In this document: positions 1-64,000 of the stretch, one piece after another | How the letters are laid out: each line of letters opens with the position of its first letter | How positions within the stretch are numbered: the first letter of the stretch is position 1 | Assembly: GCF_002160865.1 (NCBI RefSeq) | Contig: NZ_NFLJ01000003.1 | Coordinates: 1 to 64,000, forward strand | Source: Massiliimicrobium timonense | Lineage (GTDB): Bacteria; Bacillota_I; Bacilli_A; Erysipelotrichales; Coprobacillaceae | Length of the DNA: 64,000 nucleotides | Direction of reading: 5' to 3' | Translations under genes and position numbers: made by a program | The notes under the pieces: generated by a model | Told to the model about the DNA's origin: nothing | The model's database searches: none | What the model saw: the letters and a program-made list of their open reading frames with translations, nothing else

Positions 1-519
1 GGGAAATGGAATGCCGTGACATCATTGCTGGAAAGAGTCAAAGGACCAGAGGAAATCAAGAGAAAACAGAATGACTGGAAGATGAGGGTTGTAGACATGA
101 AGGAGATGGATGAAAACCTACTGAAAAATGAAGACAATAAAAAGGTCATCAGTGGATTAAAGATAATATGGAGAAAAGATGAAGAAGGATTAAAGAAGAT
201 GATCATTACAAAAGCGGTAGCCAGAGTACTGGCAACATTGACAGGGAGAGAAGACATACTGAAAAAAATGAAAGGAGATGGAGGAACAGTGGAAATGTAT
301 TCATTCTGGAAAGATGCAGAGAAATCAGGTATGGAAAAAGGAAAACAACAAGGAAAGTTAAGTGTTGTATTGATTCAATTAAAAAAACTATTAGGCAAAC
401 TCACACCAGATTTAGAGATGAAGATAGTTAATAGTAAAGAAGAAACGCTTGATAGTATTATTATCCATATATTTGAAATACATAACGAAGAAGATGTATT
501 AAAGTATATTTATAAATAG
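1..519 (+). CDS. Rpn-family PD-(D/E)XK nuclease/transposase-like protein, C-terminal part
   Basis: The frame is open from the first base of the window, so the gene is truncated on the left; a GTG at 16 is an internal codon rather than a convincing start, as it has no ribosome binding site. The visible part has a charged helical stretch, then an MEKGKQQG motif and a Leu-rich tail ending near EDVLKYI. This layout matches the C-terminal tail of the Rpn (recombination-promoting nuclease, 'PD-(D/E)XK nuclease family transposase') proteins common in gut Firmicutes. The catalytic nuclease core would lie upstream and cannot be checked. Family assignment rests on tail style and is moderately sure. Confidence 0.6.
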   Translation, partial: GKWNAVTSLLERVKGPEEIKRKQNDWKMRVVDMKEMDENLLKNEDNKKVISGLKIIWRKDEEGLKKMIITKAVARVLATLTGREDILKKMKGDGGTVEMYSFWKDAEKSGMEKGKQQGKLSVVLIQLKKLLGKLTPDLEMKIVNSKEETLDSIIIHIFEIHNEEDVLKYIYK

Positions 520-538
520 GAGAAGTATAAAATGAAAT

Positions 539-588
539 AGAGAAAAAAGAACTCTTAATCTATATGATTTTGAGCTCTTTTTTCTCTT
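539..588. terminator. Bidirectional terminator between the Rpn-like gene and queH
   Basis: Arms of 16 nt (539-554 and 572-587) pair with a single mismatch; the stem is A-rich on the left and T-rich on the right, so it can terminate both converging transcripts. It overlaps the last codons of queH. Confidence 0.6.
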
Positions 589-1199
589 TCTTGCATTTCT
601 TCATAACTGAACATACAACCACAGTAGTTTTGGCGATACATTCCATATTCTTTTGTCATTTGTGTAGATTTTAAATAGCCATTATTCTTTTTGAAATCTG
701 CATATAAAAAACGTGGAGAATCACACTGCCATTGATGACCAATTTCATTAATCCATTGACTATTTTTATGTGGAGAAACACTTAAAACTGTTGTCCAATA
801 ATCAAAATGATGTATTTTAGCATAGTCAAAGGTTCTACGCATTCTCAAACTATAACAAAGCTTACATCTCACACTTCCTTCAGGATATTCTTTTAAAGGA
901 TAGAGATGAGAAATCCATTCTGCATTGTTATAAGGGTCTTCAATGACTTTAATATCTTGTTGATAGTCTTGGTTAAATTTTTCTATAAAAGATAAAAGTT
1001 CATGAAAACGTCTTTGATATTCTTCTGGTGGATATATATTAGAATTAGAATAATAAATCGTAATCTGGAAATGTTCACTTAATTCTTTAATAACGTTACT
1101 TGAACATGGACCACAACAGACATGTAATAATAATGAAGGATGACAATTGCCTAATTTTTGAATTTCTTCCTGTAATTTTAAATCATAGTTTATTTTCAT
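555..1199 (-). CDS. queH: Epoxyqueuosine reductase QueH
   Basis: QueH (formerly DUF208) reduces epoxyqueuosine to queuosine in tRNA, the last step of queuosine synthesis, and replaces the cobalamin-dependent QueG in many anaerobes. The protein (214 aa) shows the family's Cys signatures: HVCCGPCSS near the N terminus, a CKLCY motif in the middle and QNYCGCMFS near the C terminus, as expected for the Fe-S and metal sites. The start used is the ATG that overlaps the queA stop by one base (TAATG), implying translational coupling; six extra upstream codons are possible but lie inside queA. It is the last gene of the tgt-queA-queH operon. Confidence 0.93.
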   Translation of the reverse strand: MKINYDLKLQEEIQKLGNCHPSLLLHVCCGPCSSNVIKELSEHFQITIYYSNSNIYPPEEYQRRFHELLSFIEKFNQDYQQDIKVIEDPYNNAEWISHLYPLKEYPEGSVRCKLCYSLRMRRTFDYAKIHHFDYWTTVLSVSPHKNSQWINEIGHQWQCDSPRFLYADFKKNNGYLKSTQMTKEYGMYRQNYCGCMFSYEEMQEREKRAQNHID

Positions 1200-2224
1200 T
1201 ATTGAATAAACATGCAATCACCAAATGAGAAGAAGCGATACTTTTCTTCCACAGCGTGATGATAAGCTTTCATAATAAACTCCTTATCAGCAAATGCACT
1301 GACAAGCATTACTAAAGTAGATTTAGGAAGATGGAAATTCGTAATCAAGGCATCAATCGCTTCAAACTGATATCCGGGATAGATAAAAATATCTGTACTT
1401 TCCTGTGTTACTTTAAACTGTCCGTATTTTTTATAATTCGCTTCTAAAGTTCTTGTTGAAGTTGTACCTACACTAATAATACGTTGACCATTTGCTTTAG
1501 CTGTATTTAATTTTTGTGCAGTTTCTTCATCAATCATATAAAATTCGCTATGCATGTGATGTTCTAAAACATCATCTACTTTGACAGGTCTAAATGTACC
1601 TAGTCCTACATGTAGTGTGACATCTAAGATTTCAACACCCTTTTCTTGAACCTTTTCAAGAATCTCATCAGTAAAATGTAAACCTGCTGTAGGGGCAGCA
1701 GCACTACCTTCAATTTTTGCATAAACTGTTTGATAACGACTAGAATCTTCTAATTTTTCTTTAATATATGGCGGTAAAGGCATCATACCTAAATGATCTA
1801 AGATTTCATAAAAGATACCATCATAAATCATCTCAAAATGACGAATCCCTTCTTCACCAATATAAATACATTTTGCTTTTAAAGAACCATCACCAAAAGT
1901 AATGATTGTACCCATTTTCACAATTCTGGCATTTCCTACTAAACATTCCCATACATTATTTCCTAAATCTTTCAATAATAGAACTTCAACATGACCATTT
2001 GTTTCCTCTTTTGTTCCATAAAGTCTGGCAGGAATGACTTTTGTATTGTTTCTAACCAAAATGTCACCAGCATGTAGATAATCTAAAATATCATAAAAAT
2101 GTTTATCTTCAATGGTTCTTTCTTTTCTATTTAAAACCATTAAACGAGAAGTATCTCTTTTTTGTAGAGGAGTTTGTGCAATCAATTCTTCTGGTAAGTT
2201 ATAATCAAATTCACTTAATTTCAT
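1199..2224 (-). CDS. queA: S-adenosylmethionine:tRNA ribosyltransferase-isomerase QueA
   Basis: QueA transfers and isomerises the ribosyl group of SAM onto preQ1-modified tRNA, giving epoxyqueuosine-tRNA. Length (341 aa) is normal. Family motifs include the N-terminal DFDYxLPExLIAQxP-like opening, the FTDEILEKV region after AAPTAGLHF, and the C-terminal [16 protein letters not shown]. It starts directly after the tgt stop (TAAATG) and overlaps queH by one base, so all three genes are probably translated from one mRNA. Confidence 0.97.
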
Positions 2225-3415
<1,191 letters not shown>

Positions 3416-3481
3416 TTATTGATTGAAATTCTATGCAAAAGAAAAGAGTATGTTAAAATAAAGATAAAGGATGTGGTTACG

Positions 3482-3679
3482 ATGAAATATATTTGGATTG
3501 TGTTATTGTTATTACTGGGAATAACAATGGTAGTAAAACCAGATTTGTTGTGGAAAATAGAACATTTCTGGGATGTAAAAAATGGAGAACCTTCAGAGTT
3601 GTATATCGCTTTGATGCGTGTTATGGGAACATTTTGTATTATAGGCTCTATCATATTTTTCATTGCTCTTTTTATTTAA
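3482..3679 (+). CDS. Small membrane protein, DUF6199-like
   Basis: A 65-aa protein with two hydrophobic segments (about residues 3-18 and 46-65) and a polar middle containing WKIEHFWDVKNGEPSELY and an R-x-x-G motif before the second segment. This spacing (W..E.W..., PS.LY, R..G) resembles the small DUF6199 membrane proteins; function unknown. The ATG at 3482 is chosen because AAAGGATG precedes it; upstream in-frame codons lack a site. It is divergent from tgt and stands alone. In-frame sequence continues after the stop for about 50 codons (see findings). Confidence 0.65.
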   Translation: MKYIWIVLLLLLGITMVVKPDLLWKIEHFWDVKNGEPSELYIALMRVMGTFCIIGSIIFFIALFI

Positions 3680-3936
3680 AGTCCTTCAATCAGAGTTTAT
3701 GATTATAGTAGTACTCAATCGTTTATATATCAATATAATATGACTAAATCTAGATTTAGTATAAAGAACTCAAGAGATATTCATATAGAAGATAGTGTTT
3801 ATCAATACTTTGTAGAACCAAATTCGTAATGTTTTAGTAGGAATGATAATAAGTCTTTTGATATAAATGTTATGGTTAAAGTTATATTAAAAATAACAGT
3901 CATGATAAGGTTAATTGTCATGGTCAAAGATATAAA
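3680..3936. other. Gene-poor gap between the DUF6199-like gene and the GTPase pair
   Basis: No gene with a start and ribosome binding site was found. The frame of the upstream small gene stays open for 49 codons after its stop (3680-3826, ending TAA at 3827-3829) and reads as a plausible polar peptide, so this may be decayed coding sequence. The rest is AT-rich sequence without clear signals. Confidence 0.35.
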
Positions 3937-3961
3937 TAAAAAAGAGGATTTGGAATCCTCT
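3937..3961 (-). terminator. Terminator of the COG0523 GTPase operon
   Basis: Stem AGAGGATT/AATCCTCT (3943-3950, 3954-3961) with a three-base loop, followed on the minus strand by a T-run (A-run on the plus strand). It overlaps the stop codon of the downstream GTPase gene. Confidence 0.8.
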
Positions 3962-4901
3962 AATCAAAAGTGACATATTCGTTTTTGAGTGGTGGAATGA
4001 CTTTTAAGTCATCCACTTTTAATAAACAGAAATTTCCGTTAATATCTGAATCATATTGAACATCAATTGTTCCAGTGACTTCAACCCATTCATTAGGAAT
4101 CAGTTGTTTAGCAGCAGGATGTTCACAGACCATACCAATTAAAGACGTATCTTCTTCACAACAAACCATAGCTAAACGTCCTAATACAAATCCATCTTCA
4201 AGCTGTTTATCTCTGCCAATAAATTTACCTCTTAATGTGACTTTCTTTTGATTGTATTTGTCTGGATGATCTAAAGCATCCATACAAAATATACCAAAAT
4301 CATGATCTAATACATGGATTTCATCTTGAGATATATCAAATGGTAATTCATCATCTTCTAAAGTATTCACAGTTCCATCTTCTTTTTCATAAATAATCTG
4401 GCATGTAGAATTGATGGCTTTAATGTTATTTCTTAAAAAAGATTTTTTCATAGATGCATCAATACGATTGAAGATAAGTAAATCACTGTATTTAACATGT
4501 TGATAAAGTAAAGAACGCATATTTTGAATATATAAAGCAAAAGTTTTAGCATTGATGGTTGTTAAAACTTGGACAACTTCCCAATCATCAGGTTTTTCAC
4601 ATTCAACAATATTATCAACATTATACATTCCATTGACTTCCATTAAAACTTGGGTTGGATGATATTTGTTTTCAAGTTCCTGTAAAAATTCTTTATTAAA
4701 TTCATCTTCTTTATGAATATAAACAATATCACAATTGAACGATTCAATTTCTTCTTGTGAGTATTCTTTTTCACCTTGTTCACTGACAATTAAAACAGTT
4801 TTCTCATTTTGACAAAAATCAGTTGTTGTAATGGTATCATTAATAAAAGATGATTTTCCGCTATCTAAAAATCCTGTAAATAAATAGATTCTTGTATTCA
4901 T
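3960..4901 (-). CDS. COG0523/CobW-like GTPase fused to a DUF1980 (TIGR03943-like) C-terminal domain
   Basis: The N-terminal ~180 residues form a P-loop GTPase of the CobW/COG0523 metal-chaperone type, with Walker A GFLDSGKSS at residues 9-17. The usual CxCC metal motif of the family is absent. The C-terminal ~115 residues (GKFIGRDKQLEDG, LGRLAMVCCEEDTSLIGMVCE, NEWVEVTGTI) match the pattern of the C-terminal domain of YcgQ/TIGR03943 proteins (DUF1980), which has a paired Cys and a WVxVxG strand and is linked to metal homeostasis with YcgR permeases. The gene overlaps the preceding GTPase by one base (TAATG), so the two are probably co-translated. The fusion call is from motif recognition. Metal specificity is unknown; zinc is the best guess. 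Confidence 0.75.
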   Translation of the reverse strand: MNTRIYLFTGFLDSGKSSFINDTITTTDFCQNEKTVLIVSEQGEKEYSQEEIESFNCDIVYIHKEDEFNKEFLQELENKYHPTQVLMEVNGMYNVDNIVECEKPDDWEVVQVLTTINAKTFALYIQNMRSLLYQHVKYSDLLIFNRIDASMKKSFLRNNIKAINSTCQIIYEKEDGTVNTLEDDELPFDISQDEIHVLDHDFGIFCMDALDHPDKYNQKKVTLRGKFIGRDKQLEDGFVLGRLAMVCCEEDTSLIGMVCEHPAAKQLIPNEWVEVTGTIDVQYDSDINGNFCLLKVDDLKVIPPLKNEYVTFD

Positions 4902-6007
4902 TATTCTACTCCAAATAATTCATAAATTTTGTCTTCTAATAAATCTTTACCGATAACACAGATACGACCAGTGTAATCAGCGCTACCAAAACGAATTTCA
5001 TATTCTCCAGGCACTAAATCAAAGTGTAGCCATTTCTTATCTGGTGTAGGTAAAATACCTTTTGCACGCAAGATATCTCCATATTCATGAGATGAAGATA
5101 AAATCTGAAGAATTTGATCTAACTGTTCCTGTGTATAAGTGTGAACAGTTTCTTTTCCTAAACTTGTAAAGACTTCATCTGCGTGATGGTGGTGATGATG
5201 ACCACATCCACATTCATGGTCATGATGATGTCCATGATGACATTCTTCATTTTCGTGATGATGGTGACAACATTCATGATGTTCATCATGATGATGATAA
5301 TGTTCGCCATGTCCATGATGATGTTCGTGATGGTGGCAGTGTTCACCGTGTTCATGATGGTGGCCACATTCTGGACAAATATCTGCTTCTTTCATTAATA
5401 TATCCTGTAAAGAATTTTGATTTTCCATTGTCTGTAAAATAACTTGTCCATCTAACTCATCCCAAGCTGTAGTGATAATCGAAGCAGTTGTATTCATTGA
5501 TTTAATAATATCAATAGCTTCTTGAACTTTATCCATAGAAACATCTTGAGTACGACTTAAAATGATTGTAGAAGCATATTCGATTTGATTATTAAAGAAT
5601 TCTCCAAAATTCAATGAATATGTTTTACATTTTTTAACATCAATAACTGTCACAAAACTATTTAACTGAAGTTCATCACTATGAACATTTTCAACAGCTT
5701 TAATCACATCAGAAAGTTTTCCTACACCGGAAGGTTCAATAATAATACGATCAGGATGATACTTAGCTACGACTTGTTTTAAAGCTTCGCTAAAATCACC
5801 CACTAATGAACAACAAATGCATCCAGAGTTCATTTCTGTAATCTCAATTCCAGCTTCTTTTAAGAAGCTTCCATCTATACCAATCTCACCAAATTCATTT
5901 TCAATTAAAACAACTTTTTCATGACCTAAACAATCCTGAATAAGTTTTTTGATTAATGTTGTCTTTCCAGCTCCGAGAAAGCCAGAAATAATATCTACTT
6001 TACTCAT
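4901..6007 (-). CDS. COG0523 family GTPase with long His-rich metal-binding loop
   Basis: A 368-aa G3E-family GTPase, probable zinc (or other transition metal) chaperone. Walker A GFLGAGKTT lies at residues 9-17, the signature GCICC motif at about residues 74-78, an ExSG motif (IIEPSGVG) follows, and the CobW C-terminal domain ends the protein. Between GTPase and C-terminal domains (about residues 212-277) lies a low-complexity stretch of His with Cys, Glu and Gly, a metal buffer typical of zinc- or nickel-handling members. The start is the ATG preceded by AAGAAGG. Open frames on either strand across the His repeat (about 5158-5398) are codon artefacts. First gene of a two-gene operon with the DUF1980-bearing GTPase. 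Confidence 0.9.
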   Translation of the reverse strand: MSKVDIISGFLGAGKTTLIKKLIQDCLGHEKVVLIENEFGEIGIDGSFLKEAGIEITEMNSGCICCSLVGDFSEALKQVVAKYHPDRIIIEPSGVGKLSDVIKAVENVHSDELQLNSFVTVIDVKKCKTYSLNFGEFFNNQIEYASTIILSRTQDVSMDKVQEAIDIIKSMNTTASIITTAWDELDGQVILQTMENQNSLQDILMKEADICPECGHHHEHGEHCHHHEHHHGHGEHYHHHDEHHECCHHHHENEECHHGHHHDHECGCGHHHHHHADEVFTSLGKETVHTYTQEQLDQILQILSSSHEYGDILRAKGILPTPDKKWLHFDLVPGEYEIRFGSADYTGRICVIGKDLLEDKIYELFGVE

Positions 6008-6031
6008 TTATTCGACCTTCTTTCTTTTTGT

Positions 6032-6060
6032 ATTATAGCACTCGTATTTTTAACAAGCAA
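6032..6060 (-). promoter_or_regulatory. Promoter of the COG0523 GTPase pair
   Basis: On the minus strand TTGCTT, a 17-bp spacer and TATAAT (plus-strand 6055-6060 and 6032-6037). No convincing Zur-type palindrome was recognised. Confidence 0.6.
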
Positions 6061-6081
6061 ATGAAATAACATACAATTCTC

Positions 6082-6139
6082 TTGATAAAAAGATGGAATA
6101 AGACTATAATTGTTAGTGTACTAATAATTAGCATACTAA
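6082..6139 (+). promoter_or_regulatory. Promoter and double operator of marR-ABC exporter operon
   Basis: TTGATA (6082-6087), 17-bp spacer, TATAAT (6105-6110). Immediately downstream are two palindromes, TTAGTGTACTAA (6113-6124) and TTAGCATACTAA (6128-6139), 15 bp apart centre to centre, covering the expected start point. This is the classic place for autorepression by the MarR protein encoded next. Confidence 0.8.
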
Positions 6140-6154
6140 TGAAAGGAGGAAATC

Positions 6155-6583
6155 ATGAAAACACCTTTTTATATGTTGGTTTTTAAAGCTTTTCATGCCC
6201 AAAGGCAAAAGAATCGAATGAATATGAATGCTTTTCGTTTATCACCCGGTCAACCAAAAGTACTACGATATATTCAAAATCATAAAGATTGTAAGTTAAA
6301 AGATATTGCAAAAGAATGTGATGTTGAAAGTGCTACAGTGAGTAAGATTCTTGATAACTTGGAAGAAAAGGGTATGATTACAAAAGCTATTAATCCTCAA
6401 AATAAACGTGCTTATCAACTGAATTTAACAGTTGAAGGACAAAAGGCTTTAGAAAAGTGGGATGAACATTGTTTAGAAATAGAACAGATTTCTTTAAAAG
6501 GATTTAGTGAAAAGGAGAAACAGCAGTTTCAAGACTATTTATCTCGTATGTATACGAATTTAACAGGAAAAGAGATTTTATAG
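6155..6583 (+). CDS. MarR family transcriptional regulator
   Basis: A 142-aa winged-helix protein. The helix-turn-helix is at about residues 45-70 (LKDIAKECDVESATVSKILDNLEEKGMI), followed by the wing (NPQNKRAYQLNLT). Preceded by AAGGAGG. It sits 11 bp before two ABC exporter genes and behind two palindromic operators, so it most likely represses its own operon and is released by a ligand of the exporter. Ligand not predictable. Confidence 0.9.
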   Translation: MKTPFYMLVFKAFHAQRQKNRMNMNAFRLSPGQPKVLRYIQNHKDCKLKDIAKECDVESATVSKILDNLEEKGMITKAINPQNKRAYQLNLTVEGQKALEKWDEHCLEIEQISLKGFSEKEKQQFQDYLSRMYTNLTGKEIL

Positions 6584-6594
6584 GAGGGGAAAAT

Positions 6595-8319
6595 ATGATC
6601 AAACGTTTATGGCCATATGCAAAAAAATATCAACGTTATTTTTTACTGGCATGTGCCTGTATTATTGGAGAAACAGTTTTTGAACTTGTGATACCTGTAT
6701 TGATGGCTAATATTATTGATGTAGGTGTAGCCAATAAAGATACAAATTATATTGTCATACAAGGCATACTGATGGTTGTTTGTGCCTGTATTGCTTATGT
6801 TTTAGGAGTCTTATATGCTCGTTTTGCAGCTACGGCAGGACAAGGATTTGGAGCCGAATTGAGAAAAGATGAATTTGAAAAAGTTCAGAATTTTTCTTTT
6901 GCGAATACTGATCATTTTTCAACGTCGTCTTTAATTACCCGTTTAACAAGTGATGTTATTATTATTCAAAATGCGATATGTAATGGAATTAGACCATTAG
7001 TCAGAGCACCCTTTATGCTTTTGTTGGCATTATTTTTTACTTTTACTATTAATGCAAAATTAGCTCTTATATTTTTGGTTTCTACACCTATATTGGGGAT
7101 TGGATTATTTGTCATCGTAAGAAAAGTTGGACCACTGTTTAAGTTTATGCAATCAAGTATGGATAATATTAATACAGTTGTCCAGGAAAATTTAAATGCT
7201 ATTCGTGTTGTTAAATCTTATGTCAGAGAAGGGTATGAATCTGAAAAATTTGAAGGCATGAATGAAAATTTAAGAGAAAATAGTGAAAAAGCCTTTCGTA
7301 CTTCAGTATGGAATATGCCATTATTCCAATATGTGATGTATTTAACGATTGTTTCTATTTTATTTTTTGGTGGACAGATGATTTTAGCTGGAACGATGAA
7401 AGTTGGAGAATTGACTGGTTTTTTAAGCTATGTCATGCAGATATTAAATGCATTGATGATGATTTCTAATGTCTTTTTAATGTTGACAAGATCCATTGCC
7501 AGTTGTGAACGTATTATTGAAGTGCTTGATGAAGTACCAGATATATACGATCCACAAAATACATCAGAAATTGTCGAAAATGGTACGATTGATTTTCACC
7601 ATGTTTATTTTAAATATAAATCAACAGCTAAAGAATATGTCTTAACAGATATTGATTTACACATACCTGCAGGATCAACGATTGGTATTTTGGGAGGAAC
7701 GGGTTCAGCGAAAACGAGCTTAGTACAGTTGATACCTAGACTTTATGATGTTAGTGAAGGAGAAGTCTTGGTTGATGGACGTAATGTGAAAAATTATTCT
7801 GTAGAACATTTAAGAGATAGTGTAGGAATGGTTTTACAAAAGAATACTTTGTTTAGTGGAACGATTAAAGAAAACTTGCTTTGGGGTAATAAAAATGCAA
7901 GTGATGAAGACATTGAATGGGCTTGTCACATTGCTTGTGTGGATGAATTTATAAAAAATTTCCCAGAAGGTTATCAAACTGATATGGGACAAGGTGGAGT
8001 CAATGTTTCAGGTGGTCAAAAACAAAGATTATGTATTGCCAGAGCATTATTAAAAAAACCAAAAGTTTTGATTTTAGATAATTCTACAAGTGCAGTAGAT
8101 ACGGCCACAGAAGCCAGTATTCGAGAAGGGTTGGCATCTTTAAAAGATACAACAAAAATCATTATTGCTCAACGTGTTTCCAGTGTTCAACATGCTGATC
8201 AGATTGTGATATTAGATGATGGGCATATTCATGCGATAGGAACGCATGATGAATTACTGTCACAAGATAAGATTTATCAAGATATTTATTATTCTCAAAT
8301 GGAAGGAGCTGGTTTATAA
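6595..8319 (+). CDS. ABC exporter half, degenerate ATPase site subunit
   Basis: A 574-aa type IV ABC exporter half: six membrane helices in residues 1-310, then a nucleotide-binding domain. Its own catalytic motifs are altered: Walker A reads GGTGSAKTS (Ala where Gly is normal) and the residue after Walker B is Asn (LILDNSTSAVD) instead of the catalytic Glu, while the signature VSGGQKQR is intact. This is the usual asymmetry of heterodimeric exporters such as TM287/288 or BmrCD, in which one composite site is non-hydrolytic. Its stop overlaps the start of the partner gene (TAATG). Probably a drug or peptide exporter controlled by the MarR protein. Confidence 0.9.
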   Translation: MIKRLWPYAKKYQRYFLLACACIIGETVFELVIPVLMANIIDVGVANKDTNYIVIQGILMVVCACIAYVLGVLYARFAATAGQGFGAELRKDEFEKVQNFSFANTDHFSTSSLITRLTSDVIIIQNAICNGIRPLVRAPFMLLLALFFTFTINAKLALIFLVSTPILGIGLFVIVRKVGPLFKFMQSSMDNINTVVQENLNAIRVVKSYVREGYESEKFEGMNENLRENSEKAFRTSVWNMPLFQYVMYLTIVSILFFGGQMILAGTMKVGELTGFLSYVMQILNALMMISNVFLMLTRSIASCERIIEVLDEVPDIYDPQNTSEIVENGTIDFHHVYFKYKSTAKEYVLTDIDLHIPAGSTIGILGGTGSAKTSLVQLIPRLYDVSEGEVLVDGRNVKNYSVEHLRDSVGMVLQKNTLFSGTIKENLLWGNKNASDEDIEWACHIACVDEFIKNFPEGYQTDMGQGGVNVSGGQKQRLCIARALLKKPKVLILDNSTSAVDTATEASIREGLASLKDTTKIIIAQRVSSVQHADQIVILDDGHIHAIGTHDELLSQDKIYQDIYYSQMEGAGL

Positions 8320-10178
8320 TGGCAAGACAAATTACAAATGCAAAACCTCAAGATATGATGAAAACATTAAGCTCCTTTAAAAAGTATATTGGATATCATA
8401 AATATGCTTTAAGCAGTGTAGCTGTTTTAGTTATTATTAGTACAGGAATTAATCTTTGGGGAACATTTCAAATTCGTACGGTCATTAATCAATATTTAAT
8501 GCCGGGAGATTATCAGGGATTGGTCCGTTTTATTATTTTTATGATTGTTGTATATATGATTGGGGCAACTTCAACAGCTATCTATAAACAATTGATGGTG
8601 CATACATCTCAAAAGATTGTTAAAGAAATGCGACAAGATTTATTTGATAAAACACAAAAATTACCTATTCAATATTTTGATAGTCATACACATGGGGAAG
8701 TGATGAGTCATTTTACAAATGACCTTGATACAGTTCAAGATGCTTTAAATAACTGTTTTGATAATTTAATTCAAAGTTTTATTATGATTGTAGGAACATT
8801 GATTTTAATTTTTGTATTAAGTTGGCAATTATCATTAATTGTTTTTGCCTGTATGTTGATTATGTATTTTATGATTCAATATTTAACAAAAAGAAGTAAA
8901 CATTATTTCTCTAAACAACAGGCGGCATTAGGTGATTTGAATGGTTTTATTGAAGAAATGGTTGATGGTGTTAAGGTTGTAAAAGTGTTTAACCATGAAC
9001 AGGCTAATATTGAAGAATTTAATCGTCGTAATCGTATTTTACAGGAGGCTGCGACTAATGCGTTGACTTATTCAGGAAGAACAATTCCTACAGTTGTTAG
9101 TATTTCCTATTTTAATTACGCTATTGTTGCTTGTATTGGTGGATTTTTAACAATCTCTGGTTTTATGGATTTAGGAAGTTTATCTTCTTATCTGGTTTTT
9201 GTCAGACAAACAGCACAACCTGTTAATCAGTTTACACAACAGTTGAATTTTATTTTAGCAGCTATGGCAGGGGCTGAAAGAATATTTGATATGATGTCAG
9301 AAAAACCAGAAATTGATGATGGTCAAGTTACATTAACAAGAGTGCGTAAACATAAAGATGGCCATTTAAGTGAATGTCAGGAACATACAGGATATTGGGC
9401 ATGGCGTCATCCTAGACCAGATGGAAGTATTGAGCTTGTCGAATTAAAGGGTGATGTGCGTTTCCATGATGTGGTGTTTGGCTATGAAGAAAATGTTCCA
9501 ATCTTGAAAAATATTAATTTGTTTGCGAAACCGGGACAAAAAATTGCATTTGTTGGAAGTACAGGTGCAGGAAAAACAACGATTACAAATCTGATTAATC
9601 GTTTCTATGATATTTCTAGTGGAAGTATTACTTATGATGGTATTGATGTGAAGCTCATTAAAAAAGATGATTTAAGACATTCTATTTCTATTGTTTTACA
9701 AGATACACATTTATTTACTGGAACGATTGCTGATAATATTCGTTATGGAAAACTGGATGCGACAATGGATGAGGTGATTGAAGCAGCTAAATTAGCGAAT
9801 GCTCATAGCTTTATTAAACGTTTGCCTAATGGCTATGATACAATGTTGAGTGGGGATGGAGCAAATCTATCACAGGGACAACGTCAGTTATTGGCCATTG
9901 CCAGAGCAGCAATTGCTGATCCACCTGTTTTGATATTAGATGAAGCAACAAGTTCGATTGATACCCGTACTGAAAAATTAATTGAAAAAGGCATGGATCG
10001 TTTAATGGAAAATCGTACAGTTTTTGTGATCGCTCATAGATTATCAACAGTTAGAAATTCTAACGCTATTATGGTATTAGATCATGGTGAAATTATTGAA
10101 CGTGGTAGTCATGATGAACTGATTGCACAAAAAGGACGTTATTATCAGTTATATACGGGACAATTTGAATTAGACTAA
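8319..10178 (+). CDS. ABC exporter half, catalytically complete subunit
   Basis: A 619-aa type IV exporter half, partner of the preceding gene. Membrane domain residues ~25-330; nucleotide-binding domain with canonical Walker A GSTGAGKTT, Walker B plus Glu (LILDEATSSID) and H-loop IAHRLST. The signature motif is LSQGQRQ. An insertion of about 40 residues between the two domains (around residues 345-385, rich in His, Arg and Trp) is seen in many Firmicute homologues of this subunit. The complete catalytic Glu here pairs with the degenerate site of the partner. Confidence 0.92.
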   Translation: MARQITNAKPQDMMKTLSSFKKYIGYHKYALSSVAVLVIISTGINLWGTFQIRTVINQYLMPGDYQGLVRFIIFMIVVYMIGATSTAIYKQLMVHTSQKIVKEMRQDLFDKTQKLPIQYFDSHTHGEVMSHFTNDLDTVQDALNNCFDNLIQSFIMIVGTLILIFVLSWQLSLIVFACMLIMYFMIQYLTKRSKHYFSKQQAALGDLNGFIEEMVDGVKVVKVFNHEQANIEEFNRRNRILQEAATNALTYSGRTIPTVVSISYFNYAIVACIGGFLTISGFMDLGSLSSYLVFVRQTAQPVNQFTQQLNFILAAMAGAERIFDMMSEKPEIDDGQVTLTRVRKHKDGHLSECQEHTGYWAWRHPRPDGSIELVELKGDVRFHDVVFGYEENVPILKNINLFAKPGQKIAFVGSTGAGKTTITNLINRFYDISSGSITYDGIDVKLIKKDDLRHSISIVLQDTHLFTGTIADNIRYGKLDATMDEVIEAAKLANAHSFIKRLPNGYDTMLSGDGANLSQGQRQLLAIARAAIADPPVLILDEATSSIDTRTEKLIEKGMDRLMENRTVFVIAHRLSTVRNSNAIMVLDHGEIIERGSHDELIAQKGRYYQLYTGQFELD

Positions 10179-10182
10179 AAAT

Positions 10183-10236
10183 GGGCTGTAACAAAATAAT
10201 TTTTTAAAGAGTTGATTTTGTTTCAGCTCTTTTTAA
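10183..10236 (+). terminator. Terminator after the ABC exporter operon
   Basis: Arms GCTGTAACAAAAT and ATTTTGTTTCAGC pair with one mismatch around a 17-nt T/A-rich loop and are followed by a T-run. A diverged copy of the left half lies at 11703-11736 (see findings). Confidence 0.75.
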
Positions 10237-10440
10237 TGTCTATGTTATTGAATGATATCAGAATTCTATTAGTCCTCGTTTCATAAACCGGGTGTATTTC
10301 ATATTTTCTCGTGCTTAGCAATATATTTTCTATACTATTGTGAACCATGAATATACAATAATGATATGGAATTAATCAATTTCATTGTTATAAGTGTTAA
10401 TTTGATTATTAGAGTTGTTTGTATTGAAGATAGAGAACTT
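10237..10440. other. Intergenic stretch without recognised features
   Basis: AT-rich, stop-rich in all frames; no promoter, gene or repeat that I can support. Confidence 0.5.
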
Positions 10441-10467
10441 AAAAAAGGTACTTAATTATACCTTTTT
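10441..10467. terminator. Hairpin terminator after the flavodoxin-like pair
   Basis: AAAAAGGTA/TACCTTTTT stem around an 8-nt loop; works in both directions and ends the minus-strand flavodoxin-like transcript. Confidence 0.7.
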
Positions 10468-10482
10468 AGTCTAAAATAGTAT

Positions 10483-11088
10483 CTAGTTTTCAATATCCAT
10501 TATTGACATTTGCTCTTTTGTAATACCATTCTTTTTTCCATAATTTTCCCAATATTTTGTAGATGCTTTTACAAAAACTTTTTTTGGCAAAGGCATTGTT
10601 ACTTTCAAGGATACATTTTTTTCTTTTGTGATTGCTAAAGAAAATTTTTTAATCTTCCATTCAACTAATTTTTGGAAAGGTGTTGTTAATATAGCTTCAC
10701 CACTACCAATACGTAAAACTGATCCAAATGAATATCCTTGACTTTGACAGAAGAATTGTATCATCTTTACAGCAATATCATTTTGATTTGGCTCTATAAA
10801 TCCACAATTTATCATGATGCAAAATTTAGGCTTTTGACTTGGAGAATTTATCTCCAATGTTTTTAGGAAATTTAATAGTGTTACGGGTATACTATCTGCA
10901 TAAAGTGGGAAAACAAGTAAAACATGCGTAAAATCATTCATCTTTTTACAAAGTTCTAAGTGATTATTCTTTGTGATTGTAAAATATTCAGTTGGCATTG
11001 GACTCTTTGCTTGAAATATTTTTGCATATTTTTGCGAATTAGATCTTGGAGCACGAGGACTTCCGTTAATAATCATTATTTTTCCCAT
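10483..11088 (-). CDS. Flavodoxin-like NAD(P)H-dependent oxidoreductase
   Basis: A 201-aa protein of the NADPH-dependent FMN reductase/flavodoxin fold. The N terminus MGKIMIINGSPRAPRSNS is the phosphate-binding loop for FMN, and FPLYADSIPVTLLNFL is the second flavin-contact loop. It overlaps the previous gene (11076-11588) by 13 bp, so the two form an operon and may form a heteromeric flavoprotein. Electron donor and acceptor cannot be read from the sequence. Confidence 0.8.
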   Translation of the reverse strand: MGKIMIINGSPRAPRSNSQKYAKIFQAKSPMPTEYFTITKNNHLELCKKMNDFTHVLLVFPLYADSIPVTLLNFLKTLEINSPSQKPKFCIMINCGFIEPNQNDIAVKMIQFFCQSQGYSFGSVLRIGSGEAILTTPFQKLVEWKIKKFSLAITKEKNVSLKVTMPLPKKVFVKASTKYWENYGKKNGITKEQMSIMDIEN

Positions 11089-11588
11089 GATGATATCACG
11101 TCCCTTACAGTTTGTTCAAGTTCATTTTCCTTTACAAAAATAATTTGATAGCTTTCAAAACACATGTTTTTAGCATTTCTTTTAATAAGTTGTTTAAAAA
11201 TATTTTTTTCTTCATCCGATATATTACCATAGCCAATAATAACGGCATGTTTCAAGGCAACGTTTCTTTGTACATGATGTGTTTCTCCGTGCAATAAGCG
11301 AATAAATGCCTGTTGTACGGGGATAGATCTTTCTAACATTGTTTTCATGATGGTATCATAACCACCATATTTAATTTTACTTACATAAATGATTTTATCA
11401 CTATATGCAATTTTAGGATAAACTTTAATAGCATCATCACGTATAATACATTTTCCAGGTGTTTTTACCCAGCAACTAAAACAGCCGACACAATTTGTAA
11501 TGTTTAATTCTGAAAGGTCAATCAAATTATAGGTTGATTCATCTTCTGTAGATAAATCTATTCTTCGATCACTTAGAATAAGGTGCAT
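11076..11588 (-). CDS. Flavodoxin/NADPH-dependent FMN reductase family protein
   Basis: A 170-aa protein resembling iron-sulfur flavoprotein/FMN reductase family members: NCVGCFSCWVKTPGKCIIRDD is the central Cys-containing loop typical of multimeric flavodoxins, and KYGGYDTIMKTMLERSIP follows the flavin loop. The N terminus is shorter than usual and lacks the GSPR phosphate loop, which is present in the downstream partner gene. That split suggests the two proteins either act together or arose by division of a longer ancestor. First gene of the pair. Confidence 0.75.
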   Translation of the reverse strand: MHLILSDRRIDLSTEDESTYNLIDLSELNITNCVGCFSCWVKTPGKCIIRDDAIKVYPKIAYSDKIIYVSKIKYGGYDTIMKTMLERSIPVQQAFIRLLHGETHHVQRNVALKHAVIIGYGNISDEEKNIFKQLIKRNAKNMCFESYQIIFVKENELEQTVRDVISSWEK

Positions 11589-11927
11589 ATTTTTCTCCTC
11601 TCATTATATTATCCATTCATGCTTTATGCTCTTTTGGTTATAGTCTACCATAACGCTTGATAATTGTAAAATTATATACTTTTTATCATTTGAGAAGAAA
11701 AAGCTAACGAAATAATTGTTTTTAAAGGGTTGATTTCATCCCATTTTTTTCTGCTTTTGTACGCAATGTTTTTACATAGCTATATCTTTTAAATTGAAAA
11801 ACCATTTTCACTTTTCTTTTTTCAAAAAGAACACCTTTTAAAAGAAAAAATCTTATCATTGAGATTGATTATTTTCAAATCTAATCATAAATATAATTGA
11901 AATAAATTACCATAATTTAATTGTATC
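11589..11927. other. Gap upstream of the flavodoxin-like pair
   Basis: Contains the promoter region of the minus-strand flavodoxin-like genes (TATAAC-like -10 near 11640-11650, not well resolved) and, at 11703-11736, a diverged copy of the hairpin half found at 10185-10218. No gene seen. Confidence 0.4.
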
Positions 11928-11975
11928 AAAAAAGACAAGATATATCAGCATGATACTAGCAGTATTGTCTTTTTT
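11928..11975. terminator. Bidirectional terminator after pepA
   Basis: AAAAAAGACAA (11928-11938) pairs perfectly with TTGTCTTTTTT (11965-11975), with further weak pairing inside the loop. It ends the minus-strand GH13-pepA transcript. Confidence 0.75.
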
Positions 11976-12004
11976 ATAATGTGTTATTTCTTACAGCTTT
12001 TTTA

Positions 12005-13369
12005 CTACTCTAAAAATACTGCGATACTTCTAACCATGACTCCGGTTGCTCCAATATTTGGTTTTTTTGCAGTAGAAGCAATATCCAAATGAATCCACTG
12101 TATGTCTTTTTCAACAAATGCTTCTAAAAAGTTAGCCGCAACACTGGCATCACCACCAAGTGTCATTGAACAATTTGTCATATCAGCACTATTTGATTTT
12201 AATTTATCAAAATATTCTTGATCTAATGGTAATCGCCATCCTTTTTCATCTGCTGCTTTCATAGCTTCTTCAAATTTATGATAATAGTCATCGTCATTAC
12301 TGAAAACAGCTGTGTAGACATCGCCTAAAGCTGGACCGGTCAATGTTCCTAAATCAATGATGGCTTGAACACCAAGTTGTTTAGCATAAGTCATCGCATC
12401 GCAAAGAACTAATCTTCCTTCGGCATCGGTAGTCGTGATTTCTACTGTTTTTCCAGATAATGTTGTGATGACATCCTGTGGTTTATATGCCTTTCCACTA
12501 ACAAGATTCTCAGTGACTGGTACGATTCCATACACATTTGTCTTCGCTTGACTTCTTGCCAGTATCTGCATAACTCCTAGCACATCTGCTCCTCCACACA
12601 TGTCATATTTCATTCCATAGCTATTTCCTTTAAGATTGTATCCTCCTGAGTCAAATGTCAGCCCTTTTCCTATCACTGCCTTATATGCATTGTCACCATC
12701 TCCATTATGCTTAAGAACAATCATATATGCAGGAATATCACTTCCCTGATTGACTGATAGGATTCCTCCTGCTTTCATATCTTCTAGCTGTGCCTTATCA
12801 AGAATGGTACATTCCATACCATAATCTTTAGCCAACTGAATGGATTCCTTGACCATTTCATCTGGTGTCATTAGATTAGATGGTGTATCAGCCAGTCTTC
12901 TGGCATAGTTGATACCTTCGCCATAGATGCTAGCTTCATTGATTTCATCTTGAACATCTACTGATGCAAGAACATCCATATTCATGATAGGTTTCGCATC
13001 ATGTCCGATCTTTCTTTCTTCATATTGAGCTAAGATATGTGATTCTAACCAGGCTCTTACCAATATTGATTGATTATCTAAATGATTCACAACAAGCTGT
13101 ACAGATTGCTTGATATCTTTGGATACAGTAGTAGCTATCTTTCTTAGCTTGTCTGTTGTGATTTCATTTTGTTTTCCCAGACCTACAAAGAGAATATAAG
13201 AGAAAGGATATTTTCCAAAAGTATGAATCTGAGTGATTTTAGAAAAGTCCTTATCAATATCTTGAGTGATATCATATCCTAGTGTATCAATGATATCTTG
13301 GCATACAGATTGTTCTTGATATATAGGATAAATCATAACGTTATTGTTGAATTGTTTAATTTGTTGCAT
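12005..13369 (-). CDS. pepA: Leucyl aminopeptidase, M17 family
   Basis: A cytosolic metallo-aminopeptidase (454 aa) removing N-terminal residues from peptides. The C-terminal catalytic domain carries the M17 motifs: KGLTFDSGGYNLK (metal ligand Asp and Lys), YDMCGGADVLG, and TTDAEGRL (the NTDAEGRL signature with Thr for Asn). The N-terminal macro-like domain is shorter and divergent. Only 12 bp separate it from the upstream GH13 gene, so they are probably co-transcribed. Confidence 0.93.
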   Translation of the reverse strand: MQQIKQFNNNVMIYPIYQEQSVCQDIIDTLGYDITQDIDKDFSKITQIHTFGKYPFSYILFVGLGKQNEITTDKLRKIATTVSKDIKQSVQLVVNHLDNQSILVRAWLESHILAQYEERKIGHDAKPIMNMDVLASVDVQDEINEASIYGEGINYARRLADTPSNLMTPDEMVKESIQLAKDYGMECTILDKAQLEDMKAGGILSVNQGSDIPAYMIVLKHNGDGDNAYKAVIGKGLTFDSGGYNLKGNSYGMKYDMCGGADVLGVMQILARSQAKTNVYGIVPVTENLVSGKAYKPQDVITTLSGKTVEITTTDAEGRLVLCDAMTYAKQLGVQAIIDLGTLTGPALGDVYTAVFSNDDDYYHKFEEAMKAADEKGWRLPLDQEYFDKLKSNSADMTNCSMTLGGDASVAANFLEAFVEKDIQWIHLDIASTAKKPNIGATGVMVRSIAVFLE

Positions 13370-13381
13370 GTTGTAACCCTC

Positions 13382-15046
13382 TTATAAAAGTATAATCATA
13401 GATTGATATGGAGAAAGTTGAATTTGATGATCATAAATATGAATGTCATCATTGGATAAAAGAACCTTTGAGTAGTGTTCTAGAGGGAATGATGTTGTTT
13501 TATTTTGTAGATTTTGAATACATAAGATTTGATTTTGTTTATCTTGTCTTATATAAGCAATGACATATTCTTCACTATCTAATGGAGTAAAATCACCATA
13601 AACAAAAGTCTGATGATATAAAGGATTTTGTCTTAACGCAATCATCTGTTTATAATAAGATAAGACAGAATCAGAATCATTGATTTCTCCAGCAACATTG
13701 ATTTCCTTATAATATTCATTATTAGCCAACCAAGGTTTTGTATCACTGAATCCAGCATAACGTTGATTGTTCCAGCTCATAGGTGAACGTGTATTATCAC
13801 GGCTACGACGATTGACAAAGTCTAAAGCTTCTTCTTCGCTATAACCTTCCTGTAAAGCTCTACGATATTGAGCATGTGAATTAAGATCATCAAAATCATT
13901 GATAGAAAGTCTATGATTGTTGATGGTTCCAATTTCTTCGCCTTGATAGATAAAAGGTGTTCCCTTTAAAAACATAAATAATTGACCTAATGCTTTTGCA
14001 ACTTTAGGAGTACGTTCTTGAGGATTACGAATGAGTCTATTTAAACTTCTTTGCATATCATGATTTTCTAAAAAGACACCACACCATCCTGTTTTAAAGA
14101 TTTCTTTTTGACTTAAAAATAACTTATCTTTATATTCCTGCATTGTCCAATTTTGAAGTGGGAACCATTCTTCATGTTCAGTAATATCAATATGCGAATA
14201 ATTAAAATCAAACATCATTGAAAAACAACCTTTTTCACCAATAAAAATATCTAATTGATGATAAGGAACACCAACAGCTTCAGCAACAGTCATACATTGA
14301 TGAACATCAAATGTTTTTTCTCTTAATTCTTTAAAGAAGACTTCAATTCCGGGTTGATTTCTTGCAAATTCAAAACATGAAGATAAACCATCAGCACCAT
14401 CTACTGGACCATCTTGCCAACTTTGATCCTTTTTTATAAAGTTAATAGCGTCAACTCTAAAACCAGCAATCCCTTTATCTAACCACCAGTTAATCATACG
14501 ATAAATATCTTCACGCATTTGAGGATTTTCCCAATTCAAATCAGGTTGTTTTTTAGAAAAAGAATGAAAATAATACATATTGTCTTCGTGAGGGACTTTT
14601 TCCCAAACAGAACCACTAAAAACAGAACGCCAGTTTGTTGGGGGTTGATCATTTTTTCCTTCTTTAAAAATATAATAGTTTCGATAAGGACTATCAGGAT
14701 TTTTCAATGCTTCTTGAAACCATGCATGTTCATCAGAAGTATGATTAATCACTAAATCCATAATAATTTTGATATGTCTTTCTTTCGCTTTTTGGATGAG
14801 TTCATCAATATCCTCCATTGTTCCAAAATCTGGATGAATCTGATAATAATCAGAAATATCATAACCATTATCATCCATTGGAGATTGATAAACAGGACAA
14901 ATCCAAAGCATTGTCACACCTAAATCTTCTAAATAATCTAATTTTTCAATAATTCCTTGAATATCACCTATCCCATCATGATTACTATCTTTAAAACTCT
15001 TTGGATAGATTTGATAAACAATTTCTTCTTTCCACCATTCTTGCAT
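13382..15046 (-). CDS. Alpha-glucosidase, GH13 (oligo-1,6-glucosidase type)
   Basis: A cytosolic GH13 glucosidase (554 aa) hydrolysing isomalto- or malto-oligosaccharides. Conserved regions: DLVINHTSDEH (region I), GFRVDAINFI (nucleophile Asp), TVAEAVGV (acid/base Glu), ENHDMQRS (transition-state Asp), and the N-terminal WWKEEIVYQIYPKSFKDSNHDGIGD typical of oligo-1,6-glucosidase/trehalose-6-phosphate hydrolase. Start: the ATG at 15046, because GAGGTG sits 6 nt upstream; a longer GTG start would be inside that site. Whether it prefers isomaltose, sucrose or trehalose-6-phosphate cannot be settled without alignment. Confidence 0.9.
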   Translation of the reverse strand: MQEWWKEEIVYQIYPKSFKDSNHDGIGDIQGIIEKLDYLEDLGVTMLWICPVYQSPMDDNGYDISDYYQIHPDFGTMEDIDELIQKAKERHIKIIMDLVINHTSDEHAWFQEALKNPDSPYRNYYIFKEGKNDQPPTNWRSVFSGSVWEKVPHEDNMYYFHSFSKKQPDLNWENPQMREDIYRMINWWLDKGIAGFRVDAINFIKKDQSWQDGPVDGADGLSSCFEFARNQPGIEVFFKELREKTFDVHQCMTVAEAVGVPYHQLDIFIGEKGCFSMMFDFNYSHIDITEHEEWFPLQNWTMQEYKDKLFLSQKEIFKTGWCGVFLENHDMQRSLNRLIRNPQERTPKVAKALGQLFMFLKGTPFIYQGEEIGTINNHRLSINDFDDLNSHAQYRRALQEGYSEEEALDFVNRRSRDNTRSPMSWNNQRYAGFSDTKPWLANNEYYKEINVAGEINDSDSVLSYYKQMIALRQNPLYHQTFVYGDFTPLDSEEYVIAYIRQDKQNQILCIQNLQNKTTSFPLEHYSKVLLSNDDIHIYDHQIQLSPYQSMIILL

Positions 15047-15065
15047 TATAATCACCTCTACTCAA

Positions 15066-15071
15066 ATTATA
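15066..15071 (-). promoter_or_regulatory. Probable -10 element of the GH13-pepA operon
   Basis: TATAAT on the minus strand preceded by TG one base upstream (extended -10); the -35 region is weak. No catabolite response element was seen here. Confidence 0.5.
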
Positions 15072-15139
15072 ACATGAACATCTCTATCATTTTACATTTT
15101 TTCATGTTTTTCATATAATAAGAAAAAGGAGTTGAGAAT

Positions 15140-15937
15140 ATGTTATATAGAGATGGACATATGCACTTAGAAAATGGACCACTAACAAAAGAATATGTTT
15201 TACAGTTTGTAGAAGCTGCTCATCAAAAAGGATTGGATGAAATCCAGATATTAGATCATACTCATCGCTTTATTGAATTTGAGCCTATTTATGAAGATTT
15301 AAAAGTATATGATGTTCAAAAAACATGGTTAGAAAATAAAACCATGAAATTTAAAGACCAATTAAGTGATTATATTGATTTAATGAAAGATATTCAAAAA
15401 ATGGATTTACCTGTCAAAGTTAAATATGGATTAGAAGTCTGTTATGTTCCTCAATATAAACAAAAGATTAAAGAAATCATCGATTCATATTCATTTGATT
15501 TTCTTGTTGGAGCAATTCATTCTATTGATGGTATTTTATATGATATGAGTTTTTCAAAAGAATTATTATGGAATCGTTATGATGTTGATGATATTTATCA
15601 TAGATATTATGAGTTAGTCTTTCAGTTAATAGAATCTGATTTATTTACACAATTAGCCCATCCCGATACAATTAAACTGTTTCAGATTTATCCAACATAT
15701 GATTTAAAACCAACCTATCGAAAAATGGCAACTCTTTTAAAACAACATCATATGAAAGCAGAAAATAATGTTGGTTGTTATTATCGTTATGGACATCCTG
15801 ATTTAGGGTTGTCTGATGAACTTCTTCGTATTTTGAAAGAATATCAAGTAGAGATGATTTATGCTTCGGATGCTCATCAACCAGAAGATGTAGGTCATTC
15901 TATTAAAGAAGCAATGCTAAGACTGAATGAAGATTAA
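15140..15937 (+). CDS. PHP-domain phosphatase, HisJ (histidinol-phosphatase) type
   Basis: A 265-aa PHP hydrolase. Metal ligands: DGHMH near the N terminus, DHTHRF, GLEVCY, GAIHSID, QLAHPD and the C-terminal YASDAH, in the order of HisK/HisJ histidinol-phosphatases. No histidine biosynthesis genes are near; instead serC and serA follow in the same direction after a terminator. It may therefore act on another phosphomonoester, possibly phosphoserine (inference). Confidence 0.85.
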   Translation: MLYRDGHMHLENGPLTKEYVLQFVEAAHQKGLDEIQILDHTHRFIEFEPIYEDLKVYDVQKTWLENKTMKFKDQLSDYIDLMKDIQKMDLPVKVKYGLEVCYVPQYKQKIKEIIDSYSFDFLVGAIHSIDGILYDMSFSKELLWNRYDVDDIYHRYYELVFQLIESDLFTQLAHPDTIKLFQIYPTYDLKPTYRKMATLLKQHHMKAENNVGCYYRYGHPDLGLSDELLRILKEYQVEMIYASDAHQPEDVGHSIKEAMLRLNED

Positions 15938-15963
15938 GGAACTATGATTCTTAATCTTTTTTA
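15931..15963 (+). terminator. Terminator after the PHP phosphatase gene
   Basis: AGATTAAG/CTTAATCT stem with an 11-nt loop followed by a T-run; the left arm contains the stop codon. Confidence 0.8.
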
Positions 15964-16007
15964 TTCTTTTTTGAAAATAGGTGAATATATTATAAAGGTG
16001 ATGAAAG

Positions 16008-16073
16008 ATGGTTGATATTGTATACAATATATGATTGTTTTATTACAAATTATGAAAAATTATAAAATTAATT
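16008..16073 (+). CDS. Possible 21-residue leader ORF upstream of serC
   Basis: A short frame with ATG 7 nt after AAAGGTG encodes a hydrophobic 21-residue peptide and ends just before the serC -35 element. It lacks a Ser codon run, so it is not an obvious attenuation peptide. A 14-bp palindrome ATATTGTACAATAT lies within it at 16015-16028. May be chance. Confidence 0.2.
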
Positions 16074-16099
16074 GATAAATTTGTATAAATCATATATAA
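16070..16099 (+). promoter_or_regulatory. Promoter of serC-serA
   Basis: TTGATA (16070-16075), 18-bp spacer, TATAAT (16094-16099), followed by an AAGGAGG ribosome binding site before serC. Confidence 0.65.
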
Positions 16100-16132
16100 T
16101 ATCATCATATTTTGTAAAAGGAGGATGTCGTT

Positions 16133-17215
16133 ATGACAAAAAGAGTTTATAACTTTTCAGCAGGTCCATCAACATTACCTGTATCAGTATTAGAGAATAT
16201 TGCTTCACAAATGTTAAACTATCACGATAGTGGTATGAGCGTTATGGAAATGAGTCATCGATCATCATCCTATCTTGAAATCTTTAATGAAACAAAAGCT
16301 ATGTTAAAGAAAGTTATGAATATACCGGATGATTATCAGATATTATTTATTCAAGGTGGGGCAACACAACAGTTTTCAACCATTCCTTTGAATTTGATGA
16401 AAAATGGAAAAGCAGATTATATTGTGACAGGTTCTTTTTCAAAGAAAGCAGCTCAAGAAGCACAGAAGTTTGGAGATGTGCATATTGCTTATGATGGTAG
16501 TGACCAAGATTTTAAACATATTCCAACACAGGATGAATTAAATATAAGAGAAGATGCATCATATGTTCATTTGTGTTCTAATAATACAATTTATGGAACT
16601 GAGTGGAAATATGTTCCTGATACACATGGGATTCCTATTGTGGCTGATATGTCTTCAAATATTTTATCAAAGCCTATCAATGTGAGTGATTATGGTATGA
16701 TTTATGCTGGAGCACAAAAGAATATGGGTATTGCTGGTTTAGGTGTAGTGATTGTTAGAGAAGATTTGATACAAGAACATCAAGAAAAAATACCAGTATT
16801 AATAGAATATGATACATTATCTAAAAATGATTCTATGTATAATACGCCACCAACATTTTCTATTTATGTACTAGGAGAAGTTTTAAAATGGATTGATTCT
16901 TTAGGTGGTTTAGAAGTTATGCAAAAGAGAAATGAAGAAAAAGCAAAACTTCTTTATGACTATTTAGACCAAAGTGATTTCTATAAGGCACATAGTTATC
17001 CAGAGAACCGTTCTATGATGAATGTCACATTTACTTGTCCAAGTCAAGAATTAGATGCCAAGTTTGTCAAGGAATCTGTTGAAGCAGGAATGACAAATTT
17101 AAAAGGTCATCGTTCTGTAGGTGGTATTCGTGCTTCTATATATAATGCTATGGAAAAAGAAGGCGTAGAAACATTGGTTGCTTTTATGAAAAAATTTGAA
17201 GAAGAAAATAGGTGA
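16133..17215 (+). CDS. serC: Phosphoserine aminotransferase
   Basis: PLP enzyme (360 aa) converting 3-phosphohydroxypyruvate and glutamate to phosphoserine, second step of serine synthesis. N-terminal NFSAGPSTLP, QGGATQQF, ADMSSNILS and the PLP lysine in GAQKNMGIAG are all present; the C-terminal GHRSVGGIRASIYNA motif is intact. It is 5 bp from serA, a typical serCA operon. Confidence 0.97.
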   Translation: MTKRVYNFSAGPSTLPVSVLENIASQMLNYHDSGMSVMEMSHRSSSYLEIFNETKAMLKKVMNIPDDYQILFIQGGATQQFSTIPLNLMKNGKADYIVTGSFSKKAAQEAQKFGDVHIAYDGSDQDFKHIPTQDELNIREDASYVHLCSNNTIYGTEWKYVPDTHGIPIVADMSSNILSKPINVSDYGMIYAGAQKNMGIAGLGVVIVREDLIQEHQEKIPVLIEYDTLSKNDSMYNTPPTFSIYVLGEVLKWIDSLGGLEVMQKRNEEKAKLLYDYLDQSDFYKAHSYPENRSMMNVTFTCPSQELDAKFVKESVEAGMTNLKGHRSVGGIRASIYNAMEKEGVETLVAFMKKFEEENR

Positions 17216-17220
17216 GATGA

Positions 17221-18372
17221 ATGTATAAAATCAAGTTAATGAATAAAATTTCTAAAGTAGGGACAGATTTGTTTGGACAACAATATCAAATAGGAGAAGA
17301 TATAGAGAACGAAGATGGTATTTTGGTGCGTTCTGCATCTCTACATGATTATCAATTTCCATCAACACTTTTAGCGATTGCCAGAGCAGGGGCAGGTGTG
17401 AATAATATTCCTATTGATCAGTGCAGTGAACAGGGGATTGTTGTTTTCAATACACCCGGAGCGAATGCGAATGCTGTTAAGGAGCTTGTTTTATGTGCAT
17501 TGTTTCTTTCTTCAAGACAAATTGTAGAAGGTATTGATTGGGTGAAAACGTTAAAAGGACAAGAGGGAGTTGGAAAACTTGTTGAAAAAGGGAAAAGTCA
17601 ATTTGTAGGACCGGAAATTGATGGGAAAAAGCTAGGTATTATAGGTTTAGGAGCTATAGGAGTTCATGTTGCTAATGCGGCAATTAAATTGGGGATGGAA
17701 GTTTATGGCTATGATCCATATATTTCTGTAGATGCTGCATGGGGTATGAGCAAATGGGTGAAAAATGCTCAAAATATGGATACGATTTTTAGTGAATGTG
17801 ACTATATTACACTTCATGCTCCAAGCACTCCTGAAACAAAAGCAATGATTAATCAAGAAAGCATTGCAAAGATGAAAGATGGAGTACGTATTATAAATTT
17901 TGCCAGAGCTGATTTGGTAGATTCTCAAGCTGTTTTAGAGGGGATTCAAAAGGGGAAAATCAAAAAGTATATAACAGATTTTGCAACAGAAGATATTATT
18001 GATCAAAAGGATGTTATCGTGATGCCGCATTTAGGAGCATCTACACCAGAATCAGAGGATAATTGTGCCATTATGGCGGTTAAAGAAATGCAAGACTATT
18101 TAGAGAATGGAAATATCACTCATTCTGTTAATTTACCATCTGTTCATGAACCACGTACGACAAAGTATCGTATTTGTTTGATTCATAAAAATGTTCCTAA
18201 TATGTTAGCACAGTTTGCAACATTATTTGCTAATAAGCATATTAATATTGAAAATATGGTGAATAAAGCCAAAGGAGAATATGCTTATACAATGATTGAT
18301 ACGCAAGATGTTGTTGATTGTGAAGAATTAAAGAATTTAGATCATGTAATTCAAGTAAGAGTTATTGAATAA
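17221..18372 (+). CDS. serA: D-3-phosphoglycerate dehydrogenase
   Basis: First enzyme of serine synthesis (383 aa), oxidising 3-phosphoglycerate with NAD+. Rossmann motif GLGAIGVHVAN, active-site NFARADLVD (Arg), and Glu-His pair with MPHLGAST. The C-terminal ~70 residues form an ACT domain (HKNVPNMLAQFATLFANKHINIENM), the usual site of serine feedback. No serB is adjacent. Confidence 0.95.
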   Translation: MYKIKLMNKISKVGTDLFGQQYQIGEDIENEDGILVRSASLHDYQFPSTLLAIARAGAGVNNIPIDQCSEQGIVVFNTPGANANAVKELVLCALFLSSRQIVEGIDWVKTLKGQEGVGKLVEKGKSQFVGPEIDGKKLGIIGLGAIGVHVANAAIKLGMEVYGYDPYISVDAAWGMSKWVKNAQNMDTIFSECDYITLHAPSTPETKAMINQESIAKMKDGVRIINFARADLVDSQAVLEGIQKGKIKKYITDFATEDIIDQKDVIVMPHLGASTPESEDNCAIMAVKEMQDYLENGNITHSVNLPSVHEPRTTKYRICLIHKNVPNMLAQFATLFANKHINIENMVNKAKGEYAYTMIDTQDVVDCEELKNLDHVIQVRVIE

Positions 18373-18397
18373 AGGCAAAATCAATTTTTGCCTTTTT
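18371..18397 (+). terminator. Terminator of serC-serA
   Basis: AAAGGCAAAA/TTTTGCCTTT stem with T-run, starting at the serA stop codon. Confidence 0.8.
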
Positions 18398-18484
18398 GTC
18401 ATATATGAATTCTATTTAAGAGAATGTTTTTTTTCATGAATGTAGAAATCTATGATAAAATAATGTCAAAGGGGATTGATATTT

Positions 18485-19468
18485 ATGAAAAAAATAATAG
18501 TTTTTGTCATGGCGATATTATTGTTATGTGGTTGTACATCATCTGAAACAACAAAGACAAATGCAACCACAACAAAACAACCAACAGTAGAAACACTTGA
18601 TACAGCACAAACATATACAATAGATGATCAACTTGAATTTGAAATCATAAAAACATCACTGACAAAAGAAATTGCACCAACAAATAAAAATAAAACATAT
18701 CAGTATCTTCAACCGATAGATCAGCAACATATTTTTATTGATATGATATTGAAAACAAAAAACTTATCAGATCAAGAATATGAACTTCATAATATATATC
18801 AAGGTACAATGCATTTTGCTCAAGAAGAACATGATATAGAATTGGCTATTGAATCATCATATTTTACACAATTAAGTACAACGGATACTTTAAAACCACA
18901 AGAAGAAAGATATGTTCATCTTTATTGTGAGGTGAAAAATGAAAACGAAAAAGATGTTCAAATGGATTTAAAAGTCATGAATCAAAAAGAATATCAATAT
19001 ACATTTTCTTTAGAAGAAGTTCATGAAGATTCTCAAGTCAAATCAATAGGTGATGTGATTAATTGTACAAGCTCACAAATTGTTTTATTAGATTATCAAC
19101 AAAGTGAACGTATTGAACCATCCCAAAAAGGATTTTTCTATAGTTATCATCCTACAGAAAATGATAATCAAATCTTTGTTGTATTATCATTAGAGATTCA
19201 AAATCAATCATCTTTAGATATTGATCCTTCCCAGTATCTTTATTGTGAATATCAAATAGATGAAGACATTATTCATTCACAAATCATCTTAGAAAGTGAA
19301 GATCATGAATCTATTTCAAAAAAAGGAAGTATCCTTGCAGGTCAAAAAAGAACATTATATTTGGCTATGCCTATTTTAAAAACACAAGCGAATAAAGAAG
19401 GAACATTAGAGCTATTTGTTGAAGGAAATACTTATGAGATTGATTGGCAAAGTTATCAAAATATGTGA
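18485..19468 (+). CDS. Lipoprotein of unknown function, DUF4352-like fold suspected
   Basis: A 327-aa secreted lipoprotein. The signal peptide MKKIIVFVMAILLLCGC ends in a lipobox (LCGC) with the lipidated Cys at residue 17, then a Thr/Lys-rich linker. The mature part has two similar-looking beta-rich halves (a set near residues 45-175 with IFIDMILKTKNLSDQEYE and one near 185-320 with QIFVVLSLEIQNQSSLD), each with the 'VxLxIxNxSxxxxxV' pattern of DUF4352/immunoglobulin-like domains. Start: the ATG at 18485, 10 nt after AAAGGGG; a TTG at 18476 is too close to the site. Stands alone between terminators. Confidence 0.7.
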   Translation: MKKIIVFVMAILLLCGCTSSETTKTNATTTKQPTVETLDTAQTYTIDDQLEFEIIKTSLTKEIAPTNKNKTYQYLQPIDQQHIFIDMILKTKNLSDQEYELHNIYQGTMHFAQEEHDIELAIESSYFTQLSTTDTLKPQEERYVHLYCEVKNENEKDVQMDLKVMNQKEYQYTFSLEEVHEDSQVKSIGDVINCTSSQIVLLDYQQSERIEPSQKGFFYSYHPTENDNQIFVVLSLEIQNQSSLDIDPSQYLYCEYQIDEDIIHSQIILESEDHESISKKGSILAGQKRTLYLAMPILKTQANKEGTLELFVEGNTYEIDWQSYQNM

Positions 19469-19470
19469 GA

Positions 19471-19503
19471 AACTTGAAAATTTTATTGTTTTCAAGTTTT
19501 TTT
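19471..19503 (+). terminator. Terminator after the lipoprotein gene
   Basis: AACTTGAAAA/TTTTCAAGTT perfect 10-bp stem with an 8-nt loop and T-run. Confidence 0.85.
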
Positions 19504-19544
19504 GTGAATAGAACAATAGATTTATAAAATATTTGTTTTTTATA

Positions 19545-19600
19545 TTGACATAGAGATAAAGAGGGGTGTATTATAACAGTGTTATATAACGCTGTTATAA
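19545..19600 (+). promoter_or_regulatory. Promoter and palindromic operator of tetR
   Basis: TTGACA (19545-19550), 18-bp spacer, TATTAT (19569-19574). A 30-bp palindrome (19571-19600, arms TTATAACAG...CTGTTATAA with one mismatched pair) overlaps the -10 and start point, ending at the ribosome binding site. Expected to bind the TetR protein encoded just downstream. Confidence 0.8.
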
Positions 19601-19611
19601 GGAGTAGAAGA

Positions 19612-20232
19612 ATGCAGGATACATCAAATTTAACATTGGATAAAATTCAACAAGCAGCTCTTGACGAGTTTCTAGAGAAAGGATTTAGAGGAGCCTCTCT
19701 ACGTCAAATTGTTAAACATGCTGGAGTAACAACAGGAGCTTTTTATGGGTATTTTTCAAGTAAGGAAGCTTTATTTGCTTCAATTGTTGAACCACATGCT
19801 CAAGCAATAATGGCCCATTTTATACAAGCACAGCTTCAATTTGCGGCTCTACCAAAAGATGAACAACCTTCACATATGGGAATTGAATCGAGTGTTTGTG
19901 TTGATTGGATGGTTGATTATATTTGTGATCATCGTGAGCCTGTGAAACTTTTGTTATTGAAGGCTGAAGGTACAAGCTATGAAAATTTTGTTCATAACAT
20001 TGTTGAAGTAGAAGTGGAATATACTTTAAAATATGTAGAAGTTCTTAGAGAACTTGGACATCAAGTGCCAAAGCTTGATAAGACCCTATGCCATATTATT
20101 GCAAGTGGTATGTTTGGTGGGATTTTTGAGGTTGTTATCCATGATATTCCAAAAGATCAGGCAATGCGAGATGTAGGACAATTAAGAGCTTTTTATACTG
20201 CCGGTTGGTTAGCGTTGATGGAAGAAAAATAA
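19612..20232 (+). CDS. TetR/AcrR family transcriptional regulator
   Basis: A 206-aa regulator. The N-terminal helix-turn-helix includes FLEKGFRGASLRQIVKHAGVTTGAFYGYFSSKEALF; the C-terminal ligand domain is divergent. Start at 19612 follows AAGGAG by 7 nt and lies outside the operator; a longer frame would start inside the operator. It precedes a paired ABC transporter and probably controls itself and that pair. The ligand is unknown. Confidence 0.9.
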   Translation: MQDTSNLTLDKIQQAALDEFLEKGFRGASLRQIVKHAGVTTGAFYGYFSSKEALFASIVEPHAQAIMAHFIQAQLQFAALPKDEQPSHMGIESSVCVDWMVDYICDHREPVKLLLLKAEGTSYENFVHNIVEVEVEYTLKYVEVLRELGHQVPKLDKTLCHIIASGMFGGIFEVVIHDIPKDQAMRDVGQLRAFYTAGWLALMEEK

Positions 20233-20268
20233 AAGGGTATACCAACCTGCAATTTTTTACTCCAACAG

Positions 20269-20282
20269 TTAGCTTATGCTAA
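20269..20282 (+). promoter_or_regulatory. TTAG-N6-CTAA palindrome before the ABC pair (candidate iron box)
   Basis: TTAGCTTATGCTAA, with 5-bp arms TTAGC/GCTAA, lies 23 bp before the start codon of the first ABC gene. The arms are identical to the site on the second feo promoter (24921-24934). No strong promoter was recognised around it. Confidence 0.55.
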
Positions 20283-20304
20283 TAATGGCGGAAGGAGGAA
20301 TACA

Positions 20305-22107
20305 ATGGAAAATAAGAAAAAAGGATCCATTATGACTTTATTGGATTATGCAGGAAATTACAAAGTATTAACTTTTATTGGTCTTGTTTTATCAGCAATT
20401 TCTATGCTTTGTAGTATTGTGCCATATGTTTGTATTTGGTTAGTTGCAAGAGATTTGATTGGAGCAATGCCAGATTATTTATATGTTCAAAATCTAGAAA
20501 TGTATGGATGGGTTGCTTTTGGGTTTGCAATCATTGGAATTATATTTTATTTTATTGGATTATTATGTACGCATTTATCTGCATTTAGAACTGCTGAAAA
20601 CATAAGAAAGATAGGTATGAATCATATTATGAAGGCACCTTTAGGATACTTTGATAATAACGCTTCAGGACTTATTAGAGGAAGGCTTGATAGTGGAGCA
20701 AATGATACAGAAACACTCTTAGCACATAATTTAGCTGATATAGTAGGAACGATTGTTCTTTTTATAGGGATGGTTATTTTGATGTTTGTTTTTGATTGGC
20801 GTATGGGATTGGCTTGTCTGCTATCTGCAGTGATTTCCATTTTGATGATGTTTTCAATGATGGGTGGTAAAAATGCAAAGATTATGGCTGAATATCAGGC
20901 TGCCCAAGATAAAATGACAAAAGCTGGAACAGAATATGTAAGAGGAATACCAGTTGTGAAAATATTTCAACAGACAGTTTATTCATTTAAATCATTTCAA
21001 CAAGCTATTGAGGAATATAGTGATAAAGCTGAATATTATCAAGGAAAAGTTTGTCGTGTTCCTCAATCCATTAATTTAACATTCACTGAAGGAGCATTTA
21101 TTTTTTTAATTCCAGTGGTTATTCTTTTGATACCTGAAGCATTAAATGGTGGGCAATTTCATGAACTTGTAACAAATTTTATATTTTATGCGGTTTTTTC
21201 AGCTATTATTTCAACAGCCCTTGCAAAAATTATGTTCGCTTCATCAGGAATCATGTTGGCAAATACAGCACTTAGCCGTATCGACATGGTTATGAAAGCA
21301 CCAATACTTGAAAAGTGCATCAATCCTCAAATGCCAAAGGACAATAGTGTTGCTTTTAAGGATGTAAGTTTTACTTATCAGGGATCAAATATTCCTGCTT
21401 TATCACATGTATCTTTCCAAGTTGAGTCAGGTCAGACAATTGCATTGGTTGGACCATCGGGAGGAGGTAAAACCACAGCAGCAAGTTTAATTCCAAGATT
21501 TTGGGATGTGGATGAAGGTATAGTAGAAGTAGGTCATGTGAATGTCAAAAATATTGATCAGCATGTTTTAATGAATCAAGTAGCTTTTGTTTTTCAAAAT
21601 ACTCAACTTTTTAAAACATCTATTTTAAATAATGTGAAAATTGCTAATCCTCAGGCATCAGATGAGGATGTGATAAAAGCATTACAAGCTGCAAGATGTC
21701 AAGATATTATTGAAAAACTTCCTGATGGTGTACATACACAAATTGGAAAAGAAGGAACATATTTATCTGGCGGTGAGCAACAACGAATTGCCCTAGCAAG
21801 AGCTATATTGAAAAATGCACCCATTGTTGTATTGGATGAAGCGACTGCTTTTGCTGATCCTGAAAATGAAGTTTTGATCCAAAAAGCTCTTAGCGTTTTG
21901 TGTCAGGATAAGACAGTTATTATGATTGCTCATCGTTTATCAACAGTTGTTAATGCGGATAAAATCATTGCCTTAAAAGATGGAAAAATTATTGAGGAAG
22001 GACGTCATAAGGAGCTCTTAAATAAAGAAGGTCTATATCATAAAATGTGGAATAATTATAATCAATCAGTGAAATGGAAAATTACAAGTGGGAAGGAGGG
22101 TATATAA
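20305..22107 (+). CDS. ABC transporter, fused membrane-ATPase subunit 1 (IrtA/YbtP-like pair)
   Basis: A 600-aa protein with six membrane helices (about residues 20-310) and an ATPase domain: Walker A GPSGGGKTT, signature LSGGEQQR, Walker B VVLDEATAFADPENE, H-loop IAHRLST. The ATAFADPENE form of Walker B is common in the paired exporter-fold transporters that import siderophores (YbtPQ, IrtAB) or related compounds. Its stop is directly followed by the next ATG. An iron-box-like palindrome precedes it. Drug export remains an alternative, given the adjacent TetR gene. Confidence 0.85.
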   Translation: MENKKKGSIMTLLDYAGNYKVLTFIGLVLSAISMLCSIVPYVCIWLVARDLIGAMPDYLYVQNLEMYGWVAFGFAIIGIIFYFIGLLCTHLSAFRTAENIRKIGMNHIMKAPLGYFDNNASGLIRGRLDSGANDTETLLAHNLADIVGTIVLFIGMVILMFVFDWRMGLACLLSAVISILMMFSMMGGKNAKIMAEYQAAQDKMTKAGTEYVRGIPVVKIFQQTVYSFKSFQQAIEEYSDKAEYYQGKVCRVPQSINLTFTEGAFIFLIPVVILLIPEALNGGQFHELVTNFIFYAVFSAIISTALAKIMFASSGIMLANTALSRIDMVMKAPILEKCINPQMPKDNSVAFKDVSFTYQGSNIPALSHVSFQVESGQTIALVGPSGGGKTTAASLIPRFWDVDEGIVEVGHVNVKNIDQHVLMNQVAFVFQNTQLFKTSILNNVKIANPQASDEDVIKALQAARCQDIIEKLPDGVHTQIGKEGTYLSGGEQQRIALARAILKNAPIVVLDEATAFADPENEVLIQKALSVLCQDKTVIMIAHRLSTVVNADKIIALKDGKIIEEGRHKELLNKEGLYHKMWNNYNQSVKWKITSGKEGI

Positions 22108-23853
22108 ATGTTTGGAGAAAATTTTAAACGTAAATATGCTTTAACTCATCAAGGTGTTCAAAATGTTAAAAAGGGAACGTTTTGGACGGTTATAGTTAAT
22201 ATTGTTGTTATGGGTGGTATGGGTATATTATATTTGCTTATGAATCACCTTATTTCCCTTTTGATAAAAAATCAAGCTGAAATGAATGTTCTTGTTATTA
22301 TTGGTTTATTGATTGTATTTGTATGCCTATCATTTATAACTCATCTTCAACAGTATACTTCAACATATGGATTGGTTTATGGAGAAGTCAAAGCAACGAG
22401 AATTTCATTGGCAGAAAAATTGCGTCAATTACCGCTAGGATATTTTCATAAAAAAGATATTGCAGATTTAACGGAAACACTAATGGGAGATGTAAACCGA
22501 ATGGAACATGTCTGGTCACATGTTCTTGGTTATTTGTATGGTTCTTATATTTCAACAGGGATTATTGCTGTGTTCTTATTTATCTATGATTGGCGATTGG
22601 CGATTTCCTGTCTTTGGGGTGTACCAGTGGCATTTGGCTTACTATTTGGTTCTCGTCAATGGACTTCAAAAGCATCTCAAAAACTTAAACAGGCAGCAAT
22701 ACAAGTCTCTGATGGTATCCAAGAATCATTGGAAAATGTGAGAGAGATACGAGCAACTAATCAAGAAGAAACTTATCTTCAAGGACTTTATCAAAAAATA
22801 GATACACATGAAAAAGTGATGATTAAAGGTGAACTGGTAGCTGGATTGTTTGTCAATGGAGCAAGTGTAATTATGCGTTTAGGTGTAGCAACAACAATTT
22901 TGGTTGGAGTACATTTGATTGTGCAAGGACAAGTTGATTTTATGATTTTGTTTATGTTTTTATTAGTGATTACAAGAATTTATGCACCTTTTGATCAAAG
23001 TCTAGCATTAATTGCAGAAATGTTTATATCTCAAGTATCAGCAAATCGTATAACAGAAATATATGATACACCTGTTGCATCAGGTGAAAAAACATTTAAG
23101 CCAAAAGGACATGACATTGAGTTTCATCATGTTTCCTTTGCTTATGATTTACAAGATGTTTTAAAAGATGTTAGCTTTATCGCAAAGGAAGGTGAAGTGA
23201 CAGCTTTGGTTGGACCATCAGGGTCAGGTAAAAGTACTTGTGCTAAATTAGCGGCACGTCTATTTGATGTTCAAAAGGGAAAAATAACAGTTGGTGGTGT
23301 TGATATCAATGAAGTTGATCCAGAAGTTTTATTGAGTGATTATTCAATGGTATTTCAAGATGTTGTTTTATTTGATGACAGCATTAAAGAAAATATTCGT
23401 TTGGGGAAAAGAAATGCAACGGATGAAGAAGTATATAAAGCTGCAAAAGCAGCGAATTGTGATGAATTTGTTCAAAAACTTCCTGATGGCTATGATACTC
23501 TTATTGGTGAAAATGGTACTAAGCTATCTGGAGGAGAAAGACAAAGAATTTCAATCGCAAGAGCACTTTTAAAAGATGCACCAATCATCTTATTAGATGA
23601 AGCAACAGCTAGTCTTGATGTTGAAAATGAAACAAAAATACAAGAAGCTTTGTCAAGACTGTTAGTAAACAAAACTGTGTTGGTCATTGCACATCGAATG
23701 CGAACTGTTCAATCAGCTGATAAGATTATTGTTTTAGAAGATGGAAAAGTGAAAGAAGAAGGAAGTCCAGAACAATTATATAAACAAGATGGACTCTATC
23801 GACATATGCTCGATTTACAAAATGAGAGTGCTAAGTGGCAAATTGATGCATAA
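22108..23853 (+). CDS. ABC transporter, fused membrane-ATPase subunit 2
   Basis: Partner of the preceding protein (581 aa), same six-helix plus ATPase layout: Walker A GPSGSGKST, signature LSGGERQR, Walker B IILLDEATASLDVENE. Unlike the exporter at 6.6-10.2 kb, both subunits of this pair keep all catalytic residues. The two genes abut (TAAATG), implying equimolar synthesis of a heterodimer. Confidence 0.87.
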   Translation: MFGENFKRKYALTHQGVQNVKKGTFWTVIVNIVVMGGMGILYLLMNHLISLLIKNQAEMNVLVIIGLLIVFVCLSFITHLQQYTSTYGLVYGEVKATRISLAEKLRQLPLGYFHKKDIADLTETLMGDVNRMEHVWSHVLGYLYGSYISTGIIAVFLFIYDWRLAISCLWGVPVAFGLLFGSRQWTSKASQKLKQAAIQVSDGIQESLENVREIRATNQEETYLQGLYQKIDTHEKVMIKGELVAGLFVNGASVIMRLGVATTILVGVHLIVQGQVDFMILFMFLLVITRIYAPFDQSLALIAEMFISQVSANRITEIYDTPVASGEKTFKPKGHDIEFHHVSFAYDLQDVLKDVSFIAKEGEVTALVGPSGSGKSTCAKLAARLFDVQKGKITVGGVDINEVDPEVLLSDYSMVFQDVVLFDDSIKENIRLGKRNATDEEVYKAAKAANCDEFVQKLPDGYDTLIGENGTKLSGGERQRISIARALLKDAPIILLDEATASLDVENETKIQEALSRLLVNKTVLVIAHRMRTVQSADKIIVLEDGKVKEEGSPEQLYKQDGLYRHMLDLQNESAKWQIDA

Positions 23854-23855
23854 AT

Positions 23856-23894
23856 AAGTCCTCATATAGTTAGTTTGACTATATGAGGACTTTT
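23856..23894. terminator. Bidirectional terminator between the ABC pair and the DUF1835-like gene
   Basis: A perfect 15-bp stem (23856-23870 with 23878-23892) and 7-nt loop with T-run; ends the convergent transcripts. Confidence 0.85.
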
Positions 23895-23896
23895 AA

Positions 23897-24598
23897 CTAG
23901 TGCTTGTTTTTCAAATATTTTATTCTATTCAATATTATATCATCTCTCATCAATGCAAAATTTTGTTTGTGATAATCAAATAATATATCACCGCATAAAT
24001 CCTGATCTGATATATTTGGAAACTGTTTTTTGTATGATAAAATCATATCATCAAAATAATTGATTTGTACTGAAACAATTTCATTATTTATTTTTAATCT
24101 TAATGGTGCATTTTCTTGAATCAATTTCTCAGCAAATTTGATATATTGACTTGGATTTATGATTTCAGATTTTTTCATCAAGTCTATAAAATCATCAGGG
24201 ACATTTAAAAACATAGTTGCATATTTGTTGTTATGAAGTTTGGCAGATTGACATAAATATATCTGTTTATCATAAAATTTGAATTGATATAAGATATAGC
24301 ATGTAATGTAAAATCCTATTTTTTCATGGGCATAAGATGAAGTCCATATTCTGATTTGATGATGATTTTTTATTTGTGATAACATGTCTTTATAATTTTT
24401 AATCATCTTATGAAAATCATAATTGACTTTTAACGCTTGTAATGAAGTTATACGTTCTTCAAGATTTTTAACATTCAAAGAACCTATAGATAAATCATCA
24501 TATAAATATATAATGTGATGAAAAGAATCAATAACATTTTCAGCTTGAAGAATTTTTAAAATATGATATGTATTGATATCAAAACATAATTCTAACAT
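23897..24598 (-). CDS. DUF1835-domain-like protein
   Basis: A 233-aa soluble protein. The N-terminal part has the spacing of DUF1835: a strand-helix opening, then IIYLYDDLSIGSL (family pattern 'DDLSxGP'), then a region with IRIWTSSYAHEKIGFYITCYIL. The C-terminal part may correspond to the accompanying DUF3658. Function of the family is unknown. It is the only minus-strand gene between the ABC pair and feo, with its own upstream region. Confidence 0.6.
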   Translation of the reverse strand: MLELCFDINTYHILKILQAENVIDSFHHIIYLYDDLSIGSLNVKNLEERITSLQALKVNYDFHKMIKNYKDMLSQIKNHHQIRIWTSSYAHEKIGFYITCYILYQFKFYDKQIYLCQSAKLHNNKYATMFLNVPDDFIDLMKKSEIINPSQYIKFAEKLIQENAPLRLKINNEIVSVQINYFDDMILSYKKQFPNISDQDLCGDILFDYHKQNFALMRDDIILNRIKYLKNKH

Positions 24599-24737
24599 AC
24601 AGACCTCCTTATGATTTTATCTATAGTAATCATATCATATGAGTTAGTTTAAAACAACTCGAGACATGCTGACCATTATAAAGTGTAATTTCATATAATG
24701 ATTCTAATTTATATATTATTCATTTTTGATTTGGAAA

Positions 24738-24807
24738 TGATTTAACATATTATATTTGGTATTATGTTAAATCATATAATGAAATTTTTTAGCAAAATTT
24801 CATTATA
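24738..24807. repeat. Two adjacent perfect inverted repeats upstream of feo
   Basis: First, TGATTTAACATA/TATGTTAAATCA (24738-24749, 24763-24774), 13-nt loop. Second, TATAATGAAATTTT/AAAATTTCATTATA (24775-24788, 24794-24807), 5-nt loop, beginning at the next base. They lie between the divergent DUF1835-like and feo genes, with no T-run. Could be an RNA structure or binding sites. Confidence 0.6.
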
Positions 24808-24847
24808 CATGAATATATGAAAATAGCTACTTTTTTGCTTTTATATA

Positions 24848-24900
24848 TTGACAATTATAGGAAATGAGAGTATTCTAATGATGTGGTTAGTAAAGACTAA
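24848..24900 (+). promoter_or_regulatory. feo promoter P1 with candidate iron box
   Basis: TTGACA (24848-24853), exact 17-bp spacer, TATTCT (24871-24876). The palindrome TTAGTAAAGACTAA (24887-24900; arms TTAGT/ACTAA) lies just downstream, at the start point. Confidence 0.65.
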
Positions 24901-24909
24901 CTTATATTT

Positions 24910-24937
24910 TTGACAAAGAGTTAGCGTGTGCTAATAT
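24910..24937 (+). promoter_or_regulatory. feo promoter P2 with candidate iron box
   Basis: TTGACA (24910-24915), 16-bp spacer, TAATAT (24932-24937). The palindrome TTAGCGTGTGCTAA (24921-24934; arms TTAGC/GCTAA) fills the spacer and part of the -10. TTAG-N6-CTAA is also the core of the DtxR/IdeR consensus. Confidence 0.65.
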
Positions 24938-24952
24938 AAAGAAGGGATGATT

Positions 24953-25165
24953 ATGATGCCATTAACATTAGCCAGTATTGGTGAAGTAAATACAATTCGT
25001 AAAGTTGGAGGAAATGAGGAAACAAGACGTTTTTTAGAAAATCTTGGTTTTATAGCTGGTAGTGAAATCACAGTCTTATCTACGATAAGTGGAAACGTTA
25101 TTGTGAATATTAAAGACTCACGTGTTGCGATTAATAAAGAAATGGCACGTCATATTATGGTGTGA
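24953..25165 (+). CDS. feoA: FeoA family protein, first copy
   Basis: A 70-aa SH3-like FeoA protein, cytosolic partner of the ferrous iron transporter FeoB. Pattern GNEETRRFLENLGFIAGSEITVLS then NVIVNIKDSRVAINKEMARHI is that of the family. There are several close ATGs; the one at 24953 gives 6 nt from GAAGGG. Second feoA and feoB follow. Confidence 0.88.
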   Translation: MMPLTLASIGEVNTIRKVGGNEETRRFLENLGFIAGSEITVLSTISGNVIVNIKDSRVAINKEMARHIMV

Positions 25166-25184
25166 TTGAAAGGAGAGGTTAAAA

Positions 25185-25403
25185 ATGAATCTAAGTGAAG
25201 CAAAAGTTGGTAGTACAGTCACTGTTACAAAGATTGATGGTGATAGTGCTTATAAACGTCGTATTATGGATATGGGAATCACAAAAGGAACAAGCTTGTA
25301 TATTAGAAAAGTAGCACCTTTGGGGGATCCAGTTGAAATTACAGTTCGAGGGTATGAGTTATCTGTAAGAAAAATGGATGCACAGTGTGTACAAGTAAAA
25401 TAG
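25185..25403 (+). CDS. feoA: FeoA family protein, second copy
   Basis: A 72-aa FeoA protein: YKRRIMDMGITKGTSLYIRKVAPLGDPVEITVRGYELSVRKMDA is the classic FeoA core. It is more typical of the family than the first copy, to which it is only distantly similar, so the tandem is an old duplication. Strong AAGGAGAGG site; 13 bp before feoB. Confidence 0.93.
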   Translation: MNLSEAKVGSTVTVTKIDGDSAYKRRIMDMGITKGTSLYIRKVAPLGDPVEITVRGYELSVRKMDAQCVQVK

Positions 25404-25416
25404 GGGGGTTGAAAAT

Positions 25417-27597
25417 ATGAATATTAAAATCGCTTTAGCAGGAAATCCTAACTGTGGGAAAACAACCATGTTTAATGCTCTCACTGGAGCAAACCAATAT
25501 GTAGGAAACTGGCCAGGTGTAACAGTAGAGAAAAAAGAGGGTAAATTAAAGGGAAAGAGAAAAGATGAAAATATCATCATTACAGATTTACCGGGTATTT
25601 ATTCGCTTTCTCCTTATACATTGGAAGAAGTTGTCAGTCGTGATTATATTCTTAATGAGAATCCAGATGTGATTATTAATTTGGTTGATGCTACTAATAT
25701 TGAAAGAAATCTTTATTTGACAACACAATTAATTGAAACAGGAGTTCCTGTTGTGATTGCCTTAAATATGGCTGATTTATTAAAAAAGAGAAACATCAAA
25801 ATTGATATAAAACGTTTATCAATGTTATTGAATTGTCCTATTATTGAAACATCTGCTTTAAAACAGACGGGACTGGATGCTTTGATAGATGAAGCTGTAA
25901 AAGTAGCACATCAAAAAGAAGTGTCTTTACCAAAAGATATTTTTTCATCTGAATTAGAAAAAGCTATTGTGGAAGTGGAAAATCAATTACCTGCTTCTAT
26001 TAGTGTGGATAAAAAAAGATGGTATGCAATTAAATTATTAGAAAATGATAGTAAGGTTGTAGAGCATTTACAAGGAAAGATTGCAAATCAAGCCATTATT
26101 GATCATCAACGTATTACACTAGAAAAGAAGCACGATGATGATATGGAAAGTATTGTGACTGATGAAAGATATCAGTTTATTCAAAAAATAATTTCTACAA
26201 CAGTTAAAAAAGGTGGAGAAAAATTAACGATTTCAGATAAGATTGATAAAATTGTCACAAATCGTCTTTTAGGTATTCCTATCTTTATAGCTGTGATGTT
26301 TATTGTTTATTATGTATCAGTTACAACAGTAGGAACTTGGGTAACAGATTGGACTAATGATGTTTTTGTTGTAGCTATTCAAGATGCTGTTGGAAGCTTT
26401 CTTGCAAGTATTGGAACAGGTGATGTTGTTCAAGGACTCGTTGTAGATGGTATTATTGGTGGTTTAGGAGCAGTACTTGGCTTTGTACCACAGATGGCTA
26501 TTTTGTTCTTGTTTTTATCTATCTTAGAAGATTGTGGATATATGGTACGTATTGCCTTTGTGATGGACCGTGTATTTAGACATTTTGGGTTATCTGGAAA
26601 AAGTTTTATTCCACTACTTATTTCTTCAGGGTGTGGAATTCCAGGTATTATGGCTTCTAAAACGATTGAACAGGATAATGATCGTCGTTTAACAATTATG
26701 ACAGCTACTTTCATCCCTTGTGGAGCAAAGTTACCAGTTATTGCTTTAATGGGTGGTGTCATTGCAGGAGAAGTGGCAGGATATACTGAAAGTTCATTTA
26801 TTGCCCCAATGATGTATTTTATGGGAATTCTTGCTGTACTTGTTTCAGCAATTATCTTGAAAAAAACAAAACCATTCTCGGGGAAACCAGCACCATTTGT
26901 CATGGAATTACCACAATATCATATTCCATCAGTGAAAACAGTTTTATTACATGTCTGGGAAAGATTAAAAGGATTTATTATTAAAGCTGGAACCATTTTA
27001 TTCTTGGCATGTGTTGTGATGTGGTTCTTAGGTGCTTATGGATTTGTAGATGGACACTTTGGATTGGTTGAAAGTGAAAATAGCTTATTAGCTATGATTG
27101 GTGGAGCCATTGCTCCAATCTTTGCACCACTTGGATTTGGAAACTGGCAGGCAGTGGCTGCTTCACTTTCTGGATTTACAGCGAAAGAAGCGATTGTTTC
27201 AACAATGGGATTATTGGCGAATGTTGCTGGAGATGTCGAAGATGCTATGAATGTTGCTCAAGGTGTCCAAGCATGGTTCCCTACAACTTTATCTGCTTTA
27301 TCATTCTTGATTTTCAACTTATTAGATTCACCATGTCTTGCGGCTATTGCAACTATGGCACAACAGATGCAATCTCGTAAATGGTTCTGGTTTGCGATTA
27401 TTTTCCAAAATGTCTTTGCTTATGTTGTATGTTTATGTATTTACCAGATTGGAACATTCTTTGTGACAGGAGTCTTTGGTATTTGGACAGCTATTGCATT
27501 TGTCTTGGCAGCTGTGATATTATTCTTGTTGTTTAGACCAGATCCATACAAAAATCAAAAAGTGTATTCAAGAAGATCAGTTCAAGTCAATTCATAG
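25417..27597 (+). CDS. feoB: Ferrous iron transport protein B
   Basis: A 726-aa Fe2+ transporter. The N-terminal G domain has GNPNCGKTT (G1), DLPGIYSL (G3) and NMAD (G4); then a helical GDI-like domain to about residue 270, and the C-terminal membrane domain with the two gate motifs, including SGCGIPGIMASKTI and PCGAKLPVI. Length is normal. Core of a feoA-feoA-feoB operon under two promoters with iron-box-like repeats. Confidence 0.97.
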   Translation: MNIKIALAGNPNCGKTTMFNALTGANQYVGNWPGVTVEKKEGKLKGKRKDENIIITDLPGIYSLSPYTLEEVVSRDYILNENPDVIINLVDATNIERNLYLTTQLIETGVPVVIALNMADLLKKRNIKIDIKRLSMLLNCPIIETSALKQTGLDALIDEAVKVAHQKEVSLPKDIFSSELEKAIVEVENQLPASISVDKKRWYAIKLLENDSKVVEHLQGKIANQAIIDHQRITLEKKHDDDMESIVTDERYQFIQKIISTTVKKGGEKLTISDKIDKIVTNRLLGIPIFIAVMFIVYYVSVTTVGTWVTDWTNDVFVVAIQDAVGSFLASIGTGDVVQGLVVDGIIGGLGAVLGFVPQMAILFLFLSILEDCGYMVRIAFVMDRVFRHFGLSGKSFIPLLISSGCGIPGIMASKTIEQDNDRRLTIMTATFIPCGAKLPVIALMGGVIAGEVAGYTESSFIAPMMYFMGILAVLVSAIILKKTKPFSGKPAPFVMELPQYHIPSVKTVLLHVWERLKGFIIKAGTILFLACVVMWFLGAYGFVDGHFGLVESENSLLAMIGGAIAPIFAPLGFGNWQAVAASLSGFTAKEAIVSTMGLLANVAGDVEDAMNVAQGVQAWFPTTLSALSFLIFNLLDSPCLAAIATMAQQMQSRKWFWFAIIFQNVFAYVVCLCIYQIGTFFVTGVFGIWTAIAFVLAAVILFLLFRPDPYKNQKVYSRRSVQVNS

Positions 27598-27653
27598 TCA
27601 AGTCACTGGATACGAGAGTGTCCAGTTTTGACATATTAAAGGAGTGAAATGTT

Positions 27654-27842
27654 ATGGCAGATATGATTGTTTTAATACTTATTGCCAGTTATTGTCTTTA
27701 TGTTATCATACAATATTATCGTAAAAAGAAAAATGGAACGCAAAATAGTTGCAATGGTATCTGTACGGGATGTAGTGGCTGTGGAGATTTAAAACATTTG
27801 AAAGAAATGTATGATGCTGATCAAAAGAAATCAAAGAGGTAG
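27654..27842 (+). CDS. FeoB-associated Cys-rich membrane protein
   Basis: A 62-aa protein: one membrane helix (residues 4-20), basic stretch YRKKK, then CNGICTGCSGCGDLKH, the four-Cys cluster of the FeoB-associated Cys-rich family, thought to act in place of FeoC. Preceded by AAAGGAG. Confidence 0.88.
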   Translation: MADMIVLILIASYCLYVIIQYYRKKKNGTQNSCNGICTGCSGCGDLKHLKEMYDADQKKSKR

Positions 27843-27848
27843 GTCTAT

Positions 27849-28007
27849 ATGGGAAATTCAACCGGATCAATGTTTTATATGTTTTTGATTATTATTGTTG
27901 TTTATATTGCTGGGATGTGTATTTATTTAGGATTTCAAAAATTTAAAAAATGGTTAAATAAACGCAATGATTTAAAATTTCAGGAAAGAAGGGATCATCA
28001 TGGTTGA
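27849..28007 (+). CDS. Small single-helix membrane protein in the feo operon
   Basis: A 52-residue ORF between two feo-associated genes: ATG 6 bp after the previous stop, with AGAGGT in front, and its end overlaps the next start by 8 bp. The protein has a short N terminus, one hydrophobic helix (residues 8-28, FYMFLIIIVVYIAGMCIYLG) and a strongly basic tail. Tight packing and composition argue that it is real. No family recognised. Confidence 0.65.
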   Translation: MGNSTGSMFYMFLIIIVVYIAGMCIYLGFQKFKKWLNKRNDLKFQERRDHHG

Positions 28008-28371
28008 TGCAATTATTATTGGGATAGTTGTTGTTTTGTTGTGGTTTGCATTAAAAGGCAGTATGAAACATTTTAAAGGTGATGGTTCTTGTTGTGGTGG
28101 AAGCCACAAAAATCTTGATGTTGAAGAAAAGAAATTAAAATATCCAATCATTGGAAAGAAAGTTTTAAAAATTGAAGGAATGCATTGTGATCATTGTGTA
28201 AAACATGTTCAAAATGCGATTAATTCTATAGATGGTGCAAGTGCAAAAGTAGATTTAAAAACACAAACTGCCGAAGTCAGTTATGATCGAGAGATCAATG
28301 ATGATGATTTATATCGTGTTATAGAAAAGGCTGGATATCATATTCAGTCGATGACTCATGAATCATCATAA
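28000..28371 (+). CDS. Membrane-anchored heavy-metal-associated (HMA) domain protein, FeoB-associated
   Basis: A 123-aa protein with an N-terminal membrane helix (residues 3-18), a GSCCGG Cys cluster at about 28-33, then an HMA ferredoxin-fold domain (residues 48-118) with the metal motif GMHCDHC. This joins a FeoB-associated-like Cys-rich anchor to a copper-type metallochaperone domain. Last gene of the feo operon, followed by a terminator. Likely role: metal handling at the membrane; copper or iron cannot be decided. Confidence 0.82.
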   Translation: MVDAIIIGIVVVLLWFALKGSMKHFKGDGSCCGGSHKNLDVEEKKLKYPIIGKKVLKIEGMHCDHCVKHVQNAINSIDGASAKVDLKTQTAEVSYDREINDDDLYRVIEKAGYHIQSMTHESS

Positions 28372-28373
28372 GT

Positions 28374-28401
28374 AAAAGAGCTGTTGAAAAGACAGCTTTT
28401 T
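28374..28401 (+). terminator. Terminator of the feo operon
   Basis: AGCTGT/ACAGCT stem with A-run before and T-run after. Confidence 0.75.
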
Positions 28402-28476
28402 GTGTTATGAGGGATAGTTTAAAAATTATTATTGATATGTTAAAATGTGGTTTAAAAAGATAGGAGAGTGATATCA

Positions 28477-28896
28477 ATGATAAAGTACGAAGAAAATATA
28501 CTAAAGATTGAAGATATTCAAGCAATAAGAAAAGCAGTACATTGGTCTATGTTTACAGAAAATCAATTACAACAAGCATTAAATATGACTGTTTATAGTA
28601 TTGTTGTGAAGGATGATGAAAATGTTATCGCAATGGGGAGATTAATAGGTGATGGAATTTATTATTTGATATGTGACGTAGCTGTTATTCCTGAATATCA
28701 AAAACAAGGAATTGGAACGAGAATTATTGAAAAAATCATTGAATATGTTCAAAATCACTTACAAAACAATGAACGTTGTTCTATTCAATTAATTGCTGCA
28801 AAGGGAAAAGAAGCATTTTATGAAAGCTTAGGATTTGCAAGAATACCTAGTGATTTATCAGGTCATGGAATGCAGATGTTTATAAAGAAAAAATAA
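28477..28896 (+). CDS. GNAT family N-acetyltransferase
   Basis: A 139-aa GNAT acetyltransferase with the acetyl-CoA motif VAVIPEYQKQGIGTRIIEKII and a C-terminal AFYESLGF. Start at the ATG 10 nt after TAGGAG; a GTG nine bases earlier is too close. Substrate unknown. Single gene between the feo operon and the mannosidase locus. Confidence 0.88.
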   Translation: MIKYEENILKIEDIQAIRKAVHWSMFTENQLQQALNMTVYSIVVKDDENVIAMGRLIGDGIYYLICDVAVIPEYQKQGIGTRIIEKIIEYVQNHLQNNERCSIQLIAAKGKEAFYESLGFARIPSDLSGHGMQMFIKKK

Positions 28897-28959
28897 TACA
28901 TCATTAGAAATAGAAATCAATGACTATTTTTTATAAAATGGATATAAGGAGTGGTTGAT

Positions 28960-30222
28960 ATGAATATAAAAGAAGTTTTACAAAAAGCTGATGAAGTGAT
29001 TGAAGATCAAAAATTAAGAGAAATGTTTAAAAAGTGTTTTATGTCTACATTGGAAACAAGTGTAAAAGTAGATGGGGAGAAAACTTATATTATTACTGGT
29101 GATATTAATGCCATGTGGTTACGTGATTCCAGTTGTCAAGTGCATCATTATTTATCATTGATGAAAGATGATAGTGATTTACAAAATAAGGTTAAAGGAT
29201 TGATAAAATCACAAGTTGATTATATATTATTGGATCCTTATGCTAATGCATTTTTAAATACAGAAGATGTTGAAAGAGAATATCACGATACAACAATTAT
29301 GAAACCTTATGTATGGGAAAGAAAATTTGAATTGGATTCATTGTGCTATCCTGTTCAGTTGGCTTATCTATATTTAAAAGAAACAAATGATGATACGATT
29401 TTTGATAAACAATATCTTCATTTTATTCAAACAATTTTGGATGTTTTTGAAACTGAGCAATATCATAGTCAAAAATCAAGTTATACTTTTGAAAGAGATA
29501 TGGCAAAAGTATGGAATTTAAGAAAAACGGAAACTTTACAAAATCATGGACATGGTTTTGATACAAGATATACAGGGATGATTTGGAGTGCATTTCGTCC
29601 AAGTGATGATGCCTGTGCCTTGAATTATAATATTCCCGGTAATATGTTTTGCAGTGTGATTTTATCTTACTTACAAGAAATTGTTAAAGATATTTATCAT
29701 GATGAATATTTGGAAGAACGTATTCAAGATTTGAAATTTGAGATTGATTATGGGATTGAATTGTTTGGAACATATCTTCATCCAAAATATGGGAAAATCT
29801 ATGCTTATGAAACAGATGGATATGGAAATCATGTTTTAATGGATGATGCAAATGTCCCAAGCTTATTATCTTTACCATATTTAGGATACTGTAATGAAGA
29901 TAATGAGATTTATCAAAATACAAGATGTTTTATTTTAAGTCATGATAATCCTTATTATTATGAAGGAAAAAAAGCCAAAGGCATTGGTTCACCACATACA
30001 TGGAAAGAATATGTATGGCCAATCGCTTTAACAATGCAGGCATTGACATCAACTGATGAACAAGAAATTCAAACACTTATTGATATGATTGTGAATAATA
30101 CAGGTGATACAGGATATTGTCATGAAAGTTTTGATGTCAATGATGATAGCCAATATACAAGACCATGGTTTTGTTGGGCTAATTCATTATTTGCAGAACT
30201 GATTATGAAAGTGTATTTCTAA
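28960..30222 (+). CDS. Exo-alpha-1,6-mannosidase, GH125
   Basis: A 420-aa GH125 (former DUF1237) enzyme that trims alpha-1,6-mannose from N-glycans or yeast mannan. The GDINAMWLRDSSCQVHHY opening, RYTGMIWSAFRPSDDAC and DANVPSLLSLPYLG are family signatures. No signal peptide, so it works on imported glycans. Start ATG at 28960 with AAGGAGTGG. Followed by its own terminator before the PTS-GH38-GH3 genes, with which it forms a functional locus. Confidence 0.92.
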   Translation: MNIKEVLQKADEVIEDQKLREMFKKCFMSTLETSVKVDGEKTYIITGDINAMWLRDSSCQVHHYLSLMKDDSDLQNKVKGLIKSQVDYILLDPYANAFLNTEDVEREYHDTTIMKPYVWERKFELDSLCYPVQLAYLYLKETNDDTIFDKQYLHFIQTILDVFETEQYHSQKSSYTFERDMAKVWNLRKTETLQNHGHGFDTRYTGMIWSAFRPSDDACALNYNIPGNMFCSVILSYLQEIVKDIYHDEYLEERIQDLKFEIDYGIELFGTYLHPKYGKIYAYETDGYGNHVLMDDANVPSLLSLPYLGYCNEDNEIYQNTRCFILSHDNPYYYEGKKAKGIGSPHTWKEYVWPIALTMQALTSTDEQEIQTLIDMIVNNTGDTGYCHESFDVNDDSQYTRPWFCWANSLFAELIMKVYF

Positions 30223-30246
30223 GAGGTAACAGCCTCTTATTTTTTT
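30220..30246 (+). terminator. Terminator after GH125
   Basis: TAAGAGG/CCTCTTA stem, 6-nt loop, seven T's. Confidence 0.85.
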
Positions 30247-30288
30247 GTGGAAATCTGTAAAAATATTACAGGTTTTGTAATTTCTATT

Positions 30289-30309
30289 TGAAAGTGCTTT
30301 CTGTATACT
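30289..30309 (+). promoter_or_regulatory. Candidate CcpA (cre) site and -10 before the PTS-mannosidase operon
   Basis: TGAAAGTGCTTTCT (30289-30302) differs at two positions from the optimal cre TGAAAGCGCTTTCA and ends directly before TATACT (30304-30309). The -35 is weak. Position over the promoter suggests carbon catabolite repression. Confidence 0.65.
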
Positions 30310-30333
30310 TATTGTTGTTGAGGAGGAAAAAAT

Positions 30334-31674
30334 ATGAAATTAATTATGTCATTTTTAGAGAAGTATCTTATGCCACTATCTGACAAAGTTACTTCAAACA
30401 AGTTATTAAATGCGATTAAAGACGCATGTATCTTAACGAGTCCATTTACTGTTGTTGGATCTCTTGCAGGTTTAGTGAGTCAACAAGCTAATTATTGGTT
30501 TGGTGAATGGGGAATTCCTTTAGATGGAATCTTAGGATGTATTATTAATGCTTTCGCAAATATTAATACAGTCGCTATGGGTATGACTGGTTTAGTTGTT
30601 GTATTGGCTTCATCTTACAATTATTCTAATCAGTTAAGAGCAAATAAAACAGGTGATAAATGTGTTCCACTAGTTGCTTGTATTGTTTCACTTATTGCTT
30701 ATATTGCTACAATTCCAAATGCTATTGATGTTGGTGATTCAACAATTACAGCATTCCAAATTAATTTCTTCAATTATGAAGGTATGTTTACAGGGATGAT
30801 TATTGGTTTAGCTTCATCATTCTTATACTATCATTTAGTTAATTCTAAATATACAATTAAATTACCAGGACAAGTTCCACCAATGGTTTTAAATTCATTT
30901 TTATCTATTATTCCATTTTTTGTAATTATGGTTATTTTCTCAGTTATTAAAGAAGTTGTTGTACTTTGTGGTTATGCTTCATTACAGGCATTAATTACTG
31001 AATTTATTATTTCACCATTAAATGGTATTGGTACAGGATTACCAGCTGTTATTTTGGTTATCATTATTATGCAATTATTATGGTTCTTTGGTGTTCACGG
31101 ATTCTCAATTATGTGGGGATTAATCTCAGTTTTATGGATGCCAATCTTTTATGAACACATTCAAATGTATGTGGAAACAGGATCTTTTGATGGAATTACA
31201 CAAGTTGCTCCAAATACACTATGTAATGTTTATGCCATGATTGGAGGATCTGGTTCAACATTGGCTCTTGTTGTCTTGTTATTGGTATTAGGTAAAAAAG
31301 GTTCTGCAGAAAGATCTATTGGTAAAGTAGCCATTATTCCAGGATTATTTGGTATTAATGAACCAGTAACATTTGGTTTACCAATCGTATTAAATCCTAT
31401 TATGTTCTTACCATTTGTTTTTGTTCCTGTTATCAATGCAATTATTGGTTATTTTGCAACTTCATGGGGATGGGTTAATCATTTAGTTGTTTTAAATTCT
31501 GGAGTTGAACCTATCTTTGTTAACGCATGGGTATTAGGTGCATTTACAATCAGTCCAGTTATCTTATGTATTGTATTGTTTATTGTTGATTTAATCTTAT
31601 ATTATCCATTTGTAAAACTACAAATTAAACAAAATAGTATTGAAGCTCAGAATGAAGGTGTCACACTTGAATAA
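30334..31674 (+). CDS. PTS system EIIC component, lactose/cellobiose family
   Basis: A 446-aa integral membrane permease of the EIIC Lac/Cel family, ~10 helices. Hallmarks: GVHGFSIMWGLISVLWMPI and the late GLFGINEPVTFGLPIVLNPI loop that carries the catalytic Glu. No EIIA or EIIB gene is in this locus, so it borrows those from elsewhere. Its 3' end overlaps the GH38 gene. Probably imports a mannoside or a beta-linked disaccharide with phosphorylation. Confidence 0.92.
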   Translation: MKLIMSFLEKYLMPLSDKVTSNKLLNAIKDACILTSPFTVVGSLAGLVSQQANYWFGEWGIPLDGILGCIINAFANINTVAMGMTGLVVVLASSYNYSNQLRANKTGDKCVPLVACIVSLIAYIATIPNAIDVGDSTITAFQINFFNYEGMFTGMIIGLASSFLYYHLVNSKYTIKLPGQVPPMVLNSFLSIIPFFVIMVIFSVIKEVVVLCGYASLQALITEFIISPLNGIGTGLPAVILVIIIMQLLWFFGVHGFSIMWGLISVLWMPIFYEHIQMYVETGSFDGITQVAPNTLCNVYAMIGGSGSTLALVVLLLVLGKKGSAERSIGKVAIIPGLFGINEPVTFGLPIVLNPIMFLPFVFVPVINAIIGYFATSWGWVNHLVVLNSGVEPIFVNAWVLGAFTISPVILCIVLFIVDLILYYPFVKLQIKQNSIEAQNEGVTLE

Positions 31675-34312
31675 TATTCATTTTATTCCCCATGTTCATT
31701 GGGATAGAGAATGGCTACGTTCAACTGATGCTTCACGTATTAAATTGTGTTATTATTTTGATAGATTGATTGATATGTTAGAAAATGATCCACAAATGAA
31801 ATGTTTTACATTTGATGGACAAACAGCTGCATTAGAAGATTATCTTGCAATTAAACCATTTCAAAAAGAACGTATTGCAAGATTGGTTAAAGCTCAAAAA
31901 TTATTTATAGGTCCTTGGTATGTTCAGCCAGATATGATTATACCTTCTGGCGAAGCATTATTAAGAAACCTTATTATTGGAAGTCAATATGCAAAATCAC
32001 TAGGTCATTGTATGCAAGTTGGATGGGTGCCAGATGCTTTTGGTCAAAATAAAGTAACACCTTACCTTTTTAAACAAATTGGAATGAAAGGTATCTTTGC
32101 ATGGCGAGGATTTGATTATGATACATTAGAAGATTCATTGTTTTTATGGAAAGGGAATGGAGATACTGTTTTACCATCAGTTCACTTTGCCTTAGGATAT
32201 GGACATTATCGTGGATTTCCTGAAAATTACGAAGATGTTAAAAAGGATATGGAAAACTTTCTTCCTAAATTAAAAGAACGTTATAAAGATGGGGAAATTC
32301 TATTCATGTTAGGAAGCGATTATGCTTTTCCTAGACGTCATTCTTCTCAGATGATAGAAAAATTGAAAAACGATCAATATCCATGTCAAATGACAAATCC
32401 AGAAGAATATTTAGATACTATTTTAAAAACTGCAAAACAAAATAATCATGAACTAACTGTTTATGAGGGTGAAGCTAGAAGTGCTGCTTTAGGTCGTATT
32501 CATGCTGGAATTACATCTACACGTATAGATATAAAAAATGCTATGCGATATTATGAAACATTGATGGCAAAAGTTGTTGAACCAATGATCAGTATTACAA
32601 GATCATTAGGTGGGTATTGTGATCAAGAACTTGTGAATTATTTCTGGAAAATTATCTTTAAAAATCAATTCCATGATTCCATTTATAGTTCATCTCCAGA
32701 TAGTATCAATCATACAGTTGAAAATCGTTTGTTGAATTTACGTCATGGATTAAACGAATTGATTTGGATGAACTTTAGATTCTTAGCTGAAAAAGTAGAT
32801 TTAAGTGAACTTCAAGATAATGAAGATATTCTTGTATTGTTTAATACTTTACCATATGCTAGACAAGATTATGCGTTTGTGAGCATGATTGTTAAAGATA
32901 AAGATTTTGTATTAAAACGTCAAGATGGAACAATTGTTCCTTACCAGTTAATGAATGAAATAAAAGAAACATGCCATGATATTGAATACTATAATGGTAT
33001 GGAAAATTTCCATGATTCTGGTGAGGTTCTAGAAGGAACGAAGTTTAAAATTCAATTAAAAATTGATACATCTTTCTTACCAGCAATGGGGTATGAAATC
33101 TTAAAAGTATGTTTTAAAGAAAAGACAGAAAAAACTTTACAAGGTGATGTTGTCATTACAGATTGTGGAGCTAAAAATAAGTATTTATCAATGAATATTG
33201 AAGAAGATGGAACTTTAACAGTGACAAATCAATTAACAGGTGAAACATATCATCGTCTTCATACCCTTGTTGAAAAAGGTGATGATGGTGATGAATATAA
33301 TTATTCACCTTGTATAGATGATAAAGAAATCAGAATTAATGATACAAAACCAACTGTTGAACTCATTGAAGTATCTTCAATAGAAGCTAAATATCGTCTG
33401 ACTTTTAATGTGAAAGTACCTGAGAAGGTTGTTAATCATCATCGTAGTGATGAAAAGGTAGCTTTATGTATTGTGACAGATATCTCATTAAAAGCAAATA
33501 GTCAAACAATTGATTTTGAAACAACAATTGATAATCATTCATGTGATCATATTGTAAGAGTTACTTTTGATGATATTTATACTTCTCATCAAAACTGCAG
33601 TCAGGATCAATTTGGAACAATTATAAGAGATAATGTTATAACAAACCAAAAAGGTCTTGATAATGGAGCAACTGAATTTGTTTTACCAATTTATGCAATG
33701 CAAAGATTTGTAAAACTCAATCATGATAAGTCTATTATGGCTATGATCAGTCGCGGACCGCTTGAATATGAGGTAGAAGATAATCAAAAAATTTGTTTAA
33801 CACTTTTAAGAAGTGTTGGAAAATTTGGTAAAGCAGATCTTTTAATTAGACCAGGAAGATCTTCTGGTTATCGTATGGATACACCATCATCACAACTTTT
33901 AGATAAAAAAATAACAAGTGAATATTCACTTTTCTTTGGAGAAAGTCATCAAATGTCAATGCTTGTACGCAATGCCGAAGTTTTAAATACTCCTGTACAA
34001 TCACGTTATCTTAATGATATTAGTCGTCAACAAAATCAAAATTTAGCTTGGAGATATGAAAATATAGATTTAGATTCTAGAGTTGAATTGATGGCGTATA
34101 AAAAAGCAGAGTCAGGACAAGCTTCAGTTATTCGTATTGTTAATAATAGAAATGAGGATATTGAAAATGTTATTCTTTCTATAGATGCAGATAAGAAATG
34201 TTATCTTGCTACGGCACAGGAAGAAAAGCAGGAAGAACTTATCAATAAAGATGGCAAAATTTGTATTAAAAGCATGATGTCAAATACTTTCATAACTGTT
34301 ATAATAGAGTAG
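31667..34312 (+). CDS. Alpha-mannosidase, GH38
   Basis: A cytosolic GH38 mannosidase of ~881 aa. N-terminal HFIPHVHWDREW holds zinc ligands; GWVPDAFGQ holds the nucleophile Asp; a C-terminal beta domain follows. The start is uncertain: TTG at 31667 is preferred because GAAGGTG lies 6 nt upstream and because homologues begin just before HFIPHxHWDREW; ATG 31652 would add five residues but has no site. The gene overlaps the EIIC stop, indicating translational coupling. Acts with GH125 to remove mannose from N-glycans (established pairing in streptococci). Confidence 0.9.
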   Translation: MNNIHFIPHVHWDREWLRSTDASRIKLCYYFDRLIDMLENDPQMKCFTFDGQTAALEDYLAIKPFQKERIARLVKAQKLFIGPWYVQPDMIIPSGEALLRNLIIGSQYAKSLGHCMQVGWVPDAFGQNKVTPYLFKQIGMKGIFAWRGFDYDTLEDSLFLWKGNGDTVLPSVHFALGYGHYRGFPENYEDVKKDMENFLPKLKERYKDGEILFMLGSDYAFPRRHSSQMIEKLKNDQYPCQMTNPEEYLDTILKTAKQNNHELTVYEGEARSAALGRIHAGITSTRIDIKNAMRYYETLMAKVVEPMISITRSLGGYCDQELVNYFWKIIFKNQFHDSIYSSSPDSINHTVENRLLNLRHGLNELIWMNFRFLAEKVDLSELQDNEDILVLFNTLPYARQDYAFVSMIVKDKDFVLKRQDGTIVPYQLMNEIKETCHDIEYYNGMENFHDSGEVLEGTKFKIQLKIDTSFLPAMGYEILKVCFKEKTEKTLQGDVVITDCGAKNKYLSMNIEEDGTLTVTNQLTGETYHRLHTLVEKGDDGDEYNYSPCIDDKEIRINDTKPTVELIEVSSIEAKYRLTFNVKVPEKVVNHHRSDEKVALCIVTDISLKANSQTIDFETTIDNHSCDHIVRVTFDDIYTSHQNCSQDQFGTIIRDNVITNQKGLDNGATEFVLPIYAMQRFVKLNHDKSIMAMISRGPLEYEVEDNQKICLTLLRSVGKFGKADLLIRPGRSSGYRMDTPSSQLLDKKITSEYSLFFGESHQMSMLVRNAEVLNTPVQSRYLNDISRQQNQNLAWRYENIDLDSRVELMAYKKAESGQASVIRIVNNRNEDIENVILSIDADKKCYLATAQEEKQEELINKDGKICIKSMMSNTFITVIIE

Positions 34313-34350
34313 ATTTTCTACTCTATTTTCATATGGAAGGATTGATAAAA

Positions 34351-35112
34351 ATGAGTCTTATTAAGAATTTTCAAGAATTTGGTAATCAATTAACTGAGTT
34401 GGAAGTAGAATGCTTTCATAAACTATTAAGCTTTCAAAATTTACAGCCTAACTTAACAATATCATCATTATCAGAAACATTAAATGTTTCAACAACAACA
34501 ATTTTTAGAATGGTGAAAAAACTCAATTATAAAACTTTTATGGATTTTCGTTATGATCTTCTCTATCATCGTAGAGATCAATATGAGTTGACTTCAAAAT
34601 GTGAAAATACTTGTGACAGTATAGAAAAAGAAATTAAAGATACAATGTCAATGTTACGACATTTGGATATTAGTCAAGCAATTGATGATATTGTACATGC
34701 TAAAAGTGTTCTCATATGTTCTTCAGGAATGAATAAATATGTTGCTAAAATATTGGCTGTAAAATTAAGTCTGTTTGGAATTAGAACAATCTATCCAGAC
34801 GATAGTTGGTTTTTGTATTTGGAAGCTAATAATTTAACAACTCAAGACTTTGTGATAGTGATATCACGTGGTGGTGAAACAAAAGATATTATTGATGTTA
34901 TGAAGATTGCAAAAATGAATGGTTGTAAGATGTTACTGATTTCTGAACAGATTCATTCATCTATGTCTAAATTATCTGATTATACAATGAATGTTTCCGT
35001 ATCAAAGGATGAAGGATATGATATAGATTCACGTTTACATATGCATTTAGCTATTGAGTATTTATTACGTGAATTAGTCAATCAACATTTATATAGCAAG
35101 AAATATTTATAA
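34351..35112 (+). CDS. RpiR family transcriptional regulator with SIS domain
   Basis: A 253-aa regulator: N-terminal RpiR helix-turn-helix (ISSLSETLNVSTTTIFRMVKKLNY) and C-terminal SIS sugar-phosphate domain (ICSSGMNKYVAKILAVKL, VIVISRGGETKDIIDV). Start at 34351 follows GGAAGGATTG; an earlier ATG lacks a site. Placed between GH38 and GH3, so it is the likely sensor of a phosphorylated sugar made by the PTS or mannosidases. Confidence 0.9.
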   Translation: MSLIKNFQEFGNQLTELEVECFHKLLSFQNLQPNLTISSLSETLNVSTTTIFRMVKKLNYKTFMDFRYDLLYHRRDQYELTSKCENTCDSIEKEIKDTMSMLRHLDISQAIDDIVHAKSVLICSSGMNKYVAKILAVKLSLFGIRTIYPDDSWFLYLEANNLTTQDFVIVISRGGETKDIIDVMKIAKMNGCKMLLISEQIHSSMSKLSDYTMNVSVSKDEGYDIDSRLHMHLAIEYLLRELVNQHLYSKKYL

Positions 35113-35129
35113 TTAAATGAGGAAAGAAA

Positions 35130-37340
35130 ATGGTAGAAAATATTGTTAAACAAATGACTTTAAAAGAAAAGGTTGGTCAATTAAATCAACATTTATATGG
35201 GTGGCAATGTTATAAAAAAATAGGAGATCACTTTGAATTAACTGATTTATTTAAGAAACATGTTAAAGAATATGGTGGAATAGGAGCTATCTATGGCATT
35301 ATGAGGGCAGATGCATGGTCACAGATAGACGAAAATAATGGAATTAACAGAGAAGAAAGTTATCAAGTGATTCAAATGATTCAAGATTATATAAAAAAAC
35401 ATTCTCGTTTTCAAATACCGGCATTGATTACTGAAGAATGTGTTCATGGTCATATGGCTTTACAAAGCCCTGTTTTTCCTACCCAGCTAGCAATGGGAAT
35501 GTCATGGAATCCAGATTTGATGGAAAAAATAGCATGTCATGTGAGTCAAGAACTTGCCGCAAAAGGTGGAAATCTTGCATTGTTTACAGGATTTGATGTC
35601 CTAAGAGATCCACGTTGGGGAAGAAGTGAAGAATGCTTTAGTGAAGATGCATATTTGACTTCAAGAATGACAGAGAGTGCTGTTAAAGGCTTTGAAAAAG
35701 ATGATAATGGTGTGAGTGTTGTTGTGAAACATTTATGTGCACAGGGAGCTTGTGAAGGTGGTCATAATTCAGATGCTGCTAAAATTGGTCCTAGAGAATT
35801 AAGAGAAATCCATTTACCACCTGTGAAAGCAGCTGTAAAAGCAGGAGCAAAAGGGGTCATGGCTGCCTATAATGAAATTGATGGTATTCCATGTCATATC
35901 AATAAGAATTTGCTGAATCAAATTTTAAGAAATGAATATGGTTTTGATGGTATTGTTATGGCTGATGGATGTGCACTGGATAGATTGCTTTTATTAGATG
36001 ATAATCCTTTAAAAATGGGAAGTTTAGCTTTGAAAGCAGGTGTTGATCTAAGCTTATGGGATCAAGTGTATACAAAGCTTGATAAGGCTATTGAAGAAGG
36101 TTATTTAGATGAAAAAGAATTAGATGCTGCTGTTGAGAGAATTTTAAAATTAAAAGAAAGACTAGGTCTTTTTCAATCAGAAAGAAAGAAAATCTCTTTA
36201 CCACAAAGTGATGAACTGTTGCTTCAAAGTGCCAGAGAATGTCAGGTGCTATTAAAAAATGAACAACAAATTTTACCATTAGATAAATCTTCTAAAATAG
36301 CTGTTATTGGACCTAATGCTCACCATTATTTAAATCAATTAGGTGATTATACAGCTTATCAGAATCCACAAGATATTGTGACAGTTTATCAAGGTATCTG
36401 TAAAAAAGCTAAAAATGTTAGCTATGCTTTAGGTTGTACAACACGAAAAAATCAGTTTGAAAACTTAGAAGAAACATTAAAGATAGCTAAGCAAGCAGAT
36501 GTTGTTGTACTGGTATTAGGTGGCAATAGTACTCGTTTATACCAAAATGCTTTTGAAAATAATGGAGCATTGAGGATTCAAAATGAAAATGAAATGAACT
36601 GTGGAGAAAATATTGATTTAGCTTCTCTGGAATTGGAAGGATACCAAAACAAACTTATACAAGAAATAAGTAAAGTCAATAAAAACATTGTCACTGTATT
36701 AATTCAAGGAAGAGTTCATGTTATTGAAGATGTTTTCAGTTATTCAAAAGCTGTTATATCAAGTTTTTATCCTGGATCAAGAGGTGGCGATGGGATAGGA
36801 GATGTATTATTTGGAGATTATAATCCTAGTGGACATTTAAGTGTATCGGTTCCTCGTCATGTTGGAGCACTTCCATGTTATTATAATCATAAACATAATG
36901 GTGCACAAAAAGATTATATTGATTTACCATCAGGACCTCGTTTCCCTTTTGGCTATGGAATGAGTTATACGACTTTTGATTACCGAAATATATCATTACC
37001 ATCTCAAATAACTATACAGGAATTAAAAGAACATGGTCTAACAATATCATTAGATGTATACAATACTGGTCATATGGATGGAGAAGATGTAGTTCAAGTT
37101 TATATTAAACATATTCAATCTAGTATCGTTTCAAGAGTGTTAGAACTAAAAGGTTTTCAAAAAGTATTTGTTCCCCATCAAACTTTTTCTACAGTAACAA
37201 TTACTCTAGGATATGAAGATTTAGCAATATGGAATATAGATATGGACAATATTGTAGAACTGGGGAAAATGGCAGTTTGTATTGGACAAGACTCTCAAAA
37301 TTATCAAGAATATTATGTACAAGTTGTAAAGAGCTACTAA
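35130..37340 (+). CDS. Beta-glucosidase/glycoside hydrolase, GH3
   Basis: A cytosolic GH3 enzyme of 736 aa: N-terminal TIM barrel with KHLCAQGACEGGHN, and nucleophile region GFDGIVMADGCALDRL (Asp); an alpha/beta sandwich (SKIAVIGPNAHHYLNQLGDYTAY); C-terminal fibronectin III-like domain (PFGYGMSYTTFDY on). No signal peptide. Last enzyme of the locus; could remove beta-linked glucose, xylose or GlcNAc-core sugars. Substrate not determined. Confidence 0.92.
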   Translation: MVENIVKQMTLKEKVGQLNQHLYGWQCYKKIGDHFELTDLFKKHVKEYGGIGAIYGIMRADAWSQIDENNGINREESYQVIQMIQDYIKKHSRFQIPALITEECVHGHMALQSPVFPTQLAMGMSWNPDLMEKIACHVSQELAAKGGNLALFTGFDVLRDPRWGRSEECFSEDAYLTSRMTESAVKGFEKDDNGVSVVVKHLCAQGACEGGHNSDAAKIGPRELREIHLPPVKAAVKAGAKGVMAAYNEIDGIPCHINKNLLNQILRNEYGFDGIVMADGCALDRLLLLDDNPLKMGSLALKAGVDLSLWDQVYTKLDKAIEEGYLDEKELDAAVERILKLKERLGLFQSERKKISLPQSDELLLQSARECQVLLKNEQQILPLDKSSKIAVIGPNAHHYLNQLGDYTAYQNPQDIVTVYQGICKKAKNVSYALGCTTRKNQFENLEETLKIAKQADVVVLVLGGNSTRLYQNAFENNGALRIQNENEMNCGENIDLASLELEGYQNKLIQEISKVNKNIVTVLIQGRVHVIEDVFSYSKAVISSFYPGSRGGDGIGDVLFGDYNPSGHLSVSVPRHVGALPCYYNHKHNGAQKDYIDLPSGPRFPFGYGMSYTTFDYRNISLPSQITIQELKEHGLTISLDVYNTGHMDGEDVVQVYIKHIQSSIVSRVLELKGFQKVFVPHQTFSTVTITLGYEDLAIWNIDMDNIVELGKMAVCIGQDSQNYQEYYVQVVKSY

Positions 37341-37352
37341 GGTGGCTCTTTT
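37328..37352 (+). terminator. Weak terminator after GH3
   Basis: AAAGAGC/GCTCTTT arms flanking the GH3 stop, followed by a short T-run. Confidence 0.5.
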
Positions 37353-37405
37353 AACATATCTATGGTATGATAATATCAATGGATGAAAGAAAAGAGGATG
37401 GTTTT

Positions 37406-38041
37406 ATGTATAGTGTTATTATTTTGTGTGCAGGACAAGGGAAAAGAACAGGTTTAAGTTATAATAAAATGTTTTATACTTTTCAAGGTCAAACTGTTTA
37501 TGAAATGACATTGGAAGTTTTTATGCAAGATGCACGTTGTCAACAAATTATCGTTGTGACTAGACCAGAAGAAAGGGAGGACTTTATAAAGTTATCTCAT
37601 GATTCACGTATTGAATTTGTGGACGGTGGAAAAGAACGACAGGATAGTGTTTATGCAGGTTTACAACGGGTTCAAAGTAAATATGTTTTCATTCATGATG
37701 GTGCCAGACCTTATGTGAAAAAACAACAGATTGATGATTTATTAGAGTGCTTAAAAACACATAAGGCTTGTCTAGTTATGGTGCCTTGTAAAGATACAAT
37801 TAAAAGAGTTGTTGATGATGTTGTGATAGAAACTTTAAATAGAAAGGAACTTATGCAAGCTCAAACACCACAGGCATTTGATACAAAACTTATTTTAGAT
37901 GCGTATACCAAAGCTATTCAACAAAATTTTCAGGCAACAGATGATGCACAAATGGTTGAAAACTTTACAGATGAAAAAGTTTATATGGTTTTAGGTGATT
38001 ATGAAAATAAAAAAATTACAACAAAAGAGGATTTAATATAA
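37406..38041 (+). CDS. ispD: 2-C-methyl-D-erythritol 4-phosphate cytidylyltransferase
   Basis: IspD (211 aa) joins MEP and CTP in the non-mevalonate isoprenoid pathway. LCAGQGKRTG is the nucleotide loop, then HDGARPYV, and the C-terminal TDDAQMVE. The paralogue TarI/IspD2 (ribitol-5-P) is the alternative; no tarJ neighbour exists here, so IspD is favoured. Start at 37406 by AGAGGATGG. No other MEP genes nearby. Confidence 0.9.
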   Translation: MYSVIILCAGQGKRTGLSYNKMFYTFQGQTVYEMTLEVFMQDARCQQIIVVTRPEEREDFIKLSHDSRIEFVDGGKERQDSVYAGLQRVQSKYVFIHDGARPYVKKQQIDDLLECLKTHKACLVMVPCKDTIKRVVDDVVIETLNRKELMQAQTPQAFDTKLILDAYTKAIQQNFQATDDAQMVENFTDEKVYMVLGDYENKKITTKEDLI

Positions 38042-38075
38042 AATTCTTGAATATAATCAATGAGGTGATGTTCTT

Positions 38076-39200
38076 TTGAAAAAGAAAAAACACAGTCTTT
38101 TTGTGATTATCATATTATTATGTATATGTGTATTGATTTATATTTTTATTCCCCATCCACCATGTTCTTTATTATCTTTTGATAAAAGAGCTGTCTGGTT
38201 TTCTTATGGAGATTTAGAACAGTTTTCTTATAAGTCACAAAAAGACTTTGAAAAAGATTTTTCACAAGCCATTGAAAATATAAAAAAATATCATATGAAT
38301 ACAGTCATTGTTCAAGTGAGAGCTTTTAGTGATGCTTTATATGATTCAAAGCTCTTTCCGGTTTCAAAAGTCATTACACATCAAGAGAGTTTATCATTTG
38401 ATCCTTTACAATCAATGATAGATATTGCTCATCAAAATGATATGAGCATTGAAGCATGGGTTAATCCTTATCGTATCTCATTGAATCGAAAAAGTTTTGA
38501 ACAATTTCTCAATGAATCACCCCATCATCAATGGCTGGAAGATGCCAGTCAAACCATTGGATATGCAACATATCAATATATTTTCAATCCTGCCAGTCAA
38601 TCAGTAAGAGATTATATTGTTGATGGTGTTCGTGAAATTGTTGAAAATTATGATGTTGATGGAATTCATTTTGATGATTATTTTTATGTCGCTGGAACAC
38701 ATGATGGAACAACTCAAAATCAACGTATGGATTATGTCAATATGCTTATACAAGATGTTTATCAAACAATTAAATCTATTGATGATCATGTTGTGTTTGG
38801 CATTAGTCCACAAGGAAATTATGAAAACTGTATCAGTGATGGTGCAGATATTGATACATGGCTAAGTGAAGAAGGATATATCGATTATTTGATGCCTCAG
38901 ATTTATTGGAGTGATCAATATGGAGAAGGTAATGAAGCAATGTTTACTCAACGATGTCAACAATTTGCTGATATACCAAGACATCAAAGTGTCATATTGT
39001 ATGCCGGTTTAGCATTGTATCGTGCAGGAAATGGAGAAGATGAAGATCATGGCTGGCAAAATCGTACAGATAATATTTCTTCACAAGTTCAAATATTATA
39101 TGAACATGGATATAAAGGTTTTGGTTTATTTAGATATGGTTCTTTTTTACAAGATTCAGCTATATTGGAATTAGAGAGTTTAATTCATCAACATATGTAA
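38076..39200 (+). CDS. Glycosyl hydrolase-like 10 (DUF187) family exported protein
   Basis: A 374-aa protein with one N-terminal membrane anchor (residues 8-26), then the GHL10/DUF187 barrel domain: RAVWFSYGDLEQ, MNTVIVQVRAFSDALYDS, EAWVNPYRIS, VDGIHFDDYFY and YLMPQIYWSD. The family is thought to cleave peptidoglycan or cell-surface glycans. TTG start with GAGGTGATG in front; no Cys for lipidation in the expected place (PPCSLL at 29-31 is a weak lipobox candidate). Follows ispD by 34 bp. Confidence 0.85.
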   Translation: MKKKKHSLFVIIILLCICVLIYIFIPHPPCSLLSFDKRAVWFSYGDLEQFSYKSQKDFEKDFSQAIENIKKYHMNTVIVQVRAFSDALYDSKLFPVSKVITHQESLSFDPLQSMIDIAHQNDMSIEAWVNPYRISLNRKSFEQFLNESPHHQWLEDASQTIGYATYQYIFNPASQSVRDYIVDGVREIVENYDVDGIHFDDYFYVAGTHDGTTQNQRMDYVNMLIQDVYQTIKSIDDHVVFGISPQGNYENCISDGADIDTWLSEEGYIDYLMPQIYWSDQYGEGNEAMFTQRCQQFADIPRHQSVILYAGLALYRAGNGEDEDHGWQNRTDNISSQVQILYEHGYKGFGLFRYGSFLQDSAILELESLIHQHM

Positions 39201-39236
39201 AAATAAGAGGTTTCAGTAGGAAAACCTCTTATTTAT
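39201..39236. terminator. Bidirectional terminator after the GHL10 gene
   Basis: Perfect 12-bp stem AATAAGAGGTTT/AAACCTCTTATT with an 8-nt loop between converging genes. Confidence 0.85.
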
Positions 39237-40234
39237 TGATGTAGTCTTTGATGAAGTCGTGATGTTATTTTTCGCACATTTCTGATTGTTTTGATGCCAT
39301 AATCTTTGAGTTGATGGAAAGGATATTCTTCTGGGGTATAAGTATGTGTATGCTTTATTTTCATAAGACAATTGTGATGATTGTCGGATATATCTGTTTC
39401 TATGACCTGACATTGGTAAAGAAGATAATTATAAGGCTTATTGACATAGACATAAACCCAATCATCTTTTCGTATATGTGGAAATTGTTGCCATAGGATT
39501 GTATCAGTATGATTAAAACAATGAAAAATATCATCGTTTTGAGGATTAACCGGTATAATCCATTCATGAATAGATTGAGTCAATTGATAACTTTCATCAA
39601 TATGTTGAATAATTTCATAATCGGATAATGTATCATCCAAGATAATAGAAATCCATTTTTGTTTATTCATATGGTATGCCTTGTAAAATCCTTTTTGGTG
39701 AAGAAGTTGTTGAATATGATCTTCTTTTAATTTTAAATTCACAATTTCTATGTCTTGATTATCAGAATCTAATTTATTTTTATTGATGTTCATAATCAAA
39801 GCATACCATTTTTGATTGCTTTGATGCCTAAATACACCATATTGTGGATCACTATCCCAAAGAAATTCAGGATATTCATGATATTTTTCAATAATATATT
39901 GAGCAATACGATTAGATTGGGGATATAGAAAATATTGGGGAGATGTACATTGTTCTTTAATATCATTTAAAATATTCATAAACTCTTGACGCACTTTAGA
40001 AACAAATTCGCCCTGTGTTTTTATGCGATAGTTTGTATATTCTTCTTGAAAAGCTAAATCAATGATATGTCCTTGTACACTATCATTGTCTTGAATAATA
40101 ATGATAACTTGAAATGTATGATCAAATATATCTTGTACATAAATGTATTGATGTGATTGTTTATGAAATCCATAAGATATTAATTTGTCATAGTTTATTT
40201 TTGTTTTTTGAAAGATATCTTCTTCTAATGTCAT
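39233..40234 (-). CDS. MmcQ/YjbR-domain protein with a C-terminal EVE/PUA-like domain
   Basis: A 333-aa cytosolic protein with three parts. Residues ~1-105 resemble a preceding alpha/beta module; residues ~105-215 match the MmcQ/YjbR (DUF419) DNA-binding-like fold: EFLWDSDPQYGVFRHQSNQKWYALIM, IEIVNLKL, LLHQKGFYKAYHMNKQKWISI. Residues ~225-325 have the pattern of a PUA/EVE-like domain: EWIIPVNPQNDDIF, TILWQQFPHIRKDDWVYVYVNKPYNYLLYQCQV. The EVE reading is an inference from strand pattern. ATG at 40234 after AAGGATGG. Co-oriented and 15 bp from the amidase gene. Confidence 0.65.
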   Translation of the reverse strand: MTLEEDIFQKTKINYDKLISYGFHKQSHQYIYVQDIFDHTFQVIIIIQDNDSVQGHIIDLAFQEEYTNYRIKTQGEFVSKVRQEFMNILNDIKEQCTSPQYFLYPQSNRIAQYIIEKYHEYPEFLWDSDPQYGVFRHQSNQKWYALIMNINKNKLDSDNQDIEIVNLKLKEDHIQQLLHQKGFYKAYHMNKQKWISIILDDTLSDYEIIQHIDESYQLTQSIHEWIIPVNPQNDDIFHCFNHTDTILWQQFPHIRKDDWVYVYVNKPYNYLLYQCQVIETDISDNHHNCLMKIKHTHTYTPEEYPFHQLKDYGIKTIRNVRKITSRLHQRLHQ

Positions 40235-40249
40235 TTCAATCACCATCCT

Positions 40250-40855
40250 TTAGAGTGTATTTAAAAATTCTTTCCATTGATCTTCATGCTCAACAAAATA
40301 TTTTGGGCATATTTTACCAGTCACATCATAATGTCTTATTACATCTTGACTTTGTAAGTGATAAGTTTTCATTAATGCACGGACAAGTTTAACAAGAGAG
40401 TTATATGTTTCTTCATTGAATTTTCCACTTTCATCAGGATGACAACATTCAATAGAAATCGTATCTCGATTACGATTATTGGAAGCATAGGCAATCTCAT
40501 TAAGAGGAATACATTGAATGATTTCACCATCTAAGCCAATAATGAAATGACTGGAAACAGATGTGGTTTTTGTATATCTTAGATTTTCAAAGTAGTTTCT
40601 ATTGTTTTTAGCGGTTGAACCGGGATTTGCAGTATAATGAATAACAATCCCATTGACACGATGTAAAGACTTTCCACTTCTAGAATAAGGATTGATTGTG
40701 AGAAATTGATGTTGAATGGGTAGACCTTCAACCTGGTAGGCTTCAACATCATTTTGATGTGTAGAAGCAATATAGAAAGAACCTAGACTTATTAACATCA
40801 AAATCACCACCATAATAAGAACAGGTTTTTTATTTATTCTTTTTTTCTTAACCAT
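40250..40855 (-). CDS. N-acetylmuramoyl-L-alanine amidase, amidase_2 family, membrane anchored
   Basis: A 201-aa wall hydrolase: membrane anchor at residues ~11-31, then the amidase_2/PGRP domain with zinc ligands IVIHYTA (His), VIRHYDVTGKICPKYF (His, Cys) and ISIECCHPDESGKF. Start at the ATG 6 nt after GAGGTG; GTG inside the site rejected. It may cleave the stem peptide during growth or sporulation; no partner seen. Confidence 0.88.
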   Translation of the reverse strand: MVKKKRINKKPVLIMVVILMLISLGSFYIASTHQNDVEAYQVEGLPIQHQFLTINPYSRSGKSLHRVNGIVIHYTANPGSTAKNNRNYFENLRYTKTTSVSSHFIIGLDGEIIQCIPLNEIAYASNNRNRDTISIECCHPDESGKFNEETYNSLVKLVRALMKTYHLQSQDVIRHYDVTGKICPKYFVEHEDQWKEFLNTL

Positions 40856-40922
40856 AAAAATCACCTCGCTTTTACATTATGTCATACACTGATTGAAAAT
40901 GTTTAAATAAATTCTTAATATT

Positions 40923-42143
40923 TTATAAATGATAAGATGAAGAAGCATATATTTTCTTTTGATAAACTCTTGAATATTCTTTACGTGCTTCTTCTTCAAA
41001 ATAGGTATAATAACTACCGGGTGAAATCATGCCATTAATACCAATAATATCTATTCCTGATGTTCCAATGATGGAATCAGCTAAAAGAACACAATTGGTT
41101 GTTAAAACAAAATATTTTTGAAAACGTCCTTTTTTAAATTTATAAAATTGAGCGTGAGTATATTCTTGAAGTCTTTTGGCATATGTATGCTGATGGTGTG
41201 TGAGTTCAAAAGGAAGCAGTTGTTGTTTTAATGATTGAATATTGTGTTCAATTAATTGTGTCTGTTGATGATTTAATTGGAGAGTATATGCAAAGATAAC
41301 ACTTTGAGGATCATCTTTTAAACAGAAATCAATATAAGATGATTCATCAACTTCAAATAATACACCATCACCTATAGCTCCTAATAAGTGATTAGATAAA
41401 TCATCATAGGCACCATATGCATAAACAATATTTTGATAAGATATATCAACATGCCCAACGGCCCCAAATCCATTTTTACTGACGTGGATAAAAACTGTTA
41501 AATCTATATTGTGACCATCTGTATGTATGAAAGAAGGTGTTTCTAGTTTTTCGTTGATATAATCAATCATGATTCTAGGAATAAGAGCATTTAAAATAAC
41601 AGGAAGTGATACATGGATTCTTCGTTTTATTTGATTTTGTCTGTTTTCACCTATGATTTCTCTGATTCCTTTTAAAATAAAAGAAAGTGCAAGATAAATG
41701 AGATAAATGCAAATGATTATATTTGTCTGATAAAGATGAATATAGGGTGAGAGAAGATAAGTAAAACCAAAGTTTATCAAAAATAAACTTGATAATAAAA
41801 TAATAAAACGATAGGAAATATGGTTTTGTTTATATAAGTAGTAAGTGATAAATTGAGATAAACCCTTGATACATATATAAAATGCAAAAAGAAAGACAAA
41901 TAGGGTAAAAGGTAAAGCAGGAAAGAGAGAAAGAATGATGCCTACAAAAAGGGATAATATAATTCCAGTTTTGTTATTTCTTTGTTTCCATACCATATAT
42001 AATCCATTGAATAATATAATGATTCCAAGAATTCTCATAGAAAAAATCATCATTGACGGGTGAAAAAGGATAAATAAACTTATCAATAGGAGAATAAAAC
42101 CGATTATAAACTCTATAAAAAAATAAAACTTATTTTTATACAT
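40923..42143 (-). CDS. DUF308 membrane protein fused to a permuted papain-like (NlpC/P60-type) domain
   Basis: The N-terminal ~165 residues form about six membrane helices in the HdeD/DUF308 style. The C-terminal ~240 residues look like a circularly permuted NlpC/P60 or LRAT-like hydrolase: His in FGAVGHVDISYQ (about residue 229) followed by the beta-strand IVYAYGAYDD, and a Cys far downstream in TTNCVLLADS (about residue 350). Order His-then-Cys is what permutation predicts. The hydrolase reading is inference from motifs. Good ribosome site GAGGTGATG. Same strand as the amidase gene (67-bp gap). Confidence 0.55.
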   Translation of the reverse strand: MYKNKFYFFIEFIIGFILLLISLFILFHPSMMIFSMRILGIIILFNGLYMVWKQRNNKTGIILSLFVGIILSLFPALPFTLFVFLFAFYICIKGLSQFITYYLYKQNHISYRFIILLSSLFLINFGFTYLLSPYIHLYQTNIIICIYLIYLALSFILKGIREIIGENRQNQIKRRIHVSLPVILNALIPRIMIDYINEKLETPSFIHTDGHNIDLTVFIHVSKNGFGAVGHVDISYQNIVYAYGAYDDLSNHLLGAIGDGVLFEVDESSYIDFCLKDDPQSVIFAYTLQLNHQQTQLIEHNIQSLKQQLLPFELTHHQHTYAKRLQEYTHAQFYKFKKGRFQKYFVLTTNCVLLADSIIGTSGIDIIGINGMISPGSYYTYFEEEARKEYSRVYQKKIYASSSYHL

Positions 42144-42297
42144 AACATCACCTCATTTCTTATCCTATTATAACATTTTCAAATGAAAAAACCTCTTTAA
42201 TTATAGAAATGATTATTATAAGATGATATATAGATATAAAAAGATTTGACTTGAAATATAAACTTATTCATGAGTATGATGTATAGGGGTGATTGTG

Positions 42298-43191
42298 ATG
42301 GGATTCATTGATTTGCATATACATTCTTGTTGTTCTGATGGAGTGCTAACACCTTTTGAAATTGTTGATCAAGCGATGGAAAATCATGTTGATATGATAT
42401 CTATTACTGATCATGATTGTATTGATGCTTATACATTATCTTTTTTAGAATATGCCAGAAAAAATGATATTTCAGTTGTTTATGGAGTGGAAATATCGAC
42501 ACATTATCAAGGAACAGGATTTCATGTGTTAGGGTATCAATTTGATATTCATAACTCAAAGCTTAATGAAAAACTTTATACATTAAAAAATGCAAGACAT
42601 ATTTATTTAAAGGAAGTTTCAAAAAAGTTAGAGGAGTTAGGGTATATTGTTTATGTTGATGAATTAAGTCAATTCAAAATAGTGACGAAGGCACATATTG
42701 CAAGTCATATTGTACAAAATAAAGAGAATGAAAAATTATTGCTTCATGATTTTGGATATATTCCTCAACGTGGTGAATTTATTGAAACTTTAATGAATGA
42801 GGGATGTCCAGCTTATGTGAAAAAGGAATCTATAACGCCTATGGAAGCAAGTCAGTTGATTAAAGAAGCGGGTGGAATAGTTGTATTAGCACATCCTGTC
42901 TGTTATGAACATGAAGATCATATCAATGTAGAATCTATAACCCATCTTGTTAAAGAGATGAATGCTGATGGAATAGAGGCTATTTATATGTATATAGATC
43001 AAAAAAATAATAAGATTAATGATATCGAAAAATGGAAGAATTTTGCTTTGAAGAATCATTTGCTTTATACAATGGGATCAGATTTTCATATGGATGATGG
43101 CATTCATCCTCAAATCGGATTAATAAATGAACAAGTATATATTCAAAATAATGATATACAATGGTTAAAAAAGAAAATGATAGGGGTATAA
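42298..43191 (+). CDS. PHP-domain phosphoesterase, YciV/TrpH type
   Basis: A 297-aa PHP protein: DLHIHSCCSDGVLTP, ITDHDCIDAY, GVEISTHYQG, LAHPVCYEHE and GSDFHMDDGIHPQIG give the full metal-site set of the RNase AM/TrpH branch (5'-3' exonuclease or 3',5'-nucleoside bisphosphate phosphatase). ATG at 42298 after AGGGGTG. Separate branch from the PHP protein at 15.1 kb. Confidence 0.88.
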   Translation: MGFIDLHIHSCCSDGVLTPFEIVDQAMENHVDMISITDHDCIDAYTLSFLEYARKNDISVVYGVEISTHYQGTGFHVLGYQFDIHNSKLNEKLYTLKNARHIYLKEVSKKLEELGYIVYVDELSQFKIVTKAHIASHIVQNKENEKLLLHDFGYIPQRGEFIETLMNEGCPAYVKKESITPMEASQLIKEAGGIVVLAHPVCYEHEDHINVESITHLVKEMNADGIEAIYMYIDQKNNKINDIEKWKNFALKNHLLYTMGSDFHMDDGIHPQIGLINEQVYIQNNDIQWLKKKMIGV

Positions 43192-43206
43192 TTTTATTGA
43201 AATCTA

Positions 43207-43234
43207 TTGACAAAAGTGTAAAAAAGAGTATACT
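43207..43234 (+). promoter_or_regulatory. Consensus promoter of the small RNA unit
   Basis: TTGACA (43207-43212), 16-bp spacer, TATACT (43229-43234); one of the strongest-looking promoters of the window, yet no gene follows before the terminator. Confidence 0.75.
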
Positions 43235-43242
43235 GAATATAG

Positions 43243-43260
43243 AGTTAGTTATAGCTAACT
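43243..43260 (+). promoter_or_regulatory. Palindrome over the start point, TTAG-N6-CTAA class
   Basis: AGTTAGTTATAGCTAACT, 6-bp arms, containing TTAG-TTATAG-CTAA (43245-43258), the same class as the feo and ABC sites. It could also fold as the 5' stem of the RNA. Confidence 0.6.
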
Positions 43261-43420
43261 GATATATCTAAGCGTGTAAAAGATATATAAAGAATTGAAA
43301 GGAATAAGAAGAATCAAAATAGTTTCCCCTCATACTCCTATTCATCAAAAGCCAGATTGAAATCTAGACATACTTAACTATGATGATTTTCTATTCTTTC
43401 AAAAGCACTTTATGTGTATA

Positions 43421-43446
43421 AAGTAATCTTCGGATTACTTTTTTTC
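43421..43446 (+). terminator. Terminator of the small RNA unit
   Basis: AAGTAATC-TTCG-GATTACTT with seven or more T's; a textbook intrinsic terminator located before the deoR promoter. Confidence 0.9.
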
Positions 43447-43477
43447 TTTTGTGATAAAGTTGCGTTTGAAATTTAGA

Positions 43478-43486
43478 TGTGATAAT
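43478..43486 (+). promoter_or_regulatory. Extended -10 promoter of deoR
   Basis: TG-T-GATAAT with a weak TTGCGT -35 at 43460-43465. It shows that deoR does not depend on the upstream small RNA promoter. Confidence 0.5.
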
Positions 43487-43507
43487 CTAGGTATAAAGGT
43501 GATAGAA

Positions 43508-44263
43508 ATGAAAAAAATGGAAATCAGACAGACAAAAATATTAGAATTATTAACAGAAAGAAAAAAAGTTGATGTGAATGAATTTTCACAGTTATTGAAA
43601 GTTTCGCAAGTGACAATTCGTAAAGATTTGGATTTATTAGAAAAAAAAGGGCTTATCATAAGGGCTCATGGATTTGCGACATTGAATGGTCAAGATGATA
43701 TGAATAACAGATTGGCTTATCATTATGATATTAAACAAAAACTGGCAAAACTTGCCTGTGAACTGATTGAAGATGGAGAAACAATTATGATTGAATCGGG
43801 CTCTTGTTGTGCTTTATTGGCACAAGAGATAGCTGCCAGTAAAAAAGATGTAACGATTATATCCAATTCTTCATTTATTGCTGATTATATTCGTCAATAT
43901 CCACAGGTGCGTATCATTTTGCTTGGTGGAGAATATCAAAAAGAAGCACAAGTTTGTGTTGGACCGATGACACGTAAATGTGTTGAAGCCTTTTTTGTGG
44001 ATAAGTTCTTTATTGGAGCCGATGGTTTTTCAAAAACATCTGGTTTTACAGGGAATGATTATATGCGTAGTGAAACAGTAAGAGATATGGCAAAACAGGC
44101 ACAACATGTGATTGTAATTACAGAATCATCAAAGTTTCAACAGGTGGGATTGGTTAATCTTTTACCAACGGATCAAGTATCATATGTTGTGACAGATCAA
44201 CAAATTCCATTAGATAGTGAAGACTATCTACAAAGTCAAAATATCACTGTAAAAAAGGTATAA
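43508..44263 (+). CDS. DeoR family transcriptional regulator
   Basis: A 251-aa DeoR-type repressor: helix-turn-helix VDVNEFSQLLKVSQVTIRKDLDLLEKKGLI and the sugar-phosphate sensor domain (IMIESGSCCALLAQEI, LLGGEYQKEAQVCVGP, FIGADGFS). Start at 43508 with AAAGGTG. It converges on the activase gene and probably controls the glycyl radical enzyme operon through sites at 45.2-45.3 kb. Confidence 0.93.
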   Translation: MKKMEIRQTKILELLTERKKVDVNEFSQLLKVSQVTIRKDLDLLEKKGLIIRAHGFATLNGQDDMNNRLAYHYDIKQKLAKLACELIEDGETIMIESGSCCALLAQEIAASKKDVTIISNSSFIADYIRQYPQVRIILLGGEYQKEAQVCVGPMTRKCVEAFFVDKFFIGADGFSKTSGFTGNDYMRSETVRDMAKQAQHVIVITESSKFQQVGLVNLLPTDQVSYVVTDQQIPLDSEDYLQSQNITVKKV

Positions 44264-44279
44264 AAAAGGAGCTATGCTC

Positions 44280-45176
44280 CTAAATAAAACAATCTATGTT
44301 ATGATTAATAAAAATTTGTTGATAATCTTTTAAGTCCTCAGGATGGAGGGCTTTTTTATTTTGATAAAGATATTCTTGATTCAACATTTCATATTTCTTT
44401 TCTCCAAATTGATGAAAAGGTAATAACTGTACACGTTTGATTCCTGTTTTTTGAAATAATTTCACGAAACCTTCAGCATCTTCTAATGTACAATTAAAAT
44501 CTGGTATGACAGGAATACGTGGTAATACATCAATGCCTTGTTGAATAGCCCATGTTAAATTTTGAATAATGAGTTCATTAGGAACACCTGTTTTGAAAAG
44601 GTGCTGGTGACTATCATAATGTTTGACATCAAAGAGTAATAAATCAAATTGTGGAGCTAATTGATGAAAAATGTCTTCTTGGATATAACCAGTTGTTTCA
44701 ATCGCAACATGTATCTTTTCTGCTTTTAAAGCTTGAAGTAAAGCTTCTACAAACTGTGGCTGTCCCATACCTTCACCACCAGAAATCGTAACGCCACCAT
44801 TGGATTCTTCATAAAAAGGAAGATCCTGTTTACAGATACGAACAATTTCTTGCACTTCCTGATATTCACCTTCACATGTTAATGAATGTGAAGGGCATTG
44901 TTGTGTACATTGTAAACATCCTATACATTTTTGAAAATCAATATGGATATGTTCATTGTTATAGGAAATAGCGTGTTGTGGGCAGACACTGATACAATGC
45001 AAACAATGTAGGCATGTCTGATGATTATATAGGATTTGAATATCTGGATTTTGTGATTCAGGGTTAGAACACCACTGACATCTTAAAGGACATCCTTTTA
45101 AAAAGACAGTTGTACGAATACCCGGTCCATCATGAATACTAAATTTTTGAATGTTAAAAATGATACCTTTTGTCAT
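44280..45176 (-). CDS. Glycyl radical enzyme activase, radical SAM
   Basis: A 298-aa activase: radical SAM motif GCPLRCQWCSNPE near the N terminus, then two 4Fe-4S clusters (CLHCLHCISVCP and CIGCLQCTQQCP), VTISGGEGMGQ, and KHYDSHQH. The two extra clusters place it with the activases of GD/PflD-type enzymes, not PflA. Start at 45176 with AGGAGAG. Divergent from the glycyl radical enzyme it presumably activates. Confidence 0.92.
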   Translation of the reverse strand: MTKGIIFNIQKFSIHDGPGIRTTVFLKGCPLRCQWCSNPESQNPDIQILYNHQTCLHCLHCISVCPQHAISYNNEHIHIDFQKCIGCLQCTQQCPSHSLTCEGEYQEVQEIVRICKQDLPFYEESNGGVTISGGEGMGQPQFVEALLQALKAEKIHVAIETTGYIQEDIFHQLAPQFDLLLFDVKHYDSHQHLFKTGVPNELIIQNLTWAIQQGIDVLPRIPVIPDFNCTLEDAEGFVKLFQKTGIKRVQLLPFHQFGEKKYEMLNQEYLYQNKKALHPEDLKDYQQIFINHNIDCFI

Positions 45177-45192
45177 AATTTCTCTCCTTTGA

Positions 45193-45210
45193 ATATATGT
45201 TAACATATAT
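45193..45210. promoter_or_regulatory. 18-bp perfect palindrome between activase and glycyl radical enzyme
   Basis: ATATATGTTAACATATAT, just upstream of the activase start. Candidate operator for the divergent genes; regulator unknown. Confidence 0.45.
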
Positions 45211-45232
45211 ATTGATGATAGTAAATAAAAAG

Positions 45233-45336
45233 TTTCATATGAAAGACATTTCTATTTTGTTTAAATAAATATTGACTTTAAATAAATGTATGATAATATA
45301 TAATTGAAAATGAAATATAAAAACTTTCAAATGAAA
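45233..45336 (+). promoter_or_regulatory. Glycyl radical enzyme promoter flanked by two TTTCAnATGAAA palindromes
   Basis: TTGACT (45272-45277), 16-bp spacer, TAATAT (45294-45299). TTTCATATGAAA (45233-45244) lies upstream and TTTCAAATGAAA (45325-45336) downstream, centres 92 bp apart, suiting a looping repressor, most simply the nearby DeoR protein. Confidence 0.5.
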
Positions 45337-45353
45337 TAAAAAGGAGAAGAAAG

Positions 45354-47765
45354 ATGAAGAATGTAGAACATTTTGGTGATTTAACACCACGTATGAGTCA
45401 TTTTAGAGAAGCAGTGCTTGATAAGAAACCTTATATTGATGCCCAACGTGCATTGCTTGTCACAGAAGCTTATGAAAAGTATAAAAATCAGACACCGGTT
45501 ATGAAACGTGCCTATATGTTAAAGAATATATTGGAAAAGATGTCTATTTATATTGAAGATGAAACTTTGATTGTGGGTAATCAGGCATCTTCTAATAAAG
45601 ATGCGCCTATTTTTCCTGAATATACAATGAAATTTGTTATTGAGGAATTGGACACTTTTGAAAAAAGAGACGGTGATGTTTTCTATATTACAGAAGAAAC
45701 AAAAGAAGCATTAAAAAGGATTGCACCATTTTGGGAAAATAATAATTTAAGAGCAAAAGGAGAAGCTTTACTTCCTGAAGAAGTCAGTGTTTTTATGGAA
45801 ACGGGATTTTTTGGGATGGAAGGAAAATTAAACTCTGGAGATGCACATTTAGCTGTTGATTATCAAAAAGTTCTGGAAATAGGATTAAAAGGTTATGAAG
45901 AAAGAGTTTTAGACATTCTAAGAGATTTGGACTTATGTGTTCCTGAAAATCTTAATAAGTATCAATTCTATAAAGCTGTATTGATTGTAATTGAAGCTGT
46001 GAGAACTTTTGCCAATCGTTTTAGTCTTTTAGCGAAAGAAAAAGCTCAAAAAGAAACAGGAAAAAGAAAAGAAGAATTATTAGAAATCAGTCGTATTTGT
46101 GCAAAAGTTCCATATCAACCTGCTCAAACATTTCATGAAGCGATTCAATCTGTATGGTTTATTCAATTAATTTTACAGATTGAATCTAATGGACATTCTT
46201 TATCTTATGGACGTTTTGACCAATATATGTATCCTTATTTAAAACATGATTTAGATAATCACATGATTAATGAAGATGAAGCTGTTGAATTACTGACAAA
46301 TTTATGGATCAAAACATTAACGATTAATAAAGTCCGTAGTCAAGCTCATACATTTTCAAGTGCTGGAAGTCCAATGTATCAAAATGTGACTATTGGAGGA
46401 CAGACCCCAGATCAAAAAGATGCTGTGAATAAACTTTCATTTTTAGTTTTAAAATCAGTAGCTCAAACAAGATTACCACAACCTAATCTGACTGTCAGAT
46501 ATCATGCGCATATCAATCAGGATTTCTTTGATGAAGCGATTGAAGTTATGAAACTAGGAACAGGGATGCCAGCATTTAATAATGATGAAGTCATTATTCC
46601 ATCATTTATTGAAAAAGGTGTCAAAGAAGAAGATGCTTATAATTATTCTGCGATTGGATGCGTAGAAACAGCAGTGCCAGGAAAATGGGGTTATCGCTGT
46701 ACAGGAATGAGTTATATGAATTTCCCAAGAATTTTATTGATTGCGATGAATAATGGTGTAGATATGACTTCTGGTAAACGTTTTGTGAAGGAATGTGGAT
46801 ATTTTACTGAAATGGAAACATATGAAGATTTGATGAAAGCATGGGATCAAGTTGTCAGAGAATTAACACGTATGAGTGTTATTGTTGAAAATGCTATTGA
46901 TTTGGCTTCTGAAAGAGATGTTCCAGATGTCTTATGTTCTACCTTAACAGAAGATTGTATTGGTAGAGGAAAGACAATCAAAGAAGGTGGAGCTGTTTAT
47001 GATTTTATTTCTGGATTACAGGTAGGCATTGCCAATATGGCAGATAGTTTAGCGGCTATTAAAAAACTTGTTTATGAAGAAAAGAAAATCACAAGACAGG
47101 AATTATGGGATGCAATTGTGCATGATTTTGCAGGTGAACAAGGACAAAAAATTCAACATATGTTGATCAATGATGCTCCTAAATATGGTAATGATAATGA
47201 TGATGTTGATCAACTTGTTGTAGATGCTTATGCTTCTTATATTGATGAAATGAAGAAATATCCTAATACTAGATATGGAAGAGGACCAATTGGTGGTATT
47301 CGTTATGCTGGAACATCTTCTATTTCAGCAAATGTTGGACAAGGTTTTGGGACAATGGCAACACCAGATGGAAGACATGCCAAAACACCATTAGCTGAAG
47401 GATGTTCACCTGCTCATAGTTGTGATAAGAGTGGTCCAACAGCTGTCTTTAAATCAGTATCAAAACTACCAACACATGAAATTACAGGTGGTGTTCTATT
47501 GAATCAGAAAGTGACACCACAAATGTTATCAACTGAAGAAAATAAACAAAAACTAGAAATGATGATGAAAACATTCTTTAATCGTTTAGAAGGTTATCAT
47601 GTTCAATATAATGTTGTGTCTAGAGATACATTGATTGATGCTCAAAAACATCCTGAAAAACATAAAGACCTCATTGTTCGTGTGGCAGGTTATTCAGCAT
47701 TCTTTAATGTTTTATCAAAAGCAACACAAGATGATATTATTGAAAGAACAGAACAAACATTGTAG
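45354..47765 (+). CDS. Glycyl radical enzyme, PflD/YbiW-like
   Basis: An 803-aa glycyl radical enzyme. Active-site Cys in YSAIGCVETA, Glu two residues on; C-terminal glycyl loop RVAGYSAFF. The single Cys with GCVE separates it from true pyruvate formate-lyase (which has two Cys) and puts it in the glycerol dehydratase/PflD group. A fructose-6-phosphate aldolase-like gene follows by 12 bp, as with E. coli ybiW-fsaA. From memory, YbiW-type enzymes open 1,5-anhydroglucitol-6-phosphate to a deoxysugar that the aldolase splits; assignment here is a hypothesis. Confidence 0.88.
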   Translation: MKNVEHFGDLTPRMSHFREAVLDKKPYIDAQRALLVTEAYEKYKNQTPVMKRAYMLKNILEKMSIYIEDETLIVGNQASSNKDAPIFPEYTMKFVIEELDTFEKRDGDVFYITEETKEALKRIAPFWENNNLRAKGEALLPEEVSVFMETGFFGMEGKLNSGDAHLAVDYQKVLEIGLKGYEERVLDILRDLDLCVPENLNKYQFYKAVLIVIEAVRTFANRFSLLAKEKAQKETGKRKEELLEISRICAKVPYQPAQTFHEAIQSVWFIQLILQIESNGHSLSYGRFDQYMYPYLKHDLDNHMINEDEAVELLTNLWIKTLTINKVRSQAHTFSSAGSPMYQNVTIGGQTPDQKDAVNKLSFLVLKSVAQTRLPQPNLTVRYHAHINQDFFDEAIEVMKLGTGMPAFNNDEVIIPSFIEKGVKEEDAYNYSAIGCVETAVPGKWGYRCTGMSYMNFPRILLIAMNNGVDMTSGKRFVKECGYFTEMETYEDLMKAWDQVVRELTRMSVIVENAIDLASERDVPDVLCSTLTEDCIGRGKTIKEGGAVYDFISGLQVGIANMADSLAAIKKLVYEEKKITRQELWDAIVHDFAGEQGQKIQHMLINDAPKYGNDNDDVDQLVVDAYASYIDEMKKYPNTRYGRGPIGGIRYAGTSSISANVGQGFGTMATPDGRHAKTPLAEGCSPAHSCDKSGPTAVFKSVSKLPTHEITGGVLLNQKVTPQMLSTEENKQKLEMMMKTFFNRLEGYHVQYNVVSRDTLIDAQKHPEKHKDLIVRVAGYSAFFNVLSKATQDDIIERTEQTL

Positions 47766-47777
47766 GAGGAAAAGAAA

Positions 47778-48458
47778 ATGGAATTGATTATTGATACAGT
47801 TGATTTAAGTGAAATCAAAGAAGCAGTAGAATATATGCCTATTGTTGGTGTAACGAGTAATCCTTCAATAGTAAAAAAGACAAATCCAAAGGATTTCTTT
47901 GAACATATGCGAACAATTAGAGAAATTATTGGGAAGGATAGAAGTCTGCATATTCAAGTCATCTCTAAAGATTGTGACAGTATGGTGAAGGAAGCTCATA
48001 GAATCCTAGAAGAAATTGATAGACAGGTTTATATCAAGGTACCTGTATCTTATGAAGGTATCAAAGCGATTAAAATGCTGAAGGAAGAAAACATTCATGT
48101 CACAGCGACAGCAGTCTATGACTTGATGCAGGGATATATGGCACTAGCCGCAGGGGCAGACTATATTGCACCTTATGTCAATAGAATAGGAAACTTGGGA
48201 GCTGATCCAATGGAACTGATTTATGAGTTATCAAATCGTATCATCATGGATAACTATGATACAAAGATTGTCGCAGCATCATTTAAAGGTGTTGAACAGA
48301 TCAAGAATGCATTGAATAATGGAGCACAGGCGATTACAGCACCAGTAGGCATTTTAAAGCAGATATTTAAGAATCCAAACATTGAAAAAGCAGTGGATGA
48401 TTTTAATGCTGACTGGTATAGTATGTATGGTGAAGGAAAAGGTATTTGTGATTTATAA
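47778..48458 (+). CDS. Fructose-6-phosphate aldolase/transaldolase-like protein
   Basis: A 226-aa TalC/FSA-type aldolase: GVTSNPSIVKK, catalytic Lys in IKVPVSYEGIKA, VTATAVYDLMQG, YVNRIGNLGADP. Short length fits FSA rather than long transaldolase. Probably co-transcribed with the glycyl radical enzyme and likely acts on its product. Confidence 0.92.
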   Translation: MELIIDTVDLSEIKEAVEYMPIVGVTSNPSIVKKTNPKDFFEHMRTIREIIGKDRSLHIQVISKDCDSMVKEAHRILEEIDRQVYIKVPVSYEGIKAIKMLKEENIHVTATAVYDLMQGYMALAAGADYIAPYVNRIGNLGADPMELIYELSNRIIMDNYDTKIVAASFKGVEQIKNALNNGAQAITAPVGILKQIFKNPNIEKAVDDFNADWYSMYGEGKGICDL

Positions 48459-48479
48459 GACGAGGGAACTCGTCTTTTT
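48457..48479 (+). terminator. Terminator after the aldolase gene, repeated at 50310-50332
   Basis: AAGACGAG-GGAA-CTCGTCTT with T-run. The 23-nt unit recurs identically after the dehydrogenase gene. Confidence 0.9.
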
Positions 48480-48494
48480 GTATAGTATGGTATT

Positions 48495-49019
48495 CTAAGA
48501 TTTATCAAAAATACTTTTTATAATATCAGGCATTGCTAAATCAAAAAGATAGAGCATTTCCGGAATAGAGTGTTCATCATCTTTTAAAAACCAATGAATA
48601 GAAGTTATCATTGTTCCATTTAAATAGATAGATAAGACATCATACTGTGTTTTTGTTAATTTAGGTAATTTTGTACTCATTAATTGTATATATTTATTGA
48701 TAAGTAAATGTATTAATGTGTTTTGAGAATCAATAAGAGCATTCTTAAAAAAATTTTTTTCTTTCCGTGAATAAAGTATAGTTTGCTTAGCTAGTGTATA
48801 GTAAGAATCTTGTGTCTTGGATGGAAAAAATTGAGGAACAATATCATTATGAAAAAAATAAGTTAAAACATCTTGTTTATTATGAAAGTGACGATAAAAT
48901 GTTGTTCGACTTATGTGAGAATGATTTATAATTTGGTTTACTGTGATATTATCAAAAGGATATTCTTGTAAAAGTAGATAGAGAGATTTTGATAATTGAT
49001 CTTTTGTTTTTCTTGTCAT
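48495..49019 (-). CDS. TetR/AcrR family transcriptional regulator
   Basis: A 174-aa regulator: LLLQEYPFDNITVNQIINHSHISRTTFYRHFHNKQDVLTYF is the TetR helix-turn-helix; the short C-terminal domain resembles the DhaS/TetR_C_8-like type. Divergent from a zinc dehydrogenase gene, which it likely regulates. A weak inverted repeat (GTTACAC...GTGTTCC near 49055-49080) is a possible operator. Confidence 0.85.
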   Translation of the reverse strand: MTRKTKDQLSKSLYLLLQEYPFDNITVNQIINHSHISRTTFYRHFHNKQDVLTYFFHNDIVPQFFPSKTQDSYYTLAKQTILYSRKEKNFFKNALIDSQNTLIHLLINKYIQLMSTKLPKLTKTQYDVLSIYLNGTMITSIHWFLKDDEHSIPEMLYLFDLAMPDIIKSIFDKS

Positions 49020-49168
49020 AATTTATACCTCTTTTTCTATATTATAACATGATAAGCGTTACACAATTGAAAAAGTGTTCCGTTTTTATTAGTAATATGA
49101 TTTTATTATGGTAATTTCAATTCTTTTTTTTATAAATTCATTTAAAATAAAAAAAGGAGGATGAAAAA

Positions 49169-50281
49169 ATGGAAGGTAAAATGAAATGTGCAATTTATTA
49201 TGGAATTAAAAATGTTAAAATGGAAGAAAGAGATATACCAAAAATTGGTTCAAAAGATGTTCTTGTAAAAGTTTTGAGAGCTGGTATTTGTGGTTCTGAT
49301 ACAGGAGCTTATCTTCATGGAGGAGAACCTTATGGTATTTTTAAAGGACAAGAATTTGGACATGAAATGGTTGGAAGAATTGTTGAAAAAGGTGCTGATG
49401 TCCCAGATTGTTTTCAATTAGATGATATTGTTTTTATTGATCCAATGAAAGCGAGTCGTTTAGGAAGTTTTAAAGCAGACATGACAGGTGGATTTAGTGA
49501 ATATGTTCGTGTTGAAGATGCTGCTTTGAATGTTAATTTATATATTCTAGATAAAAACGTTGACTTAGATACTGCTGCATTGATAGAACCGGTTAGTGTT
49601 GGGACACAAGGTGCAACTTGGATGAATCCATCTGTTGATCAAAATGTTGTTGTTTTAGGTGCGGGTACAATAGGTTTAGGTGCAACAGCAGGTCTATTAT
49701 CTAGAGGTATAAAAAATGTTATAGTCGTTGATAAAGTCCAATGGCGTTTAGATAAAGCTAAGGAATTAGGAGCTAAAATCATTAATACAAGTGAGGATAA
49801 TTTAGAGGAAAAATTATTAGAATATTGTGGTGAAGTTAGTAATGGGGCAGCTTTTCGCCCAGAAGATCTTAATCCAGATTTACTTCAACAAGTTATGGAA
49901 TTTGCTAAAAAATCACATTTATCATTAGGTAAAAAAATTCCTAATGTTGATTATTATATTGATGCTGCAGGAGCTGTACCTTTATTACAACAAGTTTTTT
50001 CATTAGGAAAATTTGGTACAAAATATTCTATTGTTGCTGTATATGGAAAAGAGATTCCATTATCAGGAAATATGTTTATTGCTAATGAAGCAATGATTAG
50101 AGGATCAAAAGGATATAATACAAATACAATTCAAGAAGTTATTCAAATGATTGAAAAAAATGATATACCAGTAAAAACAATGATTACAAAAAAATATTCA
50201 CATAAAGATTTTCCACAAGCAATTGAAGCAGCCAGTGATGTAACAAAAAATATTAAAGTTATTATAGATTATGAAATGTAA
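49169..50281 (+). CDS. Zinc-dependent medium-chain alcohol/polyol dehydrogenase
   Basis: A 370-aa MDR enzyme: catalytic zinc ligands AGICGSD (Cys) and GQEFGHE (His, Glu), Rossmann motif LGAGTIGLGA. The Cys cluster for the structural zinc is missing (region 85-115 has FIDPMKASRLGSFKAD instead). NAD(P)-dependent oxidation of a sugar alcohol or threonine/butanediol-type substrate is likely; specificity open. AAGGAGG site. Followed by two terminators. Confidence 0.88.
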   Translation: MEGKMKCAIYYGIKNVKMEERDIPKIGSKDVLVKVLRAGICGSDTGAYLHGGEPYGIFKGQEFGHEMVGRIVEKGADVPDCFQLDDIVFIDPMKASRLGSFKADMTGGFSEYVRVEDAALNVNLYILDKNVDLDTAALIEPVSVGTQGATWMNPSVDQNVVVLGAGTIGLGATAGLLSRGIKNVIVVDKVQWRLDKAKELGAKIINTSEDNLEEKLLEYCGEVSNGAAFRPEDLNPDLLQQVMEFAKKSHLSLGKKIPNVDYYIDAAGAVPLLQQVFSLGKFGTKYSIVAVYGKEIPLSGNMFIANEAMIRGSKGYNTNTIQEVIQMIEKNDIPVKTMITKKYSHKDFPQAIEAASDVTKNIKVIIDYEM

Positions 50282-50304
50282 GAACTGATTTTCAGTTCTT
50301 TTTT
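50280..50304 (+). terminator. First terminator after the dehydrogenase
   Basis: AAGAACTGA/TCAGTTCTT stem with T-run, overlapping the stop codon. Confidence 0.85.
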
Positions 50305-50309
50305 ATCTT

Positions 50310-50332
50310 AAGACGAGGGAACTCGTCTTTTT
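50310..50332 (+). terminator. Second terminator, copy of 48457-48479
   Basis: Identical 23-nt hairpin plus T-run to the one after the aldolase gene. Confidence 0.9.
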
Positions 50333-50369
50333 ATGTTATAATATGATAAACCAAAGGAGAGAAAGAATT

Positions 50370-50591
50370 ATGATTTATGTTTTGGGTATTGTTGTTGTGA
50401 GTCTTATTATTGTGTATCTTATTGTGAAAAAAAATCATTATTTTCAATGTCGGTATTGCTATCATATATGGAAACCAAACTTTTTCCAGATCATAGGGAA
50501 TGTCAATTGTCAAGTCAATGATTATCATGTGAGATGTCCATACTGTCATCATGAACAAAATATTAAACGTTCTAGAGAAAATAAATTGTGA
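50370..50591 (+). CDS. Small membrane-anchored zinc-ribbon protein
   Basis: A 73-aa protein: N-terminal membrane helix (residues 2-19), then CRYCYHIWKPNF and a second pair VRCPYCHHEQN, a two-CxxC zinc ribbon facing the cytosol or outside. Start ATG at 50370 from AAAGGAGAG. Function unknown; upstream of the aldo/keto reductase. Confidence 0.7.
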   Translation: MIYVLGIVVVSLIIVYLIVKKNHYFQCRYCYHIWKPNFFQIIGNVNCQVNDYHVRCPYCHHEQNIKRSRENKL

Positions 50592-50621
50592 TAAAATAGA
50601 GAAAAGAAAAGAGGGAGAGTT

Positions 50622-51652
50622 ATGAAAGAAGTTGTTTTAGGAAGTACAGGTATTCAAGTTGTACAAAATGGGTTTGGAGCTTTACCTATTCAAAGAGTAT
50701 CAATGGAAGTAGCCGTTAATATTTTAAGAAAGGCATATGAGGGTAGAATGCGTTTTTTTGATACCGCTCGTGCTTATAGTGACAGTGAAGAAAAGCTGGG
50801 AGAAGCATTACAGGTTTATTCTAGAGAAAGTTATTTTATCGCAACCAAAACAATGGCAACAACACCGGATGAATTTTGGAAGCAGCTACAACAGTCACTC
50901 ACATTACTGAAAACAGATTATATTGATATTTATCAGTTTCATTGTGCTACGCAAGTTTATAAGCCTCAAGATGGAACAGGTATGTATGAATGTATGTTAG
51001 AAGCTAAAAAACAAGGAAAGATTAAACATATTGGGATCACAACTCATCAATTGCAAGTCGCACTGGATGCAGTGGATTCAAAATTGTATGAAACAATTCA
51101 ATTTCCTTTTAGTTATTTATCATCAGATAAAGAATTAGCATTAGTTCAAAAAAGTCAAAAAGCCAATATGGGATTTATTGCGATGAAAGGTTTAGCTGGT
51201 GGTTTAATTAATCAATCCAAACCAGCAATGGCATATATGTGTCAATTTGATAATGTATTGCCTATTTGGGGGATTCAAAAAGAAAGTGAACTAGACGAGT
51301 GGCTTTCTTATATGCAAAATACACCTGTATTAAATGATGAAATGAAGGCGTTTATTGAAAAGGAAAAAGAAGAATTATCTGGTGATTTTTGTCGAGATGT
51401 GGTTATTGTATGCCTTGTCCAGTAGGGATCATGATTAATCAATGTGCACGTATGTCATTGATGTTAAGAAGGGCACCATCAAAGAGCTGGTTAACACCTG
51501 AAATGCAGGAAGAAATGAAAAAAATTGAAAATTGTTTACATTGTGGTCAATGTTCAAGAAAATGTCCATATGAATTAGATACACCAGCTTTACTACAAAA
51601 GAATTACGAAGATTATCAAAAAGTTTTATCAGGTGAAGTGAAAGTTCAATAA
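50622..51652 (+). pseudogene. Ferredoxin-type aldo/keto reductase interrupted by a one-base frameshift
   Basis: The first frame (50622-51425) encodes the AKR barrel with the tetrad residues FFDTARAYSDS, ATKTM and FHCATQ. It goes off-frame after ELSGDFCR and stops at 51425. A second frame resumes at once with [27 protein letters not shown], and then [18 protein letters not shown], a normal 4Fe-4S tail. Restoring one G after 51396 (giving [13 protein letters not shown]) joins both into a typical ~343-aa protein. Sequencing error, recent mutation or programmed shift cannot be separated here. Confidence 0.85.
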
Positions 51653-51680
51653 CAGTATGAAATCATGCTGTTATTTTTTT
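51651..51680 (+). terminator. Terminator after the aldo/keto reductase
   Basis: AACAGTATGA/TCATGCTGTT stem (one mismatch) with T-run. Confidence 0.8.
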
Positions 51681-51724
51681 AAAACATGTTATAATAAAAA
51701 TAATAAAGATGAAGGAGAGAATTT

Positions 51725-52567
51725 ATGAGCAAGATTATATTTTTAGATGTTGATGGAACATTGATTGACTATGAAGCAAAGTTACCTGCTTCAGCTGCGA
51801 AAGCTGTAGATATGGCACGTGCCAATGGACATAAAGTCTATATTTGTACAGGATGTTCAAAAGCTGAAATTGAACAAAGAAATCTTTGTGAATTAGATGG
51901 AATGATTGGTGGTAACGGGGCTTATGTAGAAGATCATGGACATGTCGTGATGCATCAAGGATTATCTAAAGAAGATGTCAAACATATTGTTGACTGGTGT
52001 AATGAAAGACATCTAGGGTTTTATTTAGAAGCTAACAGTGGTATGTATTGTAATGATTATATGTTAGAGCAGGGACCTGAAACAATGATTAAATATGCAC
52101 AGGGAAAAGGTGCAGATTTGACTAAAGCTAAGGAAGCTTCAAAAAAGTTTATGGATGGTTTTATTCATTTGCAGGGTGAAGATTTGTATCGAGATGATGT
52201 CAATAAAATTAGCTTTATTTTAAGTCGTTATCAAGATCATTTAGATTCACAAAAGGAATTTCCTCATTTAATAGCAAATACTTGGGGTGGCAAAGGTGAA
52301 GTGGCTTTATATGGTGATTTAGGACCAACAGGGATTACCAAAAGACATGCGATTGAAGTGTTATTAGATTATCTAGGAGCAGATCAAAAAGATACGATTT
52401 CATTTGGTGATGCGAAAATTGATTTATCTATGTTTGAATGTTGTGATTATAATGTTGCTATGGGAAATGGTGGTAAAGAAATTAAAGAAGCTGCTGATTA
52501 TATTACAACAGATGTAAATGATGATGGTTTATATAATGCTTTTCGTTATTTAAATTTAATAGATTAA
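51725..52567 (+). CDS. HAD superfamily hydrolase, Cof/YkrA type
   Basis: A 280-aa Cof-type phosphatase: FLDVDGTLIDY (motif I), Thr in CTGCSK (motif II), Lys in TGITKRHAI and FGDAKIDLSMF (motif IV). C2-cap. Substrate probably a sugar or nucleotide phosphate. AAGGAG site. Confidence 0.9.
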   Translation: MSKIIFLDVDGTLIDYEAKLPASAAKAVDMARANGHKVYICTGCSKAEIEQRNLCELDGMIGGNGAYVEDHGHVVMHQGLSKEDVKHIVDWCNERHLGFYLEANSGMYCNDYMLEQGPETMIKYAQGKGADLTKAKEASKKFMDGFIHLQGEDLYRDDVNKISFILSRYQDHLDSQKEFPHLIANTWGGKGEVALYGDLGPTGITKRHAIEVLLDYLGADQKDTISFGDAKIDLSMFECCDYNVAMGNGGKEIKEAADYITTDVNDDGLYNAFRYLNLID

Positions 52568-52579
52568 AAGAATTATTTT

Positions 52580-52628
52580 GACAATTAAAAATGAGTTCAT
52601 ATAAAACTTGTTGATAATTGTCTTTTTT
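52580..52628 (+). terminator. Possible large-loop terminator after the HAD gene
   Basis: GACAATTA/TAATTGTC stem with a long loop, followed by six T's. Confidence 0.4.
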
Positions 52629-52699
52629 ATATCATTGATTTCTTTTGTTTTTTCAATAAAGATGTTATAATAATGAGCGAATTGTAAGGAGAGGATTTT

Positions 52700-53467
52700 G
52701 TGAAAGAACCAAAATATAAATTTATAGATATTCATAAAATTGAAGCCAATGGTCATCAGCCAAGAACTCATTTTGAAAATGAGAAGATTCAAGAATTAGC
52801 TGTATCTATCCAACAAAATGGATTATTACAACCTATTGTTGTTAGACCTTATCAAGGAAAGTATCAGATTGTTGTTGGGGAAAGACGTTATCGTGCCTGT
52901 CTTTTAGCAGGTATCGAAGAAGTTCCATGTTTAGTTCAAAATTATGATGAACAACAAACAGCAACAGCAGCGATTGTTGAAAATATTCAAAGAGAAAATT
53001 TATCGGCTATTGAAGAAGCATTGGCATATCAACAAATCTTGGATACGCAAAATATAACACAGGAAGAATTAGCTCAAAAGGTTGGTAAAAAGCAATCGAC
53101 GATTGCAAATAAATTAAGATTATTACAACTTCCGATGACTGTACAAGAGGCAGTACGAAGAAAAGATATTACAGAAAGACATGCCAGAGCTTTATTGAAA
53201 TTAGATACAACTGCTAAACAAAATAATATGTTAAGAGAAATTATGGATAAAGGTTTAAATGTTGAACAGACAGAAGAAAAGATTAAAAAGAAAATTGAAC
53301 CAAAGAAACCTAAACCTAAAACAAAGAGTATTTCACAAAATTTAAAGATAGCGATGAATACATTAGATCAGGCTGCCATGATGGTACAACAGGCTGGGGT
53401 AGACATAAGTGTAGATATATCAGAAACAGAAGATGAAGTGATTTATGTGATTAAGATGAAAAAATAG
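52700..53467 (+). CDS. noc: ParB/Noc family DNA-binding protein
   Basis: A 255-aa ParB-type protein: N-terminal CTP-binding motifs (GERRYRA, VENIQRENLSAIEEA), helix-turn-helix ITQEELAQKVGKKQSTIANKLRLLQLP, and a C-terminal dimer domain AMNTLDQAAMMVQQAGVDISVDI resembling Bacillus Noc more than Spo0J. No parA is adjacent. The amphipathic N-terminal membrane helix of classic Noc is missing (it begins MKEPKYKFIDIHKI). GTG start after AAGGAGAGG. Role: nucleoid occlusion or chromosome organisation, moderately sure. Confidence 0.8.
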   Translation: MKEPKYKFIDIHKIEANGHQPRTHFENEKIQELAVSIQQNGLLQPIVVRPYQGKYQIVVGERRYRACLLAGIEEVPCLVQNYDEQQTATAAIVENIQRENLSAIEEALAYQQILDTQNITQEELAQKVGKKQSTIANKLRLLQLPMTVQEAVRRKDITERHARALLKLDTTAKQNNMLREIMDKGLNVEQTEEKIKKKIEPKKPKPKTKSISQNLKIAMNTLDQAAMMVQQAGVDISVDISETEDEVIYVIKMKK

Positions 53468-53481
53468 CTTCATCTTTTTTT
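53453..53481 (+). terminator. Terminator of the noc gene
   Basis: AAGATGAA/TTCATCTT stem with T-run; the left arm is in the last codons, and the T-run runs into the thi -35 element. Confidence 0.8.
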
Positions 53482-53508
53482 GACGTGTTTAAAGAGAAGT
53501 GCTATGAT
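53480..53508 (+). promoter_or_regulatory. Promoter of the thi operon
   Basis: TTGACG (53480-53485), exact 17-bp spacer, TATGAT (53503-53508), just before the riboswitch. Confidence 0.75.
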
Positions 53509-53515
53509 AATAAAA

Positions 53516-53592
53516 AAGGGAGCTTATAAATAGGCTGAGAGGAAGTTGTGAACTTCGACCATACCTGATTTGGATAATGCCAACGTAGGGAT
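53516..53592 (+). ncRNA. TPP riboswitch (THI element)
   Basis: Contains the conserved GGCTGAGAGG, ACCTGATTTGGATAATGCC and AACGTAGGGA blocks of the thiamine pyrophosphate aptamer, with a short P3 stem (GAAGTTGTGAACTTC). Controls thiM-thiE-thiD. Confidence 0.95.
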
Positions 53593-53640
53593 ATAAAATG
53601 AGTATTAAGAGTATATCCCTTGATATATTCTTTTTTTGTA
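53589..53640 (+). promoter_or_regulatory. Expression platform of the TPP riboswitch
   Basis: GGGATATA/TATATCCC can pair (53589-53619) using the 3' end of the aptamer, with a T-rich stretch at about 53630-53638. Likely transcriptional termination or sequestration when TPP is bound. Confidence 0.55.
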
Positions 53641-53654
53641 AGGAGGATGAAAAG

Positions 53655-54470
53655 ATGATAGAACAAGTCAAAAATGCTAAACCATTAATTCATTGTATCA
53701 CTAATAAAGTGACAATGAATGATTGTGCCAATGCTTTACTCGCAATTGGCGGGAGTCCTATTATGGCTGATGATGAGGCAGAAGTAGAAGACATTACATC
53801 TATTTGTCAAGGATTGTTGATTAATATTGGAACATTGAATCAGGCAACCATTCCATCTATGATGAAAGCTGGAAAAAAAGCCAATGCCTTACAACACCCT
53901 GTTTTATTAGATCCCGTTGGAATAGGCGCAAGTCAATTACGTTATCAGACAACTCAACAATTATTAAAAGAAGTTCATTTTGATGTCATTAGAGGAAATA
54001 TTTCAGAAATGAAAGTTTTAATGAATATCCAGTCACAATCAAGAGGTGTTGATGCGAATGCATCAGATAGTATAACGGATGAAAACTTAGATGAAAATAT
54101 AATATGGTTACAACAACTCAGTTCAAAGACAGGAGCGATTATAGCGGTTAGTGGAGCTATTGATGTGATTGTGGATAGTCAAAATGCTTATATTGTTAGA
54201 AATGGATGTCAAGAAATGTCTATGATTACAGGAACAGGTTGTATGTTAAGTGCAATTATGTCTGCATTTATGGTTGTTCATCGTCAAAGACTGTTAGAAG
54301 CATGTACTTATGTCAGTGCATTGATGGGATATTGTGGAGAGTTGGCAAAAAATAAAATGCTTGTTGAGAAATTAGGTGTGGGAAGTTTAAGAGTTTATTT
54401 GATGGATTATTTATCACTTATGAATGATGGTATATTGAAAGAAGGAATGAAGATTGAAAAAAGATGTTAA
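53655..54470 (+). CDS. thiM: Hydroxyethylthiazole kinase
   Basis: ThiM (271 aa) phosphorylates the thiazole alcohol for thiamine salvage. Motifs: HCITNKVTMNDCANALLAIGGSPIMADD and VSGAIDVI, then GCQEMSMITGTGCMLSAIMSAF. ATG at 53655 after AAGGAGGATG. Preceded by a TPP riboswitch; overlaps thiE by 17 bp. Confidence 0.96.
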   Translation: MIEQVKNAKPLIHCITNKVTMNDCANALLAIGGSPIMADDEAEVEDITSICQGLLINIGTLNQATIPSMMKAGKKANALQHPVLLDPVGIGASQLRYQTTQQLLKEVHFDVIRGNISEMKVLMNIQSQSRGVDANASDSITDENLDENIIWLQQLSSKTGAIIAVSGAIDVIVDSQNAYIVRNGCQEMSMITGTGCMLSAIMSAFMVVHRQRLLEACTYVSALMGYCGELAKNKMLVEKLGVGSLRVYLMDYLSLMNDGILKEGMKIEKRC

Positions 54471-55092
54471 GAAAGCCATGCCATTATATCTGGTTACAGA
54501 TCGTCGCTGGTTAAAGGAATCACTGATTCAAACAGTTGAAAAGGCAATTCAAGGTGGTGTGACTTGTGTTCAGTTAAGAGAAAAGCATTTGGATCAAAAA
54601 TATTTTGTTGAATCAGCTAGACAACTTTTATCTCTTTGTCACCAACATCATATTCCTTTGATTATTAATGATGATGTTGATGTGATGATAACAGTTCAAG
54701 CGGATGGTGTGCATGTTGGGCAAAATGATATGGATGCAAAAAAGGTAAGAGAGATGATTGGACCGGATAAAATATTGGGTGTATCAGTAAGAACTGTGGA
54801 ACAGGCTTTAAAAGCACAACAAGATGGAGCCGATTATTTAGGAGTGGGTTCTATTTTTGTGACACACACAAAAGATGATGCCAAAAAAGTGGAAATACAG
54901 ACGTTAAAAGATATTTGTCAAGCTGTTGATATTCCAGTGATTGCTATTGGAGGTATTGGACAGAATAATCTTTTACAATTAAAGGGGACAGGCATTGATG
55001 GAGTAGCTGTAGTTAGTGCTATTATGGCTCAAGATGATGTGTTCAAGGCTGCCCAGAATTTAAAAGGAAAAGTTAAGGAGGATATTTTATGA
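54454..55092 (+). CDS. thiE: Thiamine-phosphate synthase
   Basis: ThiE (about 212 aa) joins HMP-PP and thiazole phosphate. YLVTDRR, CVQLREKHLDQK, INDDVDV, HVGQNDMD, GVGSIFVTHTKDDA and IGGIGQNN are all present. A TTG start (54454) overlaps thiM; an ATG at 54478 is the alternative. Overlaps thiD by 4 bp (ATGA). Confidence 0.95.
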   Translation: MKKDVKKAMPLYLVTDRRWLKESLIQTVEKAIQGGVTCVQLREKHLDQKYFVESARQLLSLCHQHHIPLIINDDVDVMITVQADGVHVGQNDMDAKKVREMIGPDKILGVSVRTVEQALKAQQDGADYLGVGSIFVTHTKDDAKKVEIQTLKDICQAVDIPVIAIGGIGQNNLLQLKGTGIDGVAVVSAIMAQDDVFKAAQNLKGKVKEDIL

Positions 55093-55868
55093 AAACAGTT
55101 TTAACAATTGCAGGAACGGACCCAACAGGAGGGGCTGGGGCACAGGCCGATTTAAAAACATTCATGGCTCATAAAGTCTATGGAATGAGTATTATTACAT
55201 CATTGGTTGCTCAAAATACATTAGGTGTTAAAGATATTATGGATGTGACTCCTTATTTTTTAGAAGAACAATTTCAATGTGTTTTTGAAGATATTTATCC
55301 AGATGCAGTCAAGATCGGAATGGTTTCACAACCAGAATTAATTCATAAAATTGTTGAACAATTGAAAAAATATCATGCTAAAAATATTGTTGTAGACCCT
55401 GTGATGGTTTCTACAAGTGGTTCACGTTTATTAGCTGATAGTGCTTTAGAAGCTTTAAAAAGTGAGTTGATTCCATTATCTTGTATCATCACACCGAATA
55501 TTCCTGAAACAGAAGTTTTAGTGAATCATACGATTCAAAGTAAAGAGGATATGATTCAAGCGGCTAAAGAAATACAACAATGGTATCAAGGAGCTATTTT
55601 GATTAAAGGAGGACATTTTGAAAAACGTGCTGATGATTTACTTGTCATAAATAATGAGGTTTATTGGCTAGAATGTGAGCATATTGACAATCCAAATACA
55701 CATGGAACAGGTTGTACTTTATCTAGTGCCATAGCTTCCAATCTGGCTTTGGGTTATGATTTAAAAACAAGTGTGGAAAAAGCCAAGAAGTATATTACAG
55801 GAGCATTAAAAGCTAATCTAAATTTAGGACATGGCAGTGGACCATTGAATCATTGCTGGAATTTATAA
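55089..55868 (+). CDS. thiD: Hydroxymethylpyrimidine (phosphate) kinase
   Basis: ThiD (259 aa): TIAGTDPTGGAGAQADLKTF, KIGMVSQPE, VDPVMVSTSG and HGTGCTLSSAIAS signatures. With thiM and thiE this completes a salvage set (HMP plus thiazole) with no thiC or thiG, so the cell seems to take up precursors rather than make them. Confidence 0.96.
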   Translation: MKTVLTIAGTDPTGGAGAQADLKTFMAHKVYGMSIITSLVAQNTLGVKDIMDVTPYFLEEQFQCVFEDIYPDAVKIGMVSQPELIHKIVEQLKKYHAKNIVVDPVMVSTSGSRLLADSALEALKSELIPLSCIITPNIPETEVLVNHTIQSKEDMIQAAKEIQQWYQGAILIKGGHFEKRADDLLVINNEVYWLECEHIDNPNTHGTGCTLSSAIASNLALGYDLKTSVEKAKKYITGALKANLNLGHGSGPLNHCWNL

Positions 55869-55910
55869 TAGAATAATGAAATATAAAAAATAATGATTAG
55901 ATTAGGAATT

Positions 55911-55957
55911 AAGCATTGAATATGTATCTGATAATAGATATATATTCAATGTTTTTT
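55911..55957 (+). terminator. Terminator of the thi operon
   Basis: A long stem (AGCATTGAATATGTATC with GATATATATTCAATGTT) with T-run. Confidence 0.85.
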
Positions 55958-56091
55958 ATATTATTTAGGATATTATCAATGATTTTTCTATTCATAAATG
56001 TCTTATGGGATGTGTTTAATATTTTCATACTTCTTATTTTTAGTGTTTAAATAAATCAAAATTCGTCGAAAATTCATACACTTTTTCTTTT

Positions 56092-56135
56092 GACATACGA
56101 ATTAAAGTACACTTTATTAAGGGAGGTGTACGAAT
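56092..56135 (+). promoter_or_regulatory. Promoter of the first MATE gene with an inverted pair
   Basis: TTGACA (56092-56097) with a weak TTTATT -10 at 17-bp spacing. GTACAC and GTGTAC form an inverted pair and TACGAAT is repeated directly on either side, overlapping the -10 and ribosome site. Confidence 0.4.
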
Positions 56136-56136
56136 A

Positions 56137-57471
56137 ATGCAATATTCATTAGTGAAAGGGAAAATATGGAAGCAAATTCTGAAATTCTTTTTTCCTATAT
56201 TAATAGGAACTTTTTTTCAACAGTTATATAATACCGTTGATACAATTATTGTTGGACAGTATGTAGGGACTCAGGCATTAGCCGCTGTTGGATCAACAGG
56301 AAATCTTATTAGTTTGCTGGTGGATTTTTTTGTTGGATTATCTTCAGGAACAACTGTTTTGATTGCTCAGTTTTTTGGAGCAAATCAAGAACATCGTGTT
56401 TCTAAAACTGTTCATACATCTTTTGCTTTAGCTATTGTCTGTGGCTTGATAATGACTTTATTTGGCTTGTTTTTTTCTGGAAAGTGTTTAAATATGATGG
56501 GAGTTCCATCAGATATATTAGAGGCAGCAACTTTGTATATGCGATTGTATTTTTTAGGTGGTATACCTCTAGTTGTCTATAATATTGGAACAGGAGTATT
56601 ACGTGCTATTGGAGATAGTCACACGCCTTTAATATATCTTATGATTTGTACTTTTATTAATATTGTTTTAGATTATATTTTTATTGTTTATTTTTACATG
56701 GGAATTGCTGGGGCAGGTATTGCGACAGCTATTGCACAGTTTGTTTCTGCACTTCTTGTCTGTTACAAACTAATTAAAGCAAAAGGCTGTTATCAATTAT
56801 GTTTGAAAAAGATAGAGTTTGATATAGAAATTTTAAAAAATGTTTTAAAAATTGGTATTCCAGCGGGGTTACAAGCAGTTATGTATGCAGTTTCCAATAT
56901 TATTTTACAAGTTAAAATTAATTCTTTTGGAACATCTATGATTGCCGCATGGACTGTTTATTGTAAAATAGATGCCCTGTTTTTTATGATAGCCGCTGCA
57001 TACAGTTCAGCATTAACAACTTTTGTAGGTCAAAATTATGGAGCTGGGCTTTATACAAGAGTGCGACAGGGAATGAAAATTTGTATTGGCATGTTAAGTA
57101 TCTCAGCCATTTTTCTAAGTATTTGTTTGATGACTTTTGGTAGACAGATTGCATCATTGTTTTCAAATGATTCGCAAGTTATTTTAGAAACTGTTCAAAT
57201 TATCTATTATATTGTTCCATATTATGTTACATATAGCGGAGCTGAAATTATTTCGGCTACAATGCGAGGATGTGGAGATGCATTCAAACCAATGATTATT
57301 GTTTGTTGTGGAGTTTGTTTATTAAGAATTCTTTGGGTTATTGGGATTCCTGATATATTTGCTTCATTTCATATGGTTGTTGTATGTTATCCTATTTCAT
57401 GGGCAGCAACATCTATATTATTTGTTGGATATTATCAAAATTTTAAGAACCGCTTTTTAAAAAGTGTCTAA
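56137..57471 (+). CDS. MATE family efflux transporter
   Basis: A 444-aa protein with twelve membrane helices. Opening LKFFFPILIGTFFQQLYNTVDTIIVGQYVGTQALAAVGSTGNL is the MATE signature; GEISSGTT-like GLSSGTTVLIAQFFGA follows. GGGAGGTG site. Exports drugs or flavins by ion antiport; substrate unknown. Confidence 0.92.
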   Translation: MQYSLVKGKIWKQILKFFFPILIGTFFQQLYNTVDTIIVGQYVGTQALAAVGSTGNLISLLVDFFVGLSSGTTVLIAQFFGANQEHRVSKTVHTSFALAIVCGLIMTLFGLFFSGKCLNMMGVPSDILEAATLYMRLYFLGGIPLVVYNIGTGVLRAIGDSHTPLIYLMICTFINIVLDYIFIVYFYMGIAGAGIATAIAQFVSALLVCYKLIKAKGCYQLCLKKIEFDIEILKNVLKIGIPAGLQAVMYAVSNIILQVKINSFGTSMIAAWTVYCKIDALFFMIAAAYSSALTTFVGQNYGAGLYTRVRQGMKICIGMLSISAIFLSICLMTFGRQIASLFSNDSQVILETVQIIYYIVPYYVTYSGAEIISATMRGCGDAFKPMIIVCCGVCLLRILWVIGIPDIFASFHMVVVCYPISWAATSILFVGYYQNFKNRFLKSV

Positions 57472-57560
57472 AATATATAAAAAGTGACAATTATTTAAAC
57501 ACTGAATTCTTATTAAATAGATTTTTATATGATAAAAAAAGAAAGGGAGATGAGGTGATA

Positions 57561-58943
57561 ATGTTAGATAAAATCAAACGATATATTGGTCCACGAAAGT
57601 TTTATCAATATGTTTTTTCTATGGCAATCCCTTTAGGTTTTCAACAATTGATTTCTAGTTGTATGGGGATTGTAGATTCGTTAATGGTATCATGGATTGG
57701 TCAAGTGACAGCAGTAGGAACGGCTGTACAGATTGAAACATTATGTACATCGGTTTCTTGGGGAAGTGCTGCAGGAGTTGGAATTTTTTCTGTGCAATTT
57801 TTTGGTGCTAAGGATTTTACAAGCTTCAAAAAGTCATTTGGTTTAAGTGTCTTGTTAGCTTTGATTTCAGGTTTATTTTGGTTTTCTGTAGCAAGTTTTT
57901 TTGGGAAAGTGATTTTACAATTTTATATAAGTGATGCAAGTGTTATTCAAAATGGACTAGCCTATCTAAATATTGCAAAATTCTCATATTTTCCATTAGC
58001 GTTAAGTTTTGTTTTCAATATGACTTATCGCAATATTAATCGTCCAAAAGTACCTTTGATTATAGGAATTATTGCAATGATCATGAATATAGTCGTGAAT
58101 TATGTACTTATTTTTGGATTGTATGGTTTTCCACGAATGGGGATACAAGGTGCAGCTATGGGAACATGTATAGCTCAAATGTCATCATTATGTATTCATG
58201 TTTTGTATGCTTATCAAACAAAACAACCTTTTATAGGTAGTTTTCAAGAAATGTTTACATTTGACCGTTATTTTATTCAACCCATTTTACAAAAAACACA
58301 ATCTATTGTATTTAATGAACTATTATTTGGGTTTGGCTCAACATTATTTATTAAAGCATTTGGAGCTTTAGGAACACGATCTATGGATGCTTATTATGTT
58401 GGAGAAAAAATATCAAATGTATTTTATGCTTTTGCAAATGGATTTTCTAATGCAGTAGCTGCAATTGTTGGTTATTCATTAGGTTATGGTGATGGTCATA
58501 AAGCAAAAGAAGAAGGTGATTATTTAATGACTTTAGCAACTGCTATGTCAGTTGTCTGTCTGATATTCATTTATTTTGGTTCGCCTCTTTTTGTCCAAAT
58601 CTTTGACTTGACTCATCCACAAGTCATTCAAGAAGCTATACTTATTGTGAAAGTTTTTGCTTTGCGTATAGCGTTACGATTCTTTATCGTTATTGTTTTT
58701 TCTTCACTCAGAGCTGGAGGGGATTCTAAGGTATTAACTTTACTTGATAGTGGATTGATGTGGAGTGTAGGAATTCCATTAGCATTTATAAGTGTTCATA
58801 TCTTTCAGATTCAAAGTATAGCTATTGTTTTTTTGATTTGCCAATTAGAACAAATTGTGAGAGTGATTTTAGGAATTAAACGTTATCAAACAGGAAAATG
58901 GATTGTGAATTTAACAACATATGTTCATGATTCAATAAAATAA
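57561..58943 (+). CDS. MATE family efflux transporter, second gene
   Basis: A 460-aa MATE protein: FSMAIPLGFQQLISSCMGIVDSLMVSWIGQVTAVG and GVGIFSVQFFGAKD. About twelve helices. Only distantly similar to the preceding MATE gene. Start at 57561 from GAGGTG. It is 11 bp ahead of a HAD-SIS fusion gene, so they may be one operon. Confidence 0.9.
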   Translation: MLDKIKRYIGPRKFYQYVFSMAIPLGFQQLISSCMGIVDSLMVSWIGQVTAVGTAVQIETLCTSVSWGSAAGVGIFSVQFFGAKDFTSFKKSFGLSVLLALISGLFWFSVASFFGKVILQFYISDASVIQNGLAYLNIAKFSYFPLALSFVFNMTYRNINRPKVPLIIGIIAMIMNIVVNYVLIFGLYGFPRMGIQGAAMGTCIAQMSSLCIHVLYAYQTKQPFIGSFQEMFTFDRYFIQPILQKTQSIVFNELLFGFGSTLFIKAFGALGTRSMDAYYVGEKISNVFYAFANGFSNAVAAIVGYSLGYGDGHKAKEEGDYLMTLATAMSVVCLIFIYFGSPLFVQIFDLTHPQVIQEAILIVKVFALRIALRFFIVIVFSSLRAGGDSKVLTLLDSGLMWSVGIPLAFISVHIFQIQSIAIVFLICQLEQIVRVILGIKRYQTGKWIVNLTTYVHDSIK

Positions 58944-58954
58944 GGAGGAAGAAA

Positions 58955-60685
58955 ATGTTACCAAAATTAATTATTTTTGATGTTGATGGTCTTATGCTTG
59001 ATACAGAAGCAAGATGGCAAGAAGCTTGGGATAGTGTTGGAAAGCGTTATGGTGTACAGGATTTGGGAAATACAACTTTTTTAAAATGTGTAGGGAGAAA
59101 TGGTAAAGAAGTTGAAGATATTGTGAAGAACGATCTTCGACAATTTGCTCATCCAGAAAAGATTTTACAAGAAGTGAGAGAATATGGTGATGAACTTCTA
59201 AAAGAAAGAATTGATATAAAGAAAGGTCTTATGGAATTATTACGTTTTATTCAATCATTATCTATTCCTGTAGCAGTTGCAACAGCGACAGATAAAGACA
59301 CAACTTATCAAAGATTATCTCGATTACAGTTATGGGATCAATTTGATTATATATTGTGTGGCAATGAAGTTCATTTAAGGAAACCACATCCAGAAATTTA
59401 TGAAACAGTATTGAATTATTTTGGTGTCGATTCACAAGAGGCATGGGTATTGGAGGATTCATATGTGGGTGTCGAAGCTGCATATCGTGCGCATATTCCT
59501 TGTATTATGATTCCAGATTTAGCACCGGCACAAGAAAAGCAGAAAAGAGAAACTTTTGCTATAGTAGATTCTTTGATAGATGTTATTGATATATTAAAGA
59601 AGAATATTCAGGTAACTATGATGACATATATTCAAGAAACACCACAACAGATGAAAGACAATATCATAAATATAGAAGAAATAACAAAGCCTCTGGTACA
59701 GCTTTATTTACAAAAAGAATATCAGTCCCTATGGATTATTGCTTGTGGCTCTAGTTTTAATGGGGCACAATGTGCAAAACCATTTTTAATGAAATATTTA
59801 AATTGTGATGTTAAAGTCATTTCACCTATGAGTTTTGTATATTTTGAAAATCAAATAACAGAAGATGATTTTGTTTTTGTGGTTTCACAAAGTGGTCATT
59901 CTACAAATTGTATTCAAGCACTTCAAAAATTAAAATCACTTCATCGAGAAGCTGTCCTTATAACAGGACAAAAAAATGATGATTTGAAATCATATGCAGA
60001 TATTGTTGTAGATTATCATATGGGAATAGAAACTGTAGGATATGTCACAAAAGGTATTGTGATGCTGATGGAATATTTGATTTTATTTGCATTGGTATCT
60101 GGTTTGAAAAAACATTGTATTCATCAAGAAGTTTATGATGAAATCATTAAGGAACTATTAGAGGTACCTGAACGTCATCAAATAATTCAAGAAGAAACAA
60201 AACAATTTTATCAAAAGTATCTATATGAAATGACTTCTTTGAATCCTACATTTTTTATAGGATTCATTCAAAGTTATGGCATTGCTTTAGAAGGGGCATT
60301 GAAAATGGCAGAAACAACAAAGCATCCATGTATGGCTTATGAAGCAGAAGAATTTATTCATGGATTTAATCTCCAATTGACACCAGCATATACAGTGTGG
60401 TGTATTGATGATTGTTCACAGGGAAGTTCACGTATCATCTCAATTTATCAAGCCATTCAAAGTGTTACACCACGAACTTATGCAATCACGAATAGCCCTT
60501 TGGTTGATGATGAACATGCGATAAGAATTCCTTTTCATATTCATGAACCATTATTAATGCCTTTGTACATTTTACCGGTATTTCAAGTTTTATCTTATCA
60601 GATCAGTGAAGAATTACAAACATGGAATACGCATCCAAGATTTTCTAAGTTTAATGATTATGTTCAAACCAAAACTAATGAATAG
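58955..60685 (+). CDS. HAD phosphatase-SIS isomerase/deglycase fusion protein
   Basis: Two enzymes in one chain (576 aa). Residues ~1-215: HAD of the beta-phosphoglucomutase group, with FDVDGLMLD (motif I), ATATDKD, RKPHPEIY and VLEDSYVGVEAA. Residues ~222-576: double SIS module like GlmS C-terminal/GfrE/FrlB deglycases (MMTYIQETPQQMKDNI opening, IIACGSSFNGAQCA, VVSQSGHSTNCIQAL, and EALKM-like GALKMAETTKHPCMAYEAEEF). The SIS half begins with Met pair like a free-standing gene, so fusion is probably recent. No internal ribosome site is convincing. Confidence 0.85.
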   Translation: MLPKLIIFDVDGLMLDTEARWQEAWDSVGKRYGVQDLGNTTFLKCVGRNGKEVEDIVKNDLRQFAHPEKILQEVREYGDELLKERIDIKKGLMELLRFIQSLSIPVAVATATDKDTTYQRLSRLQLWDQFDYILCGNEVHLRKPHPEIYETVLNYFGVDSQEAWVLEDSYVGVEAAYRAHIPCIMIPDLAPAQEKQKRETFAIVDSLIDVIDILKKNIQVTMMTYIQETPQQMKDNIINIEEITKPLVQLYLQKEYQSLWIIACGSSFNGAQCAKPFLMKYLNCDVKVISPMSFVYFENQITEDDFVFVVSQSGHSTNCIQALQKLKSLHREAVLITGQKNDDLKSYADIVVDYHMGIETVGYVTKGIVMLMEYLILFALVSGLKKHCIHQEVYDEIIKELLEVPERHQIIQEETKQFYQKYLYEMTSLNPTFFIGFIQSYGIALEGALKMAETTKHPCMAYEAEEFIHGFNLQLTPAYTVWCIDDCSQGSSRIISIYQAIQSVTPRTYAITNSPLVDDEHAIRIPFHIHEPLLMPLYILPVFQVLSYQISEELQTWNTHPRFSKFNDYVQTKTNE

Positions 60686-60691
60686 AGTTAT

Positions 60692-60717
60692 AAAAAATGG
60701 AATGATTTCCATTTTTT
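60692..60717 (+). terminator. Terminator after the HAD-SIS gene
   Basis: AAAAAATGGAA/TTCCATTTTTT perfect stem with TGAT loop. Confidence 0.8.
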
Positions 60718-60718
60718 A

Positions 60719-60784
60719 TTTTTCAACACTTTTGTAGATTATAAAAAAACAAAGGAATATGACTGTTAGAGTAGTGTTGAAAAA
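60719..60784. repeat. Inverted repeat of TTTTTCAACACT upstream of the deglycase gene
   Basis: TTTTTCAACACT at 60719-60730 and its exact complement AGTGTTGAAAAA at 60773-60784; the CAACACTA core recurs at 60837-60844. Candidate binding sites for the downstream PRD regulator. Confidence 0.6.
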
Positions 60785-60915
60785 TGTCAAAAAATCAGAA
60801 AAAGTTATAAAAAACAGAACATTAAGACAAATATGTCAACACTACTTATAACAAAAAATGAGTTTGGTATAGTAGAGGTATCAAAAGAGAACATCAAAAA
60901 AGGAGGAAATAGAAA

Positions 60916-61881
60916 ATGTTTGATGTCAAAAAAATAATTGAAGAAATTACTTCAGAAAAACAAATTAAAAATTTAAGTTTTGCAGGTGTTGGAGGGTCTT
61001 TAGCATGTTTCTATGCAGCATATTACTATGTTCAAAGAGAAGCTAAAAATATAACAACAAGTTATACTTCAGCAAATGAATTTGTTCATGATACACCAGC
61101 TTGTATTGGTGAAAACTCAATCGTGGTCATTGCATCTAGAGGTGGAAATACTGCAGAAACAGTAGAAGCAGGACGTGTTGCAAAATCTAAAGGAGCAACA
61201 GTTATTGGATTGACACATGAAGCACAAGATACAGGTATTCATGAAGTTTCTGATTATACAATTGTTTTTGAAGATGGAGAAGGTATTCCATTTGAAGTAG
61301 GAAAATCTGCTTATATCTTAAAAATTGCTTATGAAACTTTATATCAAGTGGAAGGAACTGGTCAATATGAAGCAATGGTAGAAGCAATGAATAAAATGAA
61401 TGAATTAGTACCAGCTGCACAAAAAGCTATTGTTCCTGAAGCTATTCAATTTTCTATTCAATATAAAGATAATCCAGTTATTTATACAATGGGAAGTGGT
61501 ACAGCATGGTCTGCTGCACAACAAGAAACAATTTGTATTTTAATGGAAATGCAATGGATCAATTCAGCAGTTATTCATACAGGAGAATATTTCCATGGTC
61601 CATTTGAAATCACTGATCCAGATACAGCATTCTTATTATTAAAATCAACTGGAAAAACGAAAGCATTGGACGAAAGAGCTATTCGATTCTTAGATCAGTA
61701 CAATCATCATCATACAGTGATTGATTTGGAAAAATATGGTTCACATGAATTAGGTGAAGTTAGTGAATATTATGATTATGATTTCCATACAGCGCTTTTA
61801 GATGTATTTAATCATTTATTAGCTGATATGAGAGATCATCCATTAAGTAAAAGAAAATATATGTGGAAATATAAATATTAA
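60916..61881 (+). CDS. SIS-domain sugar deglycase, FrlB/GfrF-like
   Basis: A 321-aa double-SIS protein. First SIS: FAGVGGSLACFYAAYYYV, VIASRGGNTAETVEA; second: YTMGSGTAWSAAQQETICILMEMQWINSAVIHTGEYFHGPFE, a stretch characteristic of fructoselysine/glucoselysine-6-phosphate deglycases. Ends in a C-terminal KRKYMWKYKY. Strong AAGGAGG. It sits between two copies of a 12-bp motif and ahead of a LevR-type regulator, as in gfr-type operons for Amadori/Heyns products. Confidence 0.88.
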   Translation: MFDVKKIIEEITSEKQIKNLSFAGVGGSLACFYAAYYYVQREAKNITTSYTSANEFVHDTPACIGENSIVVIASRGGNTAETVEAGRVAKSKGATVIGLTHEAQDTGIHEVSDYTIVFEDGEGIPFEVGKSAYILKIAYETLYQVEGTGQYEAMVEAMNKMNELVPAAQKAIVPEAIQFSIQYKDNPVIYTMGSGTAWSAAQQETICILMEMQWINSAVIHTGEYFHGPFEITDPDTAFLLLKSTGKTKALDERAIRFLDQYNHHHTVIDLEKYGSHELGEVSEYYDYDFHTALLDVFNHLLADMRDHPLSKRKYMWKYKY

Positions 61882-61895
61882 AATGAATTGTCATT

Positions 61896-61928
61896 AGAAA
61901 GTGAGTGTTTCTAAAACTCTCACTTTCT
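61896..61928 (+). terminator. Hairpin after the deglycase gene
   Basis: Perfect 10-bp stem AGAAAGTGAG/CTCACTTTCT with a 13-nt loop, but no T-run; may stabilise the 3' end rather than terminate. Confidence 0.5.
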
Positions 61929-61958
61929 ATCAAAGGTAGGCAAAAAGATAGTGTTTAA

Positions 61959-61970
61959 TTTTTCAACACT
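61959..61970 (+). repeat. Third copy of TTTTTCAACACT
   Basis: Identical to 60719-60730, and also part of a shorter palindrome TAGTGTT...AACACTA (61949-61971). Lies 79 bp before the PRD regulator start. Confidence 0.6.
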
Positions 61971-62048
61971 AAATCATCTAAAAAGTGAGTTAGTGTATAT
62001 TTAAGTATATGAAATGTAAAAAGTGCATTTTATGAAAGGATGATGAAT

Positions 62049-64000
62049 GTGACAGGGAGTACAAAAAGTATGATTTTAAATTATATGAATGATTTAACAC
62101 AAAACTTTGATTTTACTCAAGTGAGTCATTTTACAGCATCATCTATTGCAAAAGAAATGCATATTAGTCGCAGTTTAGCAAGTCAATATCTTAATGAACT
62201 TGTAAAAGAAAAATTGGTGATGAAGATTAATTCTCGACCTGTATATTTTTTGCATCGTCAGAAAATGGAAGAATTATTTCATTTGGTATTTCAAAATGAT
62301 GATTTTTATGACTTAGAGGAAGTAAAACAATATATTAATGAACATTCCGTAGGAGATGGTGATTATTCTCAGATTATTGGTTATGATAAATCTTTAGCGG
62401 AGCCTATTAAACAATTAAGAGAAGCTTTTGAATATCCACCAAGCGGATTACCAATTATTTTGTATGGGGCAAAAGGTACAGGTAAGAGAACACTTAGTCA
62501 AGTCATTTATGAAAATGCAGCAAGGCGTGGAAAGATTAATGAAAATGCAAAAGTGTTTAAGATAGAATTTACACCTACCAATAGTGAACAAGTATCATTA
62601 AAAATTTTTGGAGATGGACATAAAAGTGGATTGATTGACCAGTATGATTATATTGTTTTCATTTTAGCTGGGGCACAATATATGTCCGAATCATTTCAAG
62701 AAAAATTATGTCATTTGATTGAAATAGGCAAGAGCGCAAATACCAAAAAAATGAAATATCTCCATAAAACAATCAGATATATTCTTTTATCTGATATTCA
62801 TCCGCATCATTTTATGGTTGATTGCCTGCTTAAAAATATTCCTGTCTTAATTTCTTTGCCTTTATTAAAAGAAAAGAGCAAAGAAGAAATTGAAGAGCTC
62901 ATTATTCATTTCATGATCAATGAAGGCAAGAAAATGAATAAAATTATTAAAGTCAGTAGTAGTGTTTTAAGAGCATTGGTTAATGGTGATTATTCACAGA
63001 ACTTAATCGGATTACAATCTGCTATACAGATTATGTGTGCTTCTGCCTTAAAAGAAAATACAGGTAATAAAGAAGTTATTATTCATACATATCATTTACC
63101 AGAATATTTATTAAGAACACTTCCGATTGTTACTGATGAAGATATTGTTTATATTGATACAACAGCTTATAAGAAAAGTGATCAGATTGATTATATTTTG
63201 GATTATTTTAGTATGATTGTAAAATCATTTTTTAAAGATCAAGATTTTCAGGAATCCCTAAAAGATGCACAACATCATTTTGACTTATTAAGTGATTTTC
63301 TTTCATATAAACAAAGAGTTGCTCCTGAACGTATTAAAGGTATAGAAATCTCCCTCTCTAATATTTTTGATACTATATTAAAAAAACGTTATATGAATCT
63401 GCCTAGTGGCTTTAGCTATACCTTTGCAAAGTTAATGTATATGAATGAATTGTATCACTCATCTATAAATAAATGGCAACAGAAGAATCGTTTTGATATA
63501 GATAATATATTAACTCAGTTAAAGGAGCATTGCATTAATGAAACATTAATTGTTGAAGAAATGATACGATTAGTCAATTCTAATTTAGAAACAGATATTG
63601 ATAGTTTTTTTAAATTAATCATGATAGTCAATCTTAATCATTATAATACAGTCAGAAAAACACAAAAAATATTTGGAATTATTATCTGTCATGGGTATTC
63701 TACAGCAACATCAATAGCTGAGGCTGTTAATAGTTTGCTGGAAAATTATATATTTGATGCTGTAGATATGCCATTAGATGTAACAATTGATGAAATTAAA
63801 GAAATACTAGTTGAGAGAATTAATCGTATGCATAGTAATGCAGATGTTATTGTTATGGTGGATATGGGGTCTTTAGAATTATTAGGAAAAAGCTTAAGTA
63901 CAGCGATTAATTGTAATGTAGGTGTCATTAATAATGTTTCAACGAGATTAGCATTAAATGTTGGTAATGCTATTTTGAATGAAAATAATATGAAAATGAT
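62049..64000 (+). CDS. LevR/GfrR-like PRD regulator with degenerate AAA+ domain, truncated by window end
   Basis: Open to the window edge (650 codons). N-terminal winged helix (ASSIAKEMHISRSLASQYLNELVKEKL), AAA+ domain from ~residue 115 (Walker A YGAKGTGKRT near 139), helical PRD region at ~375-530, then an EIIA-mannose-like domain (IFGIIICHGYSTATSIAEAV near 543; the His is the phosphorylation site). The GAFTGA loop is replaced by FGDGHKSGLID and the Walker B acidic pair by VFILAGAQYM, so sigma-54 activation looks lost. GTG 62049 is chosen as start, 8 nt after AAAGGA. Likely controls the deglycase locus and a mannose-family PTS beyond the window. Confidence 0.82.
   Translation, partial: MTGSTKSMILNYMNDLTQNFDFTQVSHFTASSIAKEMHISRSLASQYLNELVKEKLVMKINSRPVYFLHRQKMEELFHLVFQNDDFYDLEEVKQYINEHSVGDGDYSQIIGYDKSLAEPIKQLREAFEYPPSGLPIILYGAKGTGKRTLSQVIYENAARRGKINENAKVFKIEFTPTNSEQVSLKIFGDGHKSGLIDQYDYIVFILAGAQYMSESFQEKLCHLIEIGKSANTKKMKYLHKTIRYILLSDIHPHHFMVDCLLKNIPVLISLPLLKEKSKEEIEELIIHFMINEGKKMNKIIKVSSSVLRALVNGDYSQNLIGLQSAIQIMCASALKENTGNKEVIIHTYHLPEYLLRTLPIVTDEDIVYIDTTAYKKSDQIDYILDYFSMIVKSFFKDQDFQESLKDAQHHFDLLSDFLSYKQRVAPERIKGIEISLSNIFDTILKKRYMNLPSGFSYTFAKLMYMNELYHSSINKWQQKNRFDIDNILTQLKEHCINETLIVEEMIRLVNSNLETDIDSFFKLIMIVNLNHYNTVRKTQKIFGIIICHGYSTATSIAEAVNSLLENYIFDAVDMPLDVTIDEIKEILVERINRMHSNADVIVMVDMGSLELLGKSLSTAINCNVGVINNVSTRLALNVGNAILNENNMKM

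Follow-up and report, generated by a model that had tools for sequence, protein, structure and literature searches.

What is transcribed from positions 43207–43446, directly ahead of a deoR-family gene, is the question raised by this locus. The window is the whole stretch analysed, 64 kb of a 2.78-Mb genome (G000) belonging to genus g1. An earlier note had read the region as a stand-alone transcription unit for a small RNA, with an 18-bp TTAG-N6-CTAA palindrome of the class found at feo over its start point, an unpaired C-rich stretch complementary to Shine-Dalgarno sequences in its body and a deoR with its own promoter behind it. These readings are borne out below. The descent of the RNA core from a PF12669 coding sequence (CDS) is absent from that note.

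A small RNA unit upstream of deoR

The promoter, TTGACA-16-TATACT (43207–43234, + strand), matches 11 of 12 consensus positions and is the best-scoring of 29 promoter-like sites in a scan of 42200–45400. Its -35 and -10 boxes have counterparts in G001–G003 (TTGACA..TATACT) and in G020–G022 (TTGACA or TTGGCA..TATTCT). With the start inferred from the -10 box and the end set by the terminator, the predicted transcript is about 206 nt long (43241–43446, +); in sister species it would measure about 250 nt. It has homologues, and its fold is more stable than those of shuffled sequences (z = -2.97). A 5' hairpin with the loop AAGCGUGUAAA (43262–43288, +) is kept within g1. The intrinsic terminator, AAAGTAATC-TTCG-GATTACTTT followed by a T run (43420–43446, +), has a UUCG loop. 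Among the ORFs of at least 20 aa in the transcript, none has a credible ribosome site and none is conserved. As in RNAs of the iron-sparing kind, the unit has, on the evidence of sequence only, its own promoter and terminator and no conserved ORF. No registered family matches the RNA in an Rfam scan of the window. Only a TPP riboswitch reaches the threshold there (RF00059, 61 bits, 53506–53608, +), upstream of thiM, thiE and thiD-like thiamine genes (53598–55868).

Related genomes were searched, as the earlier note had proposed, with a covariance model trained on G001–G003 and G020. The copy in the window, which was left out of training, is retrieved at E = 5.6e-9. Further true copies are present in G021 and G022 (g11), G033 and G032 (g19) and G028 (g16), which brings the RNA to 10 genomes in four genera. 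Among 316 genomes of the order, the covariance search confines it to this one family. Matches with E above 0.01 were not counted, and those inspected sit in other contexts. The RNA was not found in G004 and G023, whose contigs do not span the locus. In the set of papers searched, neither this RNA nor any small RNA with such an origin is described.

The RNAs of G000 and three other g1 species have in common the promoter, the operator, the 5' hairpin, CCCTCATACTCCTATTCATC, AGCCAGATT..ATCTAGACATACTT and the terminator, and the stretches between these blocks drift. Chance is ruled out because promoter, operator, core and terminator are kept in sister species. The small RNA is almost certainly real. 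Nine of the ten genomes have it directly upstream of the same deoR, and usually the feo operon precedes it. The exception is G032, where neither an operator nor deoR is found near the RNA. That copy (L074) is divergent and its operator unrecognisable, yet the helix that frames the C-rich seed is perfect over 12 bp. The RNA adjoins feo in G001–G003 and G021. In G000 the RNA–deoR pair is 15 kb from feo, and the RNA is therefore a separate unit.

The gene for the deoR-family regulator (43508–44263, +) is the constant downstream neighbour. Position upstream of it in nine genomes, together with a terminator at the RNA's end, would suit a cis-acting deoR leader, either an attenuator or a riboswitch that terminates ahead of the gene. 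This is very unlikely, since past the terminator there is a separate, conserved promoter-like block for deoR, no alternative antiterminator was seen, and no Rfam family matches. The conserved loop is C-rich and unpaired, and the iron operator is in keeping with the feo regulon rather than with deoR. The block itself, GTTGC(G/A)TTTGAAA, is kept across genera (window 43458–43495; L009, L070, L073, L075). It probably serves either as the promoter of deoR or as a site bound by DeoR.

Operator and putative repressor

The 18-bp palindrome AGTTAGTTATAGCTAACT (43243–43260, strandless) contains TTAG-N6-CTAA, a DtxR/IdeR-type spacing, and overlies the expected start point of the RNA. An operator of the same class precedes the RNA in G001–G003, G020–G022, G028 and G033. 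The window contains seven TTAG-N6-CTAA sites against 1.25 expected, and 0 of 100 shuffles have as many. Genome-wide, the count of GTTAG-N6-CTAAC is not above that of the reversed control pattern, and the weight of the site comes from position and conservation. The feo promoter region (24847–24934, +) carries two operators 34 bp apart (24887 and 24921) behind TTGACA-TATTCT. At feo the -35 box is 38 nt from the operator; the RNA has 37 nt here, and its promoter–operator layout copies that of feoA. The RNA promoters of G001–G003 have tandem operators 34 bp apart, as at feo, and that of G000 has only the first. The promoter thus appears to lie under an operator of the iron-uptake regulon, as in iron-sparing RNAs, the site being common with feo. 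Iron-type control of the RNA is highly probable on this pattern of sites.

Further operator sites lie upstream of ahpCF, the enolase gene eno, an Fe-siderophore-type ABC operon and nrdI, with functions assigned by eye from sequence. A site of the same class at 20269–20282 is just upstream of an ABC transporter pair (20305–23853) that is similar to siderophore-type ABC importers with an exporter fold and is adjoined by a TetR gene. The operator GTTAGTTAAAGCTAAC is kept upstream of ahpC-ahpF-like genes in four species (L038 2626, L045 2528, L048 2497, L049 2435), which suggests a regulon that spans both the iron and the peroxide response. Three species have an operator between pckA-like and enolase genes (L039 2429, L043 2693, L044 2601). 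Enolase, a glycolytic enzyme, would be a surprising addition to the regulon.

The 14-bp IdeR/DtxR core has been proposed as TTAGG-N4-CCTAA (PMC8464063). Like IdeR/DtxR operators, the RNA site has TTAG and CTAA half-sites at the same 14-bp spacing (PMC8464063); their full 19-bp consensus, TTAGGTTAGSCTAACCTAA, is absent at the RNA site, and the DtxR-type assignment is one of sequence. A single DtxR-family protein is encoded in every genome searched, so that a TTAG-N6-CTAA promoter site and a protein of the family occur together, as in a DtxR/IdeR regulon. The recognition helix in the proteins read is FSKPSVSR (S-x-P-S motif), which is comparable to the DNA contacts Ser37, Pro39 and Thr40 of IdeR (PMC8464063). 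A FUR-family protein is also present, one in each g1 genome searched, and the DtxR-family protein is therefore only the putative repressor.

The FUR-family protein, the operator upstream of ahpCF and the short length of the DtxR-family protein (about 127 aa) would also be consistent with a small RNA that is under PerR- or MntR-type control in a regulon for peroxide or manganese, has other targets and does not spare iron. The sharing of the site with feo and Fe-siderophore-type transport, and its agreement with the 14-bp core spacing (PMC8464063), make such a regulon improbable.

The C-rich seed and its coding origin

Of all portions of the RNA, the C-rich stretch CCUCAUACUCCUAUUCAUC is conserved best, and it is predicted to be unpaired. 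The seed, CCCCUCAUACUCCUAUUCAUC (43326–43346, +), is complementary to Shine-Dalgarno sequences, forms the most conserved block and is predicted to be mostly unpaired. Its mean P(unpaired) is 0.81–0.90 in nine homologues and 0.64 in G000, and that of the whole RNA is about 0.4. Fold and covariation place a helix around it, with the 5' arm AUAGUU (43319–43324, +) and the 3' arm AACUAU (43376–43381, +). The sequence of this framing helix differs by lineage and the pairing stays. In an alignment that leans towards the structure, the arms having been extracted by hand and joined to the constant seed, 93.8% of cells are paired, double changes occur in four of eight pairs, and the covariation score is reached by 0 of 500 shuffles and by no slid control.

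The covariance model also matches two protein genes, in G006 (E = 5e-7) and G027 (E = 0.006). Both are intact genes for FeoB-associated Cys-rich proteins (PF12669). The proteins read TIIVSLILLFIIYKIIKFQLKSRHRCHGGC (G006) and TIIVAVILLIIVIMIIKHQIQTRHTCSSGC (G027), and read-through of the G001 RNA gives IVALILLFIVILDYISQIKSRHTC. At the DNA level, the G001 RNA scores 68 over 67 nt against the G006 gene (shuffle mean 15.7, sd 2.5). Six RNAs score 38–68 against the intact G006 CDS, with shuffle means of 15–17; in no case does any of 2000 shuffles reach the RNA's score. In G027 the intact gene has the same locus position as the RNA, with feoB on one side and deoR on the other, and the terminator at its end, AAAGTAATCTTCGGATTACTTT, is also the same. 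Genus g20 has a second PF12669 gene, which fills the slot behind the HMA gene.

In the window, alignment and covariance matches place the remnant of the CDS, with its frame broken, at 43319–43381 (+). With few exceptions, the RNA-bearing genomes have the frame broken by stops and by indels that are not multiples of three; none has kept the Cys cluster. The RNA has DNA of common descent with PF12669 genes and no open frame with a Cys cluster; it differs from the ancestral CDS also in having its own promoter and operator. Because frame and Cys cluster were lost while the seed nucleotides hardly vary, the coding sequence became a small RNA. Descent of the RNA core from a PF12669 CDS, as judged from these alignments, is open to little doubt.

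So clear a CDS origin would also be expected of a functionless pseudogene of a second PF12669 gene, a reading that is scarcely credible. From genus to genus the flanks drift but the core stays nearly identical, the helix covaries, promoter and operator are retained, and the RNA–deoR pair of G000 is intact though distant from feo. The locus could still be a small-protein gene or a dual-function RNA; its product would then be either a peptide read in the PHTPIHRH frame or a short hydrophobic relative of the FeoB-associated protein. The G001 read-through is open, G002 has a 16-codon frame behind GAGG, and ATG or TTG precedes PHTPIHRH in several g1 copies. Start codon, frame and stop vary, however, in nearly every genome, with indels of 1–2 nt; the Cys cluster is lost, no start is present in G020, G022 and G033, and conservation is of nucleotides, not residues. 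A peptide product is thus distinctly unlikely, and a non-coding RNA is the preferred reading.

The intact G006 gene (L137 795–962) already holds the 15-nt seed ATACTCCTATTCATC. Within that CDS, it consists of C-rich codons that are untypical for an AT genome. Because an intact gene carries the seed, a base-pairing role may predate the loss of the protein, inside the mRNA. It is tentatively suggested that an iron-response small RNA was born from the CDS of an iron-transport accessory gene, and that former transmembrane codons (LILLFIV) became its Shine-Dalgarno-binding seed. For the most part, the birth of new bacterial small RNAs has to be deduced from indirect traces. In this case, a single family shows a series of an intact gene (G006, G027), an RNA beside feo (G001–G003, G021) and an RNA apart from it (G000), bridged by gene order and, in part, by the terminator.

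Candidate targets and comparison with known systems

The earlier note had named the neighbouring Fe-S and glycyl-radical genes as fitting targets, which is not upheld. For the deoR, activase, glycyl-radical and transaldolase neighbours, 96–229 of 300 shuffled seeds pair at least as well. Its proposal to search translation starts with the C-rich region produced one leading candidate and no global excess. When 2.0 Mb of G001 was scanned for seed matches at 2,092 start regions, hydC came first, and it is second of 1,275 by duplex energy. Its start site in G001 is AAAGATGAAAGGAGTATGTGT-ATG, and it opens an [FeFe]-hydrogenase operon that also contains hydB- and hydA-like genes. The hydC match recurs in g1 and g11, the two best sampled of the genera with the RNA: its pairing energy there ranges from -18.9 to -27.6 kcal/mol in genomes that carry the RNA, and from -18.9 to -23.9 kcal/mol in G000 and G003 (g1) and G020–G022 (g11). 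In g20, a sister genus without the RNA, it is -10.0 to -17.3 kcal/mol in five of six genomes and -18.5 in the sixth. Pairing is weak in g16 and g19 (G028, G032 and G033; -13 to -18 kcal/mol), and targets may therefore differ there. For hydC of G000, 67 of 1000 shuffled seeds pair as well, and hydC was not found in G002. In the G001 scan, 34 seed-complementary start regions score 18 or more, against a mean of 43 for flank-shuffled seeds. Without a global excess, the target claim is one gene and its recurrence, and hydC is a lead rather than a result; on sequence complementarity, the balance tips slightly towards a true target. A GGGtGRT (Fe-S-type) gene was rejected as a second target. It has GATGAAAGGAGTA in G001–G003, and the match is not specific because the RNA-less G006 and G027 carry the comparable sites AATGAAAGGAGTAAC and GTGAAAGGAGTAAA.

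Sequence comparison shows a conserved RNA, a common operator, an unpaired seed with a covarying frame and a CDS origin; repressor identity, iron response, target and mechanism are what we infer. The best explanation, likely as a whole, is an iron-repressed, trans-acting RNA of feo-gene origin that damps iron-costly proteins. The feo operon would have ended in a second gene for a FeoB-associated Cys-rich protein, the ancestor of the RNA. The coding frame of this gene would have decayed and its terminator been retained, with a feo-like promoter and operator now driving the RNA. When iron is replete, a DtxR/IdeR-type repressor on the TTAG-N6-CTAA site at the start point would block the promoter, as at feo, and the RNA would be made under iron shortage. 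The long helix would present the unpaired seed, which would pair with Shine-Dalgarno regions and block translation of iron-costly proteins, with hydC as the best candidate. On this evidence, one gut bacterium and related genomes have a small RNA, previously undescribed, that probably represses iron-costly enzymes under iron shortage, hydrogenase being the best candidate. If true, this would extend iron-sparing small RNAs to a gut Firmicutes lineage where none was found described, put a DtxR-type operator in place of a Fur-type one, and tie the hydrogen metabolism of gut bacteria to their iron supply.

FsrA of Bacillus subtilis is controlled by Fur. It is an iron-sparing RNA whose C-rich motif binds Shine-Dalgarno sequences and which depends on FbpA-C (PMC9410917). 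The RNA described here has a similar C-rich, Shine-Dalgarno-complementary motif and matches no Rfam family. IsrR of Staphylococcus aureus is a small RNA under an iron operator, with unpaired C-rich regions that pair with the Shine-Dalgarno sequences of iron-protein mRNAs, and it is found in one clade (PMC9410917). The iron operator, the unpaired C-rich region complementary to Shine-Dalgarno sequences and the single-clade conservation are alike, as read here from sequence alone. No sequence or synteny relation to IsrR was seen. In anatomy, the RNA would thus resemble both FsrA and IsrR, and by the tests run it appears to be a homologue of neither. IsrR has Fur boxes and three short C-rich regions, whereas the RNA here has a DtxR-type box and one large seed loop, and origin in a coding sequence of the feo operon is a feature of the RNA here.
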